DNA from: Anaerolineales bacterium
GTDB lineage: Bacteria; Chloroflexota; Anaerolineae; Anaerolineales; Villigracilaceae
Length of the DNA: 42,193 nucleotides
Assembly (NCBI GenBank): GCA_016789365.1
Contig: JAEURH010000019.1
Span: 308 to 42,500, forward strand
Direction: 5' to 3'
Part shown: in pieces, positions 1-42,193 of the stretch
How positions within the stretch are numbered: position 1 is the first letter of the stretch
How the letters are laid out: each line of letters begins with the position of its first letter
Notes under the pieces: model-generated
Told to the model about the DNA's origin: nothing
The model's database searches: none
Seen by the model: the letters and a program-made list of their open reading frames with translations, nothing else
Made by a program: the position numbers and the translations under genes

Positions 1-63
1 AAAACTACGCCTTTTATCAACTTGTGTGATTGGAGTCCGAATGCGCATGGTCGTGGAGAATAA
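1..63 (+). CDS. C-terminal tail of an upstream gene (partial)
   Basis: Frame 1 is open from the window edge and codes for 20 residues ending in HGRGE, then a TAA at 61-63. A strong intrinsic terminator begins 11 nt later, which fits the end of a real gene. Too little is present to name a family. The gene starts outside the window. Confidence 0.5.
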   Translation, partial: KTTPFINLCDWSPNAHGRGE

Positions 64-73
64 ATAACCTCCT

Positions 74-108
74 AAAAATTCCTGAACTTTGTTCAGGAAT
101 TTTTTTAT
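74..108 (+). terminator. Rho-independent terminator after the upstream gene
   Basis: A perfect 14-bp hairpin has arms at 74-87 and 91-104 and a TTT loop. Its 3' arm runs into a T-rich tract. It isolates the partial gene at 1-63 from the oxidoreductase gene that follows. Confidence 0.85.
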
Positions 109-144
109 ATATGATTCTTACAAAATTTAGAATATACCTGACGA

Positions 145-150
145 TATAAT
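145..150 (+). promoter_or_regulatory. -10 element upstream of the SDR gene
   Basis: A perfect TATAAT lies 49 nt before the start codon. No good -35 hexamer is seen at 16-18 bp spacing, so only the -10 is claimed. It sits just after the terminator at 74-108, where a new transcript is expected. Confidence 0.45.
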
Positions 151-198
151 ATAGGTAGCAAATATGTTGAAAACCTGATTATCGAAAGGAGACTTCAA

Positions 199-1005
199 AT
201 GAAAGTACTAAACAAAGTACTTGTTGTAACTGGTGGTGGGAGTGGGATGGGTCGTGAATTAGTTTTGAACTTGCTCAACAAAGGTGCCAAAGTTTTTACA
301 GTTGATATTAACGAAAAAACCTTGCAAGAGACGGTGCAACTGGCAGGTGATAAGAAAGCAAATCTTGCGACGGCTGTGGTAAACATTGCAGATAAAGCCG
401 CAGTGGAAGCCTTGCCTGCCAAAGTGATTGAAAAATTTGGCGTGGTAGATGGCATTATCAACAATGCAGGCATTATTCAACCGTTTGTGAGATTCAAAGA
501 TTTAGATTATTCTGCAATCGAACGCGTGATGAATGTCAATTTATATGGCGTGTTGTATATGACCAAAGCCTTTTTGCCACACTTGTTAACTCGTCCAGTG
601 GCACATATTGCCAATACCTCTAGCATGGGTGGTTATTTGCCAGTGCCGGGGCAAACGATTTATGGAGCAACCAAAGCCGCAGTGAAATTATTTACTGAAG
701 GTTTGTATGCTGAGTTGTTAGATACTAATGTAAAAGTGACGGTGATTTATCCCGGCGCAGTCGGTACAAATATCACTGCTAACTCTGGCGTAGCAATTCC
801 GGGCGGCGAAAGAACCGCTGAAGAAAGTAAATTCAAAGTATTACCAGCAGACAAAGCCGCTGAGATTATCGTCAATGCCATTGAGAATGATAGTTACAGC
901 GTCTTCGTAGGTTCAGATGCGAAGTTTATGGACTTCCTGCGCAGGTTTAATCCCAAGTTTGCGACGAAGTTTATTTACAATCAAATGAAATCGTTGTTGA
1001 AGTAA
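199..1005 (+). CDS. Short-chain dehydrogenase/reductase (SDR)
   Basis: A 268-residue classical SDR oxidoreductase, cytosolic, acting on an unknown alcohol/carbonyl substrate. The Rossmann glycine motif TGGGSGMG is at residues 11-18 and NNAG at 88-91. The catalytic Ser is in the SS at 141-142, with Tyr155 and Lys159 forming the YxxxK pair. Asp36 at the end of the second beta strand suggests NAD(H) rather than NADP(H). The length is normal for the family. The ATG at 199 follows a good Shine-Dalgarno (AAAGGAGA, 185-192). The gene is monocistronic or co-transcribed with the DHFR-like gene downstream, with a palindromic repeat between them. The family call is firm; substrate and physiological role cannot be read from the sequence. 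Confidence 0.93.
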   Translation: MKVLNKVLVVTGGGSGMGRELVLNLLNKGAKVFTVDINEKTLQETVQLAGDKKANLATAVVNIADKAAVEALPAKVIEKFGVVDGIINNAGIIQPFVRFKDLDYSAIERVMNVNLYGVLYMTKAFLPHLLTRPVAHIANTSSMGGYLPVPGQTIYGATKAAVKLFTEGLYAELLDTNVKVTVIYPGAVGTNITANSGVAIPGGERTAEESKFKVLPADKAAEIIVNAIENDSYSVFVGSDAKFMDFLRRFNPKFATKFIYNQMKSLLK

Positions 1006-1055
1006 AATATAGATAGATATAGGACTTCGGAAGTTTAGTAAACTTCCGAAGTCTT
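988..1055 (+). repeat. GACTTCGGA palindrome, copy 1, including the 3' end of the SDR gene
   Basis: A 14-bp hairpin has arms at 1023-1036 and 1040-1053. It is preceded by GTTGAAGTAAAAT (996-1008), which covers the last codons and stop of the SDR gene. Both the hairpin type and this leader recur at 2507-2557. It may act as a weak terminator or mRNA-stabilising hairpin between the SDR and DHFR-like genes. Confidence 0.7.
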
Positions 1056-1072
1056 GTTTAAGGAGAATCCTG

Positions 1073-1678
1073 ATGAGAAAAATTATTGTGCTTGAACATA
1101 TTTCTATGGATGGCGTTATCCAAGCCCCTGGTGGACCACAAGAAGACCCCAGTAATGGATTTGCTTATGGTGGTTGGATTAGTGCATATTCTGATAAAAA
1201 TATTGGTGAAGCATTAAGAAAGCAAATGAATTCACAATTTGATTTGTTATTGGGTCGCAAAACTTTTGACATTTGGGAACCGTTCTGGCCCCAACATGCG
1301 GATGCATGGCAGAATGTGATGACTGCCACAAAATACGTCGCTTCAAACACGCGCACAACGAGTGACTGGACCCCATCCGTGTTTTTAAGTGGAGACATCG
1401 CACAAAAAGTCTCTGAACTCAAAAAAGGAAATGGACCTGATTTACATGTGTGGGGAAGTGGTAATTTGCTTCAAACATTGATCAAGCATGATTTGGTGGA
1501 TACATTCTGGCTAATGATATATCCAGTGACATTAGGCAGTGGAAAAAAATTATTTGCGGATGGCACAATCCCCGCCGCGTTTAAGGTGACTGAAAGCATC
1601 GTCGGTTCAAGCGGTGTGATCGTGGTGAATTACGAACGTGCAGGTGGAATCAAAACTGGAAGTGCATCACCAGATTGA
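1073..1678 (+). CDS. DHFR-like protein (RibD C-terminal domain family)
   Basis: A 201-residue protein with the dihydrofolate-reductase fold as found in the RibD C-terminal/YyaP-YwjB family. It starts with the strand-plus-MDG pattern ([14 protein letters not shown], residues 3-16). Later come a [15 protein letters not shown] segment (about 59-73), the glycine pair in [11 protein letters not shown] (about 126-136) and [13 protein letters not shown] (about 149-161), all typical of these NADPH-binding reductases. The ATG at 1073 follows AAGGAG at 1060-1065. These proteins are common stand-alone accessory genes with no proven substrate; folate reduction should not be assumed. The family call is secure, the function is not. 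Confidence 0.88.
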
Positions 1679-1710
1679 AGTTAAGAAAGAGGCGAAGTCA
1701 GAACGTTAAT

Positions 1711-1917
1711 CTACTCACTTTTGTATTCTAGAATATCGCCCGGCTGACAATCTAATGCTTTACAGATTGCTTCTAGTGTTGAAAAACGAATCGCTTTTGC
1801 TTTTCCATTTTTCAAGATGGAAAGATTCGCCATGGTAATGCCAACTTTTTCAGTCAGTTCAGTGACGCTCATTTTTCGCTTTGCTAACATGACATCAATA
1901 TTGATTATGATCATCAT
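1711..1917 (-). CDS. Small HTH regulator, YozG/XRE-like
   Basis: A 68-residue Cro/CI-type helix-turn-helix protein. The HTH runs through SVTELTEKVGITMANLSILK (about residues 17-36), followed by the FSTLEAICKALDCQPGDIL segment typical of the YozG group. The start follows AAGGTGG, which overlaps the stop codon of the DUF2975 gene six bases upstream, so the two are translationally linked. HTH proteins of this type are regularly encoded next to DUF2975 membrane proteins and are thought to regulate the pair. An adjacent second Met leaves a one-codon uncertainty in the start. Confidence 0.88.
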   Translation of the reverse strand: MMIIINIDVMLAKRKMSVTELTEKVGITMANLSILKNGKAKAIRFSTLEAICKALDCQPGDILEYKSE

Positions 1918-1923
1918 GCCACC

Positions 1924-2400
1924 TTAGACCGTTAAATCATTTTCTGATTTTATGTTGATGGCATTTTGGAGAAGTCTTTGAAAAACAGCGGCGGCAGTTG
2001 CAATCACGATAGAAGCGAAAGTAATCACAATGCTCAGGGCAGTGACACCTGCTGAGTCTTCACCTTTGATAAATAAATTGATGTATAAGATTCCTAGAAG
2101 GATGAAGCCACTGAATGCGAGTGCACAATATTTTATATTCTTGACAGCATCGACTGAGTATTGAGAAAAAACTTTATTGCTATCCACATAGCCCAAAAGT
2201 TTAATGGCTTGATATAAGGCAACAAAAAATGGGATTGAACCGATGAAAGCATAAATAATCATCGGGTCTTTATAAATGCTGATTAAATCTAAATTCGCGG
2301 CTCTGCCTTCCAGTTGCGGAAACCAAACCAGACATGTAAAAGCTACACCTGCAATCAGACAAATGACAACTTTCAAGAATAGTGTTGAACCTTTTTTCAT
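1924..2400 (-). CDS. DUF2975 family membrane protein
   Basis: A 158-residue protein with four predicted membrane helices: about residues 9-27, 49-69, 92-111 and 121-143. Length, topology and partner gene match DUF2975, a bacterial membrane family of unknown function. It is first in a two-gene operon with the small HTH regulator. The start is set by GAGGT (2408-2412) 7 nt upstream. A near-consensus promoter lies at 2440-2468. Confidence 0.85.
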   Translation of the reverse strand: MKKGSTLFLKVVICLIAGVAFTCLVWFPQLEGRAANLDLISIYKDPMIIYAFIGSIPFFVALYQAIKLLGYVDSNKVFSQYSVDAVKNIKYCALAFSGFILLGILYINLFIKGEDSAGVTALSIVITFASIVIATAAAVFQRLLQNAINIKSENDLTV

Positions 2401-2439
2401 AAAAAATACCTCGTTTTTGGTTTAGGAATAGGTAAGTAC

Positions 2440-2468
2440 ACTGTAACAGGTTGTTTATCGTTTGTCAA
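2440..2468 (-). promoter_or_regulatory. Sigma-70-type promoter for the DUF2975/HTH operon
   Basis: Reading the minus strand, a perfect TTGACA (2468-2463) is followed by a 17-bp spacer and TACAGT (2445-2440, four of six matches). This predicts transcription from about 2433, giving a leader of about 30 nt. Confidence 0.6.
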
Positions 2469-2495
2469 TATATTTTTATTGTTATTTTTAGCCGA

Positions 2496-2557
2496 GTAAA
2501 ATCACTGTTGAAGTAAAATGTAAAAGACTTCGGAGGTCTTAAAGACCTCCGAAGTCT
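2496..2557. repeat. GACTTCGGA palindrome, copy 2, with duplicated leader
   Basis: A near-perfect 15-bp hairpin has arms at 2525-2539 and 2543-2557. It is preceded by GTTGAAGTAAAAT (2507-2519), identical to the sequence before copy 1 at 988-1055. Read on the minus strand it is followed by TTTTACATTTT, so it could terminate the HNH-like gene. Confidence 0.7.
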
Positions 2558-2577
2558 GGTGGAAGAAAGGGTTTTGT

Positions 2578-3645
2578 TCAATCTTCGTTCATAAACTTTA
2601 AATACATTCTATTAACCGATTTTGCAGTTTCAAGTTGTTGTTCTATTAAATTTCTTTTCTCTAAACTGATATTGTTATATTTAGCACTTTTATTAATAAA
2701 ATATATTTGAGAATTAAGAACCTGCCTACCAATCATATCAATTAGTTCAGGTAAATTCCATATATTTTTAGGAATCCAAGACTTGGATGGTTCAGTAGGA
2801 TACTCTCTTATTTTGTTGTTTCCTGCAATTAAAACTTTCCCTATTCCTTTTTCAAAATTTTTTGATATTGACTTTGTATAATCATTGTTATATAAATATT
2901 CAATATTACTTTTTATATTATGGGAATAGATTGATTGATAAATCTCTGAACATTTCTTGTCATAGGCTATTTTTATAAGTGGATATAAAATTCGATTTCT
3001 CCCTCCTTCAACAACAAATTGTATTTCCTGACTATCTGTATAATATGCTTCTTTTGAGTAAGGAAGTCCTAGATTTTTAGAGATTAAAAAATCTGTTGAC
3101 AAATTGAAAAAACAAAATTGATTTATTCTAAGATTGAAGCAAGTAGGAAGATATTGAAAGGCGGGTGTATTAGCACCCGCAAAATTAATCCCTAATTGTT
3201 TAGAGTCGGATTTGTAAATAAAAATTGCTCTGTCTTTAATACCAATTCTTTTTGAGATATGATAATTCGGATAAACATCTGATAAGTTTTTTTGTAAATA
3301 ATTATATCCAAGCCATAAACCTACTCGAATTTTATCTAACCAGTCTAAGAAAACTGAAAAATCTTCGTTGTTTAATTCTTCTTCATTCAATAATTTTTCG
3401 ACAATGTTTTTTGCTTTTGTTTCAAAGTCTGAATATTTTATATTGCAATCTTCACATGCTGGAAATTGAAATTGATCAAATGCAAATTTTCTAAACTCTA
3501 AATTTTGTGTTTTTGAGTTCCAAATAGGGCCAAAATCTGCCGTGCGATTAGAGTCACCAGTAAGCTCAATAAGCCACTTTGGAATTATGTGCTCATTGTT
3601 CTTGTTTTTAGGTTTATTTCCACAAAATACACAAAACTTTTCCAT
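2578..3645 (-). CDS. HNH endonuclease-like protein
   Basis: A 355-residue protein with an N-terminal HNH-type zinc/ββα-metal module: a CxxC knuckle (C5, C8), then EHIIPKWL (E18-H19, the HNH His region), then CEDCN (C64, C67, N68). The remaining 280 residues match nothing I recognise. Sampled lines of this gene are 22-33% G+C against about 43% in the gene downstream, so recent acquisition is likely. It stands alone between a palindromic repeat and a simple-sequence tract, with no toxin partner, methylase or integrase beside it. It could be a defence nuclease or a mobile-element remnant. The nuclease fold is well supported, the role is not. Confidence 0.75.
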   Translation of the reverse strand: MEKFCVFCGNKPKNKNNEHIIPKWLIELTGDSNRTADFGPIWNSKTQNLEFRKFAFDQFQFPACEDCNIKYSDFETKAKNIVEKLLNEEELNNEDFSVFLDWLDKIRVGLWLGYNYLQKNLSDVYPNYHISKRIGIKDRAIFIYKSDSKQLGINFAGANTPAFQYLPTCFNLRINQFCFFNLSTDFLISKNLGLPYSKEAYYTDSQEIQFVVEGGRNRILYPLIKIAYDKKCSEIYQSIYSHNIKSNIEYLYNNDYTKSISKNFEKGIGKVLIAGNNKIREYPTEPSKSWIPKNIWNLPELIDMIGRQVLNSQIYFINKSAKYNNISLEKRNLIEQQLETAKSVNRMYLKFMNED

Positions 3646-3661
3646 CTAATATAGTTTCTTT

Positions 3662-3716
3662 TACATTAATTACCAATTACTACTTATCACTCACCATTCA
3701 CTATTCCCCATTCCTT
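3662..3716. repeat. Degenerate heptamer tract between HNH and FAD genes
   Basis: The tract is built from variants of ATTACCA, ATCACTC, ACCATTC and ACTATTCC in rough 7-10 nt periods. It fills the gap between the HNH-like gene and the FAD oxidoreductase gene. It resembles heptad spacer tracts seen in other environmental bacteria and has no coding potential. Confidence 0.5.
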
Positions 3717-4997
3717 TTACTTCATCATCCTCGCCGCTTTACGACCAATCTCCACAGCAAAATTTGTCCCACGATCCCACGGATACACCTGACTCATCGA
3801 AGCGAAATACAAACCGTCAATTGGTGTTTGAATCGCGGGAATATTTTTTGAATGATTCACCAACGGCACAGGTTGCGCGTAATTGGTTTTATGCACCCAA
3901 ATCTTCTTGACCCAATCACGTGAAAATTCTGGATTAAATTTTTGAAAGGCGGGAATAAATTTTTCCAACAACTCATCATCACTCATCGAAAAATATTCGT
4001 GACCCAATTCCAAATAATCACCCGCATACACAATACGGTCACCGCCAAAATGTTCACTCGAAACAAAATTGGTATGTTCCACCAACGCCAAAAACGGATA
4101 GCCCTCTTCCTTCGGCACGTTGAACCAATAAAATCCATCTTTCGATAACGTATGTTTCAAAGATAACGTCATCACCACTGCCCCCATCGATTTCAACTCC
4201 AACAAACCTTTCAAATAATTTTCAGGAAGGTCAGGACATAACTTCGCCATCAAATTGGGAGATGTGGTCACTAAGACTTTATCAAACGATTCGACTCCCT
4301 TATCGCTTCGCACTTCAATTTGTTTTTGATTTTGTTTCAACGACTCTATCTTAACTCCGAGTCTAATCTCTACTCCCAATTCCCGTAATTTCTCCCCAAA
4401 TAAATCTGCAAATTTTTGAAAGCCACCTTCGAATGTTCCAAGCCTTGTCGTTCTTGCTTTAATTCTCGCCCACATCCACGCCATGTTGACGTCTTTATAA
4501 AACGGTCCGAACTTTCCAATTAACAACGGCTTCCACATCTGCTCATAGACTTGTTTGCCAGCATACTTTAACATCCATTCGTGTGCAGTGACTTTTTCCA
4601 ATGCACGCCAATTATTGGTCAGGCGTAAAAAGAGTCCCACAAACCCAAAGCGGATTTTGTTTAACCCAAATCCAAGTCCAGGAAAACGAAGCGCATTGAT
4701 AATCGAATCAAATGGATACCATTTCTTTTTGTAATACATCACCGTCAATGGGCGCGGGAAAATCACCTTATCTTCCAACCCCAATTCACGAATCAAACCC
4801 AGCATTTCACTGTCCGATTGAAACCAGTGATGATAAAACTTTTCGACAGACCAATCCCAATGCGGTTCTTTGAAACCACTTGCCAATCCGCCTACATAAT
4901 TCGCCGATTCAAAAATGGTAACGTCGTGACCTGCTTTTTTCAAATCCCATGCGGCAGCCATGCCGCCATATCCTGCTCCAATAATTGCAATTTTCAT
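3717..4997 (-). CDS. FAD/NAD(P)-dependent amine-oxidase-like oxidoreductase
   Basis: A 426-residue flavoprotein of the protoporphyrinogen-oxidase/phytoene-desaturase/amine-oxidase superfamily. The N-terminal dinucleotide-binding motif is GAGYGG (residues 7-12), with the acidic residue ending strand 2 in IFES (about 29-32) and the GG motif in YVGGLASG. The C-terminal FAD-contacting segment is PIDGLYFASMSQVYPWDRGT. There is no signal peptide. Proteins of this type often sit near glycosyltransferases or polyprenyl genes, but no such neighbour is present here. The start follows GAGG at 5003-5006. The fold is certain; the reaction is unknown. Confidence 0.88.
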   Translation of the reverse strand: MKIAIIGAGYGGMAAAWDLKKAGHDVTIFESANYVGGLASGFKEPHWDWSVEKFYHHWFQSDSEMLGLIRELGLEDKVIFPRPLTVMYYKKKWYPFDSIINALRFPGLGFGLNKIRFGFVGLFLRLTNNWRALEKVTAHEWMLKYAGKQVYEQMWKPLLIGKFGPFYKDVNMAWMWARIKARTTRLGTFEGGFQKFADLFGEKLRELGVEIRLGVKIESLKQNQKQIEVRSDKGVESFDKVLVTTSPNLMAKLCPDLPENYLKGLLELKSMGAVVMTLSLKHTLSKDGFYWFNVPKEEGYPFLALVEHTNFVSSEHFGGDRIVYAGDYLELGHEYFSMSDDELLEKFIPAFQKFNPEFSRDWVKKIWVHKTNYAQPVPLVNHSKNIPAIQTPIDGLYFASMSQVYPWDRGTNFAVEIGRKAARMMK

Positions 4998-5014
4998 TCA
5001 TTAACCTCATTTAC

Positions 5015-5064
5015 GTCATTGCGAGGAGTGATGCTTTGCATCACGACGAAGCAATCCCCGTGAC
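5015..5064. repeat. GTCATTGCGAGG...GAAGCAATCCC repeat, copy 1
   Basis: The element begins GTCATTGCGAGGAG and ends GAAGCAATCCCCGTGAC, with an internal palindrome GTGATGCTTTGCATCAC. It lies between the FAD oxidoreductase and response-regulator genes. Related elements occur at 8574-8699 and 10492-10530. Confidence 0.75.
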
Positions 5065-5067
5065 ATA

Positions 5068-5718
5068 TTATTTTTTAATTTTCTCTATTCTTTCAGCCAA
5101 CACTTTCAATTTGCCCCATTCGCCCTGTACAGCATAAATCATCGCCAAGGCTTCCAACCAACGGATGTCACACTTTGGGTTTTGTGCCAAACGCTCAAAC
5201 AACTGCGTAGATTGTGAATCCGTGCGCCCTTCTTTTAGATATTCATTCGCCAACTCTTCCAACGAAACAGTTTTCTCAAGATGCACTTGATTCGACTGCG
5301 CGATTTTTTGTCGCTTCATTTTCACGTTTTCAACTACTTTTTTGATAGACGCTTCTATTTCTTCAATCGTAAATGGTTTTGCCAAAAAATCATTTGCGCC
5401 AATCGCTTCTGCCTTTTGAACCATAACCGCATCTTTTTCACCAGAGATAAAAATACAACCTGTGCCGGGGAAACTATGCACAATATGTTTGAAAGCCGTC
5501 AAACCGTCCATTTCTGGCATGTTGATATCCAGAATAACAATATCCGGGCGTTGTTCTTCAGTCATTTCTACGGCTTGTTTGCCGTTCGATGCAATCGCCA
5601 CCACTTCGACATACTCAATTTCAGACAGCATCAAGCGCGTATTGCGCCGCGTCTCTTGCACATCATCGGCGATGAGAATCCGCAATTTATTTTTTCTGAA
5701 GTTTTCGGCTGGGTTCAT
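5068..5718 (-). CDS. Response regulator with non-DNA-binding C-terminus
   Basis: A 216-residue protein: a CheY-like receiver (about residues 11-132) plus a short helical tail. The acidic pocket is D18/D19, the phospho-acceptor D64 (VILDINMPEMDG), the switch Ser S92 and the conserved Lys K114-Pro. The tail (about 165-216) contains a TPR-like helix pair, WLEALAMIYAVQGEWGKL, and no helix-turn-helix, so output is probably protein-protein contact rather than transcription. No kinase is adjacent, so the phospho-donor may be one of the histidine kinases at 26228-33063 or elsewhere. A -10-like TATACT lies 22 nt upstream (5741-5746). Confidence 0.9.
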   Translation of the reverse strand: MNPAENFRKNKLRILIADDVQETRRNTRLMLSEIEYVEVVAIASNGKQAVEMTEEQRPDIVILDINMPEMDGLTAFKHIVHSFPGTGCIFISGEKDAVMVQKAEAIGANDFLAKPFTIEEIEASIKKVVENVKMKRQKIAQSNQVHLEKTVSLEELANEYLKEGRTDSQSTQLFERLAQNPKCDIRWLEALAMIYAVQGEWGKLKVLAERIEKIKK

Positions 5719-5785
5719 TGAGGTTTACCTTACGCCTCTTAGTATAACGCAAGCCTGTTTTAATGCGTTGAGTTTACCCTCGCGC

Positions 5786-5814
5786 TTGACACCATATTTT
5801 TTGAGGTGTATGAT
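5786..5814 (+). promoter_or_regulatory. Near-perfect sigma-70 promoter driving the structured RNA
   Basis: A perfect TTGACA (5786-5791), an exact 17-bp spacer and TATGAT (5809-5814, five of six). Predicted transcription starts at about 5821, five bases before the first helix of the RNA candidate. No plus-strand open reading frame follows, so the promoter is not for a protein. Confidence 0.8.
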
Positions 5815-5820
5815 GAATAG

Positions 5821-5918
5821 TAAGTAACCTGGTGTAGTCGCGTGAAAACGCGGGTTGGGTTTCAGGTGATGAAAGTAAGCCTGTATAAAAACAACCCCAA
5901 CTAGCCAGGTTCTTTTAT
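5821..5918 (+). ncRNA. Candidate small structured RNA facing the DUF3800 gene
   Basis: About 95 nt that folds by eye into a closed three-way junction. P1 pairs AACCTGG (5826-5832) with CCAGGTT (5905-5911). P2 is CGCGT-GAAA-ACGCG (5839-5852), a helix capped by a GAAA tetraloop. P3 pairs GTTGGG (5854-5859) with CCCAAC (5896-5901) and encloses P4, CAGG/CCTG (5863-5866, 5880-5883). A U-rich run (TCTTTTATTT, 5911-5920) follows P1 directly. A consensus promoter sits at the right distance upstream, and the GAAA loop exists only on this strand. The 3' end meets the stop codon of the convergent DUF3800 gene. Comparative-genomics work has named several RNA motif classes after DUF3800 neighbours; I cannot tell whether this is one of them. 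Confidence 0.65.
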
Positions 5919-6506
5919 TTAATCGGGGTAATGAATTACCTTTACCATACTAGAGCGAATCGCAGAAGTATCATTGCGAATAAAACCTGCAAGCATATCT
6001 GCAATCTGTAAACCATCATTTCGACTGGCAGATACAGCCTTGATAGCACGCAGAAAAACTTGCTGACGGAGTGCTTGTGATAACGTTGTGCGCAATGTAT
6101 TCTTAAATGACAATTGTTCTTTTTCTCCGTCATAATACAAAGTTGAGTTTTGTAATAATTCAAAAGGTAAATTGACAATACAATGTGTAATCAAATCTGC
6201 AATAATTTGCTCCCCTCTTTTTTCACGCATCGTGACAGAAAAGCGTTGTTTATCAGCACGCAGAACAACTACCGCAGGAATCTCTAATTCATTGTGAATA
6301 AAATTTCTAAACTCTTCTCGAATATGCCGATTTGTCTTTGCAAAATGAAATTCATAATCTTCTGGCAGAGACAATTTAAAGCGTAAGCCATTGAGACTTA
6401 GTTCCTCATCTGTCATAAGTGTTGCAATCACTAATAATTCCGAAGAGCCTTGTCTAAATTTAAAGCCTGGGTCTCCTGACCAATCTATATAAATGCGAAT
6501 TGTCAT
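5919..6506 (-). CDS. DUF3800 family protein (RNase H-like fold predicted)
   Basis: A 195-residue DUF3800 protein. The N-terminal signature IYIDWSGDPG (D8, S10, G11, D12) is the family's (Y/F)xDESG motif with Trp in place of Glu. EFHF is at 52-55 and the C-terminal DGLQIADMLAGF (164-175, with D170) is the usual closing motif. These acidic residues fit a metal-dependent nuclease-like centre, but activity is unproven in the family. The ATG overlaps the stop codon of the flippase-like gene by 4 bp (ATGA), so translation is coupled. The 3' end abuts a structured RNA candidate on the opposite strand. Possible roles are defence, RNA processing or a mobile-element function; none is established. Confidence 0.85.
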   Translation of the reverse strand: MTIRIYIDWSGDPGFKFRQGSSELLVIATLMTDEELSLNGLRFKLSLPEDYEFHFAKTNRHIREEFRNFIHNELEIPAVVVLRADKQRFSVTMREKRGEQIIADLITHCIVNLPFELLQNSTLYYDGEKEQLSFKNTLRTTLSQALRQQVFLRAIKAVSASRNDGLQIADMLAGFIRNDTSAIRSSMVKVIHYPD

Positions 6507-7519
6507 TCGTTTTTCTCTACCTCCCCTCTCAAATCATCACTCCACTTGATTCCTTCTCTGGCTAAATAATACGCACCAAGGAGAGTAATTGGAAGCCAAA
6601 GCGCGACGTGTAAAGTCAATGTATATCCCGCCGCAGTGGCTTGACTGACTCCATAAGCAGTTAACACTGCAATGCCGGGCGCATCAAATGTGCCAATATA
6701 ACCCGGCGCAGATGGAATGGTGGTTGCCAAATTGACAATGCCATTCATCAACATCAATGCAAAGAATGAGACTTGAAAATCAAAGGCGTGCATCACGAAC
6801 CAATATTTGCCAGTCTCTAACAGCCAGATGAATGTTGAGGTCACAAAAACCATTAACACGTTAAGTGGGGAGCGGAGGGAAGCGAGTCCATCTAAAAAGC
6901 GATTCATCATGCGAATGATTCTTTGATGAAATCGTTGTGGAGTTAATCTTTCAATAAACCATAATCCAAGTTTCGCAGTCACTTGTGGAAACATGGCGGC
7001 GAGTAAAAAAATAATCAATGCGCCAATAAAAACGCCAGTGCCGATAATTGCCACTTGTTGAATATTGCCCACAAAACCAGAAGCACTGGTTAATTTTGCC
7101 AGTTCAGATAAATTTACAAACACAAATGCCAACATCACCACGCCGTCAAAAATTCTTTCAACGATAATCGTCGCTAACGAAGCAGAGACAGGCACACCTT
7201 CTTTTCGTTTGAGAATTACAGCGCGTAATACTTCACCTGCGCGGGCGGGATAAATATTATTTCCCATGTAACCAATCGTCGTAATTGGAAACATTGTTTT
7301 GGTTGGAATTTCTTTAATTGGTTTGAGTAAATAATGCCAACGCCAAGCACGAATCCATACACCGATAAAATACACGCCGATTGCAGGGAGTAGCCAAATA
7401 AAGTTCGCTTTTTGAACTGCTTGCCAAAATTCATCGAGTTTTAGCCCACGTAAAGCGAGCCAGATAAATAAAATACTAATGAAAACACCGAGCCAGAATT
7501 GCCATTTTTTAATTTGCAT
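6503..7519 (-). CDS. Flippase-like / lysylphosphatidylglycerol-synthase TM-domain protein
   Basis: A 338-residue integral membrane protein of the UPF0104/AglD/LPG-synthase N-terminal family, with about eight hydrophobic helices starting at residue 9. Diagnostic segments are RAWRWHYLLKP (about 57-67), YPARAGEVLRAVIL (about 95-108) and the C-terminal IPSAPGYIGTFDAPG (about 267-281). Family members move or modify polar lipids, and this one lacks the cytosolic aminoacyl-transferase half of MprF. It is the first gene of a two-gene operon with DUF3800. A TAAAAT box at 7528-7533 lies 8 nt before the start and there is no Shine-Dalgarno, so the mRNA is probably almost leaderless. Confidence 0.87.
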   Translation of the reverse strand: MQIKKWQFWLGVFISILFIWLALRGLKLDEFWQAVQKANFIWLLPAIGVYFIGVWIRAWRWHYLLKPIKEIPTKTMFPITTIGYMGNNIYPARAGEVLRAVILKRKEGVPVSASLATIIVERIFDGVVMLAFVFVNLSELAKLTSASGFVGNIQQVAIIGTGVFIGALIIFLLAAMFPQVTAKLGLWFIERLTPQRFHQRIIRMMNRFLDGLASLRSPLNVLMVFVTSTFIWLLETGKYWFVMHAFDFQVSFFALMLMNGIVNLATTIPSAPGYIGTFDAPGIAVLTAYGVSQATAAGYTLTLHVALWLPITLLGAYYLAREGIKWSDDLRGEVEKNE

Positions 7520-7527
7520 AGGGTGGG

Positions 7528-7533
7528 ATTTTA
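7528..7533 (-). promoter_or_regulatory. -10 box 8 nt before the flippase-like start
   Basis: TAAAAT on the minus strand, placed so that transcription would begin within a few bases of the ATG at 7519. No -35 match is evident. Confidence 0.4.
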
Positions 7534-7580
7534 CTATGGGTTTACAGGTTACAGGTTTGAAGGTTGAAAGTTAAAGATTT

Positions 7581-7649
7581 ACCACAGAGGTCACGGAGTC
7601 CACAAAGGCTTAAATTGTTTTTCTCCGTGTTCTTTGTGCTCTCTGTGGT
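7581..7649. repeat. ACCACAGAG...CTCTGTGGT inverted repeat, copy 1
   Basis: Terminal arms ACCACAGAG (7581-7589) and CTCTGTGGT (7641-7649) enclose an imperfect palindrome of about 69 bp with internal CACGGAG/CTCCGTG pairing. It sits between divergent genes, and the YitT promoter begins at its right edge. Relatives occur at 21079, 24601 and 35546. Confidence 0.75.
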
Positions 7650-7658
7650 GATTTCTCT

Positions 7659-7664
7659 TATAAT
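7659..7664 (+). promoter_or_regulatory. -10 box for the YitT gene
   Basis: A perfect TATAAT lies 10 nt to the right of the repeat arm at 7641-7649. The -35 position would fall inside the repeat, so the repeat may contribute promoter sequence. Transcription would start near 7671, leaving a short leader with AAAAGGA before the ATG at 7686. Confidence 0.55.
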
Positions 7665-7685
7665 GGTAGATTGAAAAGGAATTCC

Positions 7686-8570
7686 ATGAAAAAATATTTA
7701 CCCACCATTCGTGATTATGCTTTAATTCTTATTTCCAGTTTGATTCAAGCAGTAAGTTTGAGATTATTTTTTATCCCCGCCGATTTAGCCTCTGGCGGAG
7801 TCAGCGGCATTTCACAATTGATTAATAACTTTACAGGCTGGCCCATTGGTTTAATGGTCTTGATTGGCAACATTCCATTATTTTTATTAGGCTGGCGTTT
7901 TCTCGGCGGATTCAAATTCGCCATGAGAACTGCTGTTGCTATCGTCACATATTCTTTACTAACCGATTTACTTTTGAAGATTCCTATCTTTATAGAATAT
8001 TCACAAATTTTGATTGATGATTTAAGCGGCGATATTTTTCTGAATTCATTATATGGAGCCATTGTCAGTGGTATTGGTTATGGATTAGTCTATCGCGCAC
8101 GCGGCACAAGCGGAGGGTCAGATATTCTGGCTCGCATCTTAAGCAACTGGCGCGGAATCCCAACCACGCAAAGTTATCTAATTGTTGATACGGCTGTGAT
8201 TCTTTCCGCAGGATTTGTCTTCGGTTGGAAAGAAGCACTGTATGCCATGATTGCTTTATATGTCAGCGGGCTTGTGGCTGAAACAGTTCTTGAAGGTGGT
8301 GGCACAGTTCGCACAGCAATGATTGTCACTGATAAACCTGATGAAGTTTCAACACGTGTCCTTGATGAACTTCAACGCGGCATTACATATCTCGAAGGCA
8401 GAGGCGGATATACAGGTAACTCACGCCCTGTTTTATATTGCGTCGTGAATCGTTCAGAAGTTTCTTTTCTCAAAACAATTGTCAATGAAGTTGACCCCGA
8501 AGCGTTTATGGTCATTGGCACAGCGCATGAAGCATTGGGCGAAGGATTTAAACCGTTGAAGGGAAGATGA
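7686..8570 (+). CDS. YitT family membrane protein (YitT + DUF2179)
   Basis: A 294-residue protein with five to six membrane helices and then a soluble C-terminal DUF2179 domain (about residues 215-294). Family landmarks are FFIPADLASGGVSGISQL (about 28-45) and YRARGTSGGSDILARIL (about 136-152). The C-terminal domain ends near VIGTAHEALGEGF. The function of YitT proteins is not established. I place the start at the ATG at 7686, six bases after AAAAGGA, rather than at the in-frame TTG at 7671. It is monocistronic and followed by repeats. Confidence 0.92.
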   Translation: MKKYLPTIRDYALILISSLIQAVSLRLFFIPADLASGGVSGISQLINNFTGWPIGLMVLIGNIPLFLLGWRFLGGFKFAMRTAVAIVTYSLLTDLLLKIPIFIEYSQILIDDLSGDIFLNSLYGAIVSGIGYGLVYRARGTSGGSDILARILSNWRGIPTTQSYLIVDTAVILSAGFVFGWKEALYAMIALYVSGLVAETVLEGGGTVRTAMIVTDKPDEVSTRVLDELQRGITYLEGRGGYTGNSRPVLYCVVNRSEVSFLKTIVNEVDPEAFMVIGTAHEALGEGFKPLKGR

Positions 8571-8573
8571 TAT

Positions 8574-8699
8574 GTCATTGCGAGGGCGCACTTGCTCTTT
8601 GCCCGAAGCAATCTCATGTTTTGGTAAATATATTTTAGTAATGTAGTGTTTTATATAAATAAGGGGTTGCTTCGTCGCTATCGCTCCTCGCAACGACAT
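8574..8699. repeat. GTCATTGCGAGG repeat pair facing each other, copy 2
   Basis: The left element 8574-8617 (GTCATTGCGAGGG...GAAGCAATC) and the right element 8663-8699 (GGTTGCTTCGTCGC...CCTCGCAACGAC) are inverted copies separated by AT-rich sequence. The right copy ends exactly at the era stop codon. The whole YitT-era convergent gap is made of this element, which could fold into a long hairpin and separate the two transcripts. Confidence 0.75.
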
Positions 8700-9601
8700 T
8701 ACTTTTTCTTGGTATACCCCAACACCCTTAACGCATTCGGGTTATCACGCCAATCTTTTTCCACTTTCACACGCAACTCCAAAAACACTTTTCGTCCGCC
8801 CATCTCTTCTATTTCTTTTCGCGCTGCAGAACCAATTGCTTTCATCATCTTGCCGGCTTCGCCAATCACGATTCCTTTTTGCGATTCGCGTTCCACCAAA
8901 AGTGTGGCAGCGATGTATGCCATGCCATTTTCACGTTCCTTGAATTCATCCAAACGCACTGCCAAACTATGTGGCACTTCATCACGCAACTTTAACAAAC
9001 ACGCCTCGCGGATTAAATCTGCGGCGATTTCTTTTTCATACAAATCTGTGATTTGGTCTTCGGGATATTCCGCTTCACGCTTGGGGAGGAGTTGAATCAG
9101 TTTCTCAATCATTTCTCCAAGCCCCAGCCTTTTGCTTGCGGAAATTTTCATCAGGGTAGCAGAGTTTGCTAATTGATGATATTCGTTTTCACGCGCAAAC
9201 AAATCGTCAGCCAAGAGAAGGTCTGTTTTGTTCAACACAAGCACAAGCGGAGTCCGACGCGTAAATTTTTTTAGTAAGTCAGCGATTGATATATCTTCAT
9301 CGGTTGGGGAGGAGGATGAATCCACAAGCCAGAGAATCAAATCCACACCATCTAAGGCCTCTTGTGCTTCTTGATTTAAAAATTCACCCAATTTATGTTT
9401 TGATTTATGCAAGCCAGGTGTATCTACAAAAACAATCTGGGCATTCGGAAGTGTGAGAATACCCAATTGTTTTTTTCGTGTGGTTTGTGGACGTGGCGAA
9501 ACCGCCGCAATTTTTTGACCCAACAACGCATTGACCAATGTTGATTTACCAACATTGGGTTTGCCGATGATTGCTACAAAACCTGACTTATGTTCACTCA
9601 T
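8699..9601 (-). CDS. era: GTPase Era
   Basis: A 300-residue essential-type ribosome-assembly GTPase that binds the 3' end of 16S rRNA in the small subunit. The G motifs are all present: G1 GKPNVGKS (13-20), G2 around PQTTR (38-42), G3 DTPG (60-63), G4 NKTD (124-127) and G5 SAS (near 153). The C-terminal KH domain includes IVIGEAGKMMKAIGSAARK. The length matches the family. Its ATG directly abuts the stop codon of the EamA transporter gene (TAA-ATG), so the two share a transcript. The usual rRNA-processing partners are absent here. Confidence 0.96.
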   Translation of the reverse strand: MSEHKSGFVAIIGKPNVGKSTLVNALLGQKIAAVSPRPQTTRKKQLGILTLPNAQIVFVDTPGLHKSKHKLGEFLNQEAQEALDGVDLILWLVDSSSSPTDEDISIADLLKKFTRRTPLVLVLNKTDLLLADDLFARENEYHQLANSATLMKISASKRLGLGEMIEKLIQLLPKREAEYPEDQITDLYEKEIAADLIREACLLKLRDEVPHSLAVRLDEFKERENGMAYIAATLLVERESQKGIVIGEAGKMMKAIGSAARKEIEEMGGRKVFLELRVKVEKDWRDNPNALRVLGYTKKK

Positions 9602-10471
9602 TTATTTTGTATTCCAATTTGCGATAACTAAACTGGCAATAATTAATATTGCGCCTGTGATAATTTGCCAAGTAAGTGGTTCGTTCAAAACAACTGTGCC
9701 AAGTGTAACACCACCTAGCGGAAATAAATATGTGACCATGGTGGTGCGCGTGGGTCCAATTTCGTGAATGAGATAAAACAGCATAATGAAAGCCAAGCCT
9801 GAGCCAAGAATGCCAAGCCATGCTAGAGCAATCCATGTGATTGGAAGTGTAGGAATTTTTATAGGTGACTCAAACATAAATGATGCAACCCACATGACAA
9901 CCGTAGCAGAGATTAATGAGCCAACACTGCGTAACACAGCGGGTGTATCCTCTGTTGTTTTGCGAGCAATGATAGAACTTGCCGCATAAAATACACAGGC
10001 TAAAATCACAGCCAATTGACCAAGAATTGTGCTTGTGCCTTCATTAATATCTTTTATCATCAAAATTACAACGCCAATAAAGCCAATGATTAACCCCAAC
10101 ACTTTAGGTAAAGTCATTTTATCGTCTTGCAAAATAAAATGCGCGGCGAGAATAGTAAAGAGAGGCACTGTTGCATCCAGAATCGAAGCGACTCCTGAGT
10201 CAATGTAAAACTGTGCCCATGTTATTAAAAAGAATGGAATGGCGAGGTTGGTTAATCCCAACACAAAAAGCGGAAGCCACTCTTTGAAGGTGCGTGGTAA
10301 TTTTATTTTTTGAATCATTACAACGGCAATGCCAAATAATAATCCAAATAACACGCGATAGGCGACAAGTGTAATTGCGCCTAATTCGCGGATGACGATT
10401 TCGACCCACATGAAGGATGAACTCCAGATTAATCCGAGAGTAAGAAAAATAATCCAATGTTTTGTTTTCAA
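9602..10471 (-). CDS. EamA/DMT family transporter
   Basis: A 289-residue drug/metabolite-transporter superfamily protein with ten predicted membrane helices in two EamA repeats (about residues 5-140 and 150-285). Typical segments are GLIWSSSFMWVEIVIRELG at the N-terminus and GPTRTTMVTYLFPLGGVTLG at the start of the last three helices. The substrate is unknown; relatives export amino acids or other small metabolites. AAGGAGC at 10476-10482 sets the start. It lies immediately upstream of era and is probably co-transcribed with it. Confidence 0.9.
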   Translation of the reverse strand: MKTKHWIIFLTLGLIWSSSFMWVEIVIRELGAITLVAYRVLFGLLFGIAVVMIQKIKLPRTFKEWLPLFVLGLTNLAIPFFLITWAQFYIDSGVASILDATVPLFTILAAHFILQDDKMTLPKVLGLIIGFIGVVILMIKDINEGTSTILGQLAVILACVFYAASSIIARKTTEDTPAVLRSVGSLISATVVMWVASFMFESPIKIPTLPITWIALAWLGILGSGLAFIMLFYLIHEIGPTRTTMVTYLFPLGGVTLGTVVLNEPLTWQIITGAILIIASLVIANWNTK

Positions 10472-10491
10472 TTTTGCTCCTTATTGATTAT

Positions 10492-10530
10492 GTCGTTGCG
10501 AGGAGAGCAATAGCCCAACAAAGCAACCTC
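10492..10530. repeat. GTCATTGCGAGG repeat, copy 3 (shorter variant)
   Basis: GTCGTTGCGAGGAG at the left and AAAGCAACCTC at the right match the ends of the elements at 5015 and 8574. The rest of the 200-bp gap up to 10640 is AT-rich with no gene, promoter pair or hairpin that I can support. Confidence 0.6.
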
Positions 10531-10640
10531 TTAATTTTTTATGATTATATGTTTGGGGAAATATTTTCACGACCCGATTCTTGCTATTTTTTCTAATAAT
10601 TCAAAAAGAAAAAATGTTCTACTAATGAAGTATATCACTT

Positions 10641-10668
10641 AAACAAAAAGGCGGCTGTTTCGCCGCCT
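10641..10668 (-). terminator. Rho-independent terminator of higBA
   Basis: A 7-bp GC-only-core hairpin AGGCGGC/GCCGCCT (10649-10655, 10662-10668) is followed on the minus strand by TTTTTGTTT. It lies 5 bp after the antitoxin stop codon. Confidence 0.85.
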
Positions 10669-10672
10669 GATT

Positions 10673-10972
10673 TTATACTGAGGTAAAAACCTGTACTTCT
10701 TTTTTTAGCCTATCTTCAAGTTTATCTTTTTCAACTTCAATGTCATAACGTGTTTGTAGATTTATCCAGAAACGTTCTGAAAGTCCAAAGAATAACGAAA
10801 GACGAAGTGCTGTATCGGGTGTAATAGAACGCTTGCCTAAAACAATTTCATTGATTCGGCGTGGAGGTACGTTAATATCATTTGCTAACCGATATTGGCT
10901 AATGCCCATCGGTTCTAAAAATTCTTCAAGCAAAATTTCGCCTGGGTGAATAGGGGTGAGTTTGTTCGTCAT
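10673..10972 (-). CDS. higA: Antitoxin HigA (XRE/HTH)
   Basis: A 99-residue antitoxin of the HigA group. It opens with IHPGEILLEEFLEPMGISQ (residues 8-26), the family's hallmark, followed by the HTH (about 25-46) and the RINEIVLGKRSITPDTALRL segment. It neutralises HigB and represses the operon through DNA binding. It is the second gene of the pair, with a 12-nt gap to higB and an AAGGAA site overlapping the higB stop codon. An operator-like palindrome at 11272-11300 is its probable binding site. Confidence 0.95.
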   Translation of the reverse strand: MTNKLTPIHPGEILLEEFLEPMGISQYRLANDINVPPRRINEIVLGKRSITPDTALRLSLFFGLSERFWINLQTRYDIEVEKDKLEDRLKKEVQVFTSV

Positions 10973-10984
10973 GTTATTTTTTCC

Positions 10985-11266
10985 TTAATGATAATCCACG
11001 ATTTCAACATCATAGCAATCACTATTTTTCCATCGAAAACAAATGCGCCATTGTTGATTAATCCGAATACTATATTGACCTTCACGATTACCACTTAATT
11101 TTTCTAAACGATTTCCTGGTGGTACTTTCAAATCATCTAATTTTTCTGCCGCATCAAGAATTTCTAACTTCATTCTGGCTTTTCGTTGAATATCTGCTGG
11201 CAAAGAACGAGACTTTTGACGTTGAAATAATTTTTCAGTTTCTTTGGCTGCAAGGGTTTTAATCAT
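10985..11266 (-). CDS. higB: Toxin HigB (RelE-fold mRNA endonuclease)
   Basis: A 93-residue RelE/HigB-type toxin expected to cut mRNA on the ribosome. It shows the family opening MIKTLAAKETEKLF, the middle LKVPPGNRLEKLSGNREGQYSIRI and the closing WRICFRWKNSDCYDVEIVDYH. I place the start at the ATG at 11266, not at the GTG-like upstream codon at 11275. MIK is the usual N-terminus, and the promoter's -10 box occupies 11275-11280, so a longer protein could not be encoded by that transcript. The toxin comes first in the operon, as is usual for hig. Confidence 0.94.
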   Translation of the reverse strand: MIKTLAAKETEKLFQRQKSRSLPADIQRKARMKLEILDAAEKLDDLKVPPGNRLEKLSGNREGQYSIRINQQWRICFRWKNSDCYDVEIVDYH

Positions 11267-11271
11267 CAAAC

Positions 11272-11300
11272 ACAATAATAACGCTTCGCGTTATTATTGT
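11272..11300. promoter_or_regulatory. Palindromic operator of higBA
   Basis: A perfect inverted repeat with 13-bp arms (11272-11284 and 11288-11300) around a TTC centre covers the -10 box and spacer and reaches into the -35. A dimeric HigA bound here would block RNA polymerase. It is the most regular palindrome beside any promoter in the window. Confidence 0.75.
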
Positions 11301-11303
11301 CAA
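11275..11303 (-). promoter_or_regulatory. Promoter of higBA
   Basis: On the minus strand TTGACA (11303-11298), a 17-bp spacer and TATTAT (11280-11275, five of six). Predicted transcription starts at 11267-11268, one or two bases before the higB ATG, so the mRNA should be leaderless. Confidence 0.8.
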
Positions 11304-11378
11304 GAGATAAGTTGAATTGTATATCTCAATTCTCTAGTAGGTTGTGACAAATTCCGATTAAGATTAACATCAACAAAA

Positions 11379-11384
11379 TATAAT
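11379..11384 (+). promoter_or_regulatory. -10 box upstream of the MFS gene
   Basis: A perfect TATAAT lies 13 nt before the ATG at 11397. No convincing -35 is seen. AGGTGA at 11388-11393 is a Shine-Dalgarno at unusually close spacing. Confidence 0.45.
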
Positions 11385-11396
11385 CACAGGTGACGC

Positions 11397-12647
11397 ATGG
11401 AAAATACAAATCAAAATTGGGCAAGGCGTTTTTACACATTATGGACAGGTCAAGCACTTTCATTACTCGGCAGTCAATTGGTGCAGTTCGCCATCATTTG
11501 GTATCTCACACAAGAAACAAATTCAGCCACTACATTAGCAATCGCTTCCATGATGGGGTTATTGCCAACAGTCCTGCTTTCACCTTTCATTGGAACTTGG
11601 GTAGATAGAGGCAATCGTAGATTACTTCTCATCGCCGCAGATGCTACTGTTGCAATTGCTACGTTTATCCTCGCCCTTCTTTTTGCTTTAGGCATTGTTC
11701 AAGTCTGGCATATTTACGTCGCTTTATTTATTCGTGCTGTGGCTGGCGGGTTTCATCAATCTGCATTTGGCGCATCGGTTGTGTTGCTTGTCCCCAAAGA
11801 CCAACTCGCGCGCGTGCAAGGATTCAATCAAGCCTTACATGGTGGCTTGAATATTATTTCTGCTCCACTTGGCGCGTATCTGCTTGCAGTGTTATCTATG
11901 GAAGGCATTCTCGGCATTGATGTTTCTACTGCAATTCTTGCCATCGTCATTTTGTTATTTTTTCAAATTCCACAACCTGAACGAAGTTCAAACGAGCCTT
12001 CAACATTCTGGCAAGATTTCGCCGCAGGTTTTCGGTACATCATGGCTTGGCGCGGTCTCGTAATGTTATTAGGTTTAGTGATGGTGATTAACTTTTTCTA
12101 TACTGCCACCGAACCTTTGACTCCATTATTGATTAAGAATCATTTTGACGGAGACGCTTCACAACTTGGATTGTGGCTTGCTCTGTTTGCCCTCGGCAAT
12201 ATTCTTGGCGGAGTCATCCTCGGTGTGTGGGGCGGATTCAAGAAAAAAGTTGCCACTGCTCAAACGGGTTTGGCATTGATGGGTCTAACGACGGTCATTG
12301 TTGGTTTGGTCAAACCAGATATGTTTATCATTGCTCTCATTGCCAATACAACGATGGGGCTTTTACTTCCTATAATTAACGGCTCATACGGAGCGACATT
12401 ACAAGCAGTGGTCAAACCCGAAATGCAAGGACGAGTCTTTGCGTTCATTATGAGCGCCGCGATGCTAGTTTCTCCAATTGCATTAATTATCGCAGGTCCA
12501 TTTGCAGATAGTTTTGGAATTCAGCCGTGGTTCATCATAGCAGGCGTTACATGTATCCTAATGGGTCTGGCAGGCTTCTTTATCCCTGATGTGATGAGTA
12601 TTGAAAATAGGGCAAAAGAAGAAAGCGTTAATCCTATACCTTCTTAA
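11397..12647 (+). CDS. MFS transporter, macrolide-efflux (MefA)-like
   Basis: A 416-residue major-facilitator protein with about twelve membrane helices. It begins ARRFYTLWTGQALSLLGSQL (residues 9-28), typical of the MFS_3/MefA-like exporters. The motif-A equivalent GTWVDRGNRRLLL lies between helices 2 and 3 (about 66-78). The C-terminal half repeats the topology after a loop near 200-210. Probably a proton-driven drug or metabolite exporter of the inner membrane; the substrate cannot be predicted. It is single and diverges from higBA across about 130 bp. Confidence 0.88.
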   Translation: MENTNQNWARRFYTLWTGQALSLLGSQLVQFAIIWYLTQETNSATTLAIASMMGLLPTVLLSPFIGTWVDRGNRRLLLIAADATVAIATFILALLFALGIVQVWHIYVALFIRAVAGGFHQSAFGASVVLLVPKDQLARVQGFNQALHGGLNIISAPLGAYLLAVLSMEGILGIDVSTAILAIVILLFFQIPQPERSSNEPSTFWQDFAAGFRYIMAWRGLVMLLGLVMVINFFYTATEPLTPLLIKNHFDGDASQLGLWLALFALGNILGGVILGVWGGFKKKVATAQTGLALMGLTTVIVGLVKPDMFIIALIANTTMGLLLPIINGSYGATLQAVVKPEMQGRVFAFIMSAAMLVSPIALIIAGPFADSFGIQPWFIIAGVTCILMGLAGFFIPDVMSIENRAKEESVNPIPS

Positions 12648-12654
12648 TTAAATA

Positions 12655-12691
12655 ATAAACGATAGACCATTCTTTACGGTCTACCGTTTAT
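12655..12691. terminator. Inverted repeat between convergent MFS and aldo/keto reductase genes
   Basis: Arms ATAAACGATAGACC (12655-12668) and GGTCTACCGTTTAT (12678-12691) pair at 13 of 14 positions. The U-tract is weak on both sides, so the termination role is inferred from its place between two convergent genes. Confidence 0.5.
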
Positions 12692-12708
12692 CTTCTACTT
12701 TCAAATAT

Positions 12709-13692
12709 TTATTGATGCCCAACAATACGATGTGGCACATACGGTTCTTCTAAATAATTAACTTCTTCTGATGTTAACTTAATAGACAAAGCACCAATCG
12801 CTTCTTCCAAATGCGAAATTTTTGTAGCACCAACAATGGGAGCAGTGACTGGTTCTTTTTGTAATAACCAAGCGAGGGCAATATGCGTGCGAGATGCTCC
12901 ATGTTTTTTTGCAAGTTCTGCAACTCTTTCAACAACTTGTTTATCCATGCCAGCAGAGGCATCATATTTGTTTTTTTGAATTTGGTCAGTTTCAGAACGA
13001 AGTGTAGTTTCCGAAGACCAATTACGAGTTAATCTACCTGAAGCGAGTGGACTATATGGAATCAATCCAATTTTTTGGTCACGACAAAGTGGCAACATTT
13101 CTCGTTCTTCTTCACGATAAATCAAATTCAAATGGTTTTGCATGGAAACGAAGCGAGACCAGTTATGTTTTTCAGCTACATGCAATGCTTTTTGAAATTG
13201 CCAAGCCCACATAGCAGATGCACCAATATAACGAACTTTGCCTGCACGAACAATATCATTCAATGTTTCCATTGTTTCTTCAATGGGAGTTTCATAATCC
13301 CAACGATGAATTTGATATAAATCTACATAATCTGTTGCGAGTCGTTTCAGACTATTGTCAATTTCGTTCATAATTGCTTTTCGAGAAAGTCCACCACTAT
13401 TCGGCGCGTCAGACATTTTGCCATGCACTTTGGTAGCAATCACAACTTCATCACGTTTGGCAAAATCTTTTAATGCCCGCCCGAGAATTTCTTCACTTGC
13501 CCCAATGGAATAAATGTTGGCTGTGTCAAAAAAATTGATTCCCAACTCTAAAGCCTTTTTGATAATAGGGCGACTATCTTCTTCATTCAACACCCATTTA
13601 TGAAGCCAACGGGTTGCGTCACCAAATCCCATACAACCAAGACAGATGCGTGAAACCTTCATGCCTGTTGAACCTAATCTTGTATATTCCAT
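12709..13692 (-). CDS. Aldo/keto reductase
   Basis: A 327-residue NADPH-dependent aldo/keto reductase with the (β/α)8 barrel. The catalytic tetrad is visible: D56, Y61, K88 and H129. The opening MEYTRLGSTGMKVSRICLGCMGFG and the late segment LAWLLQKEPVTAPIVGATK belong to the YajO/AKR-11-like group. Substrates are probably aldehydes, but this is not specific. GGAG at 13699-13702 sets the start. It follows elp3 by 23 nt on the same strand, so it is probably the last gene of a cysH-elp3-AKR operon. Confidence 0.93.
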   Translation of the reverse strand: MEYTRLGSTGMKVSRICLGCMGFGDATRWLHKWVLNEEDSRPIIKKALELGINFFDTANIYSIGASEEILGRALKDFAKRDEVVIATKVHGKMSDAPNSGGLSRKAIMNEIDNSLKRLATDYVDLYQIHRWDYETPIEETMETLNDIVRAGKVRYIGASAMWAWQFQKALHVAEKHNWSRFVSMQNHLNLIYREEEREMLPLCRDQKIGLIPYSPLASGRLTRNWSSETTLRSETDQIQKNKYDASAGMDKQVVERVAELAKKHGASRTHIALAWLLQKEPVTAPIVGATKISHLEEAIGALSIKLTSEEVNYLEEPYVPHRIVGHQ

Positions 13693-13715
13693 TGTTTTCT
13701 CCTACCTAGAATAAT

Positions 13716-15365
13716 TTAAGAAATCTTCTTCACTAAATAATATTCCCCACGTTCAAAGCCTCTATCCAAATAATATCCACGCGTGCCAACAGCGGATATG
13801 ACTGCTAATTTTTCAAATCCATTTTGCTTGGCGATTTTTTCTGCTTCTTCAAGCAGACGTGTACCAAGTCCAACATGTTGAGCCGCGCCAGTTTTTTCTG
13901 CACCGACTGCTAACGATTGACCATAGACATGCACTTCACGAATCAATGCGGCACCATTCAAATCAGACAAACCTGTTTCAGGAGATTCTTTGCTTGGCAG
14001 TGATAAACGAATAAAACCAGCGAGTCCATCATCGGCTGTGTCAAAGGAAATAAAATGTTCTTCTGCTTTGCCTGCTGAATAGATTTCATCATGTAATGTC
14101 AGAGAAGATAATTCTACAGTTTTACCTTTTACTTCACGACAACGAATGCACTGACATTTCGTTCCACGTTTTTTCATTTCAGTTTGAATATCTTGACGTA
14201 AACTTGTGCGTGTATTTCCTTCGACAACATTATTTCCAGGAATATCACGAATGACGCGATTGACACGACAGTAACGTGGAATCGTTGGTTTGATATTTAC
14301 AAGCAATTCTACAAGGTCCTCAGTTGTGTACGGATGAAATTCACCACGTTGCCAATATTCATATAACTCGGCATTGGCGAGTAATTGATTTGGATAAATC
14401 TTGATTTCATCAGGGCAGAAATCAGTCCATAGTTTGGCAAAATCTTCACGGTCAGATTGAGGCGTGGCACCTAAAAGATTCGGCATCCAATGTAAAACAA
14501 TTTTGAAGCTAGCCGCACGGAGCAAAGCTACTGCTTGACGTGTACTTTCTACATCATGCCCGCGTTTGTTGATGTCTAAAATATGGTCATCAAAACTTTG
14601 TGCACCGAGTTGAACTTTGGTGACGCCCAAATGACGAAGCCACTTAATTTCATCAGGATTAATTTCATCAGGTCGCGTTTCAATTACCAAACCGACATTA
14701 CGATGATTCGATGTTTCGTTAATCGCCTGTGCTTTTTTTAATTCCACATCAGGGTTATTTGATTTTTCTTGCGGTTCAAGTTTATATTTTTCTTCATTGA
14801 TTTCATTCATGGCATCGAAGCAACGCTTCACAAACCACTCTTGATAATCTCTGCGATACGAAGACCAAGTGCCGCCTAAAATTAATAGCTCAATTTTGTC
14901 AGTGGGATGACCTAAATTTTTTAATGCTTGAATACGTGATGCAACCTGTGTGTATGGGTCAAATTGATGTTCCAAAGCACGCATCGCGCCGGGTTCATCT
15001 GGCAAATAACTTTTTGGCATTCGTACATCGGTTGGACAAAAAATACATTTCCCCGGGCATGGATATGGCTTGGTTAAAACCGTAACAGTCGTCACACCAG
15101 AAAGCGTGCGCATGGGCTTCATGCGGATTCTTTCCAGCAAAGAGGTATCCGGTTCAATGCTTCCTGATGCAACCATTTCGTTATAAGCCGCGACTAATGC
15201 CGCTTTATTCAAATACCCGCCATCTTGTAAAGGATTACGACGAAGCACACTCATTACGTCTTTACCTTCTCGAATTTCATTTAAGACGCGATGAGCCAAC
15301 TCCAATTTTTGCGGAGTGAGTGCGTTTATTTTCTTCCAGCGTTGTCTTTGTTCTAAAAATTCCAT
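13716..15365 (-). CDS. Elp3-type radical SAM / acetyltransferase, tRNA wobble-uridine modifying
   Basis: A 549-residue bacterial Elp3. Established for the family: the enzyme uses acetyl-CoA and radical chemistry to add a carboxymethyl-type group at C5 of U34 in tRNA. The radical-SAM cluster motif CPGKCIFC gives C103, C107 and C110. A Cys-rich zinc site lies near residue 405 (KCQCIRCRE), and a C-terminal GNAT domain follows (HVYGQSLAVG...GLGTRLLEEAEKIA). The N-terminus carries the tRNA-binding leader. No Elp1/2/4-6 exists here, as expected for bacteria. It lies 4 nt after cysH, and a Trm9-like methyltransferase gene diverges from the same operon. Confidence 0.93.
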   Translation of the reverse strand: MEFLEQRQRWKKINALTPQKLELAHRVLNEIREGKDVMSVLRRNPLQDGGYLNKAALVAAYNEMVASGSIEPDTSLLERIRMKPMRTLSGVTTVTVLTKPYPCPGKCIFCPTDVRMPKSYLPDEPGAMRALEHQFDPYTQVASRIQALKNLGHPTDKIELLILGGTWSSYRRDYQEWFVKRCFDAMNEINEEKYKLEPQEKSNNPDVELKKAQAINETSNHRNVGLVIETRPDEINPDEIKWLRHLGVTKVQLGAQSFDDHILDINKRGHDVESTRQAVALLRAASFKIVLHWMPNLLGATPQSDREDFAKLWTDFCPDEIKIYPNQLLANAELYEYWQRGEFHPYTTEDLVELLVNIKPTIPRYCRVNRVIRDIPGNNVVEGNTRTSLRQDIQTEMKKRGTKCQCIRCREVKGKTVELSSLTLHDEIYSAGKAEEHFISFDTADDGLAGFIRLSLPSKESPETGLSDLNGAALIREVHVYGQSLAVGAEKTGAAQHVGLGTRLLEEAEKIAKQNGFEKLAVISAVGTRGYYLDRGFERGEYYLVKKIS

Positions 15366-15369
15366 TACT

Positions 15370-16113
15370 CTATTTTATCTCTAACTCAATTTTCTGTTGA
15401 ATCTCAGAAACACCTTTCTTCTTAAACATATCCGTATGCAAGCCACATTCTACTTTCCCGCGCCCAGTCCAGCGACCTGCGCGTTCATCGTCATTAACGC
15501 CAATGGCTATGGTGCATGGCGCACAGCCAATGCTCCGATACCCTTTTTCAAATAATGGATGCGACGGCAAACTATTTTCTTCCATGTATTGTTTCACATC
15601 TGCTTTCGTCCAATTCAACAATGGATTAATTTTCAGCAAGCCATCATTTTGCAATTCTAAAATTTGTGCATTGGCACGCACAGAAGTTTGGTCGCGCCGA
15701 ATGCCACTAATCCATGCTTTGTAGTTTTGCAGAGCAGTTTGCATCGGGTGCACTTTATGAATATGACAACACAAGTCTGCATCTTCTAATGGCAACGTTC
15801 TCGTGCGCTGACGTGCATACGCATCCCAGCGATGATCACGATACAAATCCACAATATTCAAATCCCAATCACGCGCAATCTGCTCGCGGAACATCAAGGT
15901 TTCCCAAAAATGATAACCCGTATCAATAAAGAAAATTGGTAATTTCGGAATAATGCGTGTTGCCATGTGCAACAACGGCATCGATTGTGTTTGGAACGAC
16001 GAACTCAAAGCAATATTTTGTGAAAAGCGCGTCTCAGCCCATTCAATAATTTCTTGCGGGGTCTTCTCTTCAAACTCTTCTGAAAGTCTTTTTATTTTTT
16101 GTGCCGATAACAT
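15370..16113 (-). CDS. cysH: Assimilatory adenylyl-sulfate reductase (CysH type)
   Basis: A 247-residue PAPS/APS reductase. It carries the four cysteines of the [4Fe-4S] APS-reductase subgroup: CC at 115-116 and CxxC at 197/200. The catalytic Cys223 is in VECGLH. The nucleotide-binding segment is SSSFQTQSM (residues 37-45), and FIDTGYHFWET (62-72) is also typical. It reduces activated sulfate to sulfite with thioredoxin. No other sulfate-assimilation gene is present. It starts the operon with elp3 4 nt downstream. TATAAT (16120-16125, minus) ends 6 nt before the ATG with no Shine-Dalgarno, which predicts a leaderless mRNA. Confidence 0.92.
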   Translation of the reverse strand: MLSAQKIKRLSEEFEEKTPQEIIEWAETRFSQNIALSSSFQTQSMPLLHMATRIIPKLPIFFIDTGYHFWETLMFREQIARDWDLNIVDLYRDHRWDAYARQRTRTLPLEDADLCCHIHKVHPMQTALQNYKAWISGIRRDQTSVRANAQILELQNDGLLKINPLLNWTKADVKQYMEENSLPSHPLFEKGYRSIGCAPCTIAIGVNDDERAGRWTGRGKVECGLHTDMFKKKGVSEIQQKIELEIK

Positions 16114-16119
16114 GCGCGC

Positions 16120-16125
16120 ATTATA
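16120..16125 (-). promoter_or_regulatory. -10 box of cysH-elp3 operon, leaderless geometry
   Basis: A perfect TATAAT on the minus strand, six bases before the cysH ATG (16113). It lies back-to-back with the plus-strand box at 16130-16135 in a 28-bp intergenic space. Confidence 0.6.
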
Positions 16126-16129
16126 CCGT

Positions 16130-16135
16130 TATAAT
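16130..16135 (+). promoter_or_regulatory. -10 box of the Trm9-like gene, leaderless geometry
   Basis: A perfect TATAAT six bases before the ATG at 16142. At 17-bp spacing a four-of-six -35 (ATAACA, 16107-16112) lies inside the start of cysH. Confidence 0.6.
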
Positions 16136-16141
16136 CGCCAC

Positions 16142-16861
16142 ATGAATTCAGACATTGCAAAACAGTTAATTGAACTGAATCGAAGATTTTATAATGATTT
16201 TGGTGATTCTTTTTCCGCTACTCGTCAGCGTTTGCAACCAGGCGTAAAGAAAATTCTTGAAACCATTAAAGAAGATGAATCGGTTTTAGATTTAGGATGT
16301 GGCAACGGGCATTTTCTTAACGAGTTATTTGAATCTGGTCACAAAGCACCGCTTCTCGGTGTAGACTTCAGCCTGCCTCTGCTTCAAGATGCTGAGTCTT
16401 TAAGTGGAGTTGAGTTTTTAGAGGTTGACCTAACGAAATTATCTTTGGAAAGTAGAAAGTGGAAAGAAGAAAGAAGCAAATGGGATATCATCACAATGTT
16501 TGCAACACTACATCATATTCCGTCAAATGAAATTCGATTAGATATTTTGAAAACTGTAAAAACATTACTTAAACCGAATGGAAGATTTATTTTATCAAAT
16601 TGGCAGTTTTTGAATAGTGAAAAGTTGAAAGCGCGAATTCAAGATTGGGGAAAAGTTGGTTTGACAAAAAATGATGTTGATGAAAATGATTATTTGTTAG
16701 ATTGGCGTAGTGGAGGAGATGGCTTGCGTTATGCCCACCATTTTTCAGCGAGCGATTTGCTGGGGTTAGCAACCCAAGTTGAAATGAGAGTCGAAGCGGA
16801 ATTTTTATCTGATGGAGAAAATGGAAAGTTGGGTTTTTATCAGATTTGGTCTTATCGTTAA
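16142..16861 (+). CDS. Class I SAM methyltransferase, Trm9/ALKBH8-like
   Basis: A 239-residue methyltransferase. The SAM motif I is VLDLGCGNGHFL (about residues 49-60), followed by LGVDFS and the post-motif ATLHH. It shares landmarks with Trm9, which methyl-esterifies 5-carboxymethyl-U34 in tRNA: FYNDFGDSFSATR near residues 16-28 (yeast VYNEIAPHFSQTR) and a C-terminal DWRSGGDGLRYAHHF where Trm9 has a W then RYYHLY. I compared these from memory, so the assignment is probable, not proven. The ATG at 16142 is chosen because the TATAAT lies six bases upstream; the longer frame from 15953 would overlap cysH. The 3' end overlaps the convergent cyclase gene by 4 bp. Confidence 0.78.
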   Translation: MNSDIAKQLIELNRRFYNDFGDSFSATRQRLQPGVKKILETIKEDESVLDLGCGNGHFLNELFESGHKAPLLGVDFSLPLLQDAESLSGVEFLEVDLTKLSLESRKWKEERSKWDIITMFATLHHIPSNEIRLDILKTVKTLLKPNGRFILSNWQFLNSEKLKARIQDWGKVGLTKNDVDENDYLLDWRSGGDGLRYAHHFSASDLLGLATQVEMRVEAEFLSDGENGKLGFYQIWSYR

Positions 16862-19800
16862 ATATTATATTTAACTTGATTTCGACCTTTGTGCTTTGCA
16901 ATATACATGGCTTGGTCAGCACGGTTTATCAAAACATCAAGGCTTAATGTGTTTGCATCTACACATGCCACGCCGAGGCTTGCGGTGATATTGATTGACA
17001 GCGTCTCTGAAATTTTAAATGATGTGTTTGAAATGAGAGAACGCAAACGTTCTGCAATGTTAATTGCTAAATCCAAATCGGTATTTGGAAGTAGAAGCAC
17101 AATTTCTTCGCCACCATAACGCCCAACTAAATCCATTTCGCGCACACATTTTTTGCATCTGGAAGCAAATTCTCTTAATACCGTATCACCAACATCATGA
17201 CCATACGTGTCGTTAATGCTTTTGAAGTGGTCAACATCTGCCATAATGGCTGAGAATTTTTTGTTTGCGTTGATAGATTTTTCAAATTCTATTTTCCCTA
17301 ATTCTATTAACCCGCGCCGATTGTAAAGTGTAGTTAGCGGGTCAATGATGGCTTGCTCTTGTTTTTCTTTGAAGATGCGTGCATTTTCAAGCACTACAGC
17401 AACTTGATTTGCAAATATCAATGCCAAGTTTGCATCTTCTTCTGTAAAACTATTTGGTTTAGCACTGTCTATTGCGAGCAAGCCAATGGTTTTATATTGC
17501 ACGATGAGTGGTACACCCAGCCATGAATGAATGTGCTGATTTTGTAATTCACGAAATGCCTTATATTTCAATGGTGCATCGCCCATAACATAAGGCTTGC
17601 CTGTTTCAATGACTACAGTATTGGGGTTATCCCCCGGGATTGGGAAACGCATTTCCAACACTTCTTTAATCATTTCAAAACCACTGCCGCCTACAATTTT
17701 CAACTCATTATTTTCTACCAATTGCACAGAAGCACTGTCGTAAGGAATCACTAGTTTTAATTGTTCCAATATTCGTGCTATGGCTTGCTCAGGCTCTAAG
17801 GTTTCACTAATTGCGGCACTGGCTTTACGAAGGTTTTCAGATTTAACTGCGCGATGTTTGGCTTCTTCTACGGCTTGGAATTTTTCTAAAGCCAATGCAA
17901 CCAAAGCAGAGGCTTGCTCACAAATGGAGATTTCGTCAGCACTGAATTTATGCGATTGATTGAAAGTGAGAATAACCGCACCTAATTTTTTTTGCTCAGC
18001 AATTAGTGGAAGCACCAAAACAGATTGTGTTTGCGCAGGTTGCTGATGAATGTTTACATCTTTGGCGGCATCTTCAATGACCAGTGTATGCCCGGCTTGT
18101 AATACCATTTCGGTGAATGTGCGTTCGCCGGGTGAAGTTTGTATAGAAGTGTAAATATCTTTTTGTGGTCCATAAGCGGCAATTGGAATTGGGCTTTTAT
18201 TTGTTTCATCCCAAACAGTTAAGAAACAACCATTGGCACTTACTAATTCACCCAAACGCTCTACAATAATATTTGCCATTTCTGTTATGTCAGCGGCTCT
18301 TAAGGAAATTTCCACAATTTCGTGCAACAATGCCAGCGTGCGCTGACGGTTAAGTAATTTTTGTTCTGTACGCGCGCGCGTTTCAGCCGCACCAAAAATA
18401 TTTGCCGCCAAATAAAATGACTCTAATTCAGAAGCGCTCCAAATTCGTTCATATCTGCATTCGTCAAACACGATAAACCCCCACCAGCGAAAATCAACAA
18501 AGATAGGCACCACTGCAATGGAAAGGCTTTCTCTCCCTTTATAAAAATCTTGCTCTTCTTGTGGCAAATTTTTAATGATGCTATCTATTGCCAAACCTTG
18601 CGAAAGCCAATCTTCCCATCTGCCAAGACCGCTTTTTCTTAAAGGCACATGTCGCAAAGAAAGATTATCAAGTTGCGGGGTGACAGTAGGCGATGCCCAT
18701 TCATAACACAAGCTTGAATGAACCACATTATTATCAAGATAATTCATCACAACCGAAACACGGCTTACGTCCGCCGCTTGCCCAATTTTCTCTAACACGC
18801 CGGGGATATTACGTTCCCAAGCCGACTCACGCAAAAATTGTTCTGCCGCCAAGCCAATCGATGACATCACCATTTCACGCCGTCGCAACATTTTTTCTGC
18901 TTCTTTTCTTTCAGTAATATCATGCAAAACGAGCATCTTATCTGGTTGGATTAAATTCTCCCCCAACTTTGGCGTTGTGACGGGAGACACGCTTAATTCA
19001 TACACTCGTGCATGCTTGCCCTCCCCAACCGTTACTTCGGTTTCAACATCTGTCTGTGATATGTGTGGTAGCAATTTTTTCGCATACATTGGTGAAATCT
19101 TTTCAAACGGCTGGCCAATTGCTTTTTCTTCTAATGTATTTAACAAATGTTCAGCCATAGCATTAATGTATAAAATCCTTTGTTGCGGGTTTAACACAAT
19201 CACACCATCTTTCATATTTTCTAAAATAGTGATGTGTTCTAAAGGAAGGACTTCTAATAAACGATACTTACTAATTCCCCAAGAAAGTGCTACCGCCATC
19301 GGCAGAAAGAATAAAGGTGTCAGGTCTAAATTTTTGATAAAACCGTTATCGGTTACATAAAGCACGCTACCAACCAATGGCAAGAAGATACTCACAATTA
19401 CAAAACTAATTTGTACGCGATACACCCCCGGCCTTTGAATAAATTCTAGGATTAATACAATGCTGGCAATAATCAAAAGACCATAGGTATAAAGAGTATG
19501 AACCCAAAAGAAAGTCTTAAAATTAAGTTGAAGTAATATCAGCCCTGCTACTTCGGTAAGGGTTTCGTCATCCCACATCAGATGATGAAACTCATTTGTC
19601 CATGCCAGTGCTATCGCAAACGCAGGGATGACAGCAATCAACAACTTTTTTCCAGTGGTAAGTAAATGACGTTTCCCTACAAACTCAAGTGCAAAGAAGA
19701 ACATTGCTATTGGGGCAACCGCCACACCGATATATTGAATTTGAGTAAAGAAAATCTTAGCAGAAATTGAATTGGAAAATAATTCTAGGCTGTATGTTAC

Positions 19801-19950
19801 TGTCCACACAGACATACCCAACATCACCTGTGCAAACGAAGTGACGGCAATGGCAGGTCTCCTGCGCCAAGCATATAACCCCAACCAAGCGAATGGAAAT
19901 GCAGCGACCAGATAAATCCAAGGCACATAAATATCCGGACGGTTAAACAT
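16858..19950 (-). CDS. Large membrane diguanylate cyclase (7TM-PAS-GAF-GGDEF)
   Basis: A 1030-residue cyclase predicted to make c-di-GMP. In order: an N-terminal histidine-kinase-type 7TM sensor (about residues 8-235), a PAS domain (about 245-355, ending HDITERKEAE), three GAF-like domains (about 375-525, 540-690 and 710-855), then a GGDEF domain (870-1030). The active-site loop is GGEEI (946-950) and the inhibitory site RxxD is R937/D940, so product feedback is likely. The DPLTTLYNRRGL opening of the cyclase domain is canonical. There is no EAL or kinase domain. No Shine-Dalgarno is seen before the ATG. The gene is monocistronic. Confidence 0.92.
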   Translation of the reverse strand: MFNRPDIYVPWIYLVAAFPFAWLGLYAWRRRPAIAVTSFAQVMLGMSVWTVTYSLELFSNSISAKIFFTQIQYIGVAVAPIAMFFFALEFVGKRHLLTTGKKLLIAVIPAFAIALAWTNEFHHLMWDDETLTEVAGLILLQLNFKTFFWVHTLYTYGLLIIASIVLILEFIQRPGVYRVQISFVIVSIFLPLVGSVLYVTDNGFIKNLDLTPLFFLPMAVALSWGISKYRLLEVLPLEHITILENMKDGVIVLNPQQRILYINAMAEHLLNTLEEKAIGQPFEKISPMYAKKLLPHISQTDVETEVTVGEGKHARVYELSVSPVTTPKLGENLIQPDKMLVLHDITERKEAEKMLRRREMVMSSIGLAAEQFLRESAWERNIPGVLEKIGQAADVSRVSVVMNYLDNNVVHSSLCYEWASPTVTPQLDNLSLRHVPLRKSGLGRWEDWLSQGLAIDSIIKNLPQEEQDFYKGRESLSIAVVPIFVDFRWWGFIVFDECRYERIWSASELESFYLAANIFGAAETRARTEQKLLNRQRTLALLHEIVEISLRAADITEMANIIVERLGELVSANGCFLTVWDETNKSPIPIAAYGPQKDIYTSIQTSPGERTFTEMVLQAGHTLVIEDAAKDVNIHQQPAQTQSVLVLPLIAEQKKLGAVILTFNQSHKFSADEISICEQASALVALALEKFQAVEEAKHRAVKSENLRKASAAISETLEPEQAIARILEQLKLVIPYDSASVQLVENNELKIVGGSGFEMIKEVLEMRFPIPGDNPNTVVIETGKPYVMGDAPLKYKAFRELQNQHIHSWLGVPLIVQYKTIGLLAIDSAKPNSFTEEDANLALIFANQVAVVLENARIFKEKQEQAIIDPLTTLYNRRGLIELGKIEFEKSINANKKFSAIMADVDHFKSINDTYGHDVGDTVLREFASRCKKCVREMDLVGRYGGEEIVLLLPNTDLDLAINIAERLRSLISNTSFKISETLSINITASLGVACVDANTLSLDVLINRADQAMYIAKHKGRNQVKYNI

Positions 19951-20009
19951 GAGACTTGTTAATAATTTTATACTGAAAATACGTGAAAAAAAATATTAAA
20001 TTATTGATA

Positions 20010-20043
20010 AAAAAACTTCGTACATTTCAGCACGAAGTTTTTT
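20010..20043. terminator. Bidirectional terminator hairpin
   Basis: Arms AAAAAACTTCGT (20010-20021) and ACGAAGTTTTTT (20032-20043) form a perfect 12-bp stem with T-runs on both strands. It lies after the stop codon of the minus-strand gene at 20047 and before the start of the cyclase gene. Confidence 0.8.
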
Positions 20044-20046
20044 TAT

Positions 20047-21030
20047 TTACACAATCACCTTTTGCGGGTTGACCACATATTGCCACCAATTGTTGGCAAT
20101 TCCATTTTGCCTGCCTGCCACGCGCGGAAAATGATTAAACCACCATTTATGATGGGCGCGGATTTCGCCGCCGCCCCATAATGATGAATCAACAATGCGA
20201 ATATCATTTTTGAAATTCGGGAAGTTTAATAACCAATCAAAGCACTCGCTTTTGACGGGTGTTTTATTTCCCCAGTCATAATCGCTTTGGCTGTTTGGTG
20301 CAAAATGAATATTTCCGCAAGCGGCTTTGCCCGGTGCAATTTTGTCGTAGCGTGTGAAACGATTCCACAAGTTTTTATCAGTAGATACTTTGCTGAATGT
20401 TTTTTCCATAATCGATTCGGCACGATGACCAAATGATTCGTGCATTTCACCAATGAATCTTTCATACGAAAAACCCATGATAACAAAACGGCGTTTGCTA
20501 GCAGATGCATTTGCTAACGGTTGTGCATTGCACCAAAACGCATCGGGTCCACCCATGGTTGATTCATAAAAGCCAGCGTGCGGAAATGCAAAAATCCACA
20601 CCTCGTCAATTTCATTATTGGCGATTCGTTGTAAGATGTTAAATTGATTCAAAATGGCATTGTAGTTAACTTCTTGCGGAATATGCGGCGTGGCAACGCG
20701 ATTCAACACATCCAAATATGTTTGAGGCGTGTAGCGGAAGCCGTCGGTTTTGGCGGGAAATTCATTCACATCAATTCTTTCCACAACTTCATAACGTGCT
20801 AAACCGTTACTCGCTTCTAAAATATCGCTGACGAAGCCTTCAATTAAATCAGCAATGTTGTGCCAATTCAGGTGTTTTGAAAGTTTTACACCGCTATCCA
20901 TCATTGGGTCATAATTAATGACTAATACTTTACTATGGGTGACATAAGCAGGCTCGCTGGTATTGTTGGCGGGGTAGCCACGCGGGGCAGGGCGAAAAAC
21001 ATTGAATAGGCGATTGAAAAATTTAAGCAT
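20047..21030 (-). CDS. Conserved hypothetical protein with ExxHxxxGH-like motif
   Basis: A 327-residue protein I do not recognise as a named family. After a basic, amphipathic N-terminus (RLFNVFRP) with no clear signal peptide, it has a β-strand VLVINYDPMMDSGVKLS (about 35-51) and EVWIFAFPHAGFYESTMGG (about 142-160). A block rich in possible metal ligands follows: SYERFIGEMHESFGHRAES (about 188-206). WNRFTRYD and a C-terminal HHKWWFNHFPR segment end the protein. The His/Glu spacing is not the classic HExxH zinc-protease motif. Trp, His and Asn are abundant, as in carbohydrate-active or surface proteins. GAGGT at 21036-21040 supports the start. Confidence 0.7.
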   Translation of the reverse strand: MLKFFNRLFNVFRPAPRGYPANNTSEPAYVTHSKVLVINYDPMMDSGVKLSKHLNWHNIADLIEGFVSDILEASNGLARYEVVERIDVNEFPAKTDGFRYTPQTYLDVLNRVATPHIPQEVNYNAILNQFNILQRIANNEIDEVWIFAFPHAGFYESTMGGPDAFWCNAQPLANASASKRRFVIMGFSYERFIGEMHESFGHRAESIMEKTFSKVSTDKNLWNRFTRYDKIAPGKAACGNIHFAPNSQSDYDWGNKTPVKSECFDWLLNFPNFKNDIRIVDSSLWGGGEIRAHHKWWFNHFPRVAGRQNGIANNWWQYVVNPQKVIV

Positions 21031-21078
21031 ACAACCTCTTTTTTACACTCAGTTAAATTGCTTGAAAATTATTTTTTA

Positions 21079-21155
21079 ACCAGAGATGAACAAAGATAAA
21101 CGGAGTTTTATTCATATTTACCAACAATCTATGTTTATCTCCGTTTACCTCTGGT
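21079..21155. repeat. ACCAGAG...CTCTGGT inverted repeat, copy 2 of the family
   Basis: Arms ACCAGAG (21079-21085) and CTCTGGT (21149-21155), with internal pairing GATAAACGGAG/CTCCGTTTA. It occupies the gap between the genes at 20047 and 21165 and is related to the elements at 7581, 24601 and 35546. Confidence 0.65.
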
Positions 21156-21164
21156 GAATGATTC

Positions 21165-23507
21165 CTATGGCATATTGACTGCGAAATACACTTGACCATC
21201 TACTGCATAATACAACACATGGTCGGGGCTAACCGCTACGGCACTGACCGAACCTGTTGGGATTGGGTTTCCGCGTCCTACTGTCGGGCGGAACTGATTC
21301 TGCAACTCAATGCTTCTCGGCGCGAAACGCATCAGGCTCTGACCGTCCGCATCCAGCACCAAAATAGACGGGTCAGGTGGGGCGGCGAAAATCAATTGCG
21401 TAAAATGCGCCACGCCAAACAAATCAATATCTTGATAGGCTGGGAATGGATTCACCATCGGCAGTGGGTCTTTACAATTGGATTTGCTCGCATCAATACG
21501 GCTGAACGAACAAGAAGATAACCTTCCATCGGCATGGAGTAAGTACATCTCATCGCCAGAGACAATGAAATCAATTGTGTCTTGTGTGGGTGTTTGCTGA
21601 CCAAAAAAGAAATATGGGCGGTCTGTAAATGTGCCGTCTTTGCCAATGTAAACCCACACCGCGCGCGAGGTTGAATCTAGCACATATAAATTTCCGTTTT
21701 CATATACAAAGCCAGTCACACGTCCCCAGTTTGTATCAGGTGTTGGCAAAGGAATCGCTTCTGCTACTTTATTTGATTTGCAATACAACAAATTTCCGCT
21801 GGCATCTATGCCTAACAAACTGGCATCAATTAAGCCACCAATGGTTGGCAACGCTAAAATATCTACCAATGGTCCCACTCGATAATTGCCATAGTTGCCG
21901 GGTTTGCAATTAAATGTCGAATCTAATTGAAAGCCACCACCACCTAATGCAGGCGTGGCGCGTAAGGCTTCTCCATTTTCAGCATTAAGTAAATACAAAG
22001 CATTTTCACTTGCCGCCATACGGCTGATATTGATTCCGGGCTTGGCACTAAACGCGGGATTGAATTGCATTCGCGTTAACCCAAGCAATGTATCTAAATT
22101 TGAATTGGCTTCGTTGCGTAAGTTAATCGTCTCAGTTGTTACGCGATGTTCTTCAGCGCGCGAAACATTTATTAAAACATTTTCCCAACTTTTTCTTTTT
22201 TCAATTGGGTTTGTCAGCGCAACTGCTTGTGCTTGCCATTGTCTGGCTTGATTCAAATACGTATCATATTGCTCACTGCGCCCGTATCTTAAATAAACCA
22301 CAGAGGCGAGTGTCACCACAATCAATGGAATGACAATTGCTAAAAACAACATCAATGTATTTGATGAAACGGTTGAGTTTTCATCAACATTTGGGTCAGG
22401 TAATAAACGTGGTAGAAAATTTCTGAATCGTTCGCCAAACGTCTCACTTAATTTTCTAGCAGATTGCATACTCGTTACGATTGCTTTTGCTGTCTGACGA
22501 GTCCTTTCAGATGGTTCGCGTGGCGTGATGATTTCTTTCTCAACTTCTTCAGCAACTTTTTCTTGCGCCTCATTGACTACGGGGATATTTGATTCTGTTT
22601 CTTCAACATTTTCTTTCGGTTTAGCCCGCGGAATAGACGCAGGAAATTCGCGTGGTTTTGGTATTTCCACTTTTTCTTGCATCGGTATCGCATACGCCGA
22701 TGGTTGCAAAACATGCGCGGAGGAAGAATCAACTTGTGGTTCAGCAGGCAGGCTGGGGCTAGAGTCAAGAGGCGGTGTCCTGAGTGGCGAAGCCGTATCG
22801 AAGGGCGGTGTTTCTTCTTTCAAAGAGTTTCCAAAACGAAACACACCGCTTCCAACAGCAGATTGAATCAAAACTGCATTCAAATCATCATGGGTGATTG
22901 TTGTTAATTTACGGCGCATCGAATCTAATGAAGAAAGTTTTGTATCTTTCAACGCGGTTAACCATGCGTTAGGAACTTTGCCACACAGCAACATCAAATC
23001 GCCGACGTTCAAATCTGTTTGTGCAAAATGAATGTGCGTGTTTTGGCTTGACCCCAAACCTTTGCCTGAAACGCTTGGCTCAAAAATATGTTTGGTTTCG
23101 TTTTGATTGAAGATATACGCTTGCATCGGTCCGCTGATTGAAAAGATACATTGCGATTCGCGAAACGAAGCAAGCAATAAATATCCGAGTGCATATTTTC
23201 CGCTAGCACTGGTGGTCATATTTTTTTCAAGCAAAGTTTTATTTACAAAATCTGCCGATGCTTTTAACGCGCTGGTGGTAGCGCGTGGCGTTTGATAATA
23301 AATTTGCGCGGCATCTTCGGCTAATTTTTTATATTCAGTTGTTGTAAAAGTGGAATTGCCCGCCAGCAATAAATAAACAATGAGGCGGTCTGTTTCGCGT
23401 CCGCGTGCGGCGTTTTTTGGTGGGTTGAGTGCCAGCACACCTGGCATGTTTGACTCTTCTTGCCCGCCGATGCGATAAAGTGGTGAAAGGTGAATGTCAA
23501 GTGGCAT
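21165..23507 (-). CDS. Membrane-anchored protein: phosphatase-like N-domain, β-propeller-like C-domain
   Basis: A 780-residue protein of unknown function. Residues 1-225 look like a PPM/PP2C-fold domain: LGYLLLASFRESQCIFSISG, then GDLMLLCGKVPNAWL and DDLNAVLIQ, as in serine-phosphatase modules, but the canonical metal aspartates are not clear. Residues 230-375 form a Pro/Glu-rich linker. Residues 384-406 are a single membrane helix. A coiled region (about 410-470) and a C-terminal domain (about 475-780) of repeated β-strands such as NLYVLDSTSRAVWVYIGKDG resemble a propeller. Topology would put the phosphatase-like part inside and the propeller outside. The linker contains a repeat-derived peptide (residues 234-246). 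Confidence 0.65.
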   Translation of the reverse strand: MPLDIHLSPLYRIGGQEESNMPGVLALNPPKNAARGRETDRLIVYLLLAGNSTFTTTEYKKLAEDAAQIYYQTPRATTSALKASADFVNKTLLEKNMTTSASGKYALGYLLLASFRESQCIFSISGPMQAYIFNQNETKHIFEPSVSGKGLGSSQNTHIHFAQTDLNVGDLMLLCGKVPNAWLTALKDTKLSSLDSMRRKLTTITHDDLNAVLIQSAVGSGVFRFGNSLKEETPPFDTASPLRTPPLDSSPSLPAEPQVDSSSAHVLQPSAYAIPMQEKVEIPKPREFPASIPRAKPKENVEETESNIPVVNEAQEKVAEEVEKEIITPREPSERTRQTAKAIVTSMQSARKLSETFGERFRNFLPRLLPDPNVDENSTVSSNTLMLFLAIVIPLIVVTLASVVYLRYGRSEQYDTYLNQARQWQAQAVALTNPIEKRKSWENVLINVSRAEEHRVTTETINLRNEANSNLDTLLGLTRMQFNPAFSAKPGINISRMAASENALYLLNAENGEALRATPALGGGGFQLDSTFNCKPGNYGNYRVGPLVDILALPTIGGLIDASLLGIDASGNLLYCKSNKVAEAIPLPTPDTNWGRVTGFVYENGNLYVLDSTSRAVWVYIGKDGTFTDRPYFFFGQQTPTQDTIDFIVSGDEMYLLHADGRLSSCSFSRIDASKSNCKDPLPMVNPFPAYQDIDLFGVAHFTQLIFAAPPDPSILVLDADGQSLMRFAPRSIELQNQFRPTVGRGNPIPTGSVSAVAVSPDHVLYYAVDGQVYFAVNMP
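22773..22808. repeat. Palindromic repeat element inside the coding linker
   Basis: The minus-strand sequence CCCTTCGATACGGCTTCGCC then ACTCAGGACACC matches a dispersed intergenic repeat type known from many bacterial genomes. It codes in frame for residues 234-246 (PPFDTASPLRTPP) of the membrane protein at 21165-23507, inside its disordered linker. Confidence 0.5.
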
Positions 23508-23544
23508 GTAAGATTGTGACCTGATTTCGCTTCATTATAACTGG

Positions 23545-23550
23545 TAAAAT
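23545..23550 (+). promoter_or_regulatory. -10 box of the acyltransferase gene, leaderless geometry
   Basis: TAAAAT seven bases before the ATG at 23558, with no Shine-Dalgarno. A divergent minus-strand TATAAT (23534-23539) could serve the gene starting at 23507. Confidence 0.45.
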
Positions 23551-23557
23551 TTAACCT

Positions 23558-24589
23558 ATGAACTATACACTTCTCAATGATTTCTCACAAATTGATTCAA
23601 ACGAATGGAATGCTTTATTAAAGAACTCAATACAAGATACACCTTTTTTAAGATACGAATATCAAAACACTTGGTGGCAACATAAAGGCGGCGGCGAATG
23701 GAAAGATGCAAAACTGCTTTTGGTCACTGCTCGTGAAAATAATCAATTAATTGGAATTGCTCCGCTTTTTATTGCAACATACGAAAATGAACCCGCGCTT
23801 TTATTAAATGGTAGTATTGAAATTTCAGATTATTTAGATGTGATTGTCAAAAAAGATGACCATGCAAAATTTATTTCAGGTTTACTTGATTTTCTCGCTT
23901 CTAAATTAACTGGGGCAGGAGAACCCCGCCCCTACGATTGGAAAAAAATAGATTGGTATAACTTACCTGACGATTCCCCGACATTGCTTGCATTAAAAGA
24001 AGAAGCGACAAAACGTGGCTGGACTCATCACGAAGAAGTGTATCGCCCGACCCCACGCGTTGCATTGAATGGAAGTTTTGAAGATTATTTATCTCGCATA
24101 GAAAAAAAACAACGCCATGAGATTCGACGAAAAATGCGCCGTGCGGCTGAATCTGAATTAAATGTCAAGTTTGTTTTGGTGGGTCAAGATGCCGATATTG
24201 AAAAAGAAATCAATACTTTTTTTGAGTTAATGATTCAAGACCCTAACAAAGCGGAATTTTTACATCCCGCCATGCGTGAGCAAATGACCGCCGTTTTGCA
24301 CGAGGCTTATAAAAATAATTATCTGTGGCTTGGCTTTTTAGAAATTGACGGAGTCAAAACCGCCGCTTCTTTGAATTTTGATTACGAAAATAAATTATGG
24401 GGTTACAACTCTGGCGTGAGTCGCGGTCACATGGATTTATCGCCAGGCTGGGTGTTGTTATCGCATACTATCCAGTGGTGTTGTGACAATGGACGCTATG
24501 AATTTGACTTCATGCGGGGAGATGAAGATTATAAATACCGCTTTGGGGGAGTGAATCGGTTTGTGATGAGAAGTAGAATTATCAGATAA
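23558..24589 (+). CDS. GNAT/FemAB-type acyltransferase (CelD/BioF2-like)
   Basis: A 343-residue protein of the CelD/BioF2-like GNAT group, which usually acts in envelope or polysaccharide biosynthesis. Recognisable parts are PFLRYEYQNTWW (about residues 29-40), the LLLVTARENNQLIGIAPLFI strand-turn-strand (about 53-72) and KKQRHEIRRKMRRA (about 183-196), the charged helix typical of the family. The C-terminus has LSPGWVLLSHTIQWCCDNG then FDFMRGDEDYKYRFGG. Residues 118-127 are encoded by a GTAGGGGCG repeat element. No Shine-Dalgarno; a leaderless transcript is likely. The acyl acceptor is unknown. Confidence 0.82.
   Translation: MNYTLLNDFSQIDSNEWNALLKNSIQDTPFLRYEYQNTWWQHKGGGEWKDAKLLLVTARENNQLIGIAPLFIATYENEPALLLNGSIEISDYLDVIVKKDDHAKFISGLLDFLASKLTGAGEPRPYDWKKIDWYNLPDDSPTLLALKEEATKRGWTHHEEVYRPTPRVALNGSFEDYLSRIEKKQRHEIRRKMRRAAESELNVKFVLVGQDADIEKEINTFFELMIQDPNKAEFLHPAMREQMTAVLHEAYKNNYLWLGFLEIDGVKTAASLNFDYENKLWGYNSGVSRGHMDLSPGWVLLSHTIQWCCDNGRYEFDFMRGDEDYKYRFGGVNRFVMRSRIIR
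23911..23936. repeat. GTAGGGGCG-type repeat inside the acyltransferase gene
   Basis: TGGGGCAGGAG then AACCCCGCCCCTACG: its reverse complement starts CGTAGGGGCGGGGTT, matching the intergenic element at 40107-40134 (GTAGGGGCGAGGT). It is read in frame and adds residues TGAGEPRPYD without breaking the protein. Confidence 0.6.
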
Positions 24590-24600
24590 ACTCTTTATTT

Positions 24601-24671
24601 ACCACAAAGGAGACAAAGTATCACAAAGGAAAAGATTTAAACCTTTGTGTCCCTTCGTGACACTTTGTGGT
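24601..24671. repeat. ACCACAAAG...CTTTGTGGT inverted repeat, copy 3 of the family
   Basis: Arms ACCACAAAG (24601-24609) and CTTTGTGGT (24663-24671) with inner ATCACAAAGG/CCTTTGTGT pairing. It fills the convergent gap between the acyltransferase gene and the lyase gene and could terminate both. Confidence 0.7.
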
Positions 24672-24681
24672 GAAATATTTT

Positions 24682-26172
24682 TTACCCGCCGCCAGAGACT
24701 CCGCCAACGATTCCACCATCGGTCAACTTGCCCAAATCACCCAAAGCGGATTCAATCTCTTCGACATTAACTTTCCTATCTTCATCACGGTGTTTTAATT
24801 CACCTGCTTTTGCTTTTTCAATCGCAAGTTCTTTAATGGAAGCATTTTGTGCTAATGCTTCTTTTACTAATGCCGCGCCTTGAGCATACCCAATGACTGG
24901 ATTTAACGCAGTCACAACAATTGCATTTTTCTCTAACCAGCCAGCGGCTTTTTCACGATTGGCTGTTACACCTTTCACGGCTCTCTCTGTAAAGGCATTG
25001 ACAGAACCAATCATCACTTGCATCATTTCAAATAAGTTATGTGCAATAATCGGCATCATCACATTTAATTCCAATTGACCTGCTTGCGCGGCGAGAGCAA
25101 CCGTTGTGTCACAACCAATGACATGAAACATGGCTTGGTCTAACATTTCTGCTAAAACAGGATTCACTTTGCCAGGCATGATGGAAGAACCAGGCTGAAC
25201 AGCAGGTAAACGAATCTCATCAAGACCAGTGGAAGGTCCAGAAGATAAGAGGCGGAAATCATTGGCGATGCGCACGAGAGTCATAGCCGTAGTACGCAAT
25301 GAAGCGGAAAAATCCGCCGCATCAGCCATCGATTGCATGGATTCAAATAAGTTATCTGATTCGTACAATTGCAAACCTGTAATTTCAGATAATTTCTTGA
25401 CCATGTTTTTGTGATAATCAGGGTGGGCATTTAATCCAGAACCAACGGCTGTGCCGCCAATGCCTAATCTTCTCAACCCTTCGGCAGACCTTTTGATTCT
25501 TTCAATATCTCGTTCAACGGCTTTGGCATACGCCCCAAACTCTTGACCCAAACGCACTGGCACGGCATCTTGCAAATGTGTACGACCAGACTTAATCACA
25601 TCATCAAATTCTTTTGCTTTATTTTCTAATGCGATTTGTAAATTTTTAAGCGCGTTGATTAATTCATCCACACGCCATAAAGCACCCAAACGAATCGAAG
25701 TTGGAATCACATCATTGGTGGATTGCGCCATATTGACATGGTCATTTGGATGCACAATATATTTTCCAAGTTCGCCGCCTAAAATTTGTGTAGCGCGATT
25801 GGCAATCACTTCGTTGGAATTCATGTTATGACTTGTCCCCGCACCTGCTTGAAATGGCTCAACCACGAATTGCGAATCCCATTCACCAGCCATCACTTCA
25901 GTGGCGGCTGTTGAAACAGAATCAACTATCTGTTTGGCAGTGAAGCGTTTTCCGTCCACTTCTCTATCGTTGAATAATCCTAAATCATAATTAACCAAAG
26001 CCGCCGCGCGTTTCACTGCCGCAATTGACCAGATAAATGCACGCCACGGTTTCAATCCGCTGATGGGGAAGTTTTCTACAGCGCGTTGTGTTTGCACGCC
26101 ATACAAAGCATTGATTGGCACATTTAATTCACCAAGCGAATCTTTTTCTTTACGAAACTTCTGTTCTGTCAT
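24682..26172 (-). CDS. aspA: Aspartate ammonia-lyase (fumarase/aspartase superfamily)
   Basis: A 496-residue homotetrameric lyase, cytosolic. The flexible catalytic loop GSSIMPGKVNP is at 328-338, and the substrate-binding segment GTSHNMNSNE is at 112-121. Aspartases have TSxNMN where fumarase C has GTQxNMN, so aspartate to fumarate plus ammonia is favoured; fumarase activity cannot be fully excluded. STNDVIPTS (151-159) and SGRTHLQDAVP (195-205) are both intact. The C-terminus ends in a glycine-rich GGIVGGVSGGG tail, longer than usual. It is monocistronic and diverges from the large histidine kinase gene. Confidence 0.87.
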   Translation of the reverse strand: MTEQKFRKEKDSLGELNVPINALYGVQTQRAVENFPISGLKPWRAFIWSIAAVKRAAALVNYDLGLFNDREVDGKRFTAKQIVDSVSTAATEVMAGEWDSQFVVEPFQAGAGTSHNMNSNEVIANRATQILGGELGKYIVHPNDHVNMAQSTNDVIPTSIRLGALWRVDELINALKNLQIALENKAKEFDDVIKSGRTHLQDAVPVRLGQEFGAYAKAVERDIERIKRSAEGLRRLGIGGTAVGSGLNAHPDYHKNMVKKLSEITGLQLYESDNLFESMQSMADAADFSASLRTTAMTLVRIANDFRLLSSGPSTGLDEIRLPAVQPGSSIMPGKVNPVLAEMLDQAMFHVIGCDTTVALAAQAGQLELNVMMPIIAHNLFEMMQVMIGSVNAFTERAVKGVTANREKAAGWLEKNAIVVTALNPVIGYAQGAALVKEALAQNASIKELAIEKAKAGELKHRDEDRKVNVEEIESALGDLGKLTDGGIVGGVSGGG

Positions 26173-26217
26173 GGAATCTCCATAATTTTTTTCTCCATTT
26201 TACTCCGTTCCTTGTAC

Positions 26218-26223
26218 TATAAT
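26218..26223 (+). promoter_or_regulatory. -10 box of the large histidine kinase, leaderless geometry
   Basis: A perfect TATAAT ends four bases before the ATG at 26228 and seven before a second ATG at 26231. The usual 6-8 nt spacing seen elsewhere in the window favours 26231 as both transcription and translation start. Confidence 0.5.
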
Positions 26224-26227
26224 CAAA

Positions 26228-29200
26228 ATGATGCTAGCCAAAGTACGCCATTTTTTTGCCTCACCCATTTTTGAAGATCCAGACAAAACGCGCCTTGCGA
26301 GAATTTTGAATGGGTTTGGCTGGGCTGTGATTGTGATTATGCTGGTACTTATTGTTAATCGTATCAGTACGCAAACATGGGTGGGCGGCTCAACCTCTTA
26401 TACATTTCCACTAGTTGTCTTTATTATCCTGATTATGCAAGTCATTATCCGCATAGGATATGTTCATTTTGCTGGGCGTTTTGCCGTTACATTAATTTGG
26501 ATAACAATGACATACCAAGCCGCACAAGCAGATGGGCTCTGGGATGTGGCATTAATTTCTCATTTGGCTGTAATTTTACTTGCGGCACTCATGCTAGGCT
26601 GGCGTGAAGGTGTTGTTGTAGGGGCTTTTAGCCTTGTTGCAATTTGGTACTTTGCCTATCAACATTATATAGGTCTGCATGAATTTAAGTTAGACCCACC
26701 GCTTAACTATGCCCGCGACTTAACTGCTGTATTCGTTATCACGAGTGTTTTGATTTACTATCTTGTTTACATTATGAATCGTTCGTTGGCAGAATCAAAT
26801 GTGGAATTAAAAGAAAGATTACGCGCTGAATCAAAACTACAACTACAAGCAGATTATTTAACCGCGCTTCATGAAACTACTTTGGGCTTGGTCAATAGAC
26901 TGGAACTGAATCCACTCCTCGAATCGATTATTGCTCGCGCCAGCGATTTGCTGAACACGTCACACGTTGCAATTGATTTGGTATTACCTGATGAATCAAC
27001 TTTGAAACAAGTTCATGGGTTTGGAATCTTTGCTGGGTATGATGGTGAATTTACCCCCAAAGGTAAAGGCTTGATCGGAAAAGTTTGGCAAAGTGGAACG
27101 ATAATTCATGCACAAGATTACAACTCATGGGAAGGTAGAGACCCTGAAGCAGAATATGTTGGTTTTGGTGCAGTATTAGGCGCGCCGCTTAAGTCTGGTT
27201 CAAGAGTAATTGGGGTATTAACCGTTGCTACGATAGGAAATCAAAAAGATTTTACAGCCGAACAAGTAATCATCATGGAACGGCTCGCAACCTTAGCCTC
27301 TATTGCTATTGATAACGCTCGCTTATATCAAGAAGCCCAAATCGAAATCGCCGAAAGAAAATTGGCAGAAGAAAAAATTCAATTACAAGCAGAATACCTT
27401 ACTGCTCTTCATGAAACGGCATTAGGTTTGGTCAATCGTCTTGAATTGAATCCACTCCTCGAATCGATTATTGCTCGCGCCAGCGATTTGCTTGGTACAG
27501 AAAATGTAGCCTTAGATTTAGTATTGCAAGACGGCTCAGCACTACGTCAAGAAATTGGGTTAGGTAAATTTGCGCCTTTCAACGGTACAGTGATTGGCGA
27601 AAATGTTGGTGCTTCTGGAAAAGCTTGGAAAACAGGCAAAACGGTTGTGGTGAAACAATATGAACAATGGGATGAGAAGATACCGCATTTAGAAGGCACA
27701 GGCTTTGCTATAGTTGCCTGTGTGCCACTAAAATCTGGCAATAAGGTGATTGGCATTTTAGCAATTGCTTCTACAGAAGCAAGAGAATTTACCCAAGAGC
27801 AATTAATTTTACTAGAACGATTCGCCGCCCTCGCTTCCATTGCCATAGACAATGCCCGCCTATATCAAGAAGCCCAAACTGAAATTATCGAAAGAAAATT
27901 AGCCGAAGAAAAATTAAAAACTCAAGCTCAATATCTTAATGCACTTAATGAAACGACGTTAGGCTTAGTTAATAGACTGGAACTGAACCCACTCCTCGAA
28001 TCCATTATTGCACGCGCCAGTGACTTGCTCGATACAGAAGAAGTAGCACTACACTTGGTCTTGCCAGATGACTCTGCGCTCAAACAAGAAATTGGAAATG
28101 GCAAGTTTTCACAATTTAATGAAATCCTAACCCATAAAAGTTACGGTGTTATAGGCAATGTATGGGCAAGTGGCAAAAGCATGATGGTTGAGAATTATAG
28201 TCAGTGGTCAGGCAGAATTGTGGAAGTTGAAGGCATAGGCTTTGAAAGTGTTATATGTGCACCGCTTAAGTCTGGGGCGACGGTCATTGGCGTAATTGTC
28301 GCTGCACATATTGGAAAACACAAAAAATTTACAGAAGAAGAACTAACCTTATTAGAAAAAATAACAGCCCTCGCTTCCATTGCTATAGACAACGCCCGTT
28401 TATATCAAGAAGCCCAAACAGAGATTCTTGAAAGAAAAATTATCGAAACCGAATTACGCGCCAGTGATGAACGCTTTAGAAAAGTTTTTAACAACAACAA
28501 GGTTGCTATTTCTATTGTTACATTAGAAGAAGGTATCTTCTTAGAAGCCAACGAAGCCTTTTGGCAAATTACTGGGCTAACCCCCGAAAAAGCGCTAGGG
28601 CATTCTGCGCTAGAATTTAATTTATGGAAAAAACCAGAAGACCGCGCCGAGTTTGTAAAAGAACTACAAGAAAAAGGCTCTTTATCAAATGTTGAAGTGG
28701 TTTTTCCAACTAGTCGTATTTCGCTTGCTTACTATGAATTGATTAACTTAAAGAATCAACTTTGTATTGTTTGTCTGTTTTACGATATTACTGAATTACG
28801 TCAGGCAGAGCGGGCTTTCAAAGAGAGCGAAGAAAGATTTCGTAAAGTATTTCAAGCCAGCCCTGTGGCAATTTGTATTACCACGTTAGAAGAGGGCCGC
28901 TTGTTAGATGCCAACCAAGCCTATTGGAACTTAACAGAATATTCAGTTGAAGAATCGCTTGGTAAAACGGCACAAGAATTAGATATGTGGAATTTGACGG
29001 AAGACCGCAAAAAATTTGTAAACGATATAAAAGCCAAACGCTCTTTAACCAACCCCAATTATCAGTTCTTAACTTATAAAACCCATCAGCCTCGCTCCGT
29101 TATTGCATTCTATGAATTGATTGAGCTCAGGGAACAAACTGGTATTTTATCCATGTTTTATGATGTGACCGAACAACGACAAATTCAAGAAGCCTTGCGC

Positions 29201-30814
29201 AATGCTGAATCCAGAACCCGTGCCATTCTCGAATCTATGCCCGATATGATTTTTGAAATTTCAAAAGAAGGCGTGTTTTTAGATTATGTCGCTTCCACAG
29301 AGATTACGCCTTTGGTACCGCCTTCTGAATTTATTGGCAAAAATGTCAATCAATTTTTCCCTGAACATATTGTTGAACAAACATTATTTTCATTAGAGCG
29401 TGCCATCGCCACAGAACAATTACATGCCTTTGAATATGAATTGACTCACGAAGGCGAAACTCGTTTTTTTGAGGCACGCATCTCACCAGTGACAGATGAA
29501 ACTGCCATTGTGATGGTACGCGATATTAGCCAAAGAAAATGGGTAGAAACCGAACGCGAAAAACTGATTACAGAATTAGAAAATAAAAATGCTGAATCCG
29601 AAACATTGCGCGAAAGTGTATCTATTGTTGTAGAAACACTTGATAAGTCAGAAGCGATAGATAGAATTCTTGAACAACTAGAAAAAGTAATTCCTTATAA
29701 CAGTGCTTCTGTGCAATTATTAGATGAAAACATGTTAGAAATTGTAAGTACACGTGGCTTAGAACCAAAATCTGAGCATATTGGTATGCGGTTTGAAATT
29801 AATGATAATGAACCTGCCAATGCTTTGTTACATGGCGAAGCACCTTATGTTTTGATTGATGATGTGCAAGTCAGTACCTCTGTATTTACAGAAGATATGC
29901 ATAGCAAAATTCATGCGTGGATGGCAATTCCATTAAGAGTCAAAGGTCAATTAATTGGCATTATTGCTTTGGATGGATATACAACTGGGCAATTTACCGA
30001 AAAAGATGCTGAACTTGCATTGACATACGCAAATCAGGTAGCCATTGCGATTGAAAATGCGCGTCTGTTCAGCGAATTACAAAATGAACTAGTAGAAAGA
30101 AAAAGATTGATTGAAGAACTTGAAAGCAAGAATACAGAACTGGAACGCTTTACTTATACTGTATCGCATGATTTGAAATCTCCCTTAATCACAATTAAAG
30201 GCTTTCTTGGCTTTTTAGAGCAAGATGCCATGAACAATAATCAAGTCCGTTTGAAGAGCGATATTCAAAGAATCTCGGAAGCGACGAGCAAAATGCAAAC
30301 CTTGTTAGGCGACTTGCTCAATCTCTCACGAGTAGGTCGGCTAGTGCAAGCATCAGAATATACTCCGTTTAACGAAATTATTTCCGAAGCGTTAGAGATT
30401 GTGCATGGGCGATTGATGAAGCATGAAATTCGAGTGCGTGTTCATCCAAACCTACCAACTGTGTATGTAGACCGCCCGCGCATTGTGGAAGTAATGCAAA
30501 ACCTAATTGATAATGCCGCAAAATTTATTAAGCCAGAAGCGAACCCGCTCATTGAAATTGGGCAGAATGGGTATGATGAATCAGGGAAACCGATTTTCTT
30601 TGTGCAGGATAACGGCATCGGCATTGATGAAGCGCATCATGAACGGATTTTCGGCTTGTTCAATAAACTAGATGCCGAGTCTGAAGGGACAGGGGTTGGG
30701 TTAGCGCTTGTCAAACGAATCATCGAATTACACGGCGGCAGAATTTGGATTGAAAGTAAACTCGGAAAAGGAGCCACGTTTTATTTCACTTTGCCTACAC
30801 ACCCCCCTGAATAA
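26228..30814 (+). CDS. Large sensor histidine kinase with three tandem GAF domains
   Basis: A 1528-residue membrane kinase. In order: about six membrane helices (residues 30-190); three tandem GAF repeats (about 204-375, 384-556 and 563-735) with near-identical DNA in places; two similar PAS domains (about 745-865, 872-990); a third PAS (about 996-1110); a fourth GAF (about 1140-1285); a HisKA domain with phospho-acceptor H1314 (SHDLKSPL); and HATPase_c (about 1400-1528) with N box NLIDNAAKF and G motifs DNGIGI and GTGVGLALV. No receiver domain is attached. A second kinase gene with a matching C-terminus follows 17 nt later. The start may be one codon downstream at 26231. Confidence 0.93.
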   Translation: MMLAKVRHFFASPIFEDPDKTRLARILNGFGWAVIVIMLVLIVNRISTQTWVGGSTSYTFPLVVFIILIMQVIIRIGYVHFAGRFAVTLIWITMTYQAAQADGLWDVALISHLAVILLAALMLGWREGVVVGAFSLVAIWYFAYQHYIGLHEFKLDPPLNYARDLTAVFVITSVLIYYLVYIMNRSLAESNVELKERLRAESKLQLQADYLTALHETTLGLVNRLELNPLLESIIARASDLLNTSHVAIDLVLPDESTLKQVHGFGIFAGYDGEFTPKGKGLIGKVWQSGTIIHAQDYNSWEGRDPEAEYVGFGAVLGAPLKSGSRVIGVLTVATIGNQKDFTAEQVIIMERLATLASIAIDNARLYQEAQIEIAERKLAEEKIQLQAEYLTALHETALGLVNRLELNPLLESIIARASDLLGTENVALDLVLQDGSALRQEIGLGKFAPFNGTVIGENVGASGKAWKTGKTVVVKQYEQWDEKIPHLEGTGFAIVACVPLKSGNKVIGILAIASTEAREFTQEQLILLERFAALASIAIDNARLYQEAQTEIIERKLAEEKLKTQAQYLNALNETTLGLVNRLELNPLLESIIARASDLLDTEEVALHLVLPDDSALKQEIGNGKFSQFNEILTHKSYGVIGNVWASGKSMMVENYSQWSGRIVEVEGIGFESVICAPLKSGATVIGVIVAAHIGKHKKFTEEELTLLEKITALASIAIDNARLYQEAQTEILERKIIETELRASDERFRKVFNNNKVAISIVTLEEGIFLEANEAFWQITGLTPEKALGHSALEFNLWKKPEDRAEFVKELQEKGSLSNVEVVFPTSRISLAYYELINLKNQLCIVCLFYDITELRQAERAFKESEERFRKVFQASPVAICITTLEEGRLLDANQAYWNLTEYSVEESLGKTAQELDMWNLTEDRKKFVNDIKAKRSLTNPNYQFLTYKTHQPRSVIAFYELIELREQTGILSMFYDVTEQRQIQEALRNAESRTRAILESMPDMIFEISKEGVFLDYVASTEITPLVPPSEFIGKNVNQFFPEHIVEQTLFSLERAIATEQLHAFEYELTHEGETRFFEARISPVTDETAIVMVRDISQRKWVETEREKLITELENKNAESETLRESVSIVVETLDKSEAIDRILEQLEKVIPYNSASVQLLDENMLEIVSTRGLEPKSEHIGMRFEINDNEPANALLHGEAPYVLIDDVQVSTSVFTEDMHSKIHAWMAIPLRVKGQLIGIIALDGYTTGQFTEKDAELALTYANQVAIAIENARLFSELQNELVERKRLIEELESKNTELERFTYTVSHDLKSPLITIKGFLGFLEQDAMNNNQVRLKSDIQRISEATSKMQTLLGDLLNLSRVGRLVQASEYTPFNEIISEALEIVHGRLMKHEIRVRVHPNLPTVYVDRPRIVEVMQNLIDNAAKFIKPEANPLIEIGQNGYDESGKPIFFVQDNGIGIDEAHHERIFGLFNKLDAESEGTGVGLALVKRIIELHGGRIWIESKLGKGATFYFTLPTHPPE
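26836..28420 (+). repeat. Three tandem ~540-bp GAF-coding repeats
   Basis: Units begin near 26836, 27376 and 27913, offsets of 540 and 537 bp. The first two share the uninterrupted 20-mer TGAATCCACTCCTCGAATCG, and the identity continues into the ATTGCTCGCGCCAGCGATTT that follows. The third copy differs by a few bases. All three end with the same ATAGACAACGCCCG-like segment. High DNA identity implies recent duplication or gene conversion. Confidence 0.85.
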
Positions 30815-30831
30815 ATTTGTTCTATAGAACT

Positions 30832-33063
30832 ATGAATATTTTAATTAAGTTTTTTACAACCCCATCTTTCCCAGACGATGAAGAAAAAAATCTAGCCGCA
30901 CGCACTTTGCATGTGCTTCATTTGAATATGTTTTTCGCCACTTTAATTTTAGGCACATTGGGCGTGATTTTCATTTTTCGTGAAAAGACAATCACGGGCA
31001 TTGTTGTTGCAATTGGGGTTTTAACTGTACTTGGGGCTATGATTTTGAATCATCGCGGCAATGTGCGTGCCAGCGGAATCTTTTTGCTAACTGCTTTGTG
31101 GGGTGTGACGGTTTTCCTTTTATATGTTTCAGGGGGCATTCGCAGTGTAGATTTGATATTTTTTCTAACAGGTACAGTGATTGCAGGTATTACGTTTGGC
31201 GCCAATGGCGCAATTTTTTATGCGGCTTTAAGTTTGGTAACAAGCATGGGGTTCATTGTTGCTAAAAATATGGGTGTAGTGTTGCCACAGCGTTTTACTT
31301 TTCCACCTTTTTCTAATTGGATGATTTTATTTATCAATTTAGCGTTTACTGTTTTTCCATTAAAAATCGCGTTAGAAACCTTAGCCGAATCAAACAAACG
31401 CTCGCGCGCCAGCGAACAACGCTACCGCTTAATTGCTTCGGTGATGTCTGACTATGCTTTTTCAGTATATTTTGATGAACAGGGAAATATTCGTGACCAG
31501 TGGATTGAAGGAGCATTTGAAAATATCACTGGCTATTCTCATCAAGAGTTTTTTGAGCGAGGTGATTGGCGTAGTATTGTGCACCCAGATGATATTAAAC
31601 AAGATGAATGGGATATGGGGCAACTTCGCCAAAACAAAAGAGTAGTGACAGAAATCCGTATCGTTCGTAAAGATGGGGCTATTCGGTGGGTTCGCTCGTA
31701 TGGGCATCCGTTGTGGGATAAGAAATTAAATCGTTTGGCAGGGATTTATGGCGCAGTGCAAGATATTACCGAGCAAAAATTTGTAGAAGATGCATATTGG
31801 CAAAGTGCCAATGAAATGACTTTGTTGTATAAACTCAGCCTTGCACTTTCCAGCGGGCAAGACTTGTATAACGAATTACGCGCCTTTGTAAACGAATTAA
31901 AAAAAGTAATTGTAGTAGATGCTTTTCATGTCGGCTTTTATGAAGAAGAAACAGGCATGTTTACTTATACGCTTTTCTTAAATGATGATGATGACTTAAA
32001 CATCCCGCCGCGTAATTTGAAAAAAACACCTGGGTTAACAGGCGAGGTTATCTCAACTAAGCAAACTGTGTATGTGTCAGATATTGCAGACCTACAAGCA
32101 CAAACCAAACACCACATCATCATCGTGCGCGATGTAGGCATGAGAACTTATTTAGGTATTCCATTAATTTTGGAAGATAAAGCCATTGGCGTGATGTCTG
32201 TGCAATCGAAACAAGCCAATGCTTATTCGCAAGAACAAATTCGTATGTTAGAAACCATTGCCGCGCAAGTGGTCATTACCTCAGAAAAATCGCGCTTGCT
32301 CGAACAGTTGCAAAAAGAATTAATTGAAAGGCAACGTTTATTGCATGAAATGGAAGTTAAAAATGCCGAATTAGAACGCTTCAGTTATACGGTTTCACAT
32401 GACTTAAAAACTCCCCTTGTTACTATCCGCGGCTTTTTGGGGTTTATGGAAAAAAGTATGTTGAATGGTGATGTGGCTTCTTTTCAGCGTGATTTGCAAA
32501 GGGTGACAAAAGCAACCGATAGAATGAATCAACTCCTAAAAGATTTGCTTGAGCTTTCACGTATTGGGCGGGTGCTAAATGAGATGAAAGAAGTTCCATT
32601 TGAAAGTCTCGTGCATGTGGCGCTCGAAAATGTGCAAGGACGGATTCATGAGAAAAATGCTTCTGTGCAAGTGCAAGAAAAAATGCCAATTGTTTTTGTA
32701 GACCAACCTCGTATGATAGAAGTGTTGCAAAACTTAATAGATAATGCCGCAAAATATATGGGGGAACAGAAAAAACCTGAAATTGAAATTGGATATGAAG
32801 GTAGGGATGTGAATAACTATCACTTATTTTTTGTGAAAGATAATGGCATGGGGATTGCCCCAGAACACCACGAAAAAATATTTGGCTTGTTTAACAAGTT
32901 AGATATTGATTCAGAAGGCACGGGCGTGGGGCTGGCTCTCGTTAAGCGAATAGTCGAATTTCACGGCGGCAGGATTTGGGTCAAGAGTGAAGCGGGGTTT
33001 GGGTCAACTTTTTATTTTTCGCTTCCGCCTGCTGAATCTATACCTGCTGAAACTGAGTCTTAA
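30832..33063 (+). CDS. Membrane sensor histidine kinase (PAS-GAF-HisKA)
   Basis: A 743-residue kinase. About six membrane helices (residues 30-185), a PAS domain of the PAS_3 type (about 195-320, ending YGAVQDITEQK), a GAF domain (about 340-490), HisKA with H523 (SHDLKTPL), and HATPase_c (about 620-735) with NLIDNAAKY, DNGMGI and GTGVGLALV. Its last 240 residues are close to those of the kinase directly upstream, including IFGLFNKLD and HGGRIW, so the pair probably arose by duplication. I use the ATG at 30832; the in-frame TTG 15 bases earlier has no support. No response regulator is adjacent. Confidence 0.92.
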   Translation: MNILIKFFTTPSFPDDEEKNLAARTLHVLHLNMFFATLILGTLGVIFIFREKTITGIVVAIGVLTVLGAMILNHRGNVRASGIFLLTALWGVTVFLLYVSGGIRSVDLIFFLTGTVIAGITFGANGAIFYAALSLVTSMGFIVAKNMGVVLPQRFTFPPFSNWMILFINLAFTVFPLKIALETLAESNKRSRASEQRYRLIASVMSDYAFSVYFDEQGNIRDQWIEGAFENITGYSHQEFFERGDWRSIVHPDDIKQDEWDMGQLRQNKRVVTEIRIVRKDGAIRWVRSYGHPLWDKKLNRLAGIYGAVQDITEQKFVEDAYWQSANEMTLLYKLSLALSSGQDLYNELRAFVNELKKVIVVDAFHVGFYEEETGMFTYTLFLNDDDDLNIPPRNLKKTPGLTGEVISTKQTVYVSDIADLQAQTKHHIIIVRDVGMRTYLGIPLILEDKAIGVMSVQSKQANAYSQEQIRMLETIAAQVVITSEKSRLLEQLQKELIERQRLLHEMEVKNAELERFSYTVSHDLKTPLVTIRGFLGFMEKSMLNGDVASFQRDLQRVTKATDRMNQLLKDLLELSRIGRVLNEMKEVPFESLVHVALENVQGRIHEKNASVQVQEKMPIVFVDQPRMIEVLQNLIDNAAKYMGEQKKPEIEIGYEGRDVNNYHLFFVKDNGMGIAPEHHEKIFGLFNKLDIDSEGTGVGLALVKRIVEFHGGRIWVKSEAGFGSTFYFSLPPAESIPAETES

Positions 33064-33071
33064 ATCCGTAC

Positions 33072-33077
33072 TATAAT
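33072..33077 (+). promoter_or_regulatory. -10 box before the quinate-dehydrogenase-like gene
   Basis: A perfect TATAAT lies 31 bases before the ATG at 33108, just after the kinase stop codon. TTGGAGAA at 33095-33102 is a good Shine-Dalgarno, so this gene has a conventional leader. Confidence 0.5.
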
Positions 33078-33107
33078 AGAAAAAATCTCATCTTTGGAGA
33101 ATGCACT

Positions 33108-34013
33108 ATGAAACATGCAGTCAGCGTGAGCATTGGGTCATCAAAACGCAATAAATCAGTTGAAGTAAATTTACTTGGCGAAATCGTTCGGATTGAACGC
33201 ATTGGCACAGATGGTGATATGGAAGCCGCCGCCTTGAAGTTTCAAGAGTTAGATGGCAAAGTAGATGCGTTTGGCGTAGGTGGCGCAGATTTAGAAGTGG
33301 TGGCAGATGGAAAATCTTATCCGCTTTATTCGGTTCGCCCGATGATTAAATATATTAAGCAAACGCCAGTGGTAGATGGTGGCGGATTAAAAAACACGCT
33401 TGAAAATAAAGCCGCCGAATTTTTAGATAAAAAAATTGGTGATTATATTAATTCCAAAGGTCGTAAAGTGTTAGTTACATTGGGCGTTGACCGTTGGGGA
33501 CTTTCCAAATCTTTTGTAGATGCTGGTTATGAAACTTTATTTGGCGATATGATGTTTGGCTTGGATATTCCGATTGCTGTGAAAACATTGAAGCAATTGA
33601 GATTGGTCGCGGCTCTTTTAATGCCGATTGCTGGTCGCTTACCTTTTGAGTGGATTTACCCGACAGGCGAAAAGCAAGAAAAACGCACACCGAAGTTTGG
33701 AAAATATTATGCGTGGGCAACTGTCATCGCTGGTGATTGTCATTACATCAAACGCTTTATGCCAGATGATTTGAGTGGCAAAGTTATTGTCACCAACACC
33801 ACTACACCACAAGATGTTGAACTATTCAAAAAAGCGGGTGTGAAATATCTCGTCACCACTACACCTGTTTTAGAAGGTCGTTCATTTGGAACCAATATGA
33901 TGGAAGCCGCATTGGTTGCAATTTCTGGAAAAAATCGTCCACTCACTTGGGATGAATATAGCGAGATGTTAACAAAACTTGGCTTTGAACCACAATTGCA
34001 GGAGTTGAATTAG
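33108..34013 (+). CDS. Quinate/shikimate-dehydrogenase-like conserved protein
   Basis: A 301-residue protein like those commonly annotated 'quinate 5-dehydrogenase' in Chloroflexota and Thermus-type bacteria. Landmarks are VSVSIGSSKRNKSVEV (residues 5-20), IERIGTDGD (29-37), GKVDAFGVGGADL (about 50-62) and TPVVDGGGLKNTLE (about 86-99). A C-terminal segment, GVKYLVTTTPVLEGRSFGTN, follows. I do not see a typical Rossmann GxGxxG at the expected place, so the dehydrogenase label is weak. It lies just upstream of a nucleotidyltransferase gene, separated by a short repeat. Confidence 0.7.
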   Translation: MKHAVSVSIGSSKRNKSVEVNLLGEIVRIERIGTDGDMEAAALKFQELDGKVDAFGVGGADLEVVADGKSYPLYSVRPMIKYIKQTPVVDGGGLKNTLENKAAEFLDKKIGDYINSKGRKVLVTLGVDRWGLSKSFVDAGYETLFGDMMFGLDIPIAVKTLKQLRLVAALLMPIAGRLPFEWIYPTGEKQEKRTPKFGKYYAWATVIAGDCHYIKRFMPDDLSGKVIVTNTTTPQDVELFKKAGVKYLVTTTPVLEGRSFGTNMMEAALVAISGKNRPLTWDEYSEMLTKLGFEPQLQELN

Positions 34014-34083
34014 GAGACAAGTAAACACAGAAACAAGTACACCTGTTTACTTATCTACCTGTGTACATGTTTACTTTCCAAAG
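34012..34083. repeat. AAGTAAACA/TGTTTACTT repeat cluster
   Basis: AAGTAAACA (34019-34027) is inverted twice as TGTTTACTT (34044-34052 and 34069-34077), with GTACACCTG/CCTGTGTAC between. The stretch fills the gap between the dehydrogenase-like and nucleotidyltransferase genes. Confidence 0.5.
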
Positions 34084-34089
34084 GAGCCT

Positions 34090-34857
34090 ATGAACGCAAT
34101 CGTTACTGCTGGCGGGATACCCCAACCCGATGAACCACTCTATGAATATTCGCAAGGAAAATCCAAAGCTTTAATTGATGTAGCAGGCAAGCCGATGGTG
34201 CAATGGGTGTTAGATGCACTCGGCGATGCCAAAGAAGTTGACCAAATCATTTTAATTGGCTTAGAAGAAAAAGATAATTTAACTTGTAAAAAACCTATTC
34301 ATTACATTCCCAATCAAGGGCGCATGTTGGCAAACATTGTGGTTGGCGTAAATAAATCACTTGAATTAAATAAAGATGGCGAATATGTGATGATTGTTTC
34401 ATCAGATATTCCTACTGTCAAAAGTCACATGGTTGATTGGCTTGTGAAAGAATGTATGCAAACCAAAGATGATTTGTATTATGGTGTTTGTCCGCGCGAA
34501 GTAATGGAAAAAAGATTTCCAAATTCAAACCGCACATATACAAAATTAAAAGATATGCAAATTTGTGGTGCTGACGTAAATATCATTCACGTTAGCATGG
34601 CGACAGACCATTTAGATACATGGGAAGAATTAATTGGCAATCGTAAAAGTCCGTTACGCCAAGCCGCAGTAATTGGTTTAGATACATTGTTTCAATTATT
34701 TACACGTCAATTCACTTTGCAAGGTTTGGTAGAACGTGCCTCACAAAGAATCGGAATCAAAGGCAGAGCCATTATTTGGAATCATGCCGAGCCGTGCATG
34801 GATGTAGATAAACCGCATCAACTCGAACTGCTCCGCGCAGACTTATCAAAAAATTAA
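34090..34857 (+). CDS. MobA-like nucleotidyltransferase
   Basis: A 255-residue NTP-transferase-fold protein. The N-terminal nucleotide-binding sequence is IVTAGGIPQPDEPLYEY then GKSKALIDVAGKPMVQW, so the usual GG...R loop is extended and altered. MIVSSDIPTV (about 97-106) carries the metal-binding Asp. Family members transfer a nucleotide to a sugar phosphate, cofactor or polar head group. The substrate is unknown. AAAGGAG sets the start. A PAP2 phosphatase follows 116 bp later, which hints at lipid or polyol-phosphate chemistry, but this is inference. Confidence 0.78.
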   Translation: MNAIVTAGGIPQPDEPLYEYSQGKSKALIDVAGKPMVQWVLDALGDAKEVDQIILIGLEEKDNLTCKKPIHYIPNQGRMLANIVVGVNKSLELNKDGEYVMIVSSDIPTVKSHMVDWLVKECMQTKDDLYYGVCPREVMEKRFPNSNRTYTKLKDMQICGADVNIIHVSMATDHLDTWEELIGNRKSPLRQAAVIGLDTLFQLFTRQFTLQGLVERASQRIGIKGRAIIWNHAEPCMDVDKPHQLELLRADLSKN

Positions 34858-34867
34858 TCCAACGCAA

Positions 34868-34956
34868 GTGCGTCGCACACTACTTTTTAGTTTTGTCTGA
34901 TTAAGAAAATAAGCCTTACCCTAAAAATTAATGTATTTACAAAAAGTGCGACGCAC
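34868..34956. repeat. GTGCGTCGCAC inverted repeat between two genes
   Basis: GTGCGTCGCAC (34868-34878) pairs perfectly with GTGCGACGCAC (34946-34956), and each arm is flanked by a T-run or A-run. It could end the nucleotidyltransferase transcript and resembles a dispersed repeat unit. Confidence 0.6.
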
Positions 34957-34973
34957 CCCGTACCAAAGGAAAA

Positions 34974-35534
34974 ATGAACTTACGCCCCATCATCGAACTT
35001 GATAAAAAATATTCAGGTCAATTACGCATTGCCGAAAAGCCTGGTTTGTTACGAAACATTGCCATCTTTTTTTCACACTCTGGCGATTCATGGTTTTGGG
35101 CAATCGGCTTAATTGCAATGTGGTTCTTTGGCGATGCCACTTTCAAAAAATTTGCAACCGTTATTTTCTTCGGCATTGGCGGTTTAGCAGTGGTTGTTTT
35201 TGCTGTAAAATTTTTCTTTAAAAGAAAAAGACCAGAAGGTGATTGGGGAGGAATTTACAGAAGTACTGACCCACATTCATTTCCATCTGGACATGCCGCG
35301 CGCGCATTTATGATTGCAGTCCTCGCCACGTTTCTGACTCCCTTGTGGCTGGCACTTGTCCTGTGGCTTTGGGCTCCGCTTGTAGCTTTTTCTCGCGTCA
35401 CAATGGGTGTGCATTATCTTTCCGATGTAATCGTTGGCGCAATGTTAGGAATTTTAGTTGCCTTCTTTGGCTTGCAAATTTATCAACCATTAATTGATTG
35501 GTTCTTTTCAGTGACTGGATTTATGTTTTGGTGA
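34974..35534 (+). CDS. PAP2-family membrane phosphatase
   Basis: A 186-residue phosphatidic-acid-phosphatase-type enzyme with about five membrane helices. The three catalytic motifs are intact: KxxxxxxRP (KFFFKRKRP, about residues 74-82), PSGH (about 103-106) and SRxxxxxHxxxD (SRVTMGVHYLSD, about 139-150). It hydrolyses a lipid or polyprenyl phosphate at the outer face of the membrane. AAAGGAAAA directly precedes the ATG. It may act with the upstream nucleotidyltransferase in a lipid-related pathway, which is not proven. Confidence 0.92.
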   Translation: MNLRPIIELDKKYSGQLRIAEKPGLLRNIAIFFSHSGDSWFWAIGLIAMWFFGDATFKKFATVIFFGIGGLAVVVFAVKFFFKRKRPEGDWGGIYRSTDPHSFPSGHAARAFMIAVLATFLTPLWLALVLWLWAPLVAFSRVTMGVHYLSDVIVGAMLGILVAFFGLQIYQPLIDWFFSVTGFMFW

Positions 35535-35545
35535 AAATCAAAATC

Positions 35546-35618
35546 AGCCACAGAGTTCACAGAGAAAATTGAGAAAGGACTCTTGAAAAACTCAGTGAAC
35601 TCTGTGTTCTCTGTGGCT
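35546..35618. repeat. AGCCACAGAG...CTCTGTGGCT inverted repeat, copy 4 of the family
   Basis: Left arm AGCCACAGAGTTCACAGAG (35546-35564) and right arm CTCTGTGTTCTCTGTGGCT (35600-35618) match at all but two positions. It has the same architecture as the elements at 7581 and 24601. It ends 13 bases before the start of the PPC-domain gene. Confidence 0.8.
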
Positions 35619-35630
35619 AAGAATTTCTTT

Positions 35631-36032
35631 ATGAAAACTCACACCTTCCGCCTCAAACCTCAACAAGATTTATTTGATTCTATTCAAGAGTATGTGAACA
35701 AAAATAATATTCAAGCAGGCGTTGTCTTATCTGCTGTGGGGAGTTTGACTCACGCCATATTACGGTTAGCAAATAAAAATATTTATAACGAATATGATGG
35801 TCATTTTGAAATTGTTTCGATTACAGGAACAGTTTCTATTCATGGCTCGCATATTCATATTTCAATTTCGGATGGGGAGGGGAAGACGATAGGTGGGCAT
35901 CTCGTGGACGGGTGCAAAATTTACACGACGGCGGAAATTGTCATTGCCGAGTTTGAGGATGTAATCTACAAGCGGGAATTGTACGAGAATGATTCGGGCT
36001 ATGAGGAATTGTCAGTTAAGAAGAAGGTGTAG
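35631..36032 (+). CDS. PPC-domain (DUF296) protein
   Basis: A 133-residue single-domain PPC/DUF296 protein, the fold also found in plant AT-hook nuclear proteins. Landmarks are SAVGSLTHAILR (about residues 36-47), GTVSIHGSHIHISISDGEGK (about 66-85) and GGHLVDGCKIYTTAEIVIAE (about 88-107). Bacterial members form trimers; their function is unknown and DNA binding is uncertain. I take the ATG at 35631. The frame is open back to a TTG at 35583, but that part is the arm of a repeat. It is monocistronic. Confidence 0.88.
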   Translation: MKTHTFRLKPQQDLFDSIQEYVNKNNIQAGVVLSAVGSLTHAILRLANKNIYNEYDGHFEIVSITGTVSIHGSHIHISISDGEGKTIGGHLVDGCKIYTTAEIVIAEFEDVIYKRELYENDSGYEELSVKKKV

Positions 36033-36165
36033 GGTCAAGAACCAGTTTTCCCCTTAGAATGAGGCGGTTTTGGTCAAAACTTTCAAAATCGTTATGGATT
36101 AGATATTCTCTTTTTTTATTTTTCGATGTAAACTGTATCTATCATATTGAAAGCGGCGGTATTTT

Positions 36166-37560
36166 ATGCAGTGGCAAAGTAACCCTTATGTTATCCCGAT
36201 GATTGTAGCAGGATTAATCAGCCTGATTAATGCTTTGGTGGTGGCGCAACGACGCGGCGTGCCTGGCTCTTTGCCATTGTTGGGGATGTTGCTGGCGTTG
36301 AGCGGTTGGTCTTTTACATACGCATTTGAATTGGCAAGTGCCAAACTAGAATGGCAGTTGTTTTGGGCAAAGATTGAATATATTGGTATTGTATCTGTTC
36401 CTACTTTGTATTTGCTTTTTACGTTGGAATATGCCCGCCACAAAAAAGTTTTTGAAGGCAATCGTATTTATTGGGTTTGGCTTTTTTCGATTGTGACTGT
36501 GTTATTGGTTTGGACCAGTAATTCGCATCAATTGTATTGGACAAGTATGAGCCAAAAAGATGGCGGTGGTTTTTTATTACTTTCGCTAGAGTATGGACCT
36601 GCTTTTTTTGTTTGGATTGCTTATTCTTATATTAGCTTCTTAATTGGCTCAATTGTTTTGGTGCGCTGGTCTTTGATAAGCCCGCCAGAACTTAAACTCC
36701 AATCTTATATTATTGTGTTAGGCGCGGGTATTTCTTTTGCGGGAAATATTATTTATTTGGCGGGGTTAAGTCCGATACCCGATTTAGACATTACACCGAT
36801 TACCTTAATACTCTCAATGATTATTTATAGCATTGGGCTTTTGCGCTTCGGCATTTTAGATATTATGCCGATTGCAGGCGAGACGATTCTGGAAAGCCTC
36901 GATGATGTTGTGATTGTGTTGGATGAGTCAAATAGAATTGCTTATATTAATCAGGCATTTGATTATTACATCAATGATGATGCCAAAGGCTTTATCGGGC
37001 AATCTGCTTCGGCACTGCCGATTTGGGATATGTTAAGCAAATTGATTGCTTCGCACACAATGGCGCGCGGTGAAGTTGTGATGAATATTGATGGACGAGA
37101 ACCAGCCTATTTTCATACACATATTTCTACAGTACGTTGGAAGACACAACGTTTGGGCAAAGCCATTATTTTAGAAGATATTTCTGAAAGACGACGTGCT
37201 GAAAGAAAAAGTTTTGGCGTGAGTGATGATAGTCTTTTATCTGGCGATAGTATTCCAGTAATTATGGTTTTGCGCGCGCAAGATGAAAAGATTGCCGAAG
37301 TGAATCGTTCTTTCATTTTGTCATTGGGCTATGAACGAAAAGATGTGGTGGGGAAATCTCCGCTTCAACTTGGAATTTGGAATGCTTATGAACGCGGAGA
37401 GTTTTTCCAAGCCTTTCGGGGAAGTGGTTATGTAAAAAATCACCCGCTTGCGTTGATGAACATCCGTCAAGAGAAAGCGCAATACTTAGTCTCAGCCCAT
37501 CGCATGGAAGTGAAAGACGGTAGTTATATTGTGATGATGGCGAATTTGAAAGTTGAATAA
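36166..37560 (+). CDS. Orphan 7TM sensor with two PAS domains and no output domain
   Basis: A 464-residue membrane protein. The N-terminal histidine-kinase-type 7TM module (about residues 8-235) resembles that of the cyclase at 16858. A PAS domain follows (about 243-350, ending IILEDISERRRAE). A second PAS-like domain (about 365-464) ends the protein at VMMANLKVE. There is no HisKA, HATPase, GGDEF or EAL domain, and a strong terminator follows within a few bases. It is either a decapitated kinase or cyclase, or a receptor that signals through a partner. Confidence 0.85.
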   Translation: MQWQSNPYVIPMIVAGLISLINALVVAQRRGVPGSLPLLGMLLALSGWSFTYAFELASAKLEWQLFWAKIEYIGIVSVPTLYLLFTLEYARHKKVFEGNRIYWVWLFSIVTVLLVWTSNSHQLYWTSMSQKDGGGFLLLSLEYGPAFFVWIAYSYISFLIGSIVLVRWSLISPPELKLQSYIIVLGAGISFAGNIIYLAGLSPIPDLDITPITLILSMIIYSIGLLRFGILDIMPIAGETILESLDDVVIVLDESNRIAYINQAFDYYINDDAKGFIGQSASALPIWDMLSKLIASHTMARGEVVMNIDGREPAYFHTHISTVRWKTQRLGKAIILEDISERRRAERKSFGVSDDSLLSGDSIPVIMVLRAQDEKIAEVNRSFILSLGYERKDVVGKSPLQLGIWNAYERGEFFQAFRGSGYVKNHPLALMNIRQEKAQYLVSAHRMEVKDGSYIVMMANLKVE

Positions 37561-37592
37561 AAAATGGCTGGGAAAACCAGCCATTTTTATTT
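37556..37592. terminator. Bidirectional terminator between the sensor and ECF genes
   Basis: An 11-bp perfect stem AAAATGGCTGG/CCAGCCATTTT (37561-37571, 37577-37587) with a GAAAA loop and T-tracts on both strands. It overlaps the stop codon of the ATPase gene (37587-37589). Confidence 0.88.
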
Positions 37593-38381
37593 TATTGCTT
37601 TCAAAAATTCTTGCTGATTAATCACAGTCTCTTTCAAATTCAATAATTTCCCCAAGCGTGTTAATTGAGGTGGGTCAACATACGTTTGAGCCAAAATTTC
37701 TTCTTGACCTAACACTTCGCGTGTTGTGCCATCTAACAAAACTTGTCCATTAGACAAAGCAATCACACGCTCAAAATTTTCAGCACAAAAATCAATATCA
37801 TGTGTAATTGTAATCACAGTTTTGCCTTGTTTCTTTAATTCAGCAATCACATTCGCAATGCGTGAGACGTTTGCAAAATCTTGACCAGTGGTTGGTTCAT
37901 CAAAAATGACAATCGGCGTATCCATTGCAATGATAGATGCCAACGCCACCATCTTCCGCCATGTGGGGGATAAATCATACGGATTGGTTTCAGTTTTATC
38001 TGTTAGTTCGGTCCAAACCAAAGCTTGTTTCACTAATTCATCAATCTTTTCTTTTGTGTATCCTAAGTTTTTAGGACCAAACTCAACTTCGGTTAATACA
38101 TCTCTTGAAAATAATTGTTCATCAGGGTTTTGGAATACATATCCAACTCGTGATGCCAATTTCGCAACAGAATATTTTGTTGTATCCCAATCACCAATTG
38201 TGACAGAACCAGATGTTGGTTTTAGTAAACCATTAAAGTGACGAACCAAAGTTGTTTTTCCAGCACCGTTCTGACCGACAATGGCGACTTGTTCGCCTGC
38301 GTTAATCGTCAGTGAAACGCCTTTGAGCGCTTCGAGACCAGTAGGGTAGGTAAAGTGGAGGTTGTTGATGTTTATGTTCAT
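37587..38381 (-). CDS. ECF transporter ATPase with degenerate signature motif
   Basis: A 264-residue ABC ATPase of an energy-coupling-factor importer. Walker A is GQNGAGKT (37-44), the Q-loop VFQNPDEQLF (about 82-91), Walker B IVIFDEPTTGQD (about 157-168) with the catalytic Glu, and the H-loop THD (about 194). The ABC signature LSGGQ is replaced by LSPTWRK (about 138-144), while the partner ATPase keeps LSGGQQQR. One of the two composite ATP sites may therefore be inactive. It is the last gene of the ECF operon, after a 57-bp repeat-containing gap. Confidence 0.9.
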   Translation of the reverse strand: MNININNLHFTYPTGLEALKGVSLTINAGEQVAIVGQNGAGKTTLVRHFNGLLKPTSGSVTIGDWDTTKYSVAKLASRVGYVFQNPDEQLFSRDVLTEVEFGPKNLGYTKEKIDELVKQALVWTELTDKTETNPYDLSPTWRKMVALASIIAMDTPIVIFDEPTTGQDFANVSRIANVIAELKKQGKTVITITHDIDFCAENFERVIALSNGQVLLDGTTREVLGQEEILAQTYVDPPQLTRLGKLLNLKETVINQQEFLKAIK

Positions 38382-38396
38382 GTTATGTCAATTGAA

Positions 38397-38453
38397 ACGT
38401 AATTCGTAATGCGTAAAGTGTTTTTTACGAATTACGAATCACGCATTACGATT
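38397..38453. repeat. CGTAATTCGTAATGCGT inverted repeat at the end of the second ATPase gene
   Basis: CGTAATTCGTAATGCGT (38398-38414) and ACGAATTACGAATCACGC then ATTACG (38427-38450) are inverted copies. The right copy encodes the last residues (RNA) and TGA stop of the ATPase at 38439, so the gene's C-terminus is repeat-derived. Confidence 0.55.
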
Positions 38454-39284
38454 AAACCCTTCCGCCGCTTCAAATAATGTCACTGGCAATTTTTCTTTTT
38501 TCCACAAGCCTTGTTTCTTCGCTTCACGCGCCACCGATGTATAACGCGAAACGCCAAATCCATTTTTAGTTAACACATCAGAAGTTAACACATCGCCGGG
38601 TTTACCTTCTGTCAAAATTGAACCATCTTTCAATGCAATTACGCGCGTTGCAAAATGCGCAATCCATTCCACTTTGTGTTCCACCATCACCACCGTCATA
38701 CCGCTTTGAGTCAAATTATGAATCACGCTAAATACTTCGCGTGTGCCAATCGGGTCCATTTGCGAAGTCGGTTCGTCTAAGACCAAAAGCTTCGGTTGCA
38801 TGACCAAGATGGAGGTCAGCGCGACGCGTTGTTGTTGACCACCTGATAATGAATAAGGTGACCTATCTGCTAGATTGCTGATTCCGGTTAACTTCATCGC
38901 TTCTTCTACTCGACTTTGCATTTGTTCGCGTGGAACCCCAGCATTTTCTAAGCCGAAAGCGATTTCTTCAAAGACAGTATATTTTGCACCACTGATTTGA
39001 TTGAACGGATTTTGAAACGCCAAGCCAACATTCACAACCCATTCATCGAGTGTGGATTTGCTTGATGCGACTCCATCTACTTCAATTTCGCCAGAAATTT
39101 CACCTTTGAAAAAATGTGGAACAAATCCAGCGAGTGCATAACACAACGTGGATTTGCCCGCACCGTTTGCGCCAATGACAGAAATAAACTCACCTTGTTC
39201 AATTTGCAAGTTAATATTTTGCAACGCAGGTGTTTTGGTGAGCGGATATTTATATGTGAGGTTTTGAATATTTACTAAAGCCAT
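38439..39284 (-). CDS. ECF transporter ATPase, canonical
   Basis: A 281-residue ECF ATPase. Walker A is GANGAGKS (about residues 38-45), the Q-loop FQNPFNQ, the signature LSGGQQQR (about 145-152), Walker B LLVLDEPTSQMD and the H-loop VEH. It pairs with the divergent ATPase at 37587 and with EcfT to drive uptake. I start it at the ATG at 39284 (MALVNIQNLTYKY), overlapping the end of the EcfT gene by 10 bp. A longer frame starting at 39329 would add 15 residues out of family register. Confidence 0.92.
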   Translation of the reverse strand: MALVNIQNLTYKYPLTKTPALQNINLQIEQGEFISVIGANGAGKSTLCYALAGFVPHFFKGEISGEIEVDGVASSKSTLDEWVVNVGLAFQNPFNQISGAKYTVFEEIAFGLENAGVPREQMQSRVEEAMKLTGISNLADRSPYSLSGGQQQRVALTSILVMQPKLLVLDEPTSQMDPIGTREVFSVIHNLTQSGMTVVMVEHKVEWIAHFATRVIALKDGSILTEGKPGDVLTSDVLTKNGFGVSRYTSVAREAKKQGLWKKEKLPVTLFEAAEGFNRNA

Positions 39285-40051
39285 AAGTTTAAGGAAATAG
39301 AGAGAATGATTAAGATGATTAAAACCCAACGTATTGTTTTATCTGTAACAGTATCAGGAACTTCGTGAAGCGATGTCTTTTCTTTTTTAGAAGTGAAACC
39401 GCGTGCTTCAATAGCAATGGCTCTTTCTTCCACTTCAACCAATGAACCAAACACAAGCGGACCAACTAACGGCAACACTGAACCTGCGCGTTTGAGAAAT
39501 GTACTTTCAGTATCTAACCCGCGTGAGCGTTGTGCGGCAATAATCGTTTGTGCTTTGGCTTGCATTTGCGGAAGAATTTGTAAAGTAGAGATAATCACAT
39601 AAGCAAATTGACCGGGTAATCCGCGCCGTGTTAAATCAGACATCAATTCACTGGGGTGAGTTGTGAGTAAAAGAAGCGTAAATGCAGAAATCATCACTAT
39701 GATGCGGGCGGCAATTGTAAAGGCAAATGCTAAACTTTCGCGGGTTGCATCCAAAAAATAAAATTGAAAAATGATTTCTTCACCGATAGGTTGAAATAAG
39801 GCTTGCATCAAAAATAAAAATCCAGCGGCGGGGAGAATCAAGCGTGTGGCGGTGAAGAAATACTCACGAGACACTTTAGCAACAAAAGCGAGCGGAATTA
39901 ATACAAACAAAAAGAGAGAAAGCGACATCCAATACCAAGGGAATGTAAAGGCGACACCAATGAATGCAAATACAAGTACCAACTTGGTGAGTGGATTGAG
40001 GCGGTGAATGACACTATCTCGTTTGATGTAAAAGGAAAGGCGTTCATGCAT
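39275..40051 (-). CDS. ECF transporter transmembrane subunit EcfT
   Basis: A 258-residue EcfT subunit with about five membrane helices. The two cytoplasmic coupling helices carry the Ala-Arg-Gly type motifs that grip the ATPases: AAQRSRGLD (about residues 167-175) and AIEARGF (about 210-216). It joins the S component to the ATPase pair. A TATAAT box (40060-40065, minus) ends 8 bases before the ATG, and no Shine-Dalgarno is seen. A strong hairpin separates it from the S-component gene, so it may have its own leaderless transcript. Confidence 0.92.
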   Translation of the reverse strand: MHERLSFYIKRDSVIHRLNPLTKLVLVFAFIGVAFTFPWYWMSLSLFLFVLIPLAFVAKVSREYFFTATRLILPAAGFLFLMQALFQPIGEEIIFQFYFLDATRESLAFAFTIAARIIVMISAFTLLLLTTHPSELMSDLTRRGLPGQFAYVIISTLQILPQMQAKAQTIIAAQRSRGLDTESTFLKRAGSVLPLVGPLVFGSLVEVEERAIAIEARGFTSKKEKTSLHEVPDTVTDKTIRWVLIILIILSISLNLWL

Positions 40052-40059
40052 AAGTTGTG

Positions 40060-40065
40060 ATTATA
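40060..40065 (-). promoter_or_regulatory. -10 box of the EcfT-ATPase genes, leaderless geometry
   Basis: A perfect TATAAT on the minus strand, eight bases before the EcfT ATG and directly downstream of the hairpin at 40066-40107. No -35 match is found. Confidence 0.5.
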
Positions 40066-40107
40066 CAATACAAAAAGACATGACTTGTGTCATGTCTTTT
40101 TGTATTG
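40066..40107. terminator. 19-bp perfect hairpin between S component and EcfT
   Basis: Arms 40066-40084 and 40089-40107 are perfectly complementary around TTGT, with a TCTTTTT run in the 3' arm on both strands. It looks like a terminator or attenuator that splits the transporter operon into hydrolases-plus-S and EcfT-plus-ATPases. Confidence 0.7.
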
Positions 40108-40134
40108 TAGGGGCGAGGTCACCTCGCCCTTACG
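40107..40134. repeat. GTAGGGGCGAGGTCACCTCGCCC element
   Basis: A palindromic element starting GTAGGGGCGAGGT and ending CCTCGCCCTTACGA, next to the hairpin. It is the intergenic relative of the in-frame copy at 23911-23936. Confidence 0.65.
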
Positions 40135-40138
40135 ATAT

Positions 40139-40825
40139 TTATCCACCAAGAATATTGCGGAGCAAGAATGCCGCGAACAACACTAGCAATACAACCACAC
40201 CAATCGCAATGTAAAGTTGATTCCTATCTGCGCCTTCGGCTTCCGCATTTGCGGCTTTGGGGTATCCGCCAACTGTGCGTTTGGGTAAGCCCAAAATGAT
40301 AGCAAATGCCAACATGGCGGTTGTAATTTTATCTACAGGTTCAGTGATAAAACTTGTGCTGGCTACTGCTTGCCAAATTCCTTGACCAGTTTGTAACAAA
40401 TACGCTGTGATAAACGAAGAACCGCTGGCAGTAATACCACCAAACAAATATACTGCAATTGGAGTTGAAACAATCACAGCAGTAAGTGCAATCACAAAAC
40501 CAGTCACAACAACTTTCCACCAAGATTTGAAAAAGCCCCATTCAGCCATGCGTCCTGCCATATAACCAATCATTGCAGCAACGGGCCACCATGGGAACCA
40601 ACCTGGGTCAAGTGCAATGCCTGCTATCGTATTAGATAATGCCCCAGTCAATGCGCCTGCCCACGGACCACATAACACAGCAACGAGTACTGTGCCAATT
40701 GAGTCTAAAAATACGGGCAATTTGAGCGTAAGAACGATTTGCCCAACCACAAGGTTGATGGCAATCGCAATTGGGATAAGAACCCAAGTTTGTGTGTTGA
40801 AATTGCTTTTGATTTTGTCTAACAT
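40139..40825 (-). CDS. ECF transporter substrate-binding (S) component
   Basis: A 228-residue membrane protein with about six helices plus a C-terminal anchor, matching ECF S components. The N-terminal half has VLIPIAIAINLVVGQIV, then LPVFLDSIGTVLVAVLCGPW, a pattern typical of the group. S components determine substrate; the two nucleoside hydrolases upstream suggest a nucleoside or related base/ribose compound. I choose the ATG at 40825 because GGAGG lies five bases upstream. The longer GTG frame to 40894 overlaps the hydrolase stop and lacks a ribosome site. Confidence 0.85.
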   Translation of the reverse strand: MLDKIKSNFNTQTWVLIPIAIAINLVVGQIVLTLKLPVFLDSIGTVLVAVLCGPWAGALTGALSNTIAGIALDPGWFPWWPVAAMIGYMAGRMAEWGFFKSWWKVVVTGFVIALTAVIVSTPIAVYLFGGITASGSSFITAYLLQTGQGIWQAVASTSFITEPVDKITTAMLAFAIILGLPKRTVGGYPKAANAEAEGADRNQLYIAIGVVVLLVLFAAFLLRNILGG

Positions 40826-40890
40826 GGTTCCTCCGATAAAATATATAAATGGTTCGTATCTGCTATCATAACACCAAATATTTTCAAAAG

Positions 40891-41838
40891 TCACGAAATT
40901 GTTTTTGCTAATTTTTCCATGCGTTCTAAAAACAATTCCATAAACATACGCGGACGTACTCCCATTGCCACTTTTATATTTTTCTTTTTCTTTTGATAAT
41001 TATAAAAATCTGCAAACGTATTGCCAAGCCCAACGCCCGGCGTAATATCTACATCCACAACCAACTCTTGATAATCACAAATTTCAGGCATTAAAAGTAA
41101 GGCTAATGTCATAGGGTCATTAATCACACAACCATCAATTTTTTGATATTCATCATGGAACTCCATATAGAAACGAGTTGCATCAGCAATAAATTTTGTA
41201 ATCGGCGAATCAATTTTCAATAAACGATTCAAATCATCTTTTGTGAAAACACATTGATACGTCACATCCAACGGAGTCAAAATCATCGGCATTCCCGAAT
41301 GAAAGACCACATGCGCGGCGTGCGGGTCAACATAGGTATTAAATTCAGCCAATGCCGTTGTATTGCCAGTGTGTTGAATCGCACCACCCATAATGAACAC
41401 CTCTTTCACATTTTCCACAATGCGCGGCTCTTTACGAATCGCCAATGCGACATTGGTTAACGGACCAATGGCTACTAACGAGACTTCTTTTGGATGCAAC
41501 ATAATTTCTTCGATAATAAAATCGCTTCCATGCTGACCTTGAAACTTGGTTTGTGGTTCTGACAGTTTGGCATACCCCAAGCCTGTGTTGCCATGTGTCT
41601 CCGGGCTGAGCAATGACTCTTTCACCAATGGCAAGTCACAACCTTTATACACAGGGATATGACTCGCATTCGCAAGTTCTAAAATCGAAAGCGCATTCGT
41701 CGTCACCTGTTCAGTAGAGGCGTTCCCATGAATCGTGCTAATACCTTTGAGGGCAAGTTCAGGCGAGGCAAGAGCGAGCAAAATTGCCAGTGAGTCATCA
41801 ATGCCGGGGTCAGAATCTAAGATGATATGTTTTGGCAC
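40891..41838 (-). CDS. Nucleoside hydrolase (inosine/uridine-preferring type), second copy
   Basis: A 315-residue nucleoside N-ribohydrolase that cleaves ribonucleosides to base and ribose. The calcium-binding cluster is DSDPGIDD (D8-D15). IMGGAIQHTGN and AEFNTYVDPHAAHVVF contain the ligand Asn and Asp residues of the active site, and NDPMTLALLL closes it. The start is a GTG at 41838, within the upstream hydrolase gene (22-bp overlap), indicating coupled translation. The ECF S component follows. Base specificity is not predictable. Confidence 0.92.
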   Translation of the reverse strand: MPKHIILDSDPGIDDSLAILLALASPELALKGISTIHGNASTEQVTTNALSILELANASHIPVYKGCDLPLVKESLLSPETHGNTGLGYAKLSEPQTKFQGQHGSDFIIEEIMLHPKEVSLVAIGPLTNVALAIRKEPRIVENVKEVFIMGGAIQHTGNTTALAEFNTYVDPHAAHVVFHSGMPMILTPLDVTYQCVFTKDDLNRLLKIDSPITKFIADATRFYMEFHDEYQKIDGCVINDPMTLALLLMPEICDYQELVVDVDITPGVGLGNTFADFYNYQKKKKNIKVAMGVRPRMFMELFLERMEKLAKTIS

Positions 41839-42193
41839 AAGTCTTTCATCCTCTCAACAAATAAATTTATAAAATCTTTTCCACGAACGTGCATAGCCAC
41901 TTGCATATTGGCAGGCTTTTTAGAAACCTTCATCAAATCTGCAAATGTATTTCCATTGGATACGCCACCTGAAAAATCTACATCAACATAATGTTCTTCA
42001 AACGTGAGTAACTCTGGTGCAATGATAGTTGCCAAAGTTAATGGGTCGTGCAAGGCACAACCATCAATGCCATGTTTTCTATAAAAATCTAAATATACAT
42101 CCGTAGCATCTTTGATGAAACGTGCAATCGGTGATTTGATTTGATTAATTTTTTCAATATCTGCCGATGTGAGCAAACATTGATGTGTTACAT
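41817..42193 (-). CDS. Nucleoside hydrolase, first copy (partial at window edge)
   Basis: The C-terminal 125 residues of a second nucleoside hydrolase; the frame is open to the window edge. VTHQCLLTSADIEKI aligns with VTYQCVFTKDDLNRL of the downstream copy. DGCALHDPLTLATIIAPE carries the late active-site Asp, and GGVSNGNTFADL matches GVGLGNTFADF. Both proteins end at the same point (CQNISS versus AKTIS), so this is a tandem gene pair rather than one broken gene. The N-terminal DSDPGxDD motif would lie outside the window. Confidence 0.9.
   Translation of the reverse strand, partial: VTHQCLLTSADIEKINQIKSPIARFIKDATDVYLDFYRKHGIDGCALHDPLTLATIIAPELLTFEEHYVDVDFSGGVSNGNTFADLMKVSKKPANMQVAMHVRGKDFINLFVERMKDLCQNISS

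Follow-up and report, generated by a model that had tools for sequence, protein, structure and literature searches.

In type III toxin-antitoxin systems the RNA is encoded upstream of the toxin gene and in the same direction, usually in the form of tandem repeats. RNase HII, the other point of reference for the locus described here, uses the D and the E of its DE motif, and its active site is DEDD. A 2017 paper reportedly named DUF3800 motifs, and Rfam holds several DUF3800-linked RNA families for which no function was found in the literature searched. Excerpts of PMC10910872 predict an RNase H fold with a catalytic rearrangement for DUF3800 and note an earlier association with ncRNA; in excerpts of the same paper and of PMC12669027 DUF3800 proteins appear as accessories at some CRISPR loci, and DUF3800 is also named in excerpts of PMC11701678 and PMC7657543.

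We analysed a window, meaning the whole stretch of 42,193 nt from Anaerolineales bacterium GCA_016789365.1 (contig JAEURH010000019.1, forward strand 308 to 42,500; coordinates below are window positions), in which a plus-strand unit is set between a response-regulator gene (5068-5718, minus strand) and a DUF3800 gene (5919-6506, minus strand). The features are these:

5761..6521, strand not applicable: stretch holding the whole module plus the final codons of the flippase gene upstream; two close relatives lack it, edges approximate.
5786..5814, plus strand: sigma-70-type promoter of the RNA, TTGACA-17-TATGAT; 11/12 match, predicted start at about 5821.
5826..5911, plus strand: structured RNA body, a three-way junction P1/P2/P3 with the inner helix P4 in the P3 arm, from the fold and from covariation over nine loci; covariance-model match at 5827-5910.
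5912..5920, plus strand: U-rich run CTTTTATTT 3' of the closing helix, a likely intrinsic terminator judged by its sequence and by a T-run that recurs in nine loci.
5919..6506, minus strand: DUF3800 protein of 195 aa with the variant motif DWSGD; Pfam PF12686 at E 2.6e-7, RNase HII-like predicted fold.

The promoter, the closed three-way junction with its named helices, and the U-rich run meeting the DUF3800 stop codon had been read from this DNA in an earlier note, and each was present. The closing helix P1 pairs AACCTGG (5826-5832) with CCAGGTT (5905-5911); the arms are a GAAA-capped CGCGT/ACGCG helix and a GTTGGG/CCCAAC helix enclosing CAGG/CCTG; and the U-run overlaps the stop codon at 5919-5921. 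In single-sequence folds the RNA alone (5825-5912) had a z of -4.39, with none of 200 shuffles equally stable, and the longer piece 5821-5930 had a z of -3.08, with 1 of 200 shuffles equally stable. The earlier description of the gap as free of open reading frames stood for the most part; the exception is a 121-aa plus-strand frame (5462-5827), mostly antisense to the response-regulator gene, which stops where the RNA begins and was taken as spurious. Promoter-like sites within 5600-6600 occurred at a chance number (3 vs 2.7 expected), the RNA promoter being the top scorer, and comparison between loci was therefore needed. The terminator scan, limited to loops of 3-8, did not call the closing helix and called the P2 hairpin instead (1 vs 0.8 expected). 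Elsewhere in the window, positions 2578-3645 (minus strand) encode a 355-aa protein with an N-terminal Cys-His pattern that is HNH-like by eye and with no Pfam match.

The RNA class was found in nine Chloroflexota loci by DNA and covariance-model searches. Among the 101 genomes searched at the DNA level, 58 had matches at E<=1, almost all of them short; five (the window's own, G053, G051, G063 and G041; E 7e-71 to 5e-6) were accepted as real because each adjoins a DUF3800 gene and has the same fold. The covariance model built from these five loci detected the RNA in 5 of the 400 genomes that represent the order, the window's own included, with G301 new and G041 absent from the matches, and 6 of 396 genomes of the class, with G473, G587 and G423 new; the four loci outside model building (G301, G473, G587 and G423) scored 91.5, 80.8, 76.6 and 69.1 bits. 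Six loci came from a pattern scan of genome contigs, all matched by coordinates or sequence to genomes already in the set and labelled Chloroflexi, two of them more narrowly (Anaerolineales; Anaerolinea thermophila). No copy of the RNA class was found in viral contigs by pattern scan, or in phages and plasmids by blastn at E<=0.01.

Standard pairs made up 98.6% of the 207 pair cells over the nine loci, and both-sided changes occurred in 11 of 23 pairs, spread over all four helices, in an alignment that was fitted to the covariance model and so is biased towards structure. In the control, 0 of 500 shuffles reached four of the five measures, and sliding the partners abolished the signal; the fifth measure, further pair types, was not unusual (20 vs 18.0 in shuffles, reached by 65 of 500). 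With the initial MAFFT alignment, which held five loci, the figures were 97.4% standard pairs (2/500 shuffles) and 5 double-changed pairs (5/500). The best promoter within 90 nt upstream scored 10-11/12 with a spacing of 16-18 nt in 9/9 loci, this step being run without a shuffled control. From the -10 box to the closing helix the distance was 9-12 nt in five loci and 28-33 nt, with an extra hairpin, in the other four, and a T-run followed the closing helix on its 3' side in all nine. The reality of the RNA was decided by this comparison, since nine loci share the helices, the promoter and the U-run; the earlier note had staked the element in part on conservation and covariation of its helices, and that claim withstood the check.

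The conserved, covarying RNA stands next to DUF3800 genes: the DUF3800 frame ends convergently against it in 8/9 loci (the G041 copy is cut to 67 codons by the contig end), and the ninth, L072 in G587, has a DUF3800 stub of which only about the first 20 codons are recognisable. The proposed link to DUF3800 was strengthened further by the protein tree, on which the RNA class tracks one clade. For this tree of 43 proteins we chose the rows ourselves (7 partners of the new RNA class, 29 of DUF3800-IX and 7 other; the G041 fragment and near-copies omitted), and the seven new-class partners group with L010 in a clade supported at 98/99. With all 43 rows the new RNA class required 2 changes on the tree (shuffles averaged 6.7, and none of 500 went as low), owing to the placement of L010 beside the group, and 1 change once the seven other rows were omitted; a single branch set the new group apart in 62% of bootstrap trees, and the IX partners required 3 changes. 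The positions of L010 and L008 are unsure because of their long branches. L010 itself (G062) has a DW-type DUF3800 gene (1429-2046, minus strand) opposite another promoter-led element, about 200 nt by eye, with no Rfam match.

The motif near the N-terminal start of the protein reads DW[SA]GD in the new-class partners, mostly DE[SA]GD in the IX partners and DDSGD in three viral ones, and the invariant columns over 15 aligned proteins include D8, K86, D126, Q167 and D170. Between the window protein (G000) and that of G053, pN was 0.116 and pS 0.746, with synonymous sites saturated; judged from these differences the protein is under purifying selection. An AlphaFold2 model made from 5 sequences had a pLDDT of 87.7 and a pTM of 0.87, and with this model Foldseek returned RNase HII as best match (2dff, E 4.5e-6; 1eke, E 1.2e-4). 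A sequence search of the PDB with the protein gave one chance match only (E 1), and the profile alignment to RNase HII was weak (probability 3.8%, P 0.011), placing IDWSGD on GIDEAGRG. The DEDD set of RNase HII is incomplete in the clade, where the residue after D8 is W, the equivalence of positions being taken from Foldseek and the profile alignment. Catalysis may have been lost in the DW clade, since the acidic residue beside the first Asp is replaced by Trp.

The earlier note had pointed to Rfam, and to its DUF3800-type families in particular, as a possible home for the RNA; this was not what we found. The Rfam 15 scan of the window gave no family at gathering score, and the DUF3800-IX model (RF02968; threshold 36.8 bits) gave no match to the window RNA at gathering or at E<=10. 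Seven weak Rfam matches around the RNA (E<=10; microRNA, snoRNA and NsiR1 families) were dismissed as chance, the best being mir-1662 with E 0.017 and 23.8 bits vs a cut-off of 85. Conversely, the new covariance model gave no match at E<=5 to the IX loci. Since the topology is like that of IX, yet the IX model misses the window RNA and the new model the IX loci, the window RNA is filed, from these sequence comparisons, as a new sibling class of DUF3800 RNAs and not as a member of IX.

DUF3800-IX itself is frequent in the same setting. Of 35 DUF3800 places found, 5 are of the new class and 30 are others; among the 27 of these 30 that were scanned (all except G062:C214, G062:C399 and G041:C381, with L029, a repeat of L002, uncounted), 26 carry a DUF3800-IX RNA above gathering score at the same convergent place, the exception being L010, and G041:C381 likewise carries one. 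Of the seven DUF3800 loci in viral contigs, five face a DUF3800-IX RNA convergently, and two pairs among these five may be near-copies because coordinates and score are identical. In a phylum-wide sample, 19 DUF3800 loci (of 31 places listed) had no Rfam match at E<=0.1, which means that not every DUF3800 gene is paired with a known RNA class; L139, L140 and L151 of this sample are IX-like by eye. A DUF3800-I search over 21 relatives gave no match, and the control genomes gave none either. Two loci carry two RNAs each. In L026 (G006), DUF3800-III at 393-505 and DUF3800-IX at 1353-1433 (plus strand) stand in tandem, each with its own convergent DUF3800 gene. In L072, the new RNA adjoins a DUF3800-IX-like RNA (1172-1258 and 1343-1425, minus strand), the latter at 31 bits and hence sub-gathering, with one DUF3800 stub beside both.

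We examined convergent pairing across the genus by scoring the convergent strand in the 3' flanks of all 56 DUF3800 hits in 57 genomes. A promoter of at least 9/12 together with a fold z of -2 or lower was found for 38/56 DUF3800 genes vs 2/54 control frames, and at a promoter threshold of 10/12 the counts were 27/56 vs 0/54; L228, with a flank too short to score, was counted as a miss. As controls we took, from every locus in L099-L128 (flippase loci) and L040-L064 that had one (54 of 55), the longest frame between stops that reached 180 aa; some of these frames are perhaps not real genes, and their composition and context are unmatched. By hand-labelled class the 56 genes comprised 29 IX, 3 new, 6 DUF3800-III, 1 DUF3800-VIII and 17 without a known class, 13 of the latter having been put to Rfam (all but L221, L242, L256 and L268). 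A T-run at the stop codon was present in 3/3 new, 6/6 III, 1/1 VIII, 17/29 IX and 6/17 other genes, and in 13/54 controls. Seven of the 17 classless genes (L219, L224, L229, L232, L250, L252 and L254) pass at 9/12 and z -2, L248 was kept by eye alone (z -0.59), and nine have no convincing element. The seven passing loci and L248 carry convergent candidate RNAs of several shapes with no Rfam match, L219 and L224 sharing the same fold. The convergent layout is common among the DUF3800 genes of the genus.

The module is present or absent as a unit. In a blastn comparison with 29 further flippase loci from relatives (L100-L128), the module part of the window had no match; two of these loci, in the close relatives G004 and G011, align closely on both flanks and have about 20 bp in place of the window's approximately 760 (5761-6521). 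It lies between flippase and response-regulator genes in the window, between a response-regulator-like match and an FAD oxidase gene in G051, and between flippase and FAD oxidase genes in G053, G063 and G423. We also considered whether the module had inserted into an AAA-TPR gene in L072 and rejected this, the relatives' copies of that gene ending at the same place. Among 30 IX RNAs of the genus, 25 adjoin a DUF3800 hit and L176 runs off its contig; L185 and L190 have no gene detectable by tblastn (L190 has by eye a possible short C-terminal remnant), L188 has a gene fragment, and L187 a frameshifted gene in two frames. The RNA can thus outlive the gene, a pattern that fits RNA loss being worse than protein loss, with small numbers (five cases) and with IX-group membership judged partly by the RNA itself.

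An RNA-protein system is plausible from these comparisons, and the reading that we favour, and hold to be rather probable, is a two-part module in which a self-promoted RNA binds and controls its cognate nuclease-fold DUF3800 protein. An RNA of about 95 nt, self-promoted and self-terminated, would fold into the three-way junction and work in trans as a partner specific to the protein whose gene meets it tail-to-tail; most likely it would bind this RNase HII-like protein and hold or direct its nuclease-like activity, much as an RNA antitoxin or an RNP scaffold would. Conservation, covariation, promoter- and terminator-like signals, gene pairing, co-segregation of the RNA class with a protein clade, and purifying selection all argue for this module, within which transcription, physical binding, the direction of control and any nuclease activity are what we infer. 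Counted against it are the 17 of 56 genus genes without a known or new RNA class, the case of L010, which shares the DW motif yet faces a different, longer element, and the T-run found in only 17/29 IX genes.

Other explanations would give the same arrangement a different meaning. The convergence of RNA and gene, which touch at the stop codon, and the fact that by eye no T-run terminator of the DUF3800 gene is seen on the minus strand at the window junction, would suit an antisense regulator that mainly pairs with the DUF3800 mRNA or causes transcription collision, the mRNA reading through its antisense strand; we regard this as unlikely, since the coding overlap is a few bases only and compensatory changes have been kept although such pairing requires no conserved fold. 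Alternatively, the RNA could be a scaffold or activator of the protein in a process beyond self-control, e.g., DNA repair or phage defence. The RNase HII-like fold, a weak match to the PADLOC candidate-defence model PDC-M04A (E 0.0011) and the accessory role at some CRISPR loci described in excerpts of PMC10910872 and PMC12669027 speak for it; its sporadic occurrence, in 5/400 genomes of the order including the window's own, speaks against a core role, and the genes around it in the window code for a response regulator, an FAD oxidase and a flippase-like protein. We judge this slightly less likely than antisense regulation. Least likely of the three is that the module is a small mobile element whose protein is an RNA-directed nuclease or integrase and whose RNA loops choose the DNA. 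That the module is present or absent as a unit and occupies differing junctions within a single gene block among relatives, together with the RNase H-like fold, could be read in that way; however, the longest word shared by the RNA and its own flanks averaged 9.1 vs 9.5 with the flanks of other loci (8/9 loci), and by eye no target duplication was seen at the G004 and G011 junctions, nor was a spacer-like segment noticed.

Taken as a two-part module, the locus is a compact pair that unites strong covariation and a transcription unit defined by its signals with a protein clade that segregates along with the RNA class and a specific substitution in a motif resembling an active site; in this genus DUF3800 genes are commonly paired tail-to-tail in this way. 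RNA binding and control of the protein become directly testable, with no more than a 195-aa protein and an RNA of about 95 nt needed. A wider reading is possible, and we offer it tentatively, with clearly less conviction than the module itself: DUF3800 genes could be the protein half of a broad family of RNA-antitoxin-like or RNP modules, each an RNase HII-fold protein tail-to-tail with a self-promoted structured RNA, with one RNA class per protein clade and the RNA being required if the protein is to be tolerated or to operate. The window would then hold a new class with an altered nuclease motif (E to W), which may mark a shift from cleavage to binding.

In comparison with known systems, RNase HII is the best fold match of the predicted DUF3800 structure; unlike RNase HII, the window protein has Trp in place of the Glu of the DE motif, where the two are aligned. 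ToxIN-like type III toxin-antitoxin systems, treated in excerpts of PMC8040213, likewise join a structured RNA to a nuclease-type protein; in contrast to their layout, the window RNA is convergent and single-copy and has its own promoter-like site. A cis-regulatory leader or riboswitch would precede a gene on its own strand, whereas here the gene ahead of the RNA is on the other strand. DUF3800-III (RF02962) and DUF3800-VIII (RF03075) occupy the same convergent place in the genus, 6 times and once, the former differing from the window RNA in sequence and fold and the latter in sequence. Closest is DUF3800-IX, which by eye shares the long closing helix, an unpaired J12, two arms one base apart, UA before the closing strand and the U-run; it is tail-to-tail with DUF3800, with a convergent promoter of at least 9/12 in 25/29 IX genes of the genus, and its loci by eye have a 5' hairpin, as do 4/9 loci of the new class. 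Unlike DUF3800-IX, the new class has a conserved P3 arm holding an inner helix, and a partner protein with DW[SA]GD.
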